Source: a virus
Virus record (IMG/VR): IMGVR_UViG_3300035180_002092
Span: 1-49,482 of that record
Reading direction: 5' to 3' (one strand)
DNA: 49,482 nucleotides
Shown: positions 1 to 49,482 of the stretch, piece after piece
Numbering within the stretch: position 1 is the first letter of the stretch
How the letters are laid out: each line of letters starts with the position of its first letter
Made by a program: the position numbers and the translations under genes
The notes under the pieces: model-generated
What the model saw: only the letters and a program-made list of their open reading frames with translations
Database searches by the model: none
What the model was told of the DNA's origin: nothing

Positions 1-3000
1 AATGCTAATGATATTGTTCTTGTAAATGCTCCAAAGTTTGCATTTTCAAAAATATTAGCAATATCTCTTATGATCATTTCTTCATCACCTTCACCAATTT
101 TTAAATTATATGTTGTTAACCCGTCGACTTTACCATTTTTAACAATTCTTCCAGTTTTGTGTTTATTTGGTATATCAACAAATTTTGATAAACCGCCAAA
201 TACTTCATATGGTTTACCATTTAATTTACCAATGAAAAATGTCCAAGCTTCTCCATTAATTTTTACTTTTTTGATTTCACATGGCAATTCAATTGGTCTC
301 TTTGGCGCCATTAAATATTGTATGTCAGTTGGTCTTGCGTCTAATTTATTAGATTTAGATTCGTTTTCATTAATAAGAACGCCTGACCTGCATTTATCGC
401 GATAAACTGTAAAGCCCTTACAACCTAATTCCCAAGCTTTCATATAAACTTCTGAAACTAATTCTTTTGTTGCTGACTCTGGCAAGTTACATGTTTTACT
501 AATACTGTGATCTATAGATTTTTGAGCAGCTGCCTGTATTTCCACAGAAGCTAACCAATTTATCTCATTTGATGTAGCTCCATAATATGGAGATTTTGTT
601 ATATCATTTTCACCAGTAATATCCATCCACTTTTTTAATCCATGATGGTATACTGTAAATTCTTGCCAAGAATCACCCATATTATCAACAAAATCTATTC
701 TAGCATTTTTATCAGAAGGATTATGTTTTTTGCGACGAACATATGACAATAAATACACTGGTTCAATTCCAGAAGTTGTTTGAGTCATTGCTGATACAGA
801 TCCAGTTGGAGCGGTAGTTGTATTAGCAATGTTACGACGACCAAATTTTTTCCATTTCTTATTAATTTCAATCGCGCAATCATTCATAATACTGCCAAGA
901 TACTTATGATCTTTCTCTAAATTATAATTGAATATAGGGAAAGCGCCTCTTTCCTCTGCCATTATGACAGAAGATGTATGTGACGCAACTGCTAATGCTC
1001 TATAAATTTTGCCAGTTATATTTACGGATTGTTCACTGCCATATTTTACATTAAGCATAGCTAAACAATCACCTAGTGCAGTGATGCCTAATCCTGTTCT
1101 ACGCCCAGACTCATTCATTTTACGGATTTTATTCCATAAATTTAGTTCTACTGCTTTAGCTTCTTGTGGTTCAGGATCTTTATTTATTTTAGCAATTATT
1201 TTATCAATTGATTCTAATTCAAGATCAATTATATCATCCATTAATCTCTGCGCAATTATAGTATGATCATAAAATAAATCATAATCAAATGTAGCATCTT
1301 TTGTAAATGGATTTTTGACATATGAAGATAAGTTTAAAACTAATAATCTACATGCGTCATATGCGGGTAATACAATTTCCCCACATTGTTGCACATATAT
1401 GCCAGTGTATGATAAACTTTTTCGTTTTTCTTTACTTGCCGTAATTATCGCAACAATATGGTTATCGTCTACTGTAATATTATAAACGATATGTTCGCCC
1501 ATTAATTCTTCAACTTTGGCAACTTTATGATTATAATTACTACCAGCTTCAGCTACCTCTTCGAAATTCTTGAATCCAAATTTCAAGATATCGCCGATAC
1601 GATAAGGGACATTTTCTAATTTACAGGATTGTTCCCATTCTTTCATCGTGGGGTCTCTGTTAAGATCGAATTTTAATTTTGAATAAATGCGAGATTGATC
1701 TTGTTTTACTTTAACCATTTTATCTTGGTTAAACGTATCTCGTGAATCGTTTCTTTTTGCTTTAGTAAGCATATCTGAATTTAGATAAATATTTTTACAT
1801 GAAACTGAGCAAATAGAGCTCTCCCTGTGAAGGTGATCTATTTCAAATTCATTATGGCAAACTTCACAAACTCTTTTTACCATTACCACATGATTAATAA
1901 TTTTTGAATCATATCCTTGTTCTAACATAGATTGATATGTTTTTACAAGTCTTGGGTCTTCATTAATAAACTCTAAATTCAATTCTGCCGCACAAATTTT
2001 AGATAATTGAGCAACTGATCCTAATTGATCTTTTCTAAATAAAGAAAAACTTTGTGGCAATCCATTTTCAGATGCATATTTAGTCCATTCAGAATTGGTA
2101 AATCTTCTACCTAATTGCTTAGTTAACTCCAATGCATATTGCTTAATTTTTTCAGCAGTAAATTCTGAGTATTTACCAGAATTATCTTTTTCAGCATGTA
2201 GCTTTTGATGATCTCTAAAGGTCATTATTTGAAGATTATCAGGAGAATTATTTAGTTGATTATAATCCTTATGATGAACGACTAATCCGCCAGTTTTAGC
2301 AAAACCAGATTTTTTAACCTCATTAAAAACATTATCCCATTTTTCTGGGTTATGAAATTTTGCAATTAATCTATGTTCAAATATCTTATTTTGAGATTGA
2401 TCTTTTGTATTACGATATATTCTATAATAATCTTTGCCATTAGTTTTAGCTGGTTCTAAAGCTTTTGTAAATCTTGGTAAACTACTACCAATTTCCAAAT
2501 TCCTAGCTTCAACCACATTTCCATTCAATAGAATAAATTTATGATCTGGAGTTGTATCTAAATAGGAACCATCATCTAGCCAAACTCTAACAAGTTTATT
2601 ATTTGTGCCAGTAACTCTAGGATGACGTCCCATTTTAATTTCAACTAATCCAGTTTCTTTATTCATTGAATAAACTGGAACATCCTTACCCTCTTCAGCC
2701 AACTGTTTAATACTAACGGCATTTCTACCATCAGCAACCGCAATTAACGTATCACCAGAAAAACATGGGTTAGTGCTAATTGAATTATGACCAAATTCAG
2801 AATAGATATCAGAGGGGGTATGTTTCTTGACAGTATCCCAAAATAATAATCCTGGTTCAGCGGAGGTCCAAGCAGAATCTATAATTTGGTCCCATATTTC
2901 TTTTGCTTTAACTTTTTTTGTTATTTTTGCATTATCTTCTGTGCATTCTACTGGCCATCTCAAAATATAATCTTGATTATTTTTTACAGCATTCATAAAC

Positions 3001-3659
3001 TCATCATTAATACGAACTGATATATTTGCTCCAGTAACTTTTTTTAAATCTTTTTTAATATTTATGAATGTTTCTATTTCTGGATGATTAACTGAAATAG
3101 TTTGCATTTCAGCGCCTCGTCGACCATTTTGTGCAACTTCGCGACATGTATTAGAAAAGCGTTCCATAAATACAGCAATACCATCTGTTGTTTTAGCTGA
3201 GTTTGCTGTAATTGTGCCTTTTGGTCTAATTCCAGAAATATCTAAACCACATCCACCTCTTCTTTTCATGATTTGTGCTAGCTCTTGATCAGCTAACATA
3301 ATACCACCATAAGAATCTAATTTATCAGAATACACGCCCTGCACAACAAAGCAGTTTGATAAACTCTGAATTTGATATGGGTTTCCTATTGCAGACATCG
3401 GGCTGCCTTGCGGAACACAATATTTGAATTTATCAAATAGTGAGAAAATTAAATCCTCTGATATAGGATTTGGATATTTTTTTTCTATTCTTGCAAATTC
3501 TTTAGCCAATCTTTTGTGCATTGCTTCAGGATTTAATTCAATGTAATTCCCATCTAAATCCTGTAACGCATATTTATCGACAAAAACTTTTGCAGCGAAC
3601 TCATCACCATTAAAATATTTGACGGATGACTCAAAAACCTGAGAATAAGTATATTTCAT
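1..3659 (-). CDS. nrdJ: Adenosylcobalamin-dependent (class II) ribonucleotide reductase with intein, C-terminus outside window
   Basis: Reduces ribonucleotides to deoxyribonucleotides for phage DNA synthesis, using B12 to generate the thiyl radical. Seen: an SNCFV motif about 95 residues in (first redox cysteine), the NPCGE active-site motif split by an intein, then LPAYDACRL with the partner cysteine, and the phosphate-binding APTGSVS followed by SGIEPVY, as in NrdJ (TIGR02504-type) proteins. A terminal FTRTISLA stretch shows the gene runs off the left edge, so the C-terminal cysteines are not visible. I chose the ATG at 3659 over the one at 3671 because GAAGG lies at good spacing before it. 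The host extein reads continuously once residues 299-758 are removed. It follows the sigma gene by about 25 bp and probably shares its transcript. Confidence 0.93.
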   Translation of the reverse strand, partial: MKYTYSQVFESSVKYFNGDEFAAKVFVDKYALQDLDGNYIELNPEAMHKRLAKEFARIEKKYPNPISEDLIFSLFDKFKYCVPQGSPMSAIGNPYQIQSLSNCFVVQGVYSDKLDSYGGIMLADQELAQIMKRRGGCGLDISGIRPKGTITANSAKTTDGIAVFMERFSNTCREVAQNGRRGAEMQTISVNHPEIETFINIKKDLKKVTGANISVRINDEFMNAVKNNQDYILRWPVECTEDNAKITKKVKAKEIWDQIIDSAWTSAEPGLLFWDTVKKHTPSDIYSEFGHNSISTNPCFSGDTLIAVADGRNAVSIKQLAEEGKDVPVYSMNKETGLVEIKMGRHPRVTGTNNKLVRVWLDDGSYLDTTPDHKFILLNGNVVEARNLEIGSSLPRFTKALEPAKTNGKDYYRIYRNTKDQSQNKIFEHRLIAKFHNPEKWDNVFNEVKKSGFAKTGGLVVHHKDYNQLNNSPDNLQIMTFRDHQKLHAEKDNSGKYSEFTAEKIKQYALELTKQLGRRFTNSEWTKYASENGLPQSFSLFRKDQLGSVAQLSKICAAELNLEFINEDPRLVKTYQSMLEQGYDSKIINHVVMVKRVCEVCHNEFEIDHLHRESSICSVSCKNIYLNSDMLTKAKRNDSRDTFNQDKMVKVKQDQSRIYSKLKFDLNRDPTMKEWEQSCKLENVPYRIGDILKFGFKNFEEVAEAGSNYNHKVAKVEELMGEHIVYNITVDDNHIVAIITASKEKRKSLSYTGIYVQQCGEIVLPAYDACRLLVLNLSSYVKNPFTKDATFDYDLFYDHTIIAQRLMDDIIDLELESIDKIIAKINKDPEPQEAKAVELNLWNKIRKMNESGRRTGLGITALGDCLAMLNVKYGSEQSVNITGKIYRALAVASHTSSVIMAEERGAFPIFNYNLEKDHKYLGSIMNDCAIEINKKWKKFGRRNIANTTTAPTGSVSAMTQTTSGIEPVYLLSYVRRKKHNPSDKNARIDFVDNMGDSWQEFTVYHHGLKKWMDITGENDITKSPYYGATSNEINWLASVEIQAAAQKSIDHSISKTCNLPESATKELVSEVYMKAWELGCKGFTVYRDKCRSGVLINENESKSNKLDARPTDIQYLMAPKRPIELPCEIKKVKINGEAWTFFIGKLNGKPYEVFGGLSKFVDIPNKHKTGRIVKNGKVDGLTTYNLKIGEGDEEMIIRDIANIFENANFGAFTRTISLA
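1386..2765 (-). other. Intein with embedded HNH homing endonuclease in NrdJ
   Basis: A 460-codon in-frame insertion between the N-P and C-G-E residues of the NrdJ active site. It starts with Cys1 (CFSGDTLIAV, block A) and has a block B-like TPDHKF about 80 residues in. It carries an HNH nuclease core (VVHHKD, N-L-Q-I-M, then H..H) around 2205-2288, and a second cysteine cluster (CEVC ... CSVSC) around 1820-1880. It ends with VYNITVDDNH and GIYVQQ before the +1 extein cysteine. The usual penultimate His-Asn is Gln-Gln here. Inteins ending in Gln are known; loss of the penultimate His is less common and may slow C-terminal cleavage. Both splice junctions are clean, so I expect a splicing or recently splicing intein. 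Confidence 0.92.
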
Positions 3660-3684
3660 AATTGCCTTCATTGTAATTAATGTA

Positions 3685-4314
3685 TTAAATTTTAATTTTT
3701 TCTTTCATTATAGAAAGAGCGCCGTTCATTGTTTTAATGCAGCTTAATCTAGAAATATTCATTTTTTTGCAAATTTTATTTATAGACATAGGTTTATCGC
3801 CGTCAAAACCAAAAGCCAAATTGATTATTTCTTTTTGTTCTTTTGTTAAGATATCCATGACATTTTTAATTGCGCCATTTACTTGCAAATTTTCCAATTC
3901 TTTATCAGGGCAATAATTCTCTTCAATCAAAGTTGGCATTATAGCTTCTTTGTGTGGAGTATTATTTTTAGCCACTTTTAATGGGTATCTAATAGTAGTA
4001 TGCAAATTAGCGCTTCTTGAAATACGAGTGTCTATGTATTTATGAGCCCACCAAAACCATGTCCCCTTTTTAGGGTTATAATTTTTCATGGCTTTAATTA
4101 AAGCTTCCATGCCTTCTTGAGTTAAATCATCATAATTACTAAATGACTTGTAACGACCAGTCTTCATTGTTACTAAGTACTTAAATTTTTCAATACATAT
4201 CCTCTCATGCTTTTTAAGCATAAGCAGATCTGTATCTGATTTAGAATCATTCGCTTTATCGCGTAATTCTGTAAATTTTTCCATCAATTCTTGCGCGTCT
4301 TCTATACTTAACAT
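3685..4314 (-). CDS. Phage RNA polymerase sigma factor (sigma-70 family)
   Basis: A 209-residue protein with a region 2-like segment (DLTQEGMEALIKAM, then NPKKGTWFWWAHKYI, residues about 64-100) and a C-terminal region 4-like helix-turn-helix (LTKEQKEIINLAFG ... SINKICKKMNIS, residues about 155-195). It should redirect host RNA polymerase to phage promoters, most likely middle or late ones. An AGAGA motif precedes the ATG. It is shorter than housekeeping sigma factors and lacks region 1, like other phage or alternative sigma factors. The tryptophan-rich W-F-W-W in region 2.3/2.4 is at the position that helps melt the -10 element. A sigma-70-like promoter with a perfect TTGACA sits just upstream at 4354-4382. 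Confidence 0.85.
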   Translation of the reverse strand: MLSIEDAQELMEKFTELRDKANDSKSDTDLLMLKKHERICIEKFKYLVTMKTGRYKSFSNYDDLTQEGMEALIKAMKNYNPKKGTWFWWAHKYIDTRISRSANLHTTIRYPLKVAKNNTPHKEAIMPTLIEENYCPDKELENLQVNGAIKNVMDILTKEQKEIINLAFGFDGDKPMSINKICKKMNISRLSCIKTMNGALSIMKEKIKI

Positions 4315-4353
4315 TATTTTATTTCTCTTTTTATTTGGAAGTATTGTTATATC

Positions 4354-4382
4354 TAAATATTGATACTAAAATTTGATGTCAA
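4354..4382 (-). promoter_or_regulatory. Candidate sigma-70-type promoter for the sigma factor gene
   Basis: On the minus strand, TTGACA (4382-4377) is followed after 17 bp by TATTTA (4359-4354), about 40 bp before the sigma ATG. The -35 is a perfect match; the -10 is weak (three of six). It overlaps the end of the small upstream ORF. In such AT-rich DNA a chance match is possible. Confidence 0.4.
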
Positions 4383-4383
4383 A

Positions 4384-4518
4384 TTATTTATTAATCTCAT
4401 CTTCTAATAACTCTATCACAGACTCAATAGTAGATTTTATAATTTCTTCATCATCTAAGGTCAATACAAATTTTAATAAATCGTGTATTCTTTTTAGTCT
4501 TTTATTTTTTGTTGACAT
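4384..4518 (-). CDS. Small acidic helical protein of 44 residues, unknown
   Basis: Starts with MSTKNKRLKRIHDLLKF and continues with a highly charged, helix-prone stretch (TLDDEEIIKSTIESVIELLEDE) to a TAA stop. The ATG lies only three bases after the TGA of the FmdB-like gene, so translation could be coupled; AAGG is present but rather far upstream. I recognise no family. The basic N-terminus and acidic C-terminus with heptad-like hydrophobics fit a small protein-binding helix hairpin. It is supported by the tight spacing and coding-like composition only. Confidence 0.5.
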   Translation of the reverse strand: MSTKNKRLKRIHDLLKFVLTLDDEEIIKSTIESVIELLEDEINK

Positions 4519-4521
4519 ATT

Positions 4522-4713
4522 TCAAGAATATCCTTCGCGAGCCCATCCGCCACCAGAAAGTATAAATCCGGTACCATTAGATATTAACCTAATTACTTTT
4601 TGTGGATCCAATCCATCTTCTTTGCATTTAGGACATTCCTCTAATTTTTCTTTAATTGAATGTTCGTATTCAAATTCATTATGTATTGGGCATCTATATA
4701 AATATGTTGGCAT
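4522..4713 (-). CDS. FmdB-like zinc-ribbon protein, copy 1
   Basis: A 63-residue protein beginning MPTYLYRCPIHNEFE, the FmdB-family opening (MPTYEYRC..C). It has a second metal pair, ECPKC, about 20 residues on, and ends in a short glycine-rich tail. The first metal pair is C-P-I-H and not C-x-x-C, so zinc would be held by Cys-His plus Cys-Cys. I placed the start at 4713, not the upstream in-frame ATG at 4740, because GAGG sits five bases before this ATG and the family begins at MPTY. Function in phage is unknown; members are described as putative regulators. A close paralog lies at 5783-6103, with a decayed endonuclease between them. A good promoter and a 14-bp inverted repeat precede it. 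Confidence 0.75.
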   Translation of the reverse strand: MPTYLYRCPIHNEFEYEHSIKEKLEECPKCKEDGLDPQKVIRLISNGTGFILSGGGWAREGYS

Positions 4714-4738
4714 AATTCCTCGTTCATGTCGAGCTAAC

Positions 4739-4766
4739 AATATAATACCTATTTTAATTGCGTCAA
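4739..4766 (-). promoter_or_regulatory. Candidate promoter for FmdB-like copy 1, -35 inside a hairpin arm
   Basis: Minus strand TTGACG (4766-4761), a 16-bp spacer, then TATATT (4744-4739), each five of six against consensus. The start codon at 4713 lies about 25 bp downstream. The -35 hexamer is part of the 4756-4769 arm of a perfect inverted repeat, so a protein bound to that repeat would block the promoter. Confidence 0.45.
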
Positions 4767-4789
4767 ATTAAAATAAATTTGACGCAATT
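4756..4789. repeat. Perfect 14-bp inverted repeat (hairpin, terminator or operator)
   Basis: AATTGCGTCAAATT (4756-4769) and its exact reverse complement (4776-4789) are separated by a six-base loop. It lies between the end of an endonuclease remnant and the FmdB-like gene. There is no clear T-run on either side, so a simple intrinsic terminator is not certain. Overlap with a promoter -35 also allows an operator role. Confidence 0.7.
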
Positions 4790-4798
4790 TATTTAAAA

Positions 4799-5745
4799 TT
4801 ATATTTTATTTATTTCTTTCTTTCTTCTATCTAATTGCGTTTGTAGTTGGTCAAATTCTTGCTCCCAAATTGTTACTAATTTATAACCAGATCTAATTAA
4901 TCTATTTTCTCTATCCATAGTATTTTTATATAGATTCCCGAAACTTATATGATTACCATCATTAATAGCGTCTGATTTATATATATTGGGATTTCCATGC
5001 CAATAGTCATCATAAAACTCATAAATAGTATTTGTTATTGGATCAAAACCATCTACAATATACCTTCTTCCATTAATATGAAGAATTACAGTTCTATGAG
5101 AATAATCATTTGGGATTCCAATATAATCTAGCCAATCATTTTCTTTTTTAGATTTGCCGGACATACATGCCGGACAATTTTGTTTATTATGAATATGATT
5201 TGATGGCGATTGATTAAATTCACCATGTTTAGGGCATATAATTGTTATATTATCACGCATTGTTGTAAAATATGATTTAGAATAATCATATTTATTATTA
5301 TGAACTTCTGATGCTTTTTTATAAAAAATTGTAAGTCTTTTCTTGCTGATTTTTTACATTTTGGGCACCCTTGCTCAGCATTTATATGTTTATCTGGAAC
5401 TTGAATAAAATCGCCATGTATTTTGCATGTAATTATTATTGGGGTTTTTATACCGGCAAATACCACCTTATCATATAAAAATTTATTTTTATGTATTTTT
5501 TGCTTTTTCTAAAAATGTTTCAGAATTATATTTAATTCCATTACAAACTGAGCATCCTCGTTTATAACAAATATGATCTTTCGGTTTAATAGCAAAATCA
5601 CCGTGTTTTTTTTACATATCAAAACAACATCTGTTTTACTATCAATGTAATTAATTTTTGAGTAGTCAAAAATATCACCAAAAATACATTTTGATTTATT
5701 TATAAATTCTTCTTGTGTTTGTTTTATTGGTATTATATTTTTATT
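4799..5745 (-). pseudogene. Decayed zinc-repeat endonuclease (DUF723-like repeats plus Vsr-like nuclease domain)
   Basis: The ancestral protein had three repeats of the form KYDYSK..Y....T.I.CP.HG.F...P..H....GCP.C, followed by a nuclease-like domain with EFYDDYWHGNP and a C-terminal LIRSGYKLVTIWE. Domains of this kind occur in phage homing-type endonucleases. The reading frame is broken at three A-runs: eight A at 5606-5613, six A near 5495-5505, and six A at 5315-5320. No start codon remains, although AGGAG is still present near 5747; an ATA stands where ATG would be expected. The last 153 codons (4799-5260) remain open and contain one zinc repeat and the whole nuclease domain, so a fragment might still be made. 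A second decayed copy is at 8139-8866. Confidence 0.75.
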
Positions 5746-5746
5746 C

Positions 5747-5775
5747 TCCTAGTGTGTATCGGATTATTACTAGGA
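5747..5775. repeat. Short inverted repeat between FmdB-like copy 2 and the endonuclease remnant
   Basis: TCCTAGT (5747-5753) pairs with ACTAGGA (5769-5775) across a 15-base loop. On the minus strand one arm holds the AGGAG ribosome-binding site of the decayed gene, so the hairpin could have hidden it. Seven pairs only; moderate support. Confidence 0.35.
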
Positions 5776-5782
5776 AAATAAA

Positions 5783-6103
5783 TTATTTTCTTCTATCTCT
5801 TTTTGCAGAATAAATTTGTTTTTGCAATGATTCATATTTGTCATCACCTAATACATTCGCATACGAATTTTCATTTGAATAAATTTCTTTCTTAAATTGC
5901 TTAGTATCAGACTTCACTTTATCTACCAAATCTTGGCCATATAACTCTACTACTCCTTTTGATGTGCAATTTATTAATCTTTCAATTTTTACATCAGGTT
6001 TACCTTCTTCTGCACACTTTGGGCAGAATTCAAGTTTTATTTTTATTGAGTGTTCTTCTTCAAATTCATCGTGTATAGGGCACTTATATAAGTAAGTTGG
6101 CAT
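5783..6103 (-). CDS. FmdB-like zinc-ribbon protein, copy 2, with a longer C-terminus
   Basis: A 106-residue protein starting MPTYLYKCPIHDEFEEE with a second pair FCPKC, clearly paralogous to copy 1 at 4522-4713 over the first 35 residues. It has the same C-P-I-H first metal pair. The remaining 60 residues are charged, helical and unlike copy 1, ending in a basic AKRDRRK tail that could bind nucleic acid. The ATG at 6103 is preferred because the family begins at MPTY; AAGGA lies about ten bases upstream, and an in-frame TTG two codons earlier is also possible. The gene start overlaps the tail of another endonuclease remnant. Exact role unknown. Confidence 0.72.
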   Translation of the reverse strand: MPTYLYKCPIHDEFEEEHSIKIKLEFCPKCAEEGKPDVKIERLINCTSKGVVELYGQDLVDKVKSDTKQFKKEIYSNENSYANVLGDDKYESLQKQIYSAKRDRRK

Positions 6104-6105
6104 AT

Positions 6106-6405
6106 TCAATTTTCCTTTATGTAATTAATAATATCATCATCTGATATTTTATTTATTTGATCATCAGTTATGCACGATAATTTCATATTATTATCTTTCA
6201 TATACTGATTTAATTTTTCATCTCTCAAAATTTGTTTGTATATTTTTTATCTTGAGAAGTTTTTTTGAAGAGCTATACCATTTAATGGTTTATTGAGACC
6301 ATGCCAATAAACGCCATCTGCCTGTACATATAAGTTAATAGATGGTATATAGAAATATATCCATTGTCTAATTTTATAAAAAAGATAACATGCCGATATA
6401 ATTAG
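6106..6405 (-). pseudogene. Remnant of a second type of endonuclease (VYWHG motif)
   Basis: A readable stretch gives YIPSINLYVQADGVYWHG, then after one in-frame TAA continues as RDEKLNQYMKDNNMKLSCITDDQI. This looks like the C-terminal part of the Vsr-like/very-short-patch-type or related endonuclease domains found in phage mobile genes (Asp in QADGVYWHG, C-terminal 'N.IKL..IT' strand). No N-terminus or start remains and one stop interrupts it. It ends at 6106, overlapping the first codons of FmdB-like copy 2. Assignment to an exact nuclease family is inference. Confidence 0.5.
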
Positions 6406-6453
6406 CTAGAGATATACAAATATTTTATACATATCTTTTTTATTTTATCTATA

Positions 6454-6630
6454 TTATTCATTTTCTGATACCAGAGATTTATCTACTATTCTAAATTCTA
6501 TGTCTTCTGCCCAATTTGTTTTTATGTCTTTTTTTAATTTTGGGTCTGTAATTTCAAATACAATAAATACTTTACCAGTATTATCTTCTACCTCTACTCT
6601 TACAGCTTCTCCAACAATATTTTTTAGCAT
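6454..6630 (-). CDS. Small protein of 58 residues, unknown
   Basis: Begins MLKNIVGEAVRVEVED and continues as alternating hydrophobic and charged residues (GKVFIVFEITDPKL, DIEFRIVDKSL) to TAA, which suggests a small beta-rich fold. GAAG lies five bases before the ATG, and the gene starts about 25 bp after the helicase stop codon, so it is probably co-transcribed with the helicase. No family recognised. The 6406-6453 stretch below it holds nothing I can interpret. Confidence 0.6.
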   Translation of the reverse strand: MLKNIVGEAVRVEVEDNTGKVFIVFEITDPKLKKDIKTNWAEDIEFRIVDKSLVSENE

Positions 6631-6657
6631 AAATGCTTCTACTAAATGTCAAATAAT

Positions 6658-8064
6658 TCAGTCATCTAATAGATTCATTTTATCAGAAATATCATCTGGA
6701 TCTCTATCATAAAATTCTGTATTATCTTCATCTATTTTATTGTCGATTAGTGTTCCACATGCTAAGTTTTTTATAAGACTACCTGAGCCTAAACTTCCAT
6801 CTCTATTTTTGATTACATGATATTTCATATCAGGCATTTGTTTTTCATTAGCTCTAGTTTCAATTTGAATTGCAATATTAGCATTCTGCATTATAAGTGC
6901 AGATCTTCCAACTCTATGAAGCCCTATTTTATCTTCTTCTTTTGCTCCCTTAGTTCTATTTAACTGAACGGCACTTAAAGTAATACAATTATGTACTCTT
7001 GAAAATTCATGCGTAAGTTCTGCAATTTTACCCAATTTTAACCAATCGTCCATTTCTGAGCCTTCATAGCTCATTAATCCCAAATAATCTATCACGACAA
7101 TTTTAGGGTCATATAATGTTTTAGCTTCCTCATAAATAGTTTCTATGCTCTGCATTGTTGCGCCACGAGGGATATCTATTATTTCAAATTGGTGTGGATA
7201 TCTAGTAATGAATTTTAGGGCTTTTTTTAATTTTATTGCTTCATCTTGATTTAATGATGCATTACGAATAAGCTTAGAAGGATTACCAGATAATCTAGAC
7301 AAGACACGATTTAAACATGGTTTAAATGGCATTTCTAATGAAAAATATAATACGTTATTACCTCCAACAAACTTATCATTTTCTGTATCAAGCGTATTAT
7401 TTTGCATCCACATTTGGATAGCCATATTCATTAGGAGCATTGATTTTCCGCCGCCGGACTCTCCGCCAATTAGAACCAATTCTCCGGGTCTTAAGCCGTC
7501 AGTAACATGATCTAAATATGAATATCCTGTGCGTAATCCAGCGCCAAAATCTGGATTATTCATTTTTGCGTTATATTCTTCCCTGAAGATTGGTACGGCT
7601 TCTTTTAATGTTTTTCTTTCATATGTTTTTGTTTGGCTTAAACTTTTTATATTTTGAACTGTTTTTTGCAATTCCATTACAGTTTTAGACACATCAATAT
7701 TTGCTGGGTCTAATTTAATTAAAGATTCCTTTATAGATGATATTTGTTTTTCTGCAAAACGTTTTTTTAATTTTTCTAGATCATGCTTAAATTCTCTATC
7801 ATCTATTTTAATGTCATTTAGAGAGTTCCATGTTTTCGTAACACTATCTATTAATTTATCATTGCTGCCTTTTGATAATTTTTCAGTTATCACCCTAAGG
7901 GTTGGTATATCTTTAAATGTTTTAATGTATCCAATTATTAAATTAGAAAAATTCCATACTTCGGGCGCAAATAATTTAGAATCACACTCATTGGCAAAAT
8001 CAAGTGCATTTTTTTTATTTGTGATAAGATATTTAAGGATTATTAGATCTATACTAGTACTCAT
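6658..8064 (-). CDS. Replicative DNA helicase, DnaB/gp41-like
   Basis: Hexameric 5'-3' helicase that unwinds DNA ahead of the phage fork. The C-terminal RecA-type core has Walker A GESGGGKS (residues about 201-208), Walker B IVVIDYLGLM (322-331) and the QLNR sensor motif (367-370). The N-terminal 150 residues are helical, as in DnaB family proteins, with a hinge before GYSYLDHVTDGLRPGEL. At 468 residues it is of normal DnaB length. A GAAAGAAGA stretch precedes the ATG and an extended -10 promoter lies about 40 bp upstream. The DnaC-like loader gene lies upstream in the same orientation, separated by an endonuclease remnant, consistent with a helicase/loader pair. No intein is present. Confidence 0.92.
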   Translation of the reverse strand: MSTSIDLIILKYLITNKKNALDFANECDSKLFAPEVWNFSNLIIGYIKTFKDIPTLRVITEKLSKGSNDKLIDSVTKTWNSLNDIKIDDREFKHDLEKLKKRFAEKQISSIKESLIKLDPANIDVSKTVMELQKTVQNIKSLSQTKTYERKTLKEAVPIFREEYNAKMNNPDFGAGLRTGYSYLDHVTDGLRPGELVLIGGESGGGKSMLLMNMAIQMWMQNNTLDTENDKFVGGNNVLYFSLEMPFKPCLNRVLSRLSGNPSKLIRNASLNQDEAIKLKKALKFITRYPHQFEIIDIPRGATMQSIETIYEEAKTLYDPKIVVIDYLGLMSYEGSEMDDWLKLGKIAELTHEFSRVHNCITLSAVQLNRTKGAKEEDKIGLHRVGRSALIMQNANIAIQIETRANEKQMPDMKYHVIKNRDGSLGSGSLIKNLACGTLIDNKIDEDNTEFYDRDPDDISDKMNLLDD

Positions 8065-8103
8065 TTTGTCTTCTTTCTAAAATTATTTTCCCCACATAAT
8101 AAG

Positions 8104-8112
8104 ATTATATCA
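8104..8112 (-). promoter_or_regulatory. Candidate extended -10 promoter for the helicase gene
   Basis: Minus strand TG at 8112-8111, one base, then TATAAT at 8109-8104, a perfect extended -10. No convincing -35 at the usual spacing. The helicase ATG is about 40 bp downstream. Confidence 0.4.
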
Positions 8113-8138
8113 AAAATCTATAATTAAGCGTTCTTTGT

Positions 8139-8866
8139 TCATTGTATTTTAATATAATGTTCCAAAACTTTTTTGGTTACTTTATTAATTTCATTGCAAT
8201 CATAAACTTCAGGATTACCGTGCCAAAAATCACCATAAAATTCATAAATTATATTAGTAATAGATCATAAGCATCGGGCTTAATTATTTTGCCGCTAATA
8301 ATTAATCTCTTATATATATATTCTTTTGGGATATTTATTTTATTAGCCATTCAGTCCCAATTTTAGATACTATTTTTTTCTACATTTGGGACAGTCAGAT
8401 CCACACATATGAAAATATGGTGATTGATTAAAATATCCGTGCACCGAACAAATTATTTTAATTTAATGTAAATTGTTTTAGAATAATCATAAAAATTTTT
8501 ATCTATTTTTATTGCTTCTATATTGTATTTTACGCCAAAGAACCAATTAAACGTTCATGTAGCGCCAGCTTAAATAAGCAGTGTATTTTACAAATTATTG
8601 TAACTTTATCTACGTATGTTGTTTTAGAAAAATCATGTCAATTACTACCAACATAAGGCTGGTGGTTTGTCTCTGGCTATCCGAGACATTTTACAGCATA
8701 ATTGACATCCAGATCATTTTAAATGATGATTATGCGAAAAATCACAACGCTTATAACATGTTATAATTATTTTAGAATTAGATTTAAAATAAATTGATTT
8801 ACTATAATCATACTTATTTTTATGTACCTTGTTTGCTTTTTCAATAAATTATTTAGTTGTTAGTTT
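8139..8866 (-). pseudogene. Second decayed zinc-repeat endonuclease copy
   Basis: Readable fragments in different frames match the 4799-5745 remnant. They include HKNKYDYSKSIYFKSNSK then ITCYK, a GCQLC zinc pair, DFSKTTYVDKVTIICKIH, a further YDYSKTIYI repeat, VHGYFNQSP..H..GSDCPKC, and the nuclease core EFYGDFWHGNPEVY. Several stops and frame changes interrupt it and no start is left. It ends without the C-terminal DRENRL..GYKLVTIWE part. A 74-bp structured element (8635-8708) is inserted immediately after the first zinc repeat and has removed about 25 codons. The gene lies between the helicase and its putative loader. This explains the otherwise gene-free 8.1-8.87 kb stretch. Confidence 0.7.
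8635..8708. mobile_element. Solo structured element resembling the 3' end (omega-RNA/right end) of an IS200/IS605 tnpB
   Basis: A 74-bp element bounded by a perfect 10-bp inverted repeat (ATGTCAATTA at 8635-8644 and TAATTGACAT at 8699-8708). Inside are two hairpins, ACCAAC-ATAAG-GCTGGT and TGTCTC-TGGCTATCC-GAGACA. It matches about 49 of the first 55 bases of the element at 17255-17322, which there overlaps the stop codon of a tnpB pseudogene. No tnpB sequence remains here. It sits inside the second endonuclease remnant. Identity as a transposon end is inference from the tnpB linkage of the other copy. Confidence 0.6.
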
Positions 8867-9577
8867 TTATTTGGCATTTTTTATTTTTCTGTAATCATTG
8901 GAAAATATACAAATATTTTCCATTCCATCATAAAATAAACTTCCTATGCTCTGTTTTAAATTATTAGGGAAACTTTCAACTATATTAGGACTATTAGTAC
9001 ATATTAGAGTAGGCAATTTATTTTGTTTTCTTGTTCTAAATATATTTTCAAAATTTTTAATAAATAATTCACTAGATGATTCTGATGAAAAAAACCTAGG
9101 ATCTATTTCATCTATCACTAAAAAATCCACCATTGTTAATTCTTTTTTTGCAATAAATTTTTCTTCATTTGAAGATTGTGTCAAAGTTGCTATTATATTT
9201 GATATATCAGAAAAATGGCAGGTATATCCCTTTTGGCTCGCTTTTTTTAAAATACATGTAGCAGCCATTGTTTTACCAACACCATGTGGTCCGCTAAAAC
9301 AAATTGATTTTCCATTTAAATATGAAGATTTTAAATCAGAAATATATTCGTTATACTTTGCAAGTAGCCTTGGGTCACCCTTAAAATCTCTTTCCATTTT
9401 TAATGACCAATATTCAATTGGAATATTACTTTCCGCATATCTATTGATTGCGATTAACTTTGTGGTTTTTGCTTGTAAATCATCTGTTGATGATTCTATG
9501 GTTGATAGCCAATCCAATAATTTCTTTTTAGGAATATTATTCAGTGCGTTGCTTCGTGAAAAATCCTGGGTACTCAT
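8867..9577 (-). CDS. DnaC/IstB-like AAA+ helicase loader
   Basis: A 236-residue ATPase expected to deliver the DnaB-type helicase (6658-8064) to DNA. Walker A GPHGVGKT is at residues about 96-103, Walker B DFLVIDEID at 151-159, and LPTLICTN is a sensor-I-like strand near 200. The N-terminal 90 residues are helical, with ARYLL-type DnaC similarity weak (RLLAKYNEYI). I chose the ATG at 9577 because AAAAGG precedes it at good spacing; an in-frame ATG at 9595 lacks this. It overlaps the end of the Sm-like gene by 41 bp in another frame. A separate transposase partner of IstB type is absent, so a replication role is more likely than transposition. Confidence 0.85.
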   Translation of the reverse strand: MSTQDFSRSNALNNIPKKKLLDWLSTIESSTDDLQAKTTKLIAINRYAESNIPIEYWSLKMERDFKGDPRLLAKYNEYISDLKSSYLNGKSICFSGPHGVGKTMAATCILKKASQKGYTCHFSDISNIIATLTQSSNEEKFIAKKELTMVDFLVIDEIDPRFFSSESSSELFIKNFENIFRTRKQNKLPTLICTNSPNIVESFPNNLKQSIGSLFYDGMENICIFSNDYRKIKNAK

Positions 9578-9974
9578 ATTTAACCTTTTTTGCATTTCCG
9601 ATATGATGACTCTTCAATTTATTTGATATTATTTGTCTGTCGGCTTCATTAATTAAAATTTTTAATTCTGCCAAACGCTTATCTCTTAATGGATCTCCAC
9701 TTGGCTGATTGTACACTCTATTAAACTCAGAATTTAATTCTGACTTATAATCATTTGTATCTAATTTTGGTTCAATTTTATTTTTTTCAGCAACGGAGTC
9801 AAGCATAACTTTGATCAGCATTATATCGGATTGTGGGCGTTTTATTATTATATAACTTTTTTCGCCTATTGATTTTAATATCATTGACTCGTCATTCCAT
9901 TCTTCAACAATACCCTCTACAATAGTAGAATTAACTAACAGTATTTTAACATGTTGCCCGGCTTCTTGTTTCAT
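9537..9974 (-). CDS. Protein with an Sm-like N-terminal domain
   Basis: A 145-residue protein. Residues 5-55 read as a five-strand Sm-like barrel: GQHVKILLVNSTIVEG, then GIVEEWNDESMILKS and YIIIKRPQSDIML, the spacing seen in Hfq/LSm domains where a bent sheet binds RNA. Residues 60-125 are charged and helical (DKRLAELKILINEADRQI), followed by a basic stretch. AAGGAAACT precedes the ATG. It overlaps the helicase loader start by 41 bp, so the two are probably translated together. It could bind RNA or be a phage replication/transcription accessory protein. The fold call rests on pattern only and no catalytic motif is present. Confidence 0.5.
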   Translation of the reverse strand: MKQEAGQHVKILLVNSTIVEGIVEEWNDESMILKSIGEKSYIIIKRPQSDIMLIKVMLDSVAEKNKIEPKLDTNDYKSELNSEFNRVYNQPSGDPLRDKRLAELKILINEADRQIISNKLKSHHIGNAKKVKYEYPGFFTKQRTE

Positions 9975-9995
9975 AGTTTCCTTATAAAAAAGCTT

Positions 9996-10168
9996 TTAAT
10001 TTGTAAACTTTTTTAATTCTTTTACATTATTTGTATTAATAACAATTACAGAGTAATATTCATACTTAGGGTGACGTCTATTTAAATTAGAATACACTAT
10101 GGCACAATTTTCAGTTATATATGTCGCCCTAAGAATTTCCTTTTTTATTAATCTTTTTCTGTCGGCAA
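9996..10168 (-). other. Open frame of about 50 codons without a recognisable start
   Basis: Reads IKKEILRATYITENC then AIVYSNLNRRHPKYEYYS and VIVINTNNVKELKKF to TAA, which looks protein-like. The frame opens after a TAG at 10171-10169 and has no ATG, GTG or TTG. It overlaps the end of the 10148-10351 gene in the -1 frame. It may be made by a frame change from that gene, use a rare start such as ATT, or be a decayed 5'-truncated gene. Confidence 0.35.
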
Positions 10169-10351
10169 TACAATTAAACTATATTGATCTTTTTTATCAA
10201 AAAGCGACCTGTCTATGAATATGTTCGCGACCGTAGAATATAAAATATTTGATAATATGCATCCATCTTTGATAAAATTAAAAGTAATTGTTTCATTTGT
10301 AATTTGACACAATTCATATATAGATATTGCTTGTTCCGTTATTGTTTGCAT
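10148..10351 (-). CDS. Small protein of 67 residues, unknown
   Basis: Begins MQTITEQAISIYELCQITNE and ends SLIVLPTEKD. Its ATG shares one base with the TAA of the upstream gene (TAATG), a strong sign of coupled translation with the 200-residue protein. Alternating hydrophobic residues in the second half suggest a small alpha/beta fold. No family or metal motif recognised. It lies in the replication block between the UvsW-type helicase and the helicase loader, so an accessory replication role is possible but unsupported. Confidence 0.6.
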   Translation of the reverse strand: MQTITEQAISIYELCQITNETITFNFIKDGCILSNILYSTVANIFIDRSLFDKKDQYSLIVLPTEKD

Positions 10352-10953
10352 TATACTATTCTAGATAAAATATTTTTATCAAATCCAAGCTCTTCTATTT
10401 TTTGAATAGCTGCAAATAATTCTGGGGACATTGGGTCCATTTGTGATACGAATGCTAAATCACCATATGTATTTATTTTTGTTCCAGATTCTGCGAAAAT
10501 AAATTTATATTTTTCTGGTAGTGGGGTAGATCTATCGACATTTAAATTTTGTTTGCCAGAAAGTAGTACATTCATTTTGTACTCATTAACAATACCATCA
10601 TTTGTCATAAATGATATAGATGTTAAACGTCGTTTTGCCTTAACCACCTTATTTAGATAGACCCAATCAATATAATCTCTTAATAGTTTTGGGTTCGAGG
10701 TTAGTGACATTGCCAGTTTTTTAATCTGAAATACTTCAAAACATTTGCTTGGAGATGGACTGTTAAATTTAAATTTATAATCAGTATTGTATGTCTCCTT
10801 GTATTTTTTACAAAAATATGATAATAAATGAGTCGGCTTCCATTCAGCCACATCTAAAGTTTCAATCTCTTTAAATTTGTCAAAAAACTTTTTATATTGT
10901 TCGTTAGGGTAATCAGTTAATTCTCCACACAAACTTTCTTCTTTCTTCTTCAT
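10351..10953 (-). CDS. Protein of 200 residues, unknown (replication block)
   Basis: Begins MKKKEESLCGELTDYPNEQ. It is mostly helical through residue 110, with a FEVFQIKKLAMSL segment and a basic NKVVKAKRRLTS stretch near 105-115. It then has a mixed region and a C-terminal PELFAAIQKIEELGFDKNIL. GGTGAT lies before the ATG. The stop overlaps the next start by one base. Position between a UvsW-type helicase and the DnaC-like loader suggests a role in replication or recombination, but I see no motif that proves one. Nothing indicates truncation. Confidence 0.6.
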   Translation of the reverse strand: MKKKEESLCGELTDYPNEQYKKFFDKFKEIETLDVAEWKPTHLLSYFCKKYKETYNTDYKFKFNSPSPSKCFEVFQIKKLAMSLTSNPKLLRDYIDWVYLNKVVKAKRRLTSISFMTNDGIVNEYKMNVLLSGKQNLNVDRSTPLPEKYKFIFAESGTKINTYGDLAFVSQMDPMSPELFAAIQKIEELGFDKNILSRIV

Positions 10954-10957
10954 GTTA

Positions 10958-11268
10958 TCACCAAAATGCTTTCATATTATTTATTCTACCAACAATAACT
11001 AATAAGTCTGTAAAATATAAATTAATATACCAATATATTTCTTCTTCTTTTAATATTATTAATTTTGTTCCGCCATATCCGCCGTACGAATTGAAGTGTT
11101 CATTAATTAATTCTTTATTTATATAGTTTTTCTTATAAACTTTATTTATTTTACACAGCTCATCGTACAGCTTTGTCTGATACTAAAATATTTGGCAATT
11201 GAGTTATATATAAATCATTTTTATCTTCTATAATAAATACTTCTGGAATAAATGATTCATGATATCAT
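10958..11268 (-). pseudogene. Frame-broken small gene, unknown
   Basis: A strong GGAAGG site precedes an ATG at 11268, but that frame stops after three codons. One base over, the sequence reads SFIPEVFIIEDKNDLYITQ then LPNILVSDK. Around 11170 the frame changes again to KLYDELCKINKVYKKNYINK and on through HFNSYGGYGG to YFTDLLVIVGRINN and a TGA at 10958. Two single-base shifts would restore a protein of about 95 residues. The family is unknown. This accounts for the gap between the 200-residue protein and the UvsW-type helicase. Confidence 0.5.
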
Positions 11269-11283
11269 ATTTCCTTCCACAAT

Positions 11284-12795
11284 TTATGCATTTTTTGATT
11301 TTTTCTTTTTAGTCTTTCCTGGCCATATTACATCAAAACCATCTTCTGATTTATATATTTTGTATCTTGTTTTAGAATGTTCTTGTAAAAATGGAGCTTG
11401 ATCTATAAAATCTACTATTACTGCAAATTTTTTGCCAGGATAACGTCTAATAACCCTACCAACTCTTTGTAGGGCTTTTACTGTAGATTTTCCGCCACAT
11501 GCTATTACTAATCCAGACAAACTTGGTATATCAACGCCAATATCAAAAATTTTAGATGCTAATACGCAATCTATTTTATGCTCCATTAAATCTTTTTTTA
11601 CTTTAGCTCTTTCATCATTGTCATTGCTTCCATCTAATATTGCGCATGTCATATGTTGTTTAAATAAACCATGAAGTATTTTACCATGTTTTAAACTATT
11701 AAAAAGCACTAATGTTTGATATCCTTTCGCAACCATAATTTTGGCAGCGTCTAATATTAAGCCATTCCTAACATCATTTTCGGAAACATATTTTTTATAA
11801 ACAGAAGGGTATACTTTTTCAAGCTCATAATGATATGGCGGGACGACTCTAAATCTAATAAGTGGTTGCGCCAAATAACCTTTTTTTATGAGGTAAGACG
11901 CGGAAATGTTAACAATGTATCTACCTAAAATTGCCTCAATCATTAAATCAGCGCCGTCATCTCTCCATGGCGATCCGCTAAGACCATAAATATGTTCTGG
12001 CGCAGAGTGTTTGAATATCTGTTGTATAGTATCGCACGCAGACATATGACATTCATCAATAATGTGAACTTTTGCATCCTTCATCATTTTAATGATATCA
12101 GAATATTTGTTTTTTTCAACAGCCCCCTCATCATCACCATCGCCATCTATCAATATGTTTTTTTTATTCATACCAATGGCTTGACCAACAGTCCAGATGC
12201 TTGCAATATTGATGTCATGTATGTCGCATTTGCCATCACCAATAATTCCAATTTTCTCATCAAAAATTTCTGAGAAAAAATCATGAAATTGATAAAGCAA
12301 ATCTTTTCCGATAACGTAAATAATTGCTTTTTTCCCAAAATGCGCGGCGATAAGCGCGGCAATTAAGCTCTTGCCTCCGCCCGTAGCTACTTTAATAATT
12401 CCTCGATCATTTTTGTCAACAATATTTAAAATATCTAATTGATAAGGATATGGCGGCTTGCCAATTTTTCGCAAATTATCTAAAATATTTTTAGGTTTAC
12501 CAATAGATTTTGCCGGTCTATTATCTATTATTTCAAATTCTTTTTTTGCAGTTGAGTAGAACTCTTTTACTCTATCTAATAAACCAGTAGGAAAAATAAG
12601 TGTTGGAGTTAAAAGCTTCTTAAATCCATCCCATTTTACAAAATCGCCATCTTTATTAAAGAATCCTCTAAATGCCGCTGTATGCTCAGCACCCTTAATA
12701 TAAAAAGATAAATGTTTATCTAATGCTAATACATGTTCTAAATCTGATTCTTCTTGAATTTGTGAGGTGTTGCCTCTTATAATTATTTTTGTCAT
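11284..12795 (-). CDS. UvsW-like superfamily 2 DNA helicase
   Basis: A 503-residue SF2 helicase of the T4 UvsW/RAD25 type, which remodels branched DNA and supports recombination-dependent replication. Seen: a 110-residue N-terminal extension, motif I ATGGGKS (137-143), motif II DECH (247-250), motif III GLSGSPWRDD (about 271-280), motif V DIGVDIPSL (418-426) and motif VI QRVGRVIRR (443-451). The C-terminus is a basic tail (PGKTKKKKSKNA). GGTAAAAT precedes the ATG. A promoter flanked by an 11-bp inverted repeat lies in the 72-bp gap upstream, so this gene may be regulated separately from the gene before it. Confidence 0.9.
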   Translation of the reverse strand: MTKIIIRGNTSQIQEESDLEHVLALDKHLSFYIKGAEHTAAFRGFFNKDGDFVKWDGFKKLLTPTLIFPTGLLDRVKEFYSTAKKEFEIIDNRPAKSIGKPKNILDNLRKIGKPPYPYQLDILNIVDKNDRGIIKVATGGGKSLIAALIAAHFGKKAIIYVIGKDLLYQFHDFFSEIFDEKIGIIGDGKCDIHDINIASIWTVGQAIGMNKKNILIDGDGDDEGAVEKNKYSDIIKMMKDAKVHIIDECHMSACDTIQQIFKHSAPEHIYGLSGSPWRDDGADLMIEAILGRYIVNISASYLIKKGYLAQPLIRFRVVPPYHYELEKVYPSVYKKYVSENDVRNGLILDAAKIMVAKGYQTLVLFNSLKHGKILHGLFKQHMTCAILDGSNDNDERAKVKKDLMEHKIDCVLASKIFDIGVDIPSLSGLVIACGGKSTVKALQRVGRVIRRYPGKKFAVIVDFIDQAPFLQEHSKTRYKIYKSEDGFDVIWPGKTKKKKSKNA

Positions 12796-12866
12796 ATTTT
12801 ACCGATTTCTAAACGCAAGTATACTACAAAATAGTATATATCTTAACGTTATATTATCGGTAAAAT
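12796..12866 (-). promoter_or_regulatory. Promoter bracketed by an 11-bp inverted repeat upstream of the UvsW-like gene
   Basis: ATTTTACCGAT (12796-12806) and its exact reverse complement (12856-12866) flank a minus-strand promoter: TTAAGA (12846-12841), 17 bp, TATACT (12823-12818). A smaller palindrome ATACTA-CAAAA-TAGTAT covers the -10 region (12821-12837). The geometry suggests paired operator sites around a promoter. No matching repressor gene was identified. Confidence 0.5.
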
Positions 12867-12867
12867 T

Positions 12868-13251
12868 TTAATATTTAAGCCTGCATCTTCTGTTTGTGGG
12901 CACTACCTTTAAAGAATCATGCGTTTCTACTGACCAAATTTGATAAGCTTGCCCACATTTACATGATACAAATTTTTGAATGGATGGAATTATATGTAAA
13001 TATTTTCCTATTATCCTGCCTTCATGTGTTCTATGAAATGCAGCAGATACTGATTTGCCATATATTTTTATATTCGCATATTTTGATTTTTTATCAGACA
13101 ACAGGACAAATAAATACCTATATTTTTTGATATCTTTATATGAGTATGAAATGTGATCACTCATTTCATTAAATGAGGGAGTCGCGCCACATTTACTACA
13201 ACGAGTTCTAATTGGAAATGTATTAGATCTATCTGGTAAATTTGTTTTCAT
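12868..13251 (-). CDS. Putative zinc-binding protein, unknown
   Basis: A 127-residue protein from the ATG at 13251, chosen because AAGGAACAAT precedes it; an in-frame ATG at 13269 lacks a ribosome-binding site. It holds two cysteine pairs, RCSKCGATP near residue 18 and SCKCGQAYQIW near residue 97, which could make one zinc ribbon across a beta-rich middle (YRYLFVLLSDKKSKYANIKIYG). The C-terminus is basic (NRRCRLKY). No family recognised. It sits after a hairpin terminator that ends the tubulin-like gene and before the UvsW-type helicase promoter, so it may be weakly expressed or have its own promoter, which I cannot see. Confidence 0.65.
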   Translation of the reverse strand: MKTNLPDRSNTFPIRTRCSKCGATPSFNEMSDHISYSYKDIKKYRYLFVLLSDKKSKYANIKIYGKSVSAAFHRTHEGRIIGKYLHIIPSIQKFVSCKCGQAYQIWSVETHDSLKVVPTNRRCRLKY

Positions 13252-13271
13252 ATTGTTCCTTATAGACATGG

Positions 13272-13304
13272 AAAAACCATGAAAGAATTATTCTCATGGT
13301 TTTT
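13272..13304 (-). terminator. Intrinsic terminator-like hairpin after the tubulin-like gene
   Basis: AAAAACCATGA (13272-13282) pairs perfectly with TCATGGTTTTT (13294-13304) around an 11-base loop. Read on the minus strand the stem ends in a T-run. It starts seven bases after the stop of the tubulin-like gene. The symmetrical A/T ends allow it to work in both directions. Confidence 0.65.
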
Positions 13305-13310
13305 TAAAAT

Positions 13311-14669
13311 TTATTTGCGACGATCGACTACGCCATTAAGCAATTTACCAAATGAAGATGATTTTATTGCAATTTTTTCTTTTATTTTCTGTGCAGCCGA
13401 TACTGTTTCATTAGCACTAGTTTCCAGCTGAAGTGTTAAATTTCTAGAGTCATCTTTTGATTTTACTTTTGATTGAAGTTCTTTTGTTTCATTTTTTAAT
13501 TGATCTATCCTGGAAGATGGTAACCCTAATCCAGAAAACATTGAATATACTTTAACAACATTATCTGGCGAGTCTATAACATACATTCCTTTGAATACTC
13601 CCTTTGGATTACCACAAAGGTCATTAATCATACTAGTGGCATAATTAACACTAGATGCAGGAATGCTATCCCAAACTGATTTATTTGCGGTAACTATAAA
13701 ACCAACATATTTTGATTGTTTTAAATCGAATCCTTCAGCTAAAAGATTTCTGGAAAGATTATTAATTACCGCTTCAGCAATAGCGGTATCTTCAGTATAA
13801 TTTTCTACTATGAATTCACCATAGACTGACATACCTTCACCATCAATAAATACTTTTGAAAATTCCATTGGATCTAATGCTTTTGTAGAAGATGGCATAG
13901 ATGACAATGTATTAAACATATCTATGGGATTTACTATTGCTTTATTTGCCACGCCATAAAATTCAATTTGGCTTATATTATGGTATATGGCTTCAATTTT
14001 TGCATTATCAACCACAATTAAATTATTCACTTTTTTAGTTTGAGTTAATCTGGATAATTTTGATAATGTCTCTAATGCATTAGATTTAGTCTGAGCATCT
14101 TCCGTATCCATTGGAAGTATAGTCATAACTACAAGTGGTTTGCCCATTTCTGATAAAATATCGACTAATGTTTCACAAGAGCCTGCTCCAGATCCGCCGC
14201 CCAAACTTAAGCATAATACATTTACTTGGGAATTTCCAATCTTATCATTTATAAGTTGGATTATTTCTTCTCTGTGTGCTTCGGCAGCAGCTTTTCCGAT
14301 TTCTATCTCTTTTGCAGCTCCACCTAAACCATATTCTAGTAATAATTTGTTAGCATCTGGTACATCAATATATTTTAAATCCTGCATTGCAGTATTAATG
14401 ACGCACGTAGCATAACCAAGTTTACAAAAAGTCTCGGCTATTCTAGATCCGGCTTGACCAGAGCCTATTATTCCGAGTGATAAACTTCTTTCTTTATTTG
14501 AAACTATCTTTGCAGCCATCTTTGTCTCCTGTTGTTTTGCTTGACTCTTTGCTTTTAATGCCGATAATTTATTTAAATCTACTGAGTCTTCTTTTTTTAC
14601 TTTCACATTGGATATATCATCTATTATATTCTCTGATGAATCATCTTCGATAATTGATGTCGCTGACAT
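13311..14669 (-). CDS. Divergent FtsZ/tubulin-family GTPase
   Basis: A 452-residue protein with the tubulin-fold nucleotide site: GSGQAGSRI (residues about 69-77, matching GVGGAGGN of FtsZ), the G-box LGGGSGAGS (156-164), and NLIVVDN (216-222). The segment ALDPMEFSKVFI (264-275) aligns with the FtsZ T7 loop NLDFADVKTVM and keeps one Asp and a Glu in the second acidic position. It has a 60-residue N-terminal extension and a C-terminal coiled-coil-like tail with a basic end (VVDRRK), as in phage TubZ/PhuZ-type proteins that polymerise by tail contacts. AGGAGAATAA precedes the ATG. It likely forms filaments that position or partition phage DNA; polymerisation itself is inference. Confidence 0.82.
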   Translation of the reverse strand: MSATSIIEDDSSENIIDDISNVKVKKEDSVDLNKLSALKAKSQAKQQETKMAAKIVSNKERSLSLGIIGSGQAGSRIAETFCKLGYATCVINTAMQDLKYIDVPDANKLLLEYGLGGAAKEIEIGKAAAEAHREEIIQLINDKIGNSQVNVLCLSLGGGSGAGSCETLVDILSEMGKPLVVMTILPMDTEDAQTKSNALETLSKLSRLTQTKKVNNLIVVDNAKIEAIYHNISQIEFYGVANKAIVNPIDMFNTLSSMPSSTKALDPMEFSKVFIDGEGMSVYGEFIVENYTEDTAIAEAVINNLSRNLLAEGFDLKQSKYVGFIVTANKSVWDSIPASSVNYATSMINDLCGNPKGVFKGMYVIDSPDNVVKVYSMFSGLGLPSSRIDQLKNETKELQSKVKSKDDSRNLTLQLETSANETVSAAQKIKEKIAIKSSSFGKLLNGVVDRRK

Positions 14670-14761
14670 TTATTCTCCTATTATTTTTTTTCTGTCTGAA
14701 TTGCGCCCACATGCTTATAAAATAACCACGAACACAAAAAACGCAAATTAATATTTTTATG

Positions 14762-15715
14762 TTATTTAATAAAATACTTATTGTTCAAATACCAATTTAC
14801 TGTATCACGAACACCTTCTTTAAACTTTATTTTGGGGCTCCATCCTAATTTCTTGATCTTAGTCGCATCTATTGAATATCTAAAATCATGGCTCATGCGT
14901 GGATCTGGAATATAAGATATTAATTCATGCCCAGAATTCATTGCATTACATATTTTTTGTATTACTTCAATATTAGTGAACTCTTGATTTGCGGCAATAT
15001 TATATGTCTCATTTGGGGCGCCTTTATTTAATACAGCCATAATACCAGCGCAATTATCATATACGTGAGTCCAATCTCTAATTTGTAAGCCTTGACCATA
15101 AATTGGTATTTTTTCACCATCTAAAATGCATTTAATCGCTTTTGGAATCAATTTCTCAGAGGTCTGCCTTGGTCCATAATTATTTGAGCTCCTAGTAATG
15201 TTATAAATTAAACCATATGAATCATGAGCGGCTTTAACTAAGAGCTCTGCGGCGGCTTTAGTGGCTGAATAAGGATTTCTGGGATTAAGAACAGCATCTT
15301 CTGCCCAAGGGGCATCTTGCTCACTAGTTAATTGCCCATATACTCCATCAATTGATATGTAAATTAGTCTTTCGACATTATGTTTAACGCAACAATTAAT
15401 AATAACTTGAGTGCCAAGTACATTTGAGGTAACGAATGAATTAGGATCTGTTAATGACGTGTCTACGAAAGTTTCTGCAGCGCCATGTATAACAATATCT
15501 GGTTTTTCAAATTGAAAAATCTTATCCATAATATGTTGATCTCTAATATCAGCTATATAGAAAGTATGATTCTTATTCCAATACATAGAATTAGTGGAAT
15601 TCTTAACCATATCAACACTAACTAATTGATATGGCTGTTTTTCATATACTGCTTTTCGTATAAAATTTCCTAGAAGAAACCCAGCAGTTCCAGTTATAAG
15701 TAATTTCTTATTCAT
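14762..15715 (-). CDS. NAD-dependent nucleotide-sugar epimerase/dehydratase, RmlB-like extended SDR
   Basis: A 317-residue extended short-chain dehydrogenase. It has the NAD-binding TGTAGFLLG (8-16), the catalytic YSATK (Tyr149, Lys153) and the IPIYGQGLQIRDWTHVYD segment typical of dTDP-glucose 4,6-dehydratases. The usual active-site STDEVYG is SIDGVYG here (121-127), so Asp is kept but the catalytic Glu is Gly and Thr is Ile. It may therefore be an epimerase or another dehydratase and not a true RmlB. AAGAG precedes the ATG. It neighbours a GT2 remnant, a GT4 glycosyltransferase and a methyltransferase, which points to synthesis of a modified sugar for a glycan. Confidence 0.82.
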   Translation of the reverse strand: MNKKLLITGTAGFLLGNFIRKAVYEKQPYQLVSVDMVKNSTNSMYWNKNHTFYIADIRDQHIMDKIFQFEKPDIVIHGAAETFVDTSLTDPNSFVTSNVLGTQVIINCCVKHNVERLIYISIDGVYGQLTSEQDAPWAEDAVLNPRNPYSATKAAAELLVKAAHDSYGLIYNITRSSNNYGPRQTSEKLIPKAIKCILDGEKIPIYGQGLQIRDWTHVYDNCAGIMAVLNKGAPNETYNIAANQEFTNIEVIQKICNAMNSGHELISYIPDPRMSHDFRYSIDATKIKKLGWSPKIKFKEGVRDTVNWYLNNKYFIK

Positions 15716-15716
15716 A

Positions 15717-16031
15717 TTACTCTTTATAAAGATTGTGTTTGTTATTAGAAGTATAATGTAATTGGTCCAAAGAATATCTGTTATTCCATTTATTTAAAAG
15801 ATATCTGACATTATGATTCAAAAATAATTTATTTGTTGGATTCTTTTTTAATGAGCAGCTTCCCTCATGAAAAATATTAGTATGCCCACAATATATAATT
15901 TTCTTTTCCATATTATATTTTATAGCTAGACATAAATCAACGTCATTAAATGCCCAATGATAATTTTCATCCATGCCTAAAGCGCCAGATTTATTTTTAT
16001 TAAAAACATTTTTGAAATATTCTGCTTTAGG
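15717..16031 (-). pseudogene. C-terminal fragment of a GT2-family glycosyltransferase
   Basis: Reads KSGALGMDENYHWAFNDVD then LCLAIKYNMEKKIIYCGHTN and FHEGSCSLKK to TAA, the end of the GT2 domain (the FNDVDLCL acceptor motif and a later His-Glu). The N-terminal two thirds are missing; upstream the frame closes at 16032. An N-terminal scrap with the donor-site IIIDNVSTDET lies about 1.1 kb away at 17148-17249. An internal ATG could start a short product, but no ribosome-binding site is seen. It is one base from the SDR gene, which suggests the two were once one operon. Confidence 0.7.
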
Positions 16032-16050
16032 CTATATAATTTTCTCATAC

Positions 16051-17025
16051 TTATAATCCTACTCTAATTCCGCTCATTATTGAAATGTCTCCATTAAATC
16101 CAACATGCAAAGAAGGGGCGATATATGTATTATTCATTAATGGTATATGTTTGCCAATATTATATGAAAATGGAGTTATTACTGCCTGTACTTTTTGAGC
16201 TACAGTTCCATACCCTACTCCAGCAGACAATATCGTAAAATCTGGAGAATTTTTATACATGCCGTGACTAAATACAGATATACCAACGGTTGGCGTAAAT
16301 TCACCTTTTACTTGACTTATATTTATTCCACCATCTGCGCCTATATTTAATCTAGGATTCCACCATGACCATTTTGCTTGAGGATAAACCTGTTCTGTTT
16401 GTGCTGTGGCAATTTTAATATCATATGTCTTATCTGCAACTTTTACTGATACCTTATTATAAACATATGATCTCTGATTCTCATCTGTTCCTAAAACATT
16501 AGTTATACGATATTCTCTTGCTAATATATCTATGCTCCATGGTAATTTTTGCCATGCAGAAAAACCTATTTTACCTATTGGCACTTTTGTATCGCCAAAA
16601 TCTTCATTAATATCTAAATTTTGCTGCCTGAACATATACCCATATGGGTCTGGGTTTGTTGGATCTATTGGATTTGGATTAACTGGACCAGTAGTTGTAA
16701 TAGGAACATTTATTATATGCTGACCTTTACTTGTTACAAGTATAACATTAACCGCAGTAACTTCGGCATGCAATTTATCTAAATCATCCTGTATTACTTT
16801 TAAATTAAGACCATTTGCTTTTATTATTTTATCAATATCATCTTTTGTGATATAACTATTTTGACTTCGCATAATATTATCAGCCAATTCTTTTTGCAAA
16901 ATAACTTGACTCTCAATAGCTAATTGTCGATTAGAAATTTCCACTTGCTTATATACTATAAAACTTAAAACTCCAGTTAATAATATCGTGCCAAGAAAAA
17001 TTAATACTTTATTTAAAATTGACAT
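16051..17025 (-). CDS. Membrane-anchored protein with coiled coil and beta-rich C-terminal domain, unknown
   Basis: A 324-residue protein. Residues 5-25 (VLIFLGTILLTGVLSFIVY) form an N-terminal transmembrane anchor. Residues 28-95 are coiled-coil-like, 95-135 hold a Pro/Asn/Asp-rich linker (NPNPIDPTNPDPYGY), and 140-225 look like a beta domain. The last 100 residues alternate hydrophobic and polar residues (NIGADGGINIS, PTVGISVFSHGM, TILSAGVGYG, APSLHVGFNG, IMSGIRVGL), as in a small outer-membrane beta barrel. GGGGT lies six bases before the ATG. It occupies the space between two pieces of a broken GT2 gene, next to an IS605-like hairpin, so it arrived by insertion. A spanin-like or exclusion role is possible but not shown. 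Confidence 0.7.
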   Translation of the reverse strand: MSILNKVLIFLGTILLTGVLSFIVYKQVEISNRQLAIESQVILQKELADNIMRSQNSYITKDDIDKIIKANGLNLKVIQDDLDKLHAEVTAVNVILVTSKGQHIINVPITTTGPVNPNPIDPTNPDPYGYMFRQQNLDINEDFGDTKVPIGKIGFSAWQKLPWSIDILAREYRITNVLGTDENQRSYVYNKVSVKVADKTYDIKIATAQTEQVYPQAKWSWWNPRLNIGADGGINISQVKGEFTPTVGISVFSHGMYKNSPDFTILSAGVGYGTVAQKVQAVITPFSYNIGKHIPLMNNTYIAPSLHVGFNGDISIMSGIRVGL

Positions 17026-17115
17026 TACTTACCCCATTTATTAACAAATATTTTTCTAGCGTTCTTATATAACTTGTATGTATGTAGATTTAATTACCTT
17101 TCTGCGTCACATTCA

Positions 17116-17138
17116 TCCTCCTGCCTAAAGGCAGTGGA
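17116..17138. repeat. IS200/IS605-type end hairpin
   Basis: CTGCC-TAAA-GGCAG with a bulged outer TCC/GGA extension (17116-17138), the bulged hairpin form recognised by TnpA transposases at IS200/IS605 ends. It is different in sequence from the 17255-17322 element, so it may be the end of a second element. No tnpA gene is in the window. Confidence 0.45.
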
Positions 17139-17147
17139 TTTCTGCGG

Positions 17148-17249
17148 TCTGTTAAAAAGATAATATAATATTTTAGAATTATTTTCTAATTCTTTTTGAG
17201 TTTCATCTGTAGATACATTATCTATAATAATTTCATGATTATCTGATAA
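17148..17249 (-). pseudogene. N-terminal scrap of a GT2 glycosyltransferase
   Basis: Reads LSDNHEIIIDNVSTDETQK then ELENNSKILYYLFNR. The IIDNVSTDET is the nucleotide-sugar binding motif of GT2 enzymes (usually VVDNASTDGT). It is bounded on one side by the tnpB-linked element and on the other by the CTGCC hairpin. Together with 15717-16031 it looks like one former GT2 gene cut by two insertions. Confidence 0.6.
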
Positions 17250-17254
17250 CTTTA

Positions 17255-17322
17255 GTCAATTACCACCAGCACAAGGCTGGTTGCTTGTCTCTGGCTATCC
17301 GATACATTTAGATGATTGACAT
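17255..17322. mobile_element. Structured tnpB 3' end element, tnpB-linked copy
   Basis: Outer arms GTCAATTA (17255-17262) and TGATTGAC (17313-17320) enclose the hairpin ACCAGC-ACAAG-GCTGGT and a second stem TGTCTC-TGGCTATCC-GATACA. The tnpB pseudogene stop codon (17297-17295) lies in the second stem-loop. In IS200/IS605 elements the 3' end of tnpB overlaps the right end and the omega RNA, which fits this arrangement. A solo relative is at 8635-8708. Confidence 0.6.
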
Positions 17323-17784
17323 ACAGCCTGCTCTGCCTTCTGCATTTTTGTAGCAGTAGAGATGAGGTTATTGCTGATATTCTTTGTAGCATTCACATCG
17401 GTATGCTCTCTGTATCTATAACGATCACACGAGTAATGCGCCGAATTTCTTTTCAATCTCTCCGCAGTTAGAACATTTCTGACTGGTATATCGAGCATCT
17501 ACTTTAACAATTGACTTGCCTAAAGCTTGCGCCTTGTAAGTAATTAACTGTTATAATTGGGAAAAGCTTCAATTAGATAACCACTTATTTAATACCTTGC
17601 CTTTTGCCTTTTGCCTTTTGACTTTTGTTTTCGAATACCTTTCAAGTCTTCAAGCACAAAAATATCATACGGCATACCGACTAACTGCTTTGTGATCTTA
17701 TGATTAGTATCCAAACTAAACCTCTTCTCATAACCGATCAAGCTCTTTAATTTACGCTTGGTAGAATGAGTACCTTTTGTTTGA
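17295..17784 (-). pseudogene. Decayed TnpB (RuvC-like, IS200/IS605 accessory nuclease), C-terminal half
   Basis: Pieces in order: KGTHSTKRKLKSLIGYEKRF, then DIFVLEDLKGIRK with the RuvC-II Glu, NKWLSN, the zinc-ribbon strand YTSQKCSNCGE, YSCDRYRYREHTDVNATKNI with the RuvC-III Asp, and a C-terminal KCIG before TAG. At least three frame changes and internal stops break it; the RuvC-I half is absent. It begins immediately after the stop codon of the methyltransferase gene, so one end of the insertion or a later deletion lies at that junction. It cannot make an active nuclease. No tnpA is present. Confidence 0.82.
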
Positions 17785-17786
17785 AT

Positions 17787-18479
17787 TTATTCATTTATCT
17801 TTAATTCCCATACAAACTGATATACTTCTGCATTATCTCTTTTTTTCATTAAATGAGCGACCATTGGAGGGACATCATCATAACTATTATTAAACTCTGT
17901 ACAATTAACTGAGTTTAACAAATTAAAAGAAGATACTATTTTAAATCCACAACTGTCTACTATTTTTTTTACACTATCTTCTGTGAAAAATTTAATATGA
18001 GTATTGTCTAGTAAACCAACATCAGTATAATTGAATTTATTATTCCACAAATCAATTAATACAGAATTATGACCAATATTTGGTATTGAAATCCATACTG
18101 ACCCATTTTTCGCTAATATTTTTTTACTTTCTTCTAGAATATTATTAGAAAATCTTACATGCTCCAATACGTCAGCAAATATAATATAATCTAAATTATC
18201 GCACCCACAGTTTTTTAAATTATTAAAAAAATCTGGATTTTCTATATTTCCATCTTCTCCTGCAAAAAACATATCTGCCCATTGTACGGCATGTTTAATA
18301 GCCTGAACATCAATTTCTGCTATAAAAGTGGTGCAATGTAATTGCTCTTTTAAATATTTTGTCATTCTTCCATGAGCACAGCCAACATCCAATACTCTTG
18401 TGCCCTCTTTAATATTTCTAAGTATAACAGAATTGGAATTATCTGTTGTCATGTCTAGTTCAAAATCATATTTACTCAT
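17787..18479 (-). CDS. SAM-dependent class I methyltransferase
   Basis: A 230-residue Rossmann methyltransferase. SAM motif I is VLDVGCAHG (residues 29-37), the acidic motif II is around FIAEIDVQA, and motif IV is YIIFADVLEHV (near 97-107), the pattern of small-molecule or sugar methyltransferases of the UbiE/Methyltransf_11-23 group. No target-recognition domain or DNA-methylase DPPY motif is present, so DNA methylation is unlikely. GAGATTAT precedes the ATG; the gene follows the GT4 gene by six bases. With the glycosyltransferase it probably caps or decorates a glycan. Its 3' end abuts a tnpB pseudogene, but its own C-terminus looks complete. Confidence 0.82.
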   Translation of the reverse strand: MSKYDFELDMTTDNSNSVILRNIKEGTRVLDVGCAHGRMTKYLKEQLHCTTFIAEIDVQAIKHAVQWADMFFAGEDGNIENPDFFNNLKNCGCDNLDYIIFADVLEHVRFSNNILEESKKILAKNGSVWISIPNIGHNSVLIDLWNNKFNYTDVGLLDNTHIKFFTEDSVKKIVDSCGFKIVSSFNLLNSVNCTEFNNSYDDVPPMVAHLMKKRDNAEVYQFVWELKINE

Positions 18480-18485
18480 ATAATC

Positions 18486-19631
18486 TCATTTCGATATAGA
18501 TACTATTTTTTCAGCAACTTTACGCCAAGTATAATTTGGCAATAATGCTTTCATATTTGGAGAAAATTTATTTATATAATCATCATAATTAGATATTACA
18601 TCTTTTAATTTTAAGGCACATTCATTTACATCTGGCTCGAAACATGCCGCATATGGTGAAGGCTCCCAATATTGCATTCTATTATCTGCTCTTATTATTT
18701 TGCCGCCAATCAATATAGAGTTATCATCATTCATATAATCTAATTGCCCGCCATAACGTGGAGCAACAACTATTTTATTTGCAGCAAATCCCTCTAATCC
18801 TGGCATCCAAAAACATTCGGTATTAGCCATAGTAAATATTACATCACATGCATTATAAAGCGGCTCAATATCTGTAATAAATGTATCAATTATTTCAACT
18901 TCACCATGATTTTTAAACTTTTTATTCCAATCATTATATATTTTATTAAAATTAACATCAAAAGATGCGTTTGAATTATTTGCACTTTTTTTAGATATTT
19001 TCAATACTAGGCAAACATCATCTTCTTTAGTAAAAGCCCGGCTAAATGATTCTAACATTGCCGGTATATTTTTTCTTAGATGAGGCTGGGCAATATTACA
19101 TAATATCTTATATTTCTTTTTAGTCTTTAATGGATATTTCCCAAGATTAGAAAAACGATTTAAATGAATGCCATGTGGTATCATTACCTGATTTTCTTCT
19201 GGTATTCCATTATCAGTAAATATCTTTTTAGAAAAATTAGAAGACGGTAATACTTTATCTACATATTTATAATATTTAGCAAAAGATTTTGGAAGTATTG
19301 TTGTCTCATAATTCCAAATTCCAAATCTATTTTTGTCACCACGAATAAAATAATGTTCAAAATTTTTTAAAGCAGTATATGATAGTTGCATATCATAATT
19401 TTTATCAAGTTTATTTGTAACTAAACTATCATAATTTGTAGTTGTAATTGGCTGATTTTCTTCTATATAACCTTTTAAATATGGTTTTAAATCTTCTGGA
19501 AAATTACTTGTGCCATTAGTTGAAAATAAATCAACTTTATGCCCCAAAGCAATTAATTCCCTGGAAATATTTTGCGCAACTATACTCCAAGAATGGTTGC
19601 ACCCTAAAAAACCAAACCAACATATTTTCAT
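18486..19631 (-). CDS. GT4-family glycosyltransferase (GT-B fold)
   Basis: A 381-residue glycosyltransferase. The N-terminal domain begins MKICWFGFLGCNHSWS with a glycine-loop acceptor site. The C-terminal domain has IPHGIHLNRF (151-160), NIAQPHLRKNIP and the donor-binding E-x7-E in ECFWMPGLEGF (Glu272, Glu280), followed by APRYGGQLDYM. It transfers a sugar from a nucleotide donor, probably to a surface or virion glycan. The start codon overlaps the stop of the upstream HNH pseudogene (ATGA). It is followed by a methyltransferase six bases on, a likely two-enzyme unit. Confidence 0.85.
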   Translation of the reverse strand: MKICWFGFLGCNHSWSIVAQNISRELIALGHKVDLFSTNGTSNFPEDLKPYLKGYIEENQPITTTNYDSLVTNKLDKNYDMQLSYTALKNFEHYFIRGDKNRFGIWNYETTILPKSFAKYYKYVDKVLPSSNFSKKIFTDNGIPEENQVMIPHGIHLNRFSNLGKYPLKTKKKYKILCNIAQPHLRKNIPAMLESFSRAFTKEDDVCLVLKISKKSANNSNASFDVNFNKIYNDWNKKFKNHGEVEIIDTFITDIEPLYNACDVIFTMANTECFWMPGLEGFAANKIVVAPRYGGQLDYMNDDNSILIGGKIIRADNRMQYWEPSPYAACFEPDVNECALKLKDVISNYDDYINKFSPNMKALLPNYTWRKVAEKIVSISK

Positions 19632-20038
19632 TTGTGTCTTATCCTTGTTGCGCCATCAATTACATTTTGTTTTGCAGATAATGGTCTTAAATTTTCCAAA
19701 GACCAGCATTTCTTAAAATTCTCATCTTTCATAGAAGTATATTGAAGTTTACTTTGTGGAATTATATGATCATTTGCCATGTCCAAGTTGATTGGTCATT
19801 ATCATTCCATAGTTTAGAATTATATCTACATTTCTTATTTTTTTTCTCGATTATTATCTCTGTAAATCGCTGCGACCTTTTTAATATGATCTGAATTAAT
19901 AATATATTTATTTTTTTCTTTTAATAAAATACAAATTTTGCACTGTTTTATCCATTTACCAATATCTTTTCTATAATAGAAATTATTTTCAATCAATTCC
20001 TTATTAATTCCACATTTTGTGCAAGTTAAATATTTCAT
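19628..20038 (-). pseudogene. Frame-broken HNH homing endonuclease
   Basis: The first 67 codons (19835-20038) read MKYLTCTKCGINKELIEN and KQCKICILLKEKNKYI, the zinc-finger start of small phage HNH endonucleases. After an eight-A run (19838-19845) the frame is lost. It resumes as KKCRYNSKLWNDN and then, in another frame, as MANDHIIPQSKLQYTS and KKCWSLENLRPLSAKQNVIDG, the HNH core and the conserved W.L.NL.PL motif. One added A at the run plus one more shift would restore the protein. Its stop overlaps the start of the GT4 gene. Confidence 0.75.
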
Positions 20039-20100
20039 ATAAATAATACAAAAAATATTACCAGTTATGATTTTTTGCTATAAATCACATCCAACATGTC

Positions 20101-20131
20101 TTCATAAGCCTGTCTATATCAAGCTTATGAA
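20101..20131. repeat. Nine-bp perfect hairpin after the fibre gene
   Basis: TTCATAAGC (20101-20109) pairs with GCTTATGAA (20123-20131) around a 13-base loop, 14 bp after the fibre gene stop. No T-run follows on the minus strand, so it may be a transcript-end stabiliser or a weak terminator. The rest of 20039-20144 shows nothing else. Confidence 0.5.
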
Positions 20132-20144
20132 AACATTTATATAA

Positions 20145-23100
20145 TTAAATTGGCGTTGGTGAAGGAAGATAAGGCACAAAATTAGAGCTATGAGCAGTTG
20201 GCGGCGATGTTAATGGATTATTATAAGTCATTACTAATCTTGCCATTTTGCAAACTGCACTACCAGCATTTATAGTATCATATATTTGTACTTCATATAT
20301 GAAATTTGTAGCTCCAGCCAGCATTAAATGTTTTATATCTGATGATGTTAATAATATTGGTGTTAATGATAATGTTGTTAATTCATCAGTAAGACCATTT
20401 AAAGGAATATATGCTGCATTTGTTACATCATACAATTTAACATTGGCTGCATCGCCACCATTAGTTGTTTGCAAAATTACTTCAAGATTAATACTACTAA
20501 GACCCTCTAATATATAATTATCAAATCTGAATGAAAATGCGCCAACTGAAGTTGGAGTACTAGTATTATTTGATTGCATTCCAGCAACACCATAAATATA
20601 TACAGGATTTTTATATATTAAACTTGGGTCTAAAAATCCATATCCATCAGTCTTAACAATTTTATTTGAACTAAATGTTGGGCTAATATTGAAAGATATT
20701 ACCTCTGGTAAATCAGATATAAATTGATAATTTAATCCACTTCCAGTACTAGTTAATACTGTACCTACAACACCAACATCATTTAATCCTGTACCACCGT
20801 GTATTATTGGTAATATTCCAGAAACATCAGACTCTATATCAACTAATGCTGATGGACCTCCTTCAATTCCACCAAATACACTTATAAGATTTAGCATATT
20901 TTTAACTTTTACAGAATCAACAAATAATGGCTTATTATTAAATCCACCTTTTTTTAAATAAACATGTACTTGAATTTTTGTACTAAGTGTACTAAGTAAA
21001 GTATCTTGATATAAATTTGTGAAATTTAAAGTCAATAAGCCTGTTTGATAGTCAATTGAAACACCAATTTTACCATCAACAATTGCGCCATGATATCCAT
21101 CTTCACTTATGCCATTTGTATTTGGTGAGAAAGATTGTACGGCAACAGATAATCTTATTTGATCATTTGATAATGCGTCAGAAGTTACTAATGAACAATC
21201 AGCAAATTTCATTGACGGGAATCCTAAACGCGTTCTGCCATCTCCAGTATAATCTGCTATAAAATCATCTAAAACATTTATTGTTTTTTCTGACCCAAAT
21301 AATCCATTTGGTATTTCTAAAACAATTGTGCCAACCTCAAAATCTACTTTATAAAAATTTCCATCTTGTCTATGTATTTGTCCACCATCTCCAATTATTA
21401 AATTATCTGGAATAAATACATCAATCCTTCCTTTATCAAATGCTGGCTTAGATCCATATAAATTGACATTTACGCCATCTATATTGCAATTAATATCATT
21501 GAATCCATTTAATGAAGTAAATACACTTGGAACCAGTTTTGAATTACTATTAGAAACAATAAGTGACTCGTCCCAAGTTAATTGTTTTTTAATTGAGAAT
21601 GCAATAGGAAATCTATAATAATCATGATTTTCATAATATCCATCATTTAAAAATATGTCTTGCGCTGGATGTATTAATGTAGATCTGCCTGTATTACTTG
21701 AAATATAGTCATCTGACCTGTCAACAAATTTTTCTAATTTTAATTTAATAACATTAAATCTTGTTCCAATTTTTGTAAATGGATTAGATGTTGGACCTGG
21801 GAAAGCATTGTTATGAGATATATTTAATGTCAAACGATCTATATAGCTTTGTAACAAATATCCATCATCAGTAGTAATTGAAAAATCTCCATCAATATCA
21901 GCGCGCAACATCTGCATCATGACATCGCCACTTAAAAATACTTTTCTTATAGTTAATGTGTCATTAATTGAATCTAAACTTATAATATCAAATCCACCAT
22001 AATTTGCTTGTGGTAATGCTGATAATATTACTAATTTGTATGAGCTTAACCCACTTATTTTATTAAATAATATACTTGAACTTGTAAAATTAGCCAATCT
22101 ATTGTCATTTGGATTTGCTACAAGCACACCATCACTTGCTGACGCAACCACATTATTTGTTATAGGGTCTACTAACTGAAAGCTAATTCCAGTACTATCT
22201 TTAAATTTATTTGTGTAAGTTTCGTAGCCATTAACAAATGTAGTTGTATTTGGTCCAGGCAAATATGTGACTGTTGCATATTTTGGAAGACCGGAATTAA
22301 GATTATAACCATAATATGATGATAATAAATCTAAATCATCAGAATCTATTATGCCATCTCCATTTACATCTCCGACTAAACTTGATAGTAACGTTGCTGA
22401 TGCAATCCTATAATTAGTAGTAGTATTTGATAAATTTGGAATTATTTGGGCGCCAGCAAGATCTCCATTTAATAAATTCACAACCAATGAATTTACAGAC
22501 GTATCGTATCTGACAAGATCAGTTGAATCATTTATTATTCTAATAAACATTTCATCATCAACTATAGTCGCTGAATGTAAGCTTGAATTAATTGTTGATG
22601 ATATTGCATTAAAATACTTTTTATTTTTATCTGAAATAGCGCCTATTAAAAGTGGCTCTGATGTATTTTCTAAATTAGTAATATCAATAGTATTTAGTAA
22701 TTTAATATTTGGGACAAATTCTTTTCTAGAATATACTGGCTCTCCAGTTCTTTGGTCTGGTACTTGATTTGTTTCTTGTACATCAGCAGCAACAACTGCC
22801 CTATATACTTCATTTCCAGTAAATTGAATATTGCCCATAGAATAATCAATAGTTAACTGTGTATTTGGGTCAGTATTTGTTTTTGGGACAATAATGCCAT
22901 GACCAGCCTCATAAGACTGCCCATCAGATACTTTGGCAGAATCTGTCCAAATTCTAAACCATAAATCTTGTTTCGGTATATCAACCCAAAGATCGCCAGT
23001 AAATGTAGTAATTCTAGAATCAATCGTTCTATCATTTCCTGCTGCAATTAAAATATCGCATTTATTTGCTGACCCAGATCTCTTAATAGTAAATGCATAA

Positions 23101-24149
23101 TAATTTCCAACAGTTAATATATTGCCTGATGCCAATGAACTATTACTAAATACAAAATCAACTAATTGTGGTACGGAATCAAGTACTGTGCCAGAGGCTA
23201 AAAGAGTGGTGTAGCTAACACTGATTTGTGCTAATGGAATATTTGATGGAGAAAAATCAATTGCTAAATTAGGTGCAATATCTGATTGACAGTCTATATT
23301 AGATTGTAATGGGTACACGCTAATTATTAAATCTCCATTCCATTCTAAATCTGTTTCTTGACCTAGCTCTAAATTACGTACAGATAATAATAATTGTATT
23401 TTTTGAATATTATTTGTTTTTGCAATGAATTTTTGACCAACTTGAGTAGTAACATCTCCATTTAATAAAACTTTATTGTCTAGTTCTGACGTAAATATAT
23501 TTAATGTACTAGTATTATACGTTGGAAGAGCAGTAGCAATCAAATCTATTACATCAGTAATGTTTGAGCTATATACAAAGAAGTCCCTAAAAAATAAATT
23601 AGGTTCTATATCCTGAGATACCATAACTGGGTCTCTAGATAAAGTCATTGGTTTAGTTTCTTTAATAACTAATCTGCCGCCAAGATTTAAAGAGATGCTT
23701 TCTGGACCAATAAAATCATTAAATAAAAATAATAAAACTTTAGTAAAATGCATTTTACTAATTTGCGTTTCATTACTTTTAAAATAAAAAGTCTCATATT
23801 GTAATTGACTTTCAAAATCAAGACCAATAATACATACCTTAATAGTTTTATTTATGGTAACTTTAGAATCGGTAAGTGTTAATTCTAATTGATTGCCAAG
23901 ATTATTATCTGCTGGTTGATTTTGAGCATATATTGCAGCGCTATCCAATAACCCATTTTCTAATAAAGAATCAAAAATTATATTTTGTGTTAAAACCTCT
24001 GGCAATATACCATTGCCAATATGATTGTTGATTATACCAGATTGAATTATGTCATTATGATCTTGCTCTAAAGAAAGATCATCATTATCCACCTGTTGTG
24101 AATTATACCAGATATTTTGTTCTGAAGCTATTATATTACGTTTTGTCAT
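20145..24149 (-). CDS. Large fibre-like virion protein with dockerin-like calcium loops
   Basis: A 1334-residue protein, probably part of the tail fibre or baseplate periphery. Near residue 592 it has DVNGDGIIDSDDLDLL, a textbook dockerin/EF-hand loop (Asp1, Asn3, Asp5, Asp9, Asp12). Near 748 it has DIDGDFSITTDDGYLL, a second loop, and near 960 a weaker DYTGDGRTRLG. Residues about 1130-1160 contain GGTGLNDVGVVGTVL, the collar motif common in phage tail fibres. The remainder is beta-rich, ending in a domain with NPVYIYGVAGMQ and a proline-rich C-terminus. AGGTGAGAG precedes the ATG. It is the last gene of the tail module, where adhesins or fibres usually lie. Confidence 0.75.
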   Translation of the reverse strand: MTKRNIIASEQNIWYNSQQVDNDDLSLEQDHNDIIQSGIINNHIGNGILPEVLTQNIIFDSLLENGLLDSAAIYAQNQPADNNLGNQLELTLTDSKVTINKTIKVCIIGLDFESQLQYETFYFKSNETQISKMHFTKVLLFLFNDFIGPESISLNLGGRLVIKETKPMTLSRDPVMVSQDIEPNLFFRDFFVYSSNITDVIDLIATALPTYNTSTLNIFTSELDNKVLLNGDVTTQVGQKFIAKTNNIQKIQLLLSVRNLELGQETDLEWNGDLIISVYPLQSNIDCQSDIAPNLAIDFSPSNIPLAQISVSYTTLLASGTVLDSVPQLVDFVFSNSSLASGNILTVGNYYAFTIKRSGSANKCDILIAAGNDRTIDSRITTFTGDLWVDIPKQDLWFRIWTDSAKVSDGQSYEAGHGIIVPKTNTDPNTQLTIDYSMGNIQFTGNEVYRAVVAADVQETNQVPDQRTGEPVYSRKEFVPNIKLLNTIDITNLENTSEPLLIGAISDKNKKYFNAISSTINSSLHSATIVDDEMFIRIINDSTDLVRYDTSVNSLVVNLLNGDLAGAQIIPNLSNTTTNYRIASATLLSSLVGDVNGDGIIDSDDLDLLSSYYGYNLNSGLPKYATVTYLPGPNTTTFVNGYETYTNKFKDSTGISFQLVDPITNNVVASASDGVLVANPNDNRLANFTSSSILFNKISGLSSYKLVILSALPQANYGGFDIISLDSINDTLTIRKVFLSGDVMMQMLRADIDGDFSITTDDGYLLQSYIDRLTLNISHNNAFPGPTSNPFTKIGTRFNVIKLKLEKFVDRSDDYISSNTGRSTLIHPAQDIFLNDGYYENHDYYRFPIAFSIKKQLTWDESLIVSNSNSKLVPSVFTSLNGFNDINCNIDGVNVNLYGSKPAFDKGRIDVFIPDNLIIGDGGQIHRQDGNFYKVDFEVGTIVLEIPNGLFGSEKTINVLDDFIADYTGDGRTRLGFPSMKFADCSLVTSDALSNDQIRLSVAVQSFSPNTNGISEDGYHGAIVDGKIGVSIDYQTGLLTLNFTNLYQDTLLSTLSTKIQVHVYLKKGGFNNKPLFVDSVKVKNMLNLISVFGGIEGGPSALVDIESDVSGILPIIHGGTGLNDVGVVGTVLTSTGSGLNYQFISDLPEVISFNISPTFSSNKIVKTDGYGFLDPSLIYKNPVYIYGVAGMQSNNTSTPTSVGAFSFRFDNYILEGLSSINLEVILQTTNGGDAANVKLYDVTNAAYIPLNGLTDELTTLSLTPILLTSSDIKHLMLAGATNFIYEVQIYDTINAGSAVCKMARLVMTYNNPLTSPPTAHSSNFVPYLPSPTPI

Positions 24150-24193
24150 TGCTCTCTCACCTAATATATGGCAAAATTACCTTTTATTTTAAT

Positions 24194-27100
24194 TTAAATA
24201 TAACTTATGAAAACTCTACTATTAGCAGGCTTAAGAATTTTTATTAATGTTTCTAGAGCCTCTTTACTTTTTATACTACTATTTATTATACCAAGAGAAT
24301 CAAATATATTTACAGAAAAATCAAATAAACCAGTATTTCTATTTTTTATAACTGCAAAATCTTCATTTAAAGTTCTAAGAGCGTTAAAATCCAACAAATA
24401 AGTAGTATATAAATCAGATGTAACTGGAAATACCATATCTAAATTAGTGCTATAATTAACATCTAAAGATTCGCCATATGGCGCATAAATAGGTCTTGAA
24501 ATATTGCTTATTCTAAAATTATCTATTAAAGCAAATATTGGATTTTCATATGTATACTGGGATCCAACAAATAAATTATTAATAGGATCTTTAAATTTTA
24601 TAGACCCAATAGCATGCCCATCAAATGATATTGTAGGATCTGATATTGTTGGATATTTTCCAAAAATAAATCCTGATCCAGTAAATATATTTGAATGTTC
24701 ATATCCATCTAAAAATAATCTCATTTCATCTAAACCTAGATTATTATTTAGCTTATAGCTAGCTTTTACTCTATGCCAAGTATTTGCAGCCCAACGTGTT
24801 TCTGCACATATAACATAACTATGATTAGATGCATTTATTGCAAAATTCATATAACCTAATTTGTCTTTAAATATAGATAATCTATCTCCTTGAAGACCTT
24901 TAGGTATATAATTAACAGTTACCTTTGTTTTCTGATAAGGTAATTTTTTATTTAATCTTATAATTTGAGTATTATAAGTATCATTATTGTTATTTTTAGT
25001 TTGATATGTTATAATGACTGGTACATTACTTGATGGTAATAATTTGCCCAAATAAATTGTCATTTTATCTGATGATATAGACCCGCCAGCAAAATAATCT
25101 GTTCCAGTTAAATCATTAACTATTTTTACAGTAATAACTTGTAATATTGGCTGATTTACAGACACTGTACTATTAGATGTACTTGTGTTAGTTTCTTGAA
25201 TTGCTCTTTGGGTATCAATTTCTAATTTCCCACCACAAAAATAATCAGAATTATCTCCATTAATTTTTACGCTAATAATCTGGCTTGCTGGCGTAGATAT
25301 CTTAACTGAAACATTATCTGTACTTACGACATTTTCTATAACTGCGCCATATGCATCAAAGTAGAATCTAGCATTAGGATCATTTGCTGTATCAAATAAT
25401 GGATTCATCCAAAATTCTATAGTTCCCTCTTTTTGGGTATCTAAAATTCCATTATTTGATAATACTATTGGGTCTTTCAAAAACGTTAAACTATTGCCAA
25501 AATTATTATTAACTACTATTGATGATTGAAAATGATTTTTGGTATCTTTTATATTAGAATTAATATAAAAATCTGCAGCATTAGTAAATGGGTATGAGTC
25601 AAAATTAATTAAAGATAATGTTGTAGAGTCTTTTATTAATGGCTTTAAAGAATTAAAATCTTTAGTTATTGATTTTTGAGTTGATGGTATTGTTTCTCCA
25701 ACTCTAGTATCAGTCAACATTACTGAATATATTTTAGTTTGATCAATTACACCATTTAATTGATTTGTGCCTATAAAATTGCTTCCAAAATAAATTGGAT
25801 TATTTATCGGGTCCAAACGTATTGAGGCGTATGAACAATAATCTAATTCATAGAATCCCTGATCTAAGAAATATGCTTGACCAGGCATTACGCTATTTTC
25901 AAAAGTAAAGAAACCATTTTGCAAGCCGCTTCTATATTGACTTACATTCATAATTTTATAATTACCATTTGTAAATGAAGCAATTGGCAGCTGATAACTT
26001 GTAACAGTAGGCTGTATAGTTAAAGATTTTCTATCTTGTGATATTGCAGTTATAATATAAAATCCAGCAACTGTAATTGGAGAACTTATTATAATATAAT
26101 TCCCAATATCAGAACCACTAAAAATATTATTATCATCTCTTACTGTAGCATATCCATCTAAATATAATGATGTTCCAGAGTTAGTTTCGTAACTATATCT
26201 TATTATTGGAACTAAAGCACTTGATTCACTTTTAGTTATTTGGTATTTTTCTTTTACCGTTATTACAGCCGCACTTTTATTTATATTAATTGGAGTTACT
26301 GCAACTGTAATTGAATTAATAGATAGATATTTATTTGCAGAATCTAATGTACCATAATCAGAAAATGAAACTATTTCACTTGTTAAAACATTCCCAGCAA
26401 TATATCCATCTATTGTTACATCAACCGTGGTAGAAAAATCAATATTTGTTCCGCCTAAAATAATACTTAAGGTTCTGCCAAAGATAGACTCTGATGGCTG
26501 TACTGCGCCTAAATTATTAGAAGTTAATCTCCCTAATACTTTAGTAGAATTATTTAAGTTAATGATTGTGGCTGGCAAAATAATTTTAGTAATCTTAACT
26601 TCATCTAAAGAAATGGGTGAAGGCAATCTTGTCATTAAAATATTTTCTTGATTATCACTCCAAACATAATAATCTTTTTTAATTCTCTTATTATTTAATC
26701 CTAAAGTTCTAATAAGTATCAAATCTCCAGCACTAACAGAATTAGATATGGTTAAAATACTATTAAAATCAGCATCTTTCGAAATAGAGTATGATGGCAA
26801 TACTGCTCTAACTCCAGGAATTTCATTTTCAATATTTGGGTAAATACGAAATGTTTTATTAACTATATTACTTGGCAAATTATCGTTTATTGTTATTGTG
26901 GTGCCGGATACTTGTAATATAGTATATACTATGCCCGTTGAAATATCATCTATTTTTATTAAGTATCCTGGCGCAATTTTTTGTGTAGAAAAATTTATAC
27001 TTGATGTCAATATATCAGAATTAATTGATCCATTAATATCATTGCCAGTTAATATATAGCTTATTGTAGTTACTGCGATATTTGGTGCAGTATTAATATC

Positions 27101-30100
27101 AGATGTTAAGGTAAAATTAATTCTATTAACAGAAAATCTTGCATCTGTTAACGTTAATGGCATATTCTCTGTTAAAATTAATGTTTGACCATTTATTGAT
27201 GAAATAGTATATCCAGATGAAGAAAATCCAGTTTCATCAATAAATATTTTATCTCCAGGACTAATGTTATAGTGACTGAAATTTATACTGGACGATACAC
27301 TATCTGTACCAGCATTTGTATGCAAATCTGTAGAAGAAATAATATCTTTATCAACTAATGCAACTATTTCCTCTGGATTAACAGTATTAAATTTTTCATG
27401 TAAATATGGTCTTAATTTTTGCCCATATTTAATAATATTGGGAACCTCAAATCCATCCAAAAATAAATGCATTTCATCTTTATTATTTTTTGTATTTAAC
27501 TTCCAAGAAGCGGCTACGTGATGCCACTCTCCATTAACCCAATTAGAAACATCCGCAGCAACCGTATATGGATTTTTATTTTTATCAATTACTCTGAAAT
27601 TAATATATCCGCTTATATTTTTGTAAATTGATAATCTGTTTCTGCCAGTTTCCATTCCAACATCTAGTATATAATGTTCTACATCAGAAATAAATGTAAA
27701 TCCTTCATCTGTGGCACTAACAGTGACAAGTGTAAATCTAACATTATTACCACCAGTAAACATTGTTATGTTAGATGGCTTTGGTAATGTTAAACTTTTT
27801 GTATCATAAAAATTACCATTTGATGTAATTTTTATTTCATATTTTGTGCTTGGACCACTTACATATCCATCGATAATTTCTACGAACCATCTTTTAAATG
27901 ATCCAGATAAATCATTATCATAATAAATATAAACCCCATCTTTATTTTTATTAGGAGTCCCAGATGCATTTGAATTTTTATTTATAGAAAATAGTCCATC
28001 AGATATGGTTGGATGATATCCAGCCGATCCAACAAATATCTTATTGCTATCTATTATATAATCATTTTGCAATATATTAAATGTTAATTCAGCATCATTA
28101 TCTATTCCATTCCATTGTGGATTAATCCAAGTTTCAAATGTTCCTTCTTCAAATCTTATATTTGAATTAGATGGCATTGTTATAGTTTGAGACCCATTTA
28201 ATAAAGCGCCATTATTAAATTTTCCTGGCAATAACTGAAATTCACCAGTAGTTGTTATTGGCGCAGGTTTAAGTAAACTACTTCCTAAAGACCAATTTTG
28301 AAAAATAGATTCAATGACTTCTGGTTCTATATGAGATATAGTTTTGCCAATATTTTTTATTGCAGATAATGTCGGACCCTTAATAAAAGATGTAAGTGCC
28401 GCAATTAATGCATCTCTGTATCTTTCTCTATCAAATTCTAAATCAACGTCAGCTAATCCTGGAACATTAACCAATGTTCCGAAATTTCTAAGCAATGCAT
28501 CTCTTAATGCACCAACTTTATAAGTTACATAATATGTTGCGCCCTCTGGTAATGTTTTATTTTGTCTAAAATCAATGACATTATCACCATACTCATAGCT
28601 AACTAATATTTCATCAGCTAAATATGTGTAATCAACAAAATAATCACCCTTATTATAATCTACGGTAACTCTTGATAAATTATTGATTGTAAAAGTATAC
28701 GTAATAATTACGGCATCTCCATCTGCTGGAGAATTAATATTTGGCAATATTAATTTTAGTGGATTTCCTGCAATGATAGTTCCACTATTATTCCATAAAG
28801 ATGCAGAATCAGACAATCTAGTTACAGAAAAACTATAAGTAATATTGTTAGATAAATAAGGAATATTTTCATTAATTAAAATATAATAATTTGATCCATC
28901 AAAATGCACATTATCATATAATTGTTTATTAATTGAGCCTACAGTAATATTGAATCCATAAGATGAGCTATATTGTGCAAAGTTTAATGGATTAATACTA
29001 CTTAATAAATCTTCATATTCATATACAGATCTTACAAATTTAACCTGATTTGTAACACCAGGAATAAAAGTGGCAGAATCAAAAACACCAACAGAATTAT
29101 TATATAATTTATATGGGGCTATATCCATATTATTTAAAAATAACTCATCTGAATAATCTAATGATTCTGGCTCAATAATTCCATCATCAAAAAAAGTATA
29201 TTTAAATTGTTTATTTTTTGGATCTAAAATACTAATACGATAATAAATATCATCAACACTTATAATATGGGAATTCTGTAAACTAATAATATTATTTTTA
29301 TAATTAACGGTTCCAATACTAAAATCCTGAGAATTGCTAACGGCACAGTAAACTATACCATTAGTATAATCAACCATATATTCTCCAATAGAAGTTAAAC
29401 GATTAATGTTTAATTGTTCATTTTCAGTTCTATTGTGCCATTTTTCATTTACAAAAATTTCATTTTTTGAGAACGTTACGCTCGAATTGAAAGAGCTGCC
29501 AAGTGAATCGTCGGTAGAAGATGCTATCATATTATTCTGCAAAGAAATTTTAAAAATTCTTACAGATGAACCATTTAACATTTCCGCGTTAACACACAAC
29601 AATTCATTAACTATATTTTTAAAATTAGCCTTCTCAAGTATTTGTTGTTTTATATTTGGCGGATTATTATATTTAAAATATACCTTATTATCATTCCATC
29701 TATCTAGAGTATAAATTTCACCAGAAGTTTCATTAAAAATTCTGAATACATTTGTTATTGGTGAGTTTTTAGTTTTTAATACATTAAGCGCCAATAATTT
29801 ATTATTAATTTTTTCATTTAATGCTTCTTTATGTAATCCTGCATTATAATCTTTCCCAGGAATTAAAACTTGTTCATAATCAAATGATACTGTGCCAGCT
29901 GCATTTATTAAATTTCCTTTTGGTAATGCGACTATATCTAAATAATTAGAGTCAAATATATAATCTTGATCGTTAACATACGTAAATCTATATTTATAAG
30001 TTGCTAATGGTGGAAATGACCCAGTGCCATCATTACTAAAGTCTGCGCCATATACATAAACTGTACCAGTATTATAATCAACTGAATATTGTCCAGGTAA

Positions 30101-31318
30101 TACTGGCAAACTATTTAATCTAAATGGTATCTCACTAATAAATGCCGGATGTTTTGACTCCATAGTATTATTGGGGTCTATAAATGAAATTCCGCCAAGT
30201 GTTGGTATTTCATTATTAGAATCTACTATTGGTGCGTGCTTTAAATTAAAAATATTAATAATTGGAGGCAATACTTCTCTAATAGAATTTAAAGAAGTGT
30301 AAGCAATAACACTACTATTATTTATTACTCTTCCCAAATCTTTAGTTTCATATTCAACATCTATTTTAAAAATATTATTAATTAGAAAATTTGGATTATC
30401 CAAAACTTTATCACTTATTTTTACCTGATTGTCATTTAATGTTAAATAACTAAATCCAAAATCTTTTGCATATTTTGAATCTTTTAATTGATATCCTAAT
30501 GTCTTAATATCATAATTATAAACTGCATTTTCAGATAAGAAAGTAAAAGTAATACTATTAACTCTTGTTACTGGTTCATTATTAAAATTTAATATTAACG
30601 TGTTAATATTAAATGTACCAAGGTCATCCGCTGTACTTGCATATAGAGTTTCAGTATTAATATGTTTTTGTAATGTTATTGGATATGATGGGAAAACATC
30701 ATATGGTAGTTTTAAACTAACATTTGAAGAAGTTAATGTTCTGCCTACTCGCGATATACTGTATGCACTTTCTTCATATAGTCTATCAAATGGACCGGCA
30801 CCTCTAGTATGCTGTTCATCAACAATATCAAAAGATAAATAATTTTCATTTTTGGTTTGGCGTACATCATATAACGCTTTTGATAACGCAATAGATAATG
30901 ATTTTATATACTTAGATACAATTGCCTGGTCATCATCAGAATAAATATTATCTTTAAAATACGACTTAAAATAATTTAATATTATATTATCTGGCTCCAT
31001 TGGTCCAACAATAATATATTGATTTGATACGCCATCTTCAAATAATTTTGCATTACCATTTAAAGATATAAACTCATGAGATTTAGTAGATTGAAATTTA
31101 ATAATATATGATGCTAATTGCGTTAATGGCTGGCATACTATAGAAATAGTGTCATTATTAACTACTAATCCTAATACTTCTGAATCTGGCACATTATTTG
31201 TGTCAGATATTATCGAAATATTCGATGTTACAAGATTATTAGTTAGAGCAGCTGTAAATTTAACACTGATATGTGAGCTATCAATTACATTTACGCTAAT
31301 AATTCTTAAGTTTTGCAT
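24194..31318 (-). CDS. Giant tail/baseplate protein with two LamG-type lectin domains
   Basis: A 2374-residue protein. Two concanavalin/LamG-like domains are visible: residues about 1053-1290 (GTFETWINPQWNG ... GEWHHVAASW ... HLFLDGFEVPN) and 1959-2205 (GTIEFWMNPLFD ... NTWHRVKASY ... RLFLDGYEHSN). Such domains often bind glycans or act as interaction modules. The N-terminal 900 residues are beta-rich repeats with many short strands and aromatic residues. The ATG is one base after the stop of the baseplate J gene, so it is translated with it. It is likely a receptor-binding or baseplate-fibre connector protein. No enzyme motif is recognised. Confidence 0.72.
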   Translation of the reverse strand: MQNLRIISVNVIDSSHISVKFTAALTNNLVTSNISIISDTNNVPDSEVLGLVVNNDTISIVCQPLTQLASYIIKFQSTKSHEFISLNGNAKLFEDGVSNQYIIVGPMEPDNIILNYFKSYFKDNIYSDDDQAIVSKYIKSLSIALSKALYDVRQTKNENYLSFDIVDEQHTRGAGPFDRLYEESAYSISRVGRTLTSSNVSLKLPYDVFPSYPITLQKHINTETLYASTADDLGTFNINTLILNFNNEPVTRVNSITFTFLSENAVYNYDIKTLGYQLKDSKYAKDFGFSYLTLNDNQVKISDKVLDNPNFLINNIFKIDVEYETKDLGRVINNSSVIAYTSLNSIREVLPPIINIFNLKHAPIVDSNNEIPTLGGISFIDPNNTMESKHPAFISEIPFRLNSLPVLPGQYSVDYNTGTVYVYGADFSNDGTGSFPPLATYKYRFTYVNDQDYIFDSNYLDIVALPKGNLINAAGTVSFDYEQVLIPGKDYNAGLHKEALNEKINNKLLALNVLKTKNSPITNVFRIFNETSGEIYTLDRWNDNKVYFKYNNPPNIKQQILEKANFKNIVNELLCVNAEMLNGSSVRIFKISLQNNMIASSTDDSLGSSFNSSVTFSKNEIFVNEKWHNRTENEQLNINRLTSIGEYMVDYTNGIVYCAVSNSQDFSIGTVNYKNNIISLQNSHIISVDDIYYRISILDPKNKQFKYTFFDDGIIEPESLDYSDELFLNNMDIAPYKLYNNSVGVFDSATFIPGVTNQVKFVRSVYEYEDLLSSINPLNFAQYSSSYGFNITVGSINKQLYDNVHFDGSNYYILINENIPYLSNNITYSFSVTRLSDSASLWNNSGTIIAGNPLKLILPNINSPADGDAVIITYTFTINNLSRVTVDYNKGDYFVDYTYLADEILVSYEYGDNVIDFRQNKTLPEGATYYVTYKVGALRDALLRNFGTLVNVPGLADVDLEFDRERYRDALIAALTSFIKGPTLSAIKNIGKTISHIEPEVIESIFQNWSLGSSLLKPAPITTTGEFQLLPGKFNNGALLNGSQTITMPSNSNIRFEEGTFETWINPQWNGIDNDAELTFNILQNDYIIDSNKIFVGSAGYHPTISDGLFSINKNSNASGTPNKNKDGVYIYYDNDLSGSFKRWFVEIIDGYVSGPSTKYEIKITSNGNFYDTKSLTLPKPSNITMFTGGNNVRFTLVTVSATDEGFTFISDVEHYILDVGMETGRNRLSIYKNISGYINFRVIDKNKNPYTVAADVSNWVNGEWHHVAASWKLNTKNNKDEMHLFLDGFEVPNIIKYGQKLRPYLHEKFNTVNPEEIVALVDKDIISSTDLHTNAGTDSVSSSINFSHYNISPGDKIFIDETGFSSSGYTISSINGQTLILTENMPLTLTDARFSVNRINFTLTSDINTAPNIAVTTISYILTGNDINGSINSDILTSSINFSTQKIAPGYLIKIDDISTGIVYTILQVSGTTITINDNLPSNIVNKTFRIYPNIENEIPGVRAVLPSYSISKDADFNSILTISNSVSAGDLILIRTLGLNNKRIKKDYYVWSDNQENILMTRLPSPISLDEVKITKIILPATIINLNNSTKVLGRLTSNNLGAVQPSESIFGRTLSIILGGTNIDFSTTVDVTIDGYIAGNVLTSEIVSFSDYGTLDSANKYLSINSITVAVTPININKSAAVITVKEKYQITKSESSALVPIIRYSYETNSGTSLYLDGYATVRDDNNIFSGSDIGNYIIISSPITVAGFYIITAISQDRKSLTIQPTVTSYQLPIASFTNGNYKIMNVSQYRSGLQNGFFTFENSVMPGQAYFLDQGFYELDYCSYASIRLDPINNPIYFGSNFIGTNQLNGVIDQTKIYSVMLTDTRVGETIPSTQKSITKDFNSLKPLIKDSTTLSLINFDSYPFTNAADFYINSNIKDTKNHFQSSIVVNNNFGNSLTFLKDPIVLSNNGILDTQKEGTIEFWMNPLFDTANDPNARFYFDAYGAVIENVVSTDNVSVKISTPASQIISVKINGDNSDYFCGGKLEIDTQRAIQETNTSTSNSTVSVNQPILQVITVKIVNDLTGTDYFAGGSISSDKMTIYLGKLLPSSNVPVIITYQTKNNNNDTYNTQIIRLNKKLPYQKTKVTVNYIPKGLQGDRLSIFKDKLGYMNFAINASNHSYVICAETRWAANTWHRVKASYKLNNNLGLDEMRLFLDGYEHSNIFTGSGFIFGKYPTISDPTISFDGHAIGSIKFKDPINNLFVGSQYTYENPIFALIDNFRISNISRPIYAPYGESLDVNYSTNLDMVFPVTSDLYTTYLLDFNALRTLNEDFAVIKNRNTGLFDFSVNIFDSLGIINSSIKSKEALETLIKILKPANSRVFISYI

Positions 31319-31319
31319 A

Positions 31320-34300
31320 TTATCTAGTTTCTGTGTTTATAATTAAATTATTTGGTTCAAAATATTCGTCATTTTGCGCCTGTACTTTTAAAACTGGACC
31401 TATATTGCCGGTCTTATTAAAATATAATATTCTTGCTCTTGCAATTCCTGCAACTGATTGTGCAACATTTATTAAAGTTGGCGTGTCAACAATCTTACCT
31501 AAAGTGCTTGTTGTTAAGACTGTCAATAATTTGTCACGAAGATTTTGTAACACTGTTGATTGTGATGACGTATAATTAGTATCTATAACAACATTCATTG
31601 TAAGATCCAATAAAACTATCTTAGCTGCTCTTACTATTACATCAGCATTAATTGGTCTTGTATTTTCTATACTAAATGTCACGTCAGAGATCAATTTATT
31701 ATAATTATATTTTACCGAAATTCTTTCATTTTGTTTTGGAGCCAGATAATCATAAAATAGTTTATACCTAGATCCTAAGCTTGGTTGCGTAAATGATGTT
31801 GCAGTAAATTTAGTAGATTGTGATGATTTAAATCCACTAGATATATATAGCCTATTAATTAATGCAAATTTTTTATTAGTATATAAAGTTCCATTTCTAG
31901 TATATGATAATGATTCAGAGTCATCTGTCGTAGTGTAATAAAAAGTAATTCTTATTTTATCACCTAAAGTCGGCAAATTATGAGTTTGTGTATTAATAGT
32001 GTTATTTGTTGTATTCGGTAATATGAAATCTAAATTTTGTAAAGATAAATCAGATATCATATTATTAGAAAACAAATTATTTTGTATTATACAATTTTTT
32101 ATATCATATGTTGTGAGAACCTCTAATACTTCATCATTAGTATTACTAACTGTAATAACTTTTTCAGCTTTTACTATCTCAGATATTTTTATATTAGAAG
32201 GTAGCTGTGACGTAGATGATAGCCCTAAATGTTTTCTTAATGCTTCTGATACATTAAGTTTTAGCCCAGTATTTGTCGCAGTAAATATAATATTTTCAGC
32301 CTTAGATATTGTGGTTCCAGAGAAAGTCAATGTGCCAGGATTAATAATCTGGTCTATAGTTGTAGCTATAATTTTTGTTGCAGATTTTTTTAAATTTTTA
32401 AATTTAAAAACCATAACATAAACTTTATCATTAACACTAGCAAAGCTTGATGTTGGCAATAATAATTTATTATTAGCATAATCAATTACACCAGAATAAT
32501 CCCAAATTTCTTTACCATCTAATATTCTTACTATTGAAATATTATCTTGAGTAATATTATTCAAGACATTTGTTATTGTTATTATATTATTAACTAAATC
32601 ATACGCAACAATATCATAAATTCCATTATTAATAGCTGCTGTCGCACCAGTTATTTTTAATTTTTTATTAATCAAATCTGGACAGCTAGCAAAATTAATA
32701 GAAAGACTTGACACATGTGCTGTGCCATTTAAACCATCATTAATATAACCATCAGTAACTGAAAATACACTAATATCAGTATTTGGTTCCAATATACTAA
32801 ATTGCAATAATGATGATTGCGTTATAAAAGAATTAATTGGAACAGATAATTTTCCAGAAGCTATGTCTAATGATAAAATATCTTCCCTATATTTTATCAA
32901 TTCATTTTGATAACTAAATGGCTGTGTTCTCTTTATATCCGTAGCATAGTATACTACTAATACTCTATCTGAAATTACAGGAGTATTAAATCCAGATAAT
33001 ATTAATTGATAATTTCCAGTATTACCGACAATTATAGAGCCTGAATTATTTGAATCCCATAATGCTAAACCATCAGATAATCTTATTATAGTTATTATAT
33101 TTGATGTATTTAAAATAAAATCTGAAGATGGAAGACTTAACTCGATATAAAATTGATTACTATTATTTTTTTGAACTATCTGTTGTTCTCTTCTTGAAAT
33201 ATTAACAGTACTAAAATTATTAAACCCATTATTATTTAGCAACGTAAATCCATTGCCAGCCCTACTTGAAGGTAATTTCGTGGTAGTAGAAGAAAATAAA
33301 TCAGATATATTTGCTATATAATTAACTCTCAAATTGATAGAAGTGGCAGTAGTATCTACCAAATCAATTGGTATTGTAATTTGATAATTATTTATGCTTC
33401 CATTTATTGATGTTGAATTAAAAACATCTTTACTATTAAGTATAACAGTTACGATATCATTTTCAATAGCAGTAGTATCGTTTGGCAAAATTATTGTTAC
33501 ATTATTTAATGTATGTACTCCAACCAATACTGTTGAATTCAAAAATAATCCATCTTTTTGTGCAGTTATATAAAGTTCCGTATTATAATTTTTTAATACA
33601 ATAGAGTCAATTGAAGTTGCCGGACTAGATAAATTATTTAATGTAACAGATAACCTGTTTACATAAATACCTGAAGATATTTTAGATACAGTACCATCAA
33701 TTTCTAAAAATTTATTCGCTGATATTATTGAATTAATTGAATGAGACGCTGAACCTATAAAAATATTGTTTGGAATATCCTTAACAAATGTTACTACTTC
33801 TTGTTTTATATTATTGCTATACCCCCAGTCAATACTATCTGTAACTGATCTTATATTATCTGTATGAGATAATCCATCATAATCTGAATGCTGGTCATAA
33901 TTAACTATCCAACTATAATCAACTTGTAATAAATCACTTTGTGATGGCAATGTATTCCCAGAAATTTTAATCCTACCAGTAGTATTAAATGTGCCAGTTT
34001 TATCTAAATTTTGATCTGCAATAATATATCTCTCACCAGTATTAACATTAAATACTCTAGTTACATTTGTAGCTGGCGTATGTAATAATTTAATAATAGA
34101 TCTATCAGATGTAATTGTGCTATTTTCATTTGCAATTGATATATTTTGTTGTATTTGTGGTACCAATAAAACGTCAGTAAATGTAGTATTATCTTGACCA
34201 TTAAATATGCCCTTGATTTTATCTTCACTAAAAAGTGAAATTCTATCACTTACCCAATGAAAAGTATCAAACCCCCATGGGCTGCCACCATATACTCCGG

Positions 34301-35417
34301 TATCTTTTATCAATTCATAATTGCCAGATATTCTGCCATAAGAATCAACAGACTTTTGTTTAAAATTCGATCCACTAATAGATCCAGTTACTTCAAACAA
34401 CTCATTCACGGGTTGAATAGGCAGGGCGCCACTATTGATATTATCAATTCTTTTTCTATTAATTGTCTTATTGATATCAGCTGCAATTTGACCTAATACA
34501 ACATTATTTTTAGAATTAGTAGGATCATTATTATTGCTTTTATCTTGATAGATAAAAGTGTCGGTATTTTCTATTAAATTAGAACCAGCAATAACAACAT
34601 CTACTTTTCCCCCAGATCCTTCTGAAACTATAGTATTAGAACCATCACTATTTTTGGTTACAATGGTACCATCTCTTGTCATAAGAGGATCGCCTGGCTG
34701 AATTACAAATGCATCTGAAACGCCTTGATTACTTAATGCAACATTCAAATAACCTAAAGCTGTTCCAACGCTAGACCCGCTAAAAGAAGATAATATTCTA
34801 TTTCTAAATGCAGCGTCACTTTCTTGATCTGTACCACCAGCAAATGCTACCGTATTAGTAACATTAGATACTCCTGGGATATTTGTTCTTGAAAGTGAAT
34901 ATGTTCCTATATTACCTCCAGAACCAGCGGTAGTAGCAACAACGGTAACTTCAACAGCATATTCATCGCTAATACCAGCATATCTCAATTGATCTTTAAA
35001 TTTACTTGCAATTGAACGATAAAAATTAGAAGAAGCTGGTGTTACGGATATTCCTGATGATACTGAATAAGAAAAACCATTATTAGAAATAACGGTGTCT
35101 CCGCGATTTATATTAATTGGAGCATTTATTGAAGAAAATGTTAAAAGAGCAACTCCATTAGAATAGGTTGACTGTTTTCTAGGTATTCCAAAATTTTTAG
35201 CTAATTTATCTAAATCTGAACCTATAACTAATCTTAGTGATTGTTGAGATGATATCGCGCTCAATTCATTATAAAGAACAGATAATGCGCTGGCTGGAGC
35301 ATCAATAAATAAATCACGAGCAACAGTACCAGGCTTAACATCTAAATCTGGCTGAACAAGTTTAAAAAAATCTATTAAACTAAGTATTATTTCATTTGAG
35401 CTGCGTATTGTTACCAT
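31320..35417 (-). CDS. Baseplate J-like (gp6/gp47-like) wedge protein, greatly enlarged
   Basis: A 1365-residue protein. Its first 280 residues show the Baseplate_J pattern: LVQPDLDVKPGTVARDLFID (residues about 18-37, split across helices), SDLDKLAKNFGIPR (67-80), VVATTAGSGGNIG (near 160), then AFAGGTDQESDAAFRNRI (191-208) and SVGTALGYLNVALS. The final 120 residues contain NADVIVRAAKIVLLDL, the other conserved part. Between them is an insertion of roughly 900 beta-rich residues absent from ordinary gpJ proteins. It would ring the baseplate hub and trigger sheath contraction. It lies next to the gp25-like gene, as in P2, Mu and T4-type tails. AGGAATATAAA precedes the ATG. Confidence 0.88.
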   Translation of the reverse strand: MVTIRSSNEIILSLIDFFKLVQPDLDVKPGTVARDLFIDAPASALSVLYNELSAISSQQSLRLVIGSDLDKLAKNFGIPRKQSTYSNGVALLTFSSINAPININRGDTVISNNGFSYSVSSGISVTPASSNFYRSIASKFKDQLRYAGISDEYAVEVTVVATTAGSGGNIGTYSLSRTNIPGVSNVTNTVAFAGGTDQESDAAFRNRILSSFSGSSVGTALGYLNVALSNQGVSDAFVIQPGDPLMTRDGTIVTKNSDGSNTIVSEGSGGKVDVVIAGSNLIENTDTFIYQDKSNNNDPTNSKNNVVLGQIAADINKTINRKRIDNINSGALPIQPVNELFEVTGSISGSNFKQKSVDSYGRISGNYELIKDTGVYGGSPWGFDTFHWVSDRISLFSEDKIKGIFNGQDNTTFTDVLLVPQIQQNISIANENSTITSDRSIIKLLHTPATNVTRVFNVNTGERYIIADQNLDKTGTFNTTGRIKISGNTLPSQSDLLQVDYSWIVNYDQHSDYDGLSHTDNIRSVTDSIDWGYSNNIKQEVVTFVKDIPNNIFIGSASHSINSIISANKFLEIDGTVSKISSGIYVNRLSVTLNNLSSPATSIDSIVLKNYNTELYITAQKDGLFLNSTVLVGVHTLNNVTIILPNDTTAIENDIVTVILNSKDVFNSTSINGSINNYQITIPIDLVDTTATSINLRVNYIANISDLFSSTTTKLPSSRAGNGFTLLNNNGFNNFSTVNISRREQQIVQKNNSNQFYIELSLPSSDFILNTSNIITIIRLSDGLALWDSNNSGSIIVGNTGNYQLILSGFNTPVISDRVLVVYYATDIKRTQPFSYQNELIKYREDILSLDIASGKLSVPINSFITQSSLLQFSILEPNTDISVFSVTDGYINDGLNGTAHVSSLSINFASCPDLINKKLKITGATAAINNGIYDIVAYDLVNNIITITNVLNNITQDNISIVRILDGKEIWDYSGVIDYANNKLLLPTSSFASVNDKVYVMVFKFKNLKKSATKIIATTIDQIINPGTLTFSGTTISKAENIIFTATNTGLKLNVSEALRKHLGLSSTSQLPSNIKISEIVKAEKVITVSNTNDEVLEVLTTYDIKNCIIQNNLFSNNMISDLSLQNLDFILPNTTNNTINTQTHNLPTLGDKIRITFYYTTTDDSESLSYTRNGTLYTNKKFALINRLYISSGFKSSQSTKFTATSFTQPSLGSRYKLFYDYLAPKQNERISVKYNYNKLISDVTFSIENTRPINADVIVRAAKIVLLDLTMNVVIDTNYTSSQSTVLQNLRDKLLTVLTTSTLGKIVDTPTLINVAQSVAGIARARILYFNKTGNIGPVLKVQAQNDEYFEPNNLIINTETR

Positions 35418-35435
35418 TTTATATTCCTAAGTTTA

Positions 35436-35867
35436 TTAGATCGTTGATACAGTAAATGCTGTTGTGACTGGTTTAATACCTTTTGTTAATACTTTTATTC
35501 TTATATCAAAGAATCTAAAATCAATTTGATTTTGAACAATAGATATATTAGATATTGCGGCTATTTGCTCATCAGCACTCACTCTCTGAAAAGATTTTAC
35601 TTGTTGCTCTTGTAATTTTTTTAGGTTTTCTAAAGAAGTATTAAGTTGTGATTTGGCAATTTGAACAATTACAGAATTACTTAAGGGATTACCAACAATG
35701 GTTCTAGATATATAAGAACCATACCAAGGATGCTGCGGATTAGTCCCGGCAGTTGTTAAACACATTTTTAAAATATCTTGTATTAATTTTTCACTATCCG
35801 TCACGACCTGTAACGAACCGTTTTTAATTACAAGATCCCCTTGATTAATTTTTAAATCATATGACAT
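35436..35867 (-). CDS. Baseplate wedge protein, gp25/GpW-like
   Basis: A 143-residue protein with the gp25-like fold pattern: LKINQGDLVIKNGSLQVV (residues 5-22), EKLIQDILKMCLTTAGTNP (26-44), HPWYGSYISRTIVGNPLS and the terminal strands FFDIRIKVLTKGIKPV. It bridges sheath and baseplate and has no lysozyme catalytic residues. AGGGG precedes the ATG. It lies between the structural gene at 35932 and the baseplate J gene, the order seen in contractile tails. The 64-bp gap upstream contains a short AT-only palindrome of doubtful meaning. Confidence 0.85.
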   Translation of the reverse strand: MSYDLKINQGDLVIKNGSLQVVTDSEKLIQDILKMCLTTAGTNPQHPWYGSYISRTIVGNPLSNSVIVQIAKSQLNTSLENLKKLQEQQVKSFQRVSADEQIAAISNISIVQNQIDFRFFDIRIKVLTKGIKPVTTAFTVSTI

Positions 35868-35931
35868 TTATGATTCCCCTATCTTTCATAATGCCTAATT
35901 ATAGACAATTTATAATTCAGAAAGATTTGGA

Positions 35932-37596
35932 TTATATTATTCTTTTCGTCTTGTCTTCATAGATCTTGTCCATTAAATTATAAAAATCTTTAACTGAACT
36001 AATTAAATCATTAGATGCTTCTGATAAGCTCACATAATGTGCTGGAATTCCGGCTTGAGCTGCTCTAAGAATAGCATCACCATCTAAGAAGCCAAATAAA
36101 CTATCGCGTGGCATTAAATATAATCCTCCCATAATTGCGATTATATCACATAATCCTAAGCCGCTAAATTCACCCATTATAATTTCTACTATTCTTAATG
36201 CGGAATTTGCTGTTTTTAATATAGATTCTCTTTTACTTAATAGTGATTGCAAATTTTCTGCATTATTACTACCAAAAGAATCTGGCGTATTTGATGTACC
36301 TAAACTTGGTAAACCTAAAGCATTTGGTAAAGCAAATCCTCCAACATCAGGTTCCGCACTAACACTAGCTATTGATGAATCAAATTGATTCATTTGATTT
36401 TTTATACTTGACATTATAATTGAAAAATCATTATTTTTAATAAATTCTTCACTTATTTTATCAGAAAATAATACACCTTGAACCGACGATCCTTGTTCTG
36501 GTCCATTTATAGATGGAACAGGTAAATAATAATAATTTTCTTGAGCTTTTCTTATCTGACCTTGCGCATCAATTAATTTATCAATCATATTAAATATAAT
36601 GTTAATAAATTTTATATATTGATATGTATTATCTTGTTTAATTAACTTATTGAAATTATTAATTATTGTTGGATCAGTTATACCAGCTATGTTTTTAATA
36701 TAATTATTTAAATTTTTATTTGCTGTGCCACTATCTGTAGCATTAATTACAGCGAATCTATCTCTAATTACTTGTTCTATTATTGGTCGGCTTACAAATT
36801 CATCATTTTTAATTTGTAGGTTTGATTTAGATAATACAAATGGAACTGCTATTAATTTATTGGAATCATTAACTGTTAAATCAATAATAGGGTCTACTAA
36901 AAATGGCTTAATTATATGCTCAAATTTAAATGATGATAATTTTGTTGGCGAAGCGCCTGTAATATCTTGATATTCCGTTAATTTTGTTGGAGTGCTGTAT
37001 ACAAAACTATCAAAATCCATTTTATATTGTGAGTTTGTTATATCTGTATCATTAAATGCCACTTCATTTAATGGCGCTATAAATTTTCGTATATTTCTGC
37101 CAGAAGATAGCGCTAATGTTGATGCGTCTATACTAGTTTGTGCAGAAAATATATTTAATGTTTTTGATATATAAGTTTCTCTTTCAATAGATAGCTTTCT
37201 AAAATCAGGCTCTTGATTCTTTAAAATATTTAACTTGAATATACCGTCTATTTTTCTATCTGGATCAACGATATTATCTAATCCAGGATTATATATTTTT
37301 TTATAATCAGAATCTGCCACAGGAAATCCAATTATTCTAAAAAATGCGTGACATCTGCTTTCTTGAGGTGATTTATTTAAATCGCACATCTTTTTTAAAG
37401 AAGAACTAGCATCACTAATAGTAAATGAATTGTCAACTATTCTATCCAAATCATTTTTTTGTATTTTGGTTGTAACATTACAACTCCTAACTTTATCAAT
37501 TGCAGTGATAAAATCTTTATATACTTTCTCAATATCAAGATTAAAATCCTGCGCAGTTTCAAAATTAGATTGATTGGGAGTTTTTGTGTCAACCAT
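35932..37596 (-). CDS. Baseplate-region structural protein, unknown
   Basis: A 554-residue protein with mixed helical and Asn-rich segments, no transmembrane helix near the start, and an apolar C-terminal stretch (LCDIIAIMGGLYLMPRDSLFGF, residues about 480-500). Cysteines are few (SRCHAFF, SCNVTT). Its ATG shares a base with the stop of the 729-residue membrane protein (TAATG), so the two are probably made in a fixed ratio. Position between a spike and a gp25-like wedge implies a baseplate or tail-tip role. I recognise no family. Confidence 0.65.
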   Translation of the reverse strand: MVDTKTPNQSNFETAQDFNLDIEKVYKDFITAIDKVRSCNVTTKIQKNDLDRIVDNSFTISDASSSLKKMCDLNKSPQESRCHAFFRIIGFPVADSDYKKIYNPGLDNIVDPDRKIDGIFKLNILKNQEPDFRKLSIERETYISKTLNIFSAQTSIDASTLALSSGRNIRKFIAPLNEVAFNDTDITNSQYKMDFDSFVYSTPTKLTEYQDITGASPTKLSSFKFEHIIKPFLVDPIIDLTVNDSNKLIAVPFVLSKSNLQIKNDEFVSRPIIEQVIRDRFAVINATDSGTANKNLNNYIKNIAGITDPTIINNFNKLIKQDNTYQYIKFINIIFNMIDKLIDAQGQIRKAQENYYYLPVPSINGPEQGSSVQGVLFSDKISEEFIKNNDFSIIMSSIKNQMNQFDSSIASVSAEPDVGGFALPNALGLPSLGTSNTPDSFGSNNAENLQSLLSKRESILKTANSALRIVEIIMGEFSGLGLCDIIAIMGGLYLMPRDSLFGFLDGDAILRAAQAGIPAHYVSLSEASNDLISSVKDFYNLMDKIYEDKTKRII

Positions 37597-39785
37597 TAGC
37601 TGCCCCCTTCACTACCAGTATCATTAGACTGATCATCACCATCTCTTCTTGGCTTTCCGTCAGACTGATCACCATCACCAACAGATGGAATTTCAGCATT
37701 GAATGGAACATATATGAATTGATAATCCATTTGTTGCAATGTATGCGTTGGAGGTGAATTTATATTAGTACATAAAATATTGTCATTAAATGAAACCATC
37801 ATACTTCCAGTACCTGAACTGTCACTGGTTAAATTAGCCTTAAATGATGTATATCCATCATATTCAAATTTGCTAACTTGTCCAAATGTTGGGTATGCTT
37901 TAATTTTATCAGCTATTGTTTTAGCAATATCATCTGGGATTCCGGTTGTAATTGGTTGAGAATTTCTTTCTTTTAAATCTACTGAAATAACAATTGGTTT
38001 TGTTGTAAATTGTTTTTTAGGCTCAATTGTAAATTTACTTTTACAAGGATCACACCCAAGATTAATCATTGATCCTAATGCACTACTAGTATCATCTTTT
38101 AATTTTTGTAAACATGATGTGGCTGTAGCCTGAAATTCTGCTACGCCCTGATTTGTCATATTAACTCTTAATGCGGATAATGCGGTTTCCAAACATTGTT
38201 GTGCTCCTATTGGATCTGGGAATATATTACCATTTTTACTATTTACCAAATCACTTAATTCAGCGGTTTTAAGTGCTATGTCGCTTCCAAGTATGATGTT
38301 AATCATATCTCTGGTTTTAGCAACATCAGTTATACAAGAAGATGTTATTATACCAAATCCAACCAATGCATTTTGATTTGGCTTAAATGTATATTCTATA
38401 TCGCTAAATACTTGTCCGTCAGTTGGTGATAATACTGGATTATCAGAACTAATTCCAGGCATATGAATAAAATTCTCTAATGATGCTTGGGCTTTTATGG
38501 GAGTAACACCATCAGTATCAAATCCAGTCAATACTGTTTTAAGATCATCCTCATATCCCACACCACCGCCAAGACTAATAGTCCCGGTTGAGACTGGGAT
38601 TGTAGAATTATTATATAGGGGCAATACAGGCGATGTTTGTGCCAACATAATACAATCTTTAAATCTAATAAAACGTGGTTCTCCTACACGACCCCATGCA
38701 AATGGATTATACCACATTCTAAGATCTACGGTATATGGCGCTTGTTTAGCAGATGTAGCGCCATTTATTTTCATTGCGGTCGGATAAAATATTGGCTTAA
38801 AATAAGGCGGAGCATTACTTATATCAATTGGCACATCATATCCATCAATGATATTCATAAAAGATTGCGGAACAGTTTGCTCAATATCATATAATGTCCA
38901 GCTCTCTGGCCTTATTGTAAAATTAAGATTATCAAATGGAGCCGGTAATTTTACATTTGTCTTAACTTCTGCACTATTCAAATATTGAAATACGCCAGTT
39001 TTTCTTGTATAAGTATGTTTTACAATATCTGGGCAAATATCTGTGGTGCTACAACCGTCAGCATCTTGTTTGTTAGAATCACATGGTGGAATAGCGAATG
39101 CTAAACTTAATATATCTTTAATTACATTTATTATTATTCCAAATAACGATAATAATACAAATAAATCTTGAAATATACATAAAGTAACACCAAGCTTTTT
39201 TGCAATGGCAAGTACAGATGTGACATTCGCCTCTTGATATGCATCAACAAGCATTGCTATATTTCTAAGAATAAGTAATATTAATTTAATAATTTGAGCT
39301 ATAATATATTCTATTAATGCTAGCAACAATAGTAATAATGCTATAATCATAATAATTAAAGCAAATATCGGAAACAGATTTAAGAAATCTGGAAGGCAAA
39401 CAGTAAATAATCTTATGATTGCTTTTGCAACCTTAAATGGATTCGCGTATGCGCAAAAGATTTCAATAATACAAATAATTATATTTAAAATAGGTAAAAA
39501 GAATTTATAAAGCATAAGAAAAGGCATGAATTGATCAAGCAATTTCATTATTGCATCAAAAATATCCGTAGAAAAATTTAAACTAAGATGAGGTTTTAAT
39601 GCCCCAGATGGAATAAGCATTTGTAGTTTATTAAATAGCCCCAATAAATTATCTGGAAATCCATTTGGTAAAGGATTTATATCCAAATTACCCAAAGAAA
39701 AAGGCTGTCCGAATCCAGGGATCGAAGGTCCGCTTGGTCCAGTTGGCATATTTAGAGAAACATCATTTGCGCTACATGGTGACAT
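37596..39785 (-). CDS. Multi-pass hydrophobic baseplate-module protein, unknown
   Basis: A 729-residue protein. After a Gly/Pro-rich N-terminus it has a hydrophobic block: about residues 88-113 (LMLYKFFLPILNIIICIIEI), 135-172 (two strongly apolar helices around FPIFALIIMIIALLLLLLAL) and 202-222. The C-terminal 480 residues are soluble-looking and beta-rich, with many cysteines (CLETALSAL, CLQKL, LGCDPCKSKF). It ends in a charged Gly/Asp tail. Multi-pass segments are unusual in a virion tail gene; a role in penetrating or docking with the host membrane is inference. GAGATAATAA precedes the ATG. Confidence 0.68.
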   Translation of the reverse strand: MSPCSANDVSLNMPTGPSGPSIPGFGQPFSLGNLDINPLPNGFPDNLLGLFNKLQMLIPSGALKPHLSLNFSTDIFDAIMKLLDQFMPFLMLYKFFLPILNIIICIIEIFCAYANPFKVAKAIIRLFTVCLPDFLNLFPIFALIIMIIALLLLLLALIEYIIAQIIKLILLILRNIAMLVDAYQEANVTSVLAIAKKLGVTLCIFQDLFVLLSLFGIIINVIKDILSLAFAIPPCDSNKQDADGCSTTDICPDIVKHTYTRKTGVFQYLNSAEVKTNVKLPAPFDNLNFTIRPESWTLYDIEQTVPQSFMNIIDGYDVPIDISNAPPYFKPIFYPTAMKINGATSAKQAPYTVDLRMWYNPFAWGRVGEPRFIRFKDCIMLAQTSPVLPLYNNSTIPVSTGTISLGGGVGYEDDLKTVLTGFDTDGVTPIKAQASLENFIHMPGISSDNPVLSPTDGQVFSDIEYTFKPNQNALVGFGIITSSCITDVAKTRDMINIILGSDIALKTAELSDLVNSKNGNIFPDPIGAQQCLETALSALRVNMTNQGVAEFQATATSCLQKLKDDTSSALGSMINLGCDPCKSKFTIEPKKQFTTKPIVISVDLKERNSQPITTGIPDDIAKTIADKIKAYPTFGQVSKFEYDGYTSFKANLTSDSSGTGSMMVSFNDNILCTNINSPPTHTLQQMDYQFIYVPFNAEIPSVGDGDQSDGKPRRDGDDQSNDTGSEGGS

Positions 39786-39827
39786 ATTATTATCTCATAC
39801 TAATTTCTTATATTATTATATATCCGC

Positions 39828-40184
39828 TTATTTAGATTGTCCTGGTAATTTTGGTTCTAATTCACCTATTTGCATTGGATTAATTCCAACTGATGTTTGT
39901 ATTTCATTAATAAATTTATCGGCAAATAATTCTATTGCTTCATTTAATTTTTCAGCATCAACACTTAATACATTGTGGTGCTTTAAAATGCATGTAGCTA
40001 ATTTCCATAATCCAGTTTTAATATCATTGTCCATATCTACTGAAGAATATTCTTTTAATTGATCGTCTGGTCCATCACTAATTGCGTCTAATATATTAGA
40101 CGCTAATTTTGTTAATTGTTGATGCTTTGCTTCTTCAGCTTGAAGCAATAATTTATTGTAAATTATGTGATTTAATTTTTTCAT
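39828..40184 (-). CDS. Small helical protein of 118 residues, unknown
   Basis: Begins MKKLNHIIYNKLLLQAEEA and is almost wholly helical (KLASNILDAISD, KTGLWKLATCILKHHN, KLNEAIELFADKFINEI), with a short extended C-terminus. AAGGAATATT precedes the ATG. It lies nine bases from the stop of the spike gene and just before the multi-pass membrane protein, so a tail-assembly or chaperone role is plausible. No homology recognised. Confidence 0.6.
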   Translation of the reverse strand: MKKLNHIIYNKLLLQAEEAKHQQLTKLASNILDAISDGPDDQLKEYSSVDMDNDIKTGLWKLATCILKHHNVLSVDAEKLNEAIELFADKFINEIQTSVGINPMQIGELEPKLPGQSK

Positions 40185-40192
40185 AATATTCC

Positions 40193-42211
40193 TTAAATAG
40201 ATCCTCCAAGAACTTTTTTGACTGCGCGCCCTTGTAATGTTAGTGTTTCACAATCAATAGTTATGTTTGCATCAGATGTAATAGCAATTCCTTGCCCAGC
40301 ATGAAGTACTAAATTACTTGGTGTTGCAATTTTAATTCCTTCATCATCAATTCTTATAAGAGTAACTCTGAGACCAGAATTAAAAACTCTTATATCTAAA
40401 GCTGCCCCAATATGACCATTATTTTGTTTTATAAATCTACTATCTGTTGATACGCCCATTCCACCAATTTGTACAAATACATCTCCATTCATTGATATAG
40501 CCGCGCTCATATTTTTTATATCTCTTCCAATATTTGCTACAACTCCGCCAGCAGTATCTAGCCATAATGATTGTCTATCTACTGTATTTGCTCCAATATT
40601 AACATCTATTGATCCATCAAAATTTATTGAACCAGAACGCCCGCCAGCATTAGCATCTGGTCCGCCTACATTTATAGTATCAGAAACTACTTTTTCTAAT
40701 AATGGTATTTCATTTACTTTTGAGGCACTGAATGATTCATTTTGTTTATCACCAGATGGTTTTATAAAACTTGATAGTTGATGTGTATAACATGTAGACA
40801 TCACATCATGATATGCTGTACCATGCCTAATATTTGATTGAGTAATCCTATCTTGTGGTGCCGCTTCGTTACCATCATTACTTAATTTAACAGTGCCCAT
40901 ATCTAAACTAAAAGTGCCAGAATTAATATCAAAATTAGGGGCGGCAAATGAATCCTGAAAAATATCTAAACCATCATCTCTAAAAATTAATTTATTTGGA
41001 TTATTATTATCATCATCTCCAAATGTAGAATAATTCTCATATCTAGTTAATAATGGAATATTTCCAGTTTCACTGGATGCTGGCACATTTAATTTAAATT
41101 GTCCTTCTTTATCAATATCGAAAAAGAATCTACTTCTATTTCTTGCATAATCTTCATTAGAATTAATATCTGGTAAAACAGATTTTCCATTTTTACTAGA
41201 CAAATCTTTTCTTGCGTTAATTTCGAAATGATATGCTAAACTTTTTCTTTCTAATTCTTTTATTAATTTAAATGATGCAACTTTATCTGTGCTAGTAGAC
41301 TGTAATGTATTCTGATCTTTCCCAACAGGCAGCGGGGCTCTATTTAAATCTAATATATTTCCAAAGATATCAACAACAGTACCTTTAACTGTTTCTATTA
41401 AATAATTAGGGGCAACCAACGATAAACTTAATGTATCCGATCTGCTTAATCTTCTATTTGGTCTAGTATATGATTTTGACGATAATTTATTATTACTATA
41501 TAATTGTGACTCTAATAAATCATCATTTATATTTGATGTTGGCTGAAATTCATAAACTAATTCTCTAGACTCTATGAACGCTGGATTTTTATTTGATCCT
41601 GCAACTGCAGAATTGGCTCTAACTGTAGGATCTAATCCAATTGTAAATAATTTGTCATTATATTCATCATTTTCTACTTTTGAATTTGGATCAAAATTAG
41701 TATTTGGATGAAGATCTCTTTTAATTGTACCTTCAACTTTTCGTGTAGCTAAAGTAAAATGATTTTCATTATAAAAATTAGTTGTTATTAAATTTTGATT
41801 TGTATTAATATGTATATTATTATTCGGAGCACCAATTAAAATATTATTTTTTGTATTTTTTGTATTATACAAGGATATTTTTGTATCATCATTTGATTGT
41901 ATTAACAATTCATTGTCTGTTAATTTTGGAACAACAGTCAAATCTTCTGCTAAAAATGATACGAAATAATATTGCCCACCAGAACCAAGCCCAACAATTA
42001 TTGGAGTTCCTATGGATGGTTTTGTCCCAATAAATAATCCATTATTATAAAATAATGAATGAGGAGCTGGAACATCTATTGGTAAAGGATGTTGCCCTTT
42101 AATATCGGATACAGTAGTTAATTGAACTTTTAATACTTGCGTAACGCTATCATATCCTACAATAGCGCCCCTTTGTAAAAGACCAACTTCCTCATCAAAA
42201 ATATCACTCAT
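40193..42211 (-). CDS. Central spike / baseplate assembly protein V-like
   Basis: A 672-residue protein from the ATG at 42211, whose first base overlaps the hub stop (TAATG). An ATG 17 codons upstream lies inside the hub gene and is rejected. Residues 9-100 give the gpV/gp5 OB-fold: LLQRGAIVGYDSVTQVLKVQ, then HPLPIDVPAPHS and GTPIIVGLGSGGQYYFVSF. The middle is variable. The C-terminal 170 residues are repeated short beta strands (GSINFDGSIDVNIGAN, GGVVANIGRD, MNGDVFVQIGG, LVLHAGQGIAITSD), as in the trimeric beta-helix spike. It should puncture the outer envelope at the tail tip. No lysozyme domain is present. Confidence 0.85.
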   Translation of the reverse strand: MSDIFDEEVGLLQRGAIVGYDSVTQVLKVQLTTVSDIKGQHPLPIDVPAPHSLFYNNGLFIGTKPSIGTPIIVGLGSGGQYYFVSFLAEDLTVVPKLTDNELLIQSNDDTKISLYNTKNTKNNILIGAPNNNIHINTNQNLITTNFYNENHFTLATRKVEGTIKRDLHPNTNFDPNSKVENDEYNDKLFTIGLDPTVRANSAVAGSNKNPAFIESRELVYEFQPTSNINDDLLESQLYSNNKLSSKSYTRPNRRLSRSDTLSLSLVAPNYLIETVKGTVVDIFGNILDLNRAPLPVGKDQNTLQSTSTDKVASFKLIKELERKSLAYHFEINARKDLSSKNGKSVLPDINSNEDYARNRSRFFFDIDKEGQFKLNVPASSETGNIPLLTRYENYSTFGDDDNNNPNKLIFRDDGLDIFQDSFAAPNFDINSGTFSLDMGTVKLSNDGNEAAPQDRITQSNIRHGTAYHDVMSTCYTHQLSSFIKPSGDKQNESFSASKVNEIPLLEKVVSDTINVGGPDANAGGRSGSINFDGSIDVNIGANTVDRQSLWLDTAGGVVANIGRDIKNMSAAISMNGDVFVQIGGMGVSTDSRFIKQNNGHIGAALDIRVFNSGLRVTLIRIDDEGIKIATPSNLVLHAGQGIAITSDANITIDCETLTLQGRAVKKVLGGSI

Positions 42212-45200
42212 TAATTCCCACCAGTAGTTTTTTGTGGCACATCTTGAAATGCTATCCAGCAATCTACTATATATCCAAATAATGCCGCTCTTATTTTATC
42301 ATTTGCTGGCGGTCTATTTGTAGAAACTGATGCGGAAGCGGAGGCTGAAGCTGGTCCTGCTGAAGCTGAAGCTGAAACAGAAGCTGAAACAGATAAAGCA
42401 ATTGAGTTATTTTTTGCTTGATTTCTTGCCGCATCAATTGCTTTTTGTGATGGAGATCTTCTATCTTTATCTGCACTAGCATCTATATTGACCAGAACAA
42501 CATATACGGTATCTTTCGGAAATATTTGATTATTATTTGAAGTAGATCCGCCAGTTTGTAATTCATCAGACTTTCCAATTAAAATATTTTTTATATCATC
42601 AGCAAAACTTAATAAATCACTATTTGGCTGAGTATTATTATCATAATATATTCTTAATTCTATATTTGCTATAACATTATTTCCACTAGTATTTTTTGAA
42701 TTAACATAATATGCAGCTTGAGACATCATGTTATCTATAACTTGTTTATTTGCAACCATGAAACTATTCTGATCTTGATTTGTATTACTACTTCCATCTT
42801 TAGATGGGGTATTTGGTAAAACTGATTTATTGGTTGCGTTTGGGTCCATTTGAATTACGCCATAGTTATATTCCTTTCCAGAATTAGATTGTCTATCTAT
42901 AATATAGCCAGCAATATCTCTATTGTTATAAATCATTTTTCCAATAATATCTAGTGGTGTTGGAATATATTCTCCAGGAGTATGACCATATTGTAACTCT
43001 AATTTTGTTGTAAAAGATGTTCCAAAATTAAAAGTATGAGCTACAGAAGTTACATAAAATAATAATCCACGATCTTCTAAATATATTACTTCTCCTGGCT
43101 GCATATATTCATTACCAGATATTTCTAAACTTCCTTTTAATACATTTTTTCTAGCACGACTCAAAATCATACTAGCATATGGTCCGCACTGTGAATTTGG
43201 ATCACCTAAAAATGGCACACTGATGGGGCTTGGCGCTTGAAATCCATAATTTCTCCAAGTATCATAGTCAACAGCAGTTGCAGTAACTAAACCATTTCCA
43301 CCACCCTGAAAAGAATTAAGCCCTTCTGGTCCCTGTTGAGTAAGTGCTGTATATTTATTATATACGCCTCTAACTTGCACACAAGTATATTCTGGTTTAT
43401 TTTCAGATATAGTAAGACTTCTAATTTGAGCTCTTTTTATAATATATCTAGATCCTGAATTATCACCATAATCATTATAACTTTCATCCTCGATCATATG
43501 TTCAAAAACTTCTGGAATATTAGAGTTTCCATATACTGCTGGTGCTAGCATTTGATTTGCCACTTTATTATTATCTAAAGACTTAAATTCTTGAGAATTT
43601 ATTAATGCAGAATAGAATAATTTTATAACTTTTTGTCGTTCCTGTAATTTTTCTTGTAATTCTTTTGATAATTTAAAAATATCTATAGATACTTTTGTTT
43701 GTATAACAACCACACCATCCTGTGTATAATCTTTTCTTAAGTAATCATCTTTTCTAATTTTTTGTCCGGATTTCGCTTGTATTCTTGATATTAATTGATC
43801 TACATATGTATTGGCTTTAAAAGCTGGAACATTGCTCATTGAATATCCACCAGAATTCAATGCTTGTTTTGTTAAAGCGCCTATAATAGCAGTATATCTT
43901 GATGTATTTGGAAATATATTTTTATTTGATGTTGCTTGACCTTGAAAACCTCTAATAAAACTATTAATTTTTGATGACGCGCTTGGATCTGTTATATTTG
44001 ATATCTGATTAAGATCTGTAATTATGCCATCTGGAGAAGATACGAATGCAAAAGGACCGACGGCATTAAGCGTACTTAATATATATTGTCTGGCATCGTT
44101 ATCAGCAGATTCCCCACCAGATTCTGTTCCCAAGATAATAGCACAATCTAATCTAACCAAATCATCTAAAATTTCAACTCTCTCTTTAAGAGTTTTTATT
44201 TGATTAGCAAATAAATCATTTAAGAATTGAGGAAATACTTGGATACCATATGCTTGCTTCATATACATCATTCTATAAAATATAGAGCTTGGCATTCTAT
44301 TATATTGTGCCGGTCTAACTCTTATATGACCTTGCGTATCTGCAAAGACCTCTAAATTAAGTAAATCTGCCGCAGTTTTTATCTTATCACTAACAGACTG
44401 AAAATCATCATTATATAACTTTGTTCCATCTGTTAGCGCTTGATTAAATGCGGCAATATCATAGTCCTTATTATAAAAATCATCTACTATAAAAAGATTT
44501 TTATCATCATTAGCTCTTACATTATAAGACATTCTTCTTGTAAGATTATTCATTTGTCTTCTTAATTCTTTTCTTGAATTACCATTAGATGCAGATATCC
44601 CACTATTACTGGAATCAACATTATTAAAATAATCATACGATGCATCAGCACCAGCTAAAGCATAATTTTCATTAAAAACAGATTCTTCTTTTGCCATCTG
44701 TTGCAAATCTTCATCTATTGATTTACGTAATTCGTTAACTTGAGATTTTGTTGTTTCAAGATTAGGATTAAGAAATGGCGCTTCTCCAAAAAAATTAATT
44801 GTTCCCATTGTTATAATAGCATTATTTAAATCCTGTAGTTTATTAATTTTTGCATCAAGACTATTATTTCTTTTCAAAATACTCAATTGAGCTAGTTGTG
44901 CAAGACTAAATGCTTTTTCATTAATAACTAAATTATTAAATGGAATAAAATTACCCCACAACGCATTTCTTTTTACCAACTCGTTTTGTAAAGAAAAAAT
45001 GTAACTATGTGATGCATCCTGTTGGCTTTGACTATCACGACCATAACTATCTATATTATTTGCAGATCTCCAAAAATTAGAATAATTATATGGTTGACCA
45101 GTAATTGATAATGAAATTACATTCATTATATCATGCCCAGCAAATGGATCTTGAAATAAATTTGGATTTCCTGTTTTATTTGGAGGGTTCATTAATAATG

Positions 45201-47253
45201 AACTTCCATATTGAATCATGACACCAATACCCTCTTTCCATTTATATGTTAGCCCATCTGGAGCATAAAATACTCTAGATTTCATTCCACTATTTGGATC
45301 TATATAAACATCTGTAGTATGATCACTGGTAACTTTTTGTCCAGCAAATGGTCCGGATTTAGCTTTTAATAATCCACTTTTATCTGCCGATGTTCCAAGA
45401 ATAACTTTATTTTCTTCTAATAATTCAGGATAATCATCTTTGGCAGAACTACTTACAGTATCAAAATTGCTTTTAAATGGGGTTAATGGATCATATATTG
45501 CTCCATTAAAAGAATCTACTCCTGGTTTAAAATTAACTTTTCCTTGTTCAAGATAAAACATATTATCTTGTCCGTTTATACTTACTGTAAATACCCCTTC
45601 ATTCCAAGAATCATATGCACTAGTAACAACACCAGCATATACGTGAGTTCCCTCATTTTCATTTATAAATTGTGAGCGTAAAGTTTGCCACAAAGAATCT
45701 GGGAAATCTTTTCCAACATATGCCGCCTTTTCCATCGCAGAACTATTGCTTTCTCCATAACCTATTAATGATCCTAAATTTTTAATATCTAATTCGGCTG
45801 AATTCATTGACTGAACAAATCCATATCCATTAAAAAATCCCTGCAATCCTCCAAGCAATTTATTATCAAAATTACTTTTAGAATTTATATAAAAATGTAC
45901 TACGTCCATTGGTTGAATAATTAATTTTCCAGAAAAATTAAATCTCAATTTTCTTCTAGTATAATTGGTGTTCTTATTAGAAAACTGGAATGCATTTTTT
46001 GAATTTGCCTCTAGCTGTATTTTGCCAAAAATTGCTGTTATAAGCGCCTGAAATAATTTTAATTCAGAATCAGTAATTAATAACCCATTTTCAAAACCAT
46101 ATGTAAGATGACTTTTTTTAGTATCAAGTCCATCTTCTCCTGCTATTGCTCCTCCTCTGAGATAATCATTAGTAACTTGGACACCATCACCAGTTATGCC
46201 AGCTAATCCTGGGAATCCAGTTCCACCAGACGAGTCATAATTAAATAAAAGCTCAATACCAATTCTATCAAAAATTGCAGTAACACGCTTGCCCAATAAT
46301 GTATCTGGATTTACTTTAATTGTAATTGGGCTTGCTCCTCTTGCTGCCCGTATCTTATTTAGATTAGAATGTTTTTCAGATATTATTTGGTCATTTCCAT
46401 TTTCACCATATAATTGAAATGTACTACTATTTTTATACATATTAGTAGCATCTGCAATTGCTTTCTCAATGTCCCATTCAGTAATAACCATAGCTTCATA
46501 TGGGTCAGATATTGTTGCTGAAAAATTTGCACTTCTACTTATAGCCACCTCTGTATTAAAATTAGTGAAATTTGTTATCTCTATTACTCCAGTACCTTTG
46601 CCAAATTGAGATTGAAATATATTGCTACTATCATTTATCCAAGTAGTACTATTATTTGTAGAATTAAAAGAATATATTTTTTTTAATTGATTTGATACCT
46701 GAAGTAATTTTGCCCCATCATTTCCACCAAAAGCTCTTGGTAATGATCCAAGAGCTGTTTCTGGTGAAAATCCGCCAGCAAGAGTTTCACTTAAAGTAAT
46801 TATAATTGGCATTAATGAATCTGAAATAGATCCAGCTGATGATGTTACTGATTGTATTTTAGATAGTTTTTCTAATGCACTTATTTGTGCGCATTTATTT
46901 GCAAACAAAATCTTAATTGATTTATAATATAATTTCTCATCTTCATCCATGTAATCTGGTCTAAAATTTTCTGCAATTGAAGAAAACATTCTCTTTTTAA
47001 CCAACATAGTCGCACTAGGTTGTTGCATTAAAATTTCAAACTGTTTAGGATCAACATTTAATGGATCTCTTCTTAAGAAGCCCTCTTCTAAATAACGTCT
47101 TTCTGCAGATTGGTCAATATGCTGAGCGAAATCTCCCAATGCGCCATATTTAGAATAATTACCATCGACAGTACCATCTAGAGAATGATTTGTGTTCTCT
47201 CCTAATGATAACGTTGATGACATTGCATCTGCTAAATCTCCTAAAAATCCCAT
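42211..47253 (-). CDS. Baseplate hub protein, gpD/gp27-like, enlarged
   Basis: A 1680-residue hub. The strongest signal is near residues 1371-1434: EISGNEYMQPGEVIYLED, then LLFYVTSVAHTFNFGTSF and KLELQYGH, the C-terminal hub domain pattern of GpD/gp27. FSGKLIIQPMDVVHFYIN (near 430) is a similar pattern earlier in the protein. Long helical regions (NNLTRRMSYNVRAN, QEKLQERQKVIKL) join them. The last 80 residues include an alternating Ser/Ala stretch near 1619-1642 before a final VDCWIAFQDV. AAAGG precedes the ATG. It would cap the tail tube and carry the spike encoded immediately downstream. No peptidase or lysozyme motif was found despite the size. Confidence 0.75.
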   Translation of the reverse strand: MGFLGDLADAMSSTLSLGENTNHSLDGTVDGNYSKYGALGDFAQHIDQSAERRYLEEGFLRRDPLNVDPKQFEILMQQPSATMLVKKRMFSSIAENFRPDYMDEDEKLYYKSIKILFANKCAQISALEKLSKIQSVTSSAGSISDSLMPIIITLSETLAGGFSPETALGSLPRAFGGNDGAKLLQVSNQLKKIYSFNSTNNSTTWINDSSNIFQSQFGKGTGVIEITNFTNFNTEVAISRSANFSATISDPYEAMVITEWDIEKAIADATNMYKNSSTFQLYGENGNDQIISEKHSNLNKIRAARGASPITIKVNPDTLLGKRVTAIFDRIGIELLFNYDSSGGTGFPGLAGITGDGVQVTNDYLRGGAIAGEDGLDTKKSHLTYGFENGLLITDSELKLFQALITAIFGKIQLEANSKNAFQFSNKNTNYTRRKLRFNFSGKLIIQPMDVVHFYINSKSNFDNKLLGGLQGFFNGYGFVQSMNSAELDIKNLGSLIGYGESNSSAMEKAAYVGKDFPDSLWQTLRSQFINENEGTHVYAGVVTSAYDSWNEGVFTVSINGQDNMFYLEQGKVNFKPGVDSFNGAIYDPLTPFKSNFDTVSSSAKDDYPELLEENKVILGTSADKSGLLKAKSGPFAGQKVTSDHTTDVYIDPNSGMKSRVFYAPDGLTYKWKEGIGVMIQYGSSLLMNPPNKTGNPNLFQDPFAGHDIMNVISLSITGQPYNYSNFWRSANNIDSYGRDSQSQQDASHSYIFSLQNELVKRNALWGNFIPFNNLVINEKAFSLAQLAQLSILKRNNSLDAKINKLQDLNNAIITMGTINFFGEAPFLNPNLETTKSQVNELRKSIDEDLQQMAKEESVFNENYALAGADASYDYFNNVDSSNSGISASNGNSRKELRRQMNNLTRRMSYNVRANDDKNLFIVDDFYNKDYDIAAFNQALTDGTKLYNDDFQSVSDKIKTAADLLNLEVFADTQGHIRVRPAQYNRMPSSIFYRMMYMKQAYGIQVFPQFLNDLFANQIKTLKERVEILDDLVRLDCAIILGTESGGESADNDARQYILSTLNAVGPFAFVSSPDGIITDLNQISNITDPSASSKINSFIRGFQGQATSNKNIFPNTSRYTAIIGALTKQALNSGGYSMSNVPAFKANTYVDQLISRIQAKSGQKIRKDDYLRKDYTQDGVVVIQTKVSIDIFKLSKELQEKLQERQKVIKLFYSALINSQEFKSLDNNKVANQMLAPAVYGNSNIPEVFEHMIEDESYNDYGDNSGSRYIIKRAQIRSLTISENKPEYTCVQVRGVYNKYTALTQQGPEGLNSFQGGGNGLVTATAVDYDTWRNYGFQAPSPISVPFLGDPNSQCGPYASMILSRARKNVLKGSLEISGNEYMQPGEVIYLEDRGLLFYVTSVAHTFNFGTSFTTKLELQYGHTPGEYIPTPLDIIGKMIYNNRDIAGYIIDRQSNSGKEYNYGVIQMDPNATNKSVLPNTPSKDGSSNTNQDQNSFMVANKQVIDNMMSQAAYYVNSKNTSGNNVIANIELRIYYDNNTQPNSDLLSFADDIKNILIGKSDELQTGGSTSNNNQIFPKDTVYVVLVNIDASADKDRRSPSQKAIDAARNQAKNNSIALSVSASVSASASAGPASASASASVSTNRPPANDKIRAALFGYIVDCWIAFQDVPQKTTGGN
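42328..42397 (-). repeat. Ser/Ala codon repeat in the hub C-terminus
   Basis: Near-perfect repeats of a six-base unit encoding alternating Ser-Ala (with Val and one Gly-Pro interruption). It codes for a flexible or beta-stacking linker and may vary in copy number between isolates. Confidence 0.7.
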
Positions 47254-47262
47254 TTTAAACCT

Positions 47263-48180
47263 TTATTTATTTTTCGCGGCAGCAACCAATATACTTGTAA
47301 ATTGATTTGCGACAGCCCTTTGTTGAGTCTCAATCGCAGCTATTTCTTTAGGATCAATTAAGAAAGAATGAACAGAATCATATTGACTTGGACCACCAGC
47401 ACTTCTATGCCATGGTTGATAATTCAATCTATATCCTCTTCTCTGAGTTACCACAAAATTCATTGAATAATCTAATGCGAAATTTTCAGCACGCTCAGTT
47501 ACTGTCATTTGTGTAAAATATCCTCGATAGACTGCGCCATTGTAATACATCTCAACTGAGAAAGCCATTTGTGCTAATGAATTTATATTATTCATTGATG
47601 TACTAGATGAATCAAAACCTAATAATGACCCAACCATACCTGCAGCTCCACCTACTAAGCTTCCAGACGAAGAACCGCTAAGACCAGATAGCCCACTTAA
47701 TAAATTAGGTTGATTTGCATTATTTGCGGCTAATGCTAAACCCATTCCATCAAAGGCATATTGTTCCGCCCTATAAATTTCATATAACACATTAATACCT
47801 TCAATGCCCGCAGATCCAGTGGTGCCAGTTATAGATAATTCTCCTAAATCTTCACCCCAGTATTGTAAAGTATATCCACCTTTGGTTCTTTTCTTATCAA
47901 TTATTTTTTTATTAGTATATATTATGCTTTGAGGATTAATATACATTCTAATAGTTCCGAATTCTGGAACAAACCATGTTATGATATTTCTTTTTATTTG
48001 ATATGATCTATTTGGCGTTACTTTACTAGATGGTAATCCGTTTCCATCGGCAGCAAATGTAGATGGTAATAAAAATCCATCTGATTTAAACTGGTCCTGT
48101 TGATCAGGCGACAATGGATTACTTTCATTTAACGCATTTTGAAATTTATTTAAAGTATTTATTGCGCCATTGATAGACAT
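47263..48180 (-). CDS. Tail tube terminator/adaptor-like protein
   Basis: A 305-residue protein. The segment MYINPQSIIYTNKKIIDKKR and the TKGGYTLQYWGEDLGELSIT continuation (residues about 83-120) resemble the tail adaptor/gp53 or XkdP-type family between tape measure and hub: an NP-x-S motif, then an RT.GG....WG..L..I...G strand pair. A Gly/Ser-rich insertion (LSGLSGSSSGSLVGGAAGMV) near 162-184 loops out, then a second beta domain (YYNGAVYRGYFTQMTVTE). No LysM domain is visible. AGGAAATCA precedes the ATG. It lies between the probable tape measure and the hub. Confidence 0.65.
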   Translation of the reverse strand: MSINGAINTLNKFQNALNESNPLSPDQQDQFKSDGFLLPSTFAADGNGLPSSKVTPNRSYQIKRNIITWFVPEFGTIRMYINPQSIIYTNKKIIDKKRTKGGYTLQYWGEDLGELSITGTTGSAGIEGINVLYEIYRAEQYAFDGMGLALAANNANQPNLLSGLSGLSGSSSGSLVGGAAGMVGSLLGFDSSSTSMNNINSLAQMAFSVEMYYNGAVYRGYFTQMTVTERAENFALDYSMNFVVTQRRGYRLNYQPWHRSAGGPSQYDSVHSFLIDPKEIAAIETQQRAVANQFTSILVAAAKNK

Positions 48181-48199
48181 ATTGATTTCCTATAAGTTA

Positions 48200-49482
48200 T
48201 TAACGATTTGCGGCAACTGCTGGATTTACAGCTTTTTGTCTTGAATTTGTTTTTTTGACTGATAAATCAAAATCATTTTTGCATTTTACGCAGAACCCTG
48301 TAACCCTAATATCAACCTCGCTGGAATGCTGTTCGTGTGTAGCAGCATTTTGAGCTTGCTGTTGGTCTTGAGCTTGCCTTACATCAACTGCGCGCACTGC
48401 TGCAGCCCCAACCCTTTTTGATGGTGATTTATTTTCACTTCTCCCATCAGTTAATTGTTTAGCATAGTCTATCATGCTTGTTTCTGCAGATATTACATTC
48501 TGAATTTCAGCCTTCTTATCTCCAGACGCATTAGACATCTCGACTTTTCGTTTTTCTCTATCTGCTTCTAATAATTTAATTCCCTGTGCACGCTCTTTTG
48601 GCGAATCATTCATTACAGATCGAAATGAATTAAATATTTTAACAACTTCTTCTGCTGGTGCTTTTGAAGCAGTCAATAAATTGCTTAATGTATTATATGT
48701 TGATTTTATTTCACTAATGGCGTTAACTCCAAAATTATCTCCCAAATAACCTCTTGCCATTGATCCGCCATATGTTTCGCCAGAAACAGATTTGTTAATT
48801 CTTGACGCAACATCTCTATTTTGTCTTAGTCTTGCTGCATTTGCACTTTGAGCGTGCCCTGCATCTTCTCCAGCCGATGCTGATAATGAGTTTCTTAAAA
48901 AACCATAACTTCCATGGTCTGCTATTCTATGTAATGCTTCAACATGTCCAAGAATTTCATTCACATAACTTAAAGATTGTGATTGTAATTTTGTACCTTC
49001 ATCTATTGATTTCTCTAAAATATTTTTATTTAACTCCTCTTTTGATATAGTTCCTTCGTTCATTTGTTTAAACATTTCTGATATTCTTTCAGCGTCTTGA
49101 TCTGTTTTGGCTAATGGACCTAATGCGCCACCTCGAATCATAGATATTTGTTTTTGGTATTGTCGCGCAGCAGATTCACTGTCCGCCGCTTCTTGTCGTG
49201 TAACTAAATGTCCGCCCATTTCTCTAGTCATTTCATTACGAACTTTCTCCATGATTGCCGCAGGATTTTTGCTCATTTCTTCTTCAATCTGAAAAGCCCC
49301 TCTTAAACCACCTGCTCCACCAGTTTGTGCAGATAAAAATGCTTTCTGCGCAACATTTAAATTACCAAGTTGAGTAACCATTCCTTTAGTAATATCTAGC
49401 GCTTGTGTTCCTGGCACTCCAGTGCTTTCTAAAGCTTTAGAATAGTTATTCATAATATTAGCTACACCTTCTGCCATACTAC
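48200..49482 (-). CDS. Probable tape measure protein, C-terminal part (gene continues or starts at the right edge)
   Basis: At least 425 residues, helical throughout. The stretch LNVAQKAFLSAQTGGAGGLRG and the following AFQIEEEM resemble tape measure proteins of contractile tails, and long heptad-like regions (EADREKRKVEMSNAS) fit. An ATG is present at 49477, but only five bases remain upstream, so I cannot tell if it is the true start; an internal Met of a much longer protein is more likely. It ends with a CVKC pair and a basic tail. The gene order before the hub also fits a tape measure. Confidence 0.6.
   Translation of the reverse strand, partial: SMAEGVANIMNNYSKALESTGVPGTQALDITKGMVTQLGNLNVAQKAFLSAQTGGAGGLRGAFQIEEEMSKNPAAIMEKVRNEMTREMGGHLVTRQEAADSESAARQYQKQISMIRGGALGPLAKTDQDAERISEMFKQMNEGTISKEELNKNILEKSIDEGTKLQSQSLSYVNEILGHVEALHRIADHGSYGFLRNSLSASAGEDAGHAQSANAARLRQNRDVASRINKSVSGETYGGSMARGYLGDNFGVNAISEIKSTYNTLSNLLTASKAPAEEVVKIFNSFRSVMNDSPKERAQGIKLLEADREKRKVEMSNASGDKKAEIQNVISAETSMIDYAKQLTDGRSENKSPSKRVGAAAVRAVDVRQAQDQQQAQNAATHEQHSSEVDIRVTGFCVKCKNDFDLSVKKTNSRQKAVNPAVAANR

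Follow-up and report, generated by a model that had tools for sequence, protein, structure and literature searches.

A palindromic omega-RNA-like sequence in a phage DUF723-repeat gene as the very probable deletion scar of an IS605-type transposon

In ISDra2, TnpB contacts stem 1 of the omega-RNA, which stacks on a pseudoknot, and the protein can also use an omega-RNA expressed from a separate plasmid (PMC8612924, PMC10097598). IS605 elements insert beside a fixed motif and lack terminal inverted repeats, as do the PATEs derived from them (PMC3119063, PMC8612924); for some PATEs of Haloquadratum, fusion of the left and right ends at a shared hairpin has been proposed as the origin (PMC3119063). 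A search of the available literature for stand-alone TnpB omega-RNAs returned nothing to the point. The locus considered here, a 74-base palindrome at 8635-8708, had been described in a first-pass annotation as an omega-RNA-like element with terminal inverted repeats and no transposon gene, which might have moved in trans or been kept as a guide-RNA-like scaffold. The element is real, but it is an ordinary remnant of a known kind.

The palindrome and the gene around it

The window, by which we mean the whole stretch of DNA analysed, is a 49,482-base IMG/VR virus record with a GC content of 29.9%, and it encodes a DnaB-like helicase, a DnaC-like helicase loader and a PhuZ-like tubulin. It is probably a fragment of a jumbo phage, since the loader genes closest to its own sit in phage records of 354-394 kb; the PhuZ-like tubulin gene, too, points to a jumbo phage. 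Annotated phages and plasmids, searched by DNA similarity, gave no match, and neither did the Rfam families when compared with the window. By window position, the relevant features are:

6658-8064, minus strand: DnaB-like helicase, the gene downstream of the insertion
8382-8518, minus strand: broken DUF723 unit 3, frameshifted (DUF723 profile, E 4e-8 for the second half)
8545-8636, minus strand: broken DUF723 unit 2, DFSKTTYVDKVTIICKIH..., directly after the right end (DUF723 profile, E 1.4e-4)
8621-8636, minus strand: ATGATTTTTCTAAAAC, 16 nt of DUF723 sequence that would be in guide position if the scaffold were transcribed (from the position relative to TAATTGAC in relatives and from ISDra2)
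8637-8644, minus strand: 3' strand of the GUCAAU/AUUGAC pairing, the last bases before the would-be guide (found in all relatives)
8637-8689, minus strand: transposon-derived part, the 3' portion of the tnpB/omega-RNA right end, (AAA)TGTCTCGG to TAATTGAC (aligned with the right ends of G001, G002 and G006)
8647-8663, minus strand: hairpin 2 (H2), the right-end hairpin, ACCAGC/GTTGGT with one G-U (fold and covariation)
8668-8688, minus strand: hairpin 1 (H1) of the omega-RNA, TGTCTC/GAGACA (fold and covariation)
8696-8710, minus strand: GGATGTCAATTATGC, Gly-Cys-Gln-Leu-Cys, the last codons of a DUF723 repeat (DUF723 profile)
8696-8866, minus strand: broken DUF723 unit 1, KLTTK*FIEKANKVHKNKYDYS...HHLK*SGCQLC (DUF723 profile)
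8867-9595, minus strand: DnaC-like helicase loader, the gene upstream of the insertion
13311-14669: PhuZ-like tubulin gene
17255-17320, minus strand: second omega-RNA/right end, 3' of the tnpB remnant, with hairpin 1 partly broken
17259-17801, minus strand: tnpB remnant with stops and frameshifts, the N-terminal ~200 residues missing (tblastn, E 1.2e-60)

The arms ATGTCAATTA (8635-8644) and TAATTGACAT (8699-8708), with 54 nt between them, are perfect 10-bp inverted repeats, as had been claimed. By itself such a repeat is weak evidence in this window: with loops of at most 100 nt, 35 perfect 10-bp inverted repeats are present, where a first-order Markov model gives 15.4. The weight of the case therefore rests on homology. 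The palindrome has one other copy in the record (17255-17326, 84% identity, E 1.4e-17), and there are exactly two occurrences of the 18-mer TTGTCTCTGGCTATCCGA in the window, where 0.01 would be expected. The reported match to the 3' end of the 17.3-kb tnpB holds down to the stop bases: the TAG common to both window copies is an in-frame stop for the tnpB remnant. The intact relative (L006) has no stop at this point, its tnpB frame running on to a TAA inside TAATTGAC. The omega-RNA-like nature of the element is also borne out, as the covariance model R1 matches its transposon-derived part at E 2.9e-16; a fold of -23.6 kcal/mol (z = -4.1) is predicted for the minus strand, and the right-end hairpin and the terminus TAATTGAC are kept, with 8637-8663 matching the right ends of relatives. 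There is indeed no tnpB beside the solo copy; the window encodes no functional TnpB, its tnpB being broken, and a Y1 transposase gene, tnpA (PF01797), which adjoins tnpB in the G002 relative, is absent from the window record. Two exact-pattern matches in other records are chance, one (L003) lying inside a long ORF without tnpB context, the other, in a Geobacteraceae contig (L004), having no comparable right end around it.

The surroundings of the palindrome do belong to another gene remnant, as the first-pass annotation held, and this consists of DUF723 repeats spanning 8065-8866 between the loader and helicase genes, which abut or overlap in three related phages (L010, L011, L012). Since the unit next to the element escaped the DUF723 model of Pfam, we built our own profile from 128 phage DUF723 units. 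All 59 columns of this profile align, at E 2e-17, with the sequence that lies upstream of the element on the minus strand; the last column falls exactly at the left arm, and the alignment ends HHLK*SGCQLC. GGATGTCAATTATGC contains the entire arm 8699-8708, the left arm on the minus strand, which on this alignment reads in register as DUF723 coding sequence. The arms are therefore not terminal repeats of an inserted unit, as had been supposed; judged by the relatives described below, they are the two strands of a conserved RNA pairing. Part of the left arm could still be transposon-derived, given a junction at TGTCAAT followed by small indels, because it matches the 5' strand of the omega-RNA at nearly the right spacing. 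On the other side, the right flank of the solo copy is the next DUF723 unit, so that the right-end piece sits in place of a DUF723 linker; in intact units, the distance from Cys-x-x-Cys to YDYS is mostly 21-28 aa. If TTTAT is set before the right flank, the sequence reads in frame as LYDFSKTTY, but Leu is rare at that position, being found in 1 of the 128 intact units. A search for an uninterrupted version of this exact gene found none. More DUF723 repeat units, some of them frameshifted, lie on the minus strand at 5165-5670, downstream of the helicase gene region.

The omega-RNA fold in relatives and in the solo copy

Relatives of the tnpB were found on the phage contigs L005-L009 by searching with its C-terminus. 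The element of G002 (L006/L088) is complete, comprising a TTTAT motif, a left-end hairpin (GATCTCTTGCCAAG, directly following TTTAT), a divergent tnpA (PF01797, E 6.5e-39), a tnpB of 377 aa (TNB domain, E 2.4e-22) and a right end that finishes in ...TAATTGAC; this right-end architecture recurs in copies of G001-G006. The TnpB of G003 (L007:2059-3267) carries an in-frame tandem repeat of (S)APQELRS within its coding sequence.

In complete copies, a hairpin (stem 1, e.g. GGCUG...CAGCC) holds GUCAAU in its loop; this strand pairs with AUUGAC, the last bases at the 3' end, and two hairpins lie between the pairing strands. By analogy, the counterparts in the ISDra2 omega-RNA would be its stem 1 and pseudoknot. 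No relative lacks the 3' strand of the pairing, and a few have a single substitution in it; in the solo copy it makes up most of one of the arms noticed earlier. Across stem 1, the pseudoknot, H1 and H2, 12 of 25 pairs show double changes, and 31 covarying cells are observed against 9.8 in shuffles, none of 500 shuffles reaching any of the measures; in slid controls, pairing drops to 24-50%. In distant copies, the hairpin sequences are replaced and the fold is retained. The proposed G-C to G-U wobble at a variable position is real (A2 columns 61/69: GC 9, AU 3, GU 2). Further copies and covariation, which the first-pass annotation had suggested looking for, are present in related phages, and the comparison yields a covariation-supported omega-RNA model for phage TnpBs.

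In the solo copy, H1 and the outer pairing are intact and one pair of H2 is broken; the GUCAAU/AUUGAC pairing forms, though its 5' strand is DUF723 sequence. What has gone is stem 1. It has 5/5 pairs in all copies on an uninterrupted tnpB 3' end; the solo copy reaches 3/5, a value seen more often than any other at random positions of the window. Stem 1 appears in the predicted fold of the G001 scaffold and is absent from that of the solo element. From GTCAAT to TTGAC, the solo copy measures 70 nt, its 4 extra nt lying beside the arm; of the 12 other first-family copies (G000, G001, G002, G006), ten measure 66 nt and the remaining two 67 and 62 nt. No left end of the transposon, tnpA or tnpB body remains either: neither a TTTAT insertion motif nor a left end precedes the element, and a left end with its hairpin at the insertion motif (TTTAT followed by GATCTTATGCCAAG) has no match in the window within 3 substitutions. 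A weak left-end-like match at 16976-17027, overlapping an ORF start, was put down to chance.

Derivatives without tnpB in related jumbo phages

Related jumbo phages carry derivatives of these elements that have lost tnpB in whole or in part:

G001 and G006 (L214, L215, L220, L221, L224, L227, L229, L231-L233, L235, L239, L241): candidate 47-nt elements, most beside a TTTAT-like motif
G006, ~334 kb, 161 kb, 242 kb (L080, L079, L078) and 7 kb, 340 kb (L083, L086): elements with internally deleted tnpB
G004, 94030-94124, 120027-120121, 127326-127420 (L255, L253, L254), also in G005: ~350-nt protein-less elements

The 47-nt candidates, about 13 in number, begin with GATCTTATGCCAAGAAAACCACCAGC directly after TTTAT and end in GCTGGTGGTAATTGAC; they look like left and right ends fused at the hairpin common to both. 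A second family in G006, in which TTCAT is followed by GAAAACCTCGCAAGG..., has internally deleted tnpBs with the breakpoints 62/284 in three copies and 44/310 in two. Since these breakpoints are shared at different sites, the deleted forms seem to have moved, suggesting movement in trans after the deletion. In G004 and its apparent duplicate record G005, three elements of ~350 nt lack both tnpA and tnpB. They occupy different sites, and each has a left end, a short conserved interior, stem 1/pseudoknot and right end, that is, the complete fold; we regard them as candidate protein-less omega-RNA elements. Two further related elements lie at 118772 and 126332 in G004. Rfam families gave no match to the protein-less elements, only a tRNA near one of them. 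Unlike the solo copy, the two protein-less classes examined in detail begin at a left end beside an insertion motif.

It is possible, though rather doubtful, that related jumbo phages keep populations of protein-less IS605 elements with the full stem 1/pseudoknot/right-end RNA, which move and recut empty sites by means of TnpA and TnpB supplied in trans; the window element would then be one of their members, now decayed. The earlier idea that phages keep RNA scaffolds of TnpB systems may hold for these tnpB-less derivatives, and does not hold for the solo copy. Jumbo phages with many such copies are a place to ask whether non-autonomous omega-RNA elements persist through TnpB in trans, a question already known and little tested, and the set as a whole merits more attention than the solo copy.

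Origin of the solo element and comparison with known systems

The solo element is very probably the deletion scar of an IS605-type transposon, a right end stranded in a broken DUF723 gene. Homology, the conserved fold, the DUF723 left arm and the absence of stem 1 and left end can be read from the alignments and predicted folds; the original insertion, the route of the deletion and the loss of function we infer. The target of an IS605-type element, with the Y1 transposase TnpA and the RNA-guided nuclease TnpB, would have been a DUF723-repeat gene that is flanked, in a jumbo-like phage, by the genes for the helicase loader and the helicase. A later deletion would have taken out the linker between DUF723 units together with the left end of the transposon, tnpA and the body of tnpB. 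About 53 nt of the right end, with two omega-RNA hairpins and the TAATTGAC terminus, would have remained, joined to the codons for Cys-x-x-Cys in the DUF723 unit before it. As TGTCAAT is present both in the tnpB omega-RNA and in the DUF723 unit, the deletion probably proceeded via microhomology at this sequence, or annealing near it, which would explain both the in-register junction and the perfect inverted repeat at the ends of the remnant; alternatively, the junction may lie at AAATG and the arms match by chance. The insertion may also have been short from the beginning, with a left end already joined to the omega-RNA and lost later. Such derivatives exist in G006 (G006:19595-19733), but nothing in the window tells their decay from the loss of a full-length element, and we consider this variant of the deletion scar unlikely, if far from negligible.

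In an intact system, TnpB would bind RNA of the right-end region, and the bases beyond TAATTGAC would guide the recutting of empty sites; at the solo locus, the would-be guide is DUF723 sequence. A scaffold retained after the loss of tnpB could in principle direct a TnpB supplied in trans against uninterrupted DUF723 alleles: the two hairpins and the outer pairing still form, sequence is present at the guide position, and TnpB accepts an omega-RNA from a separate plasmid. However, the solo copy has no stem 1, which TnpB contacts in ISDra2, and it has lost the scaffold further upstream; its spacer exceeds that of the standard copies by 4 nt, the only tnpB of the window is broken and the flanking gene is itself decaying, which together make this proposal of the first-pass annotation very improbable. 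Given the missing stem 1 and the broken tnpB, the remnant most likely no longer guides TnpB. Its other proposal, that the 74 bp are a small non-autonomous element bounded by its own 10-bp inverted repeats and moved in trans, draws on the perfect arms, the compact fold and the apparent movement in trans of tnpB-less derivatives in related phages. It is very improbable all the same: the left arm is in-register DUF723 coding sequence, neither the window nor any of eight related phage records has a copy with the same two ends at another site, IS605 elements and PATEs have no terminal inverted repeats, the fixed motif and left end are wanting, and 10-bp inverted repeats are common in this window. 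As transposon debris, the solo element matters little in itself, and its case shows that a fusion of host gene and transposon can mimic a palindromic mobile unit.

Finally, we would like to place the deletion scar beside the systems it resembles. Like the IS200/IS605 right ends that give rise to TnpB omega-RNAs (reRNAs), e.g. in ISDra2 (PMC8612924, PMC10097598), it consists of a tnpB 3' end and a right-end hairpin, and in its complete relatives the final scaffold bases, next to the guide, pair with a strand from the stem 1 loop, as in ISDra2-type omega-RNAs; it differs from ISDra2 in having no stem 1, left end, tnpA or intact tnpB, and the insertion motif of this phage family is TTTAT instead of TTGAT. 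With the PATEs, the palindrome-associated transposable elements of Haloquadratum (PMC3119063), it shares descent from IS605 without tnpA or tnpB, but a left end and a bounding insertion motif are absent from the window copy. MITEs are likewise short, free of a transposase gene and equipped with inverted repeats, whereas the window copy has neither true terminal inverted repeats nor a target duplication nor a second copy with the same ends.
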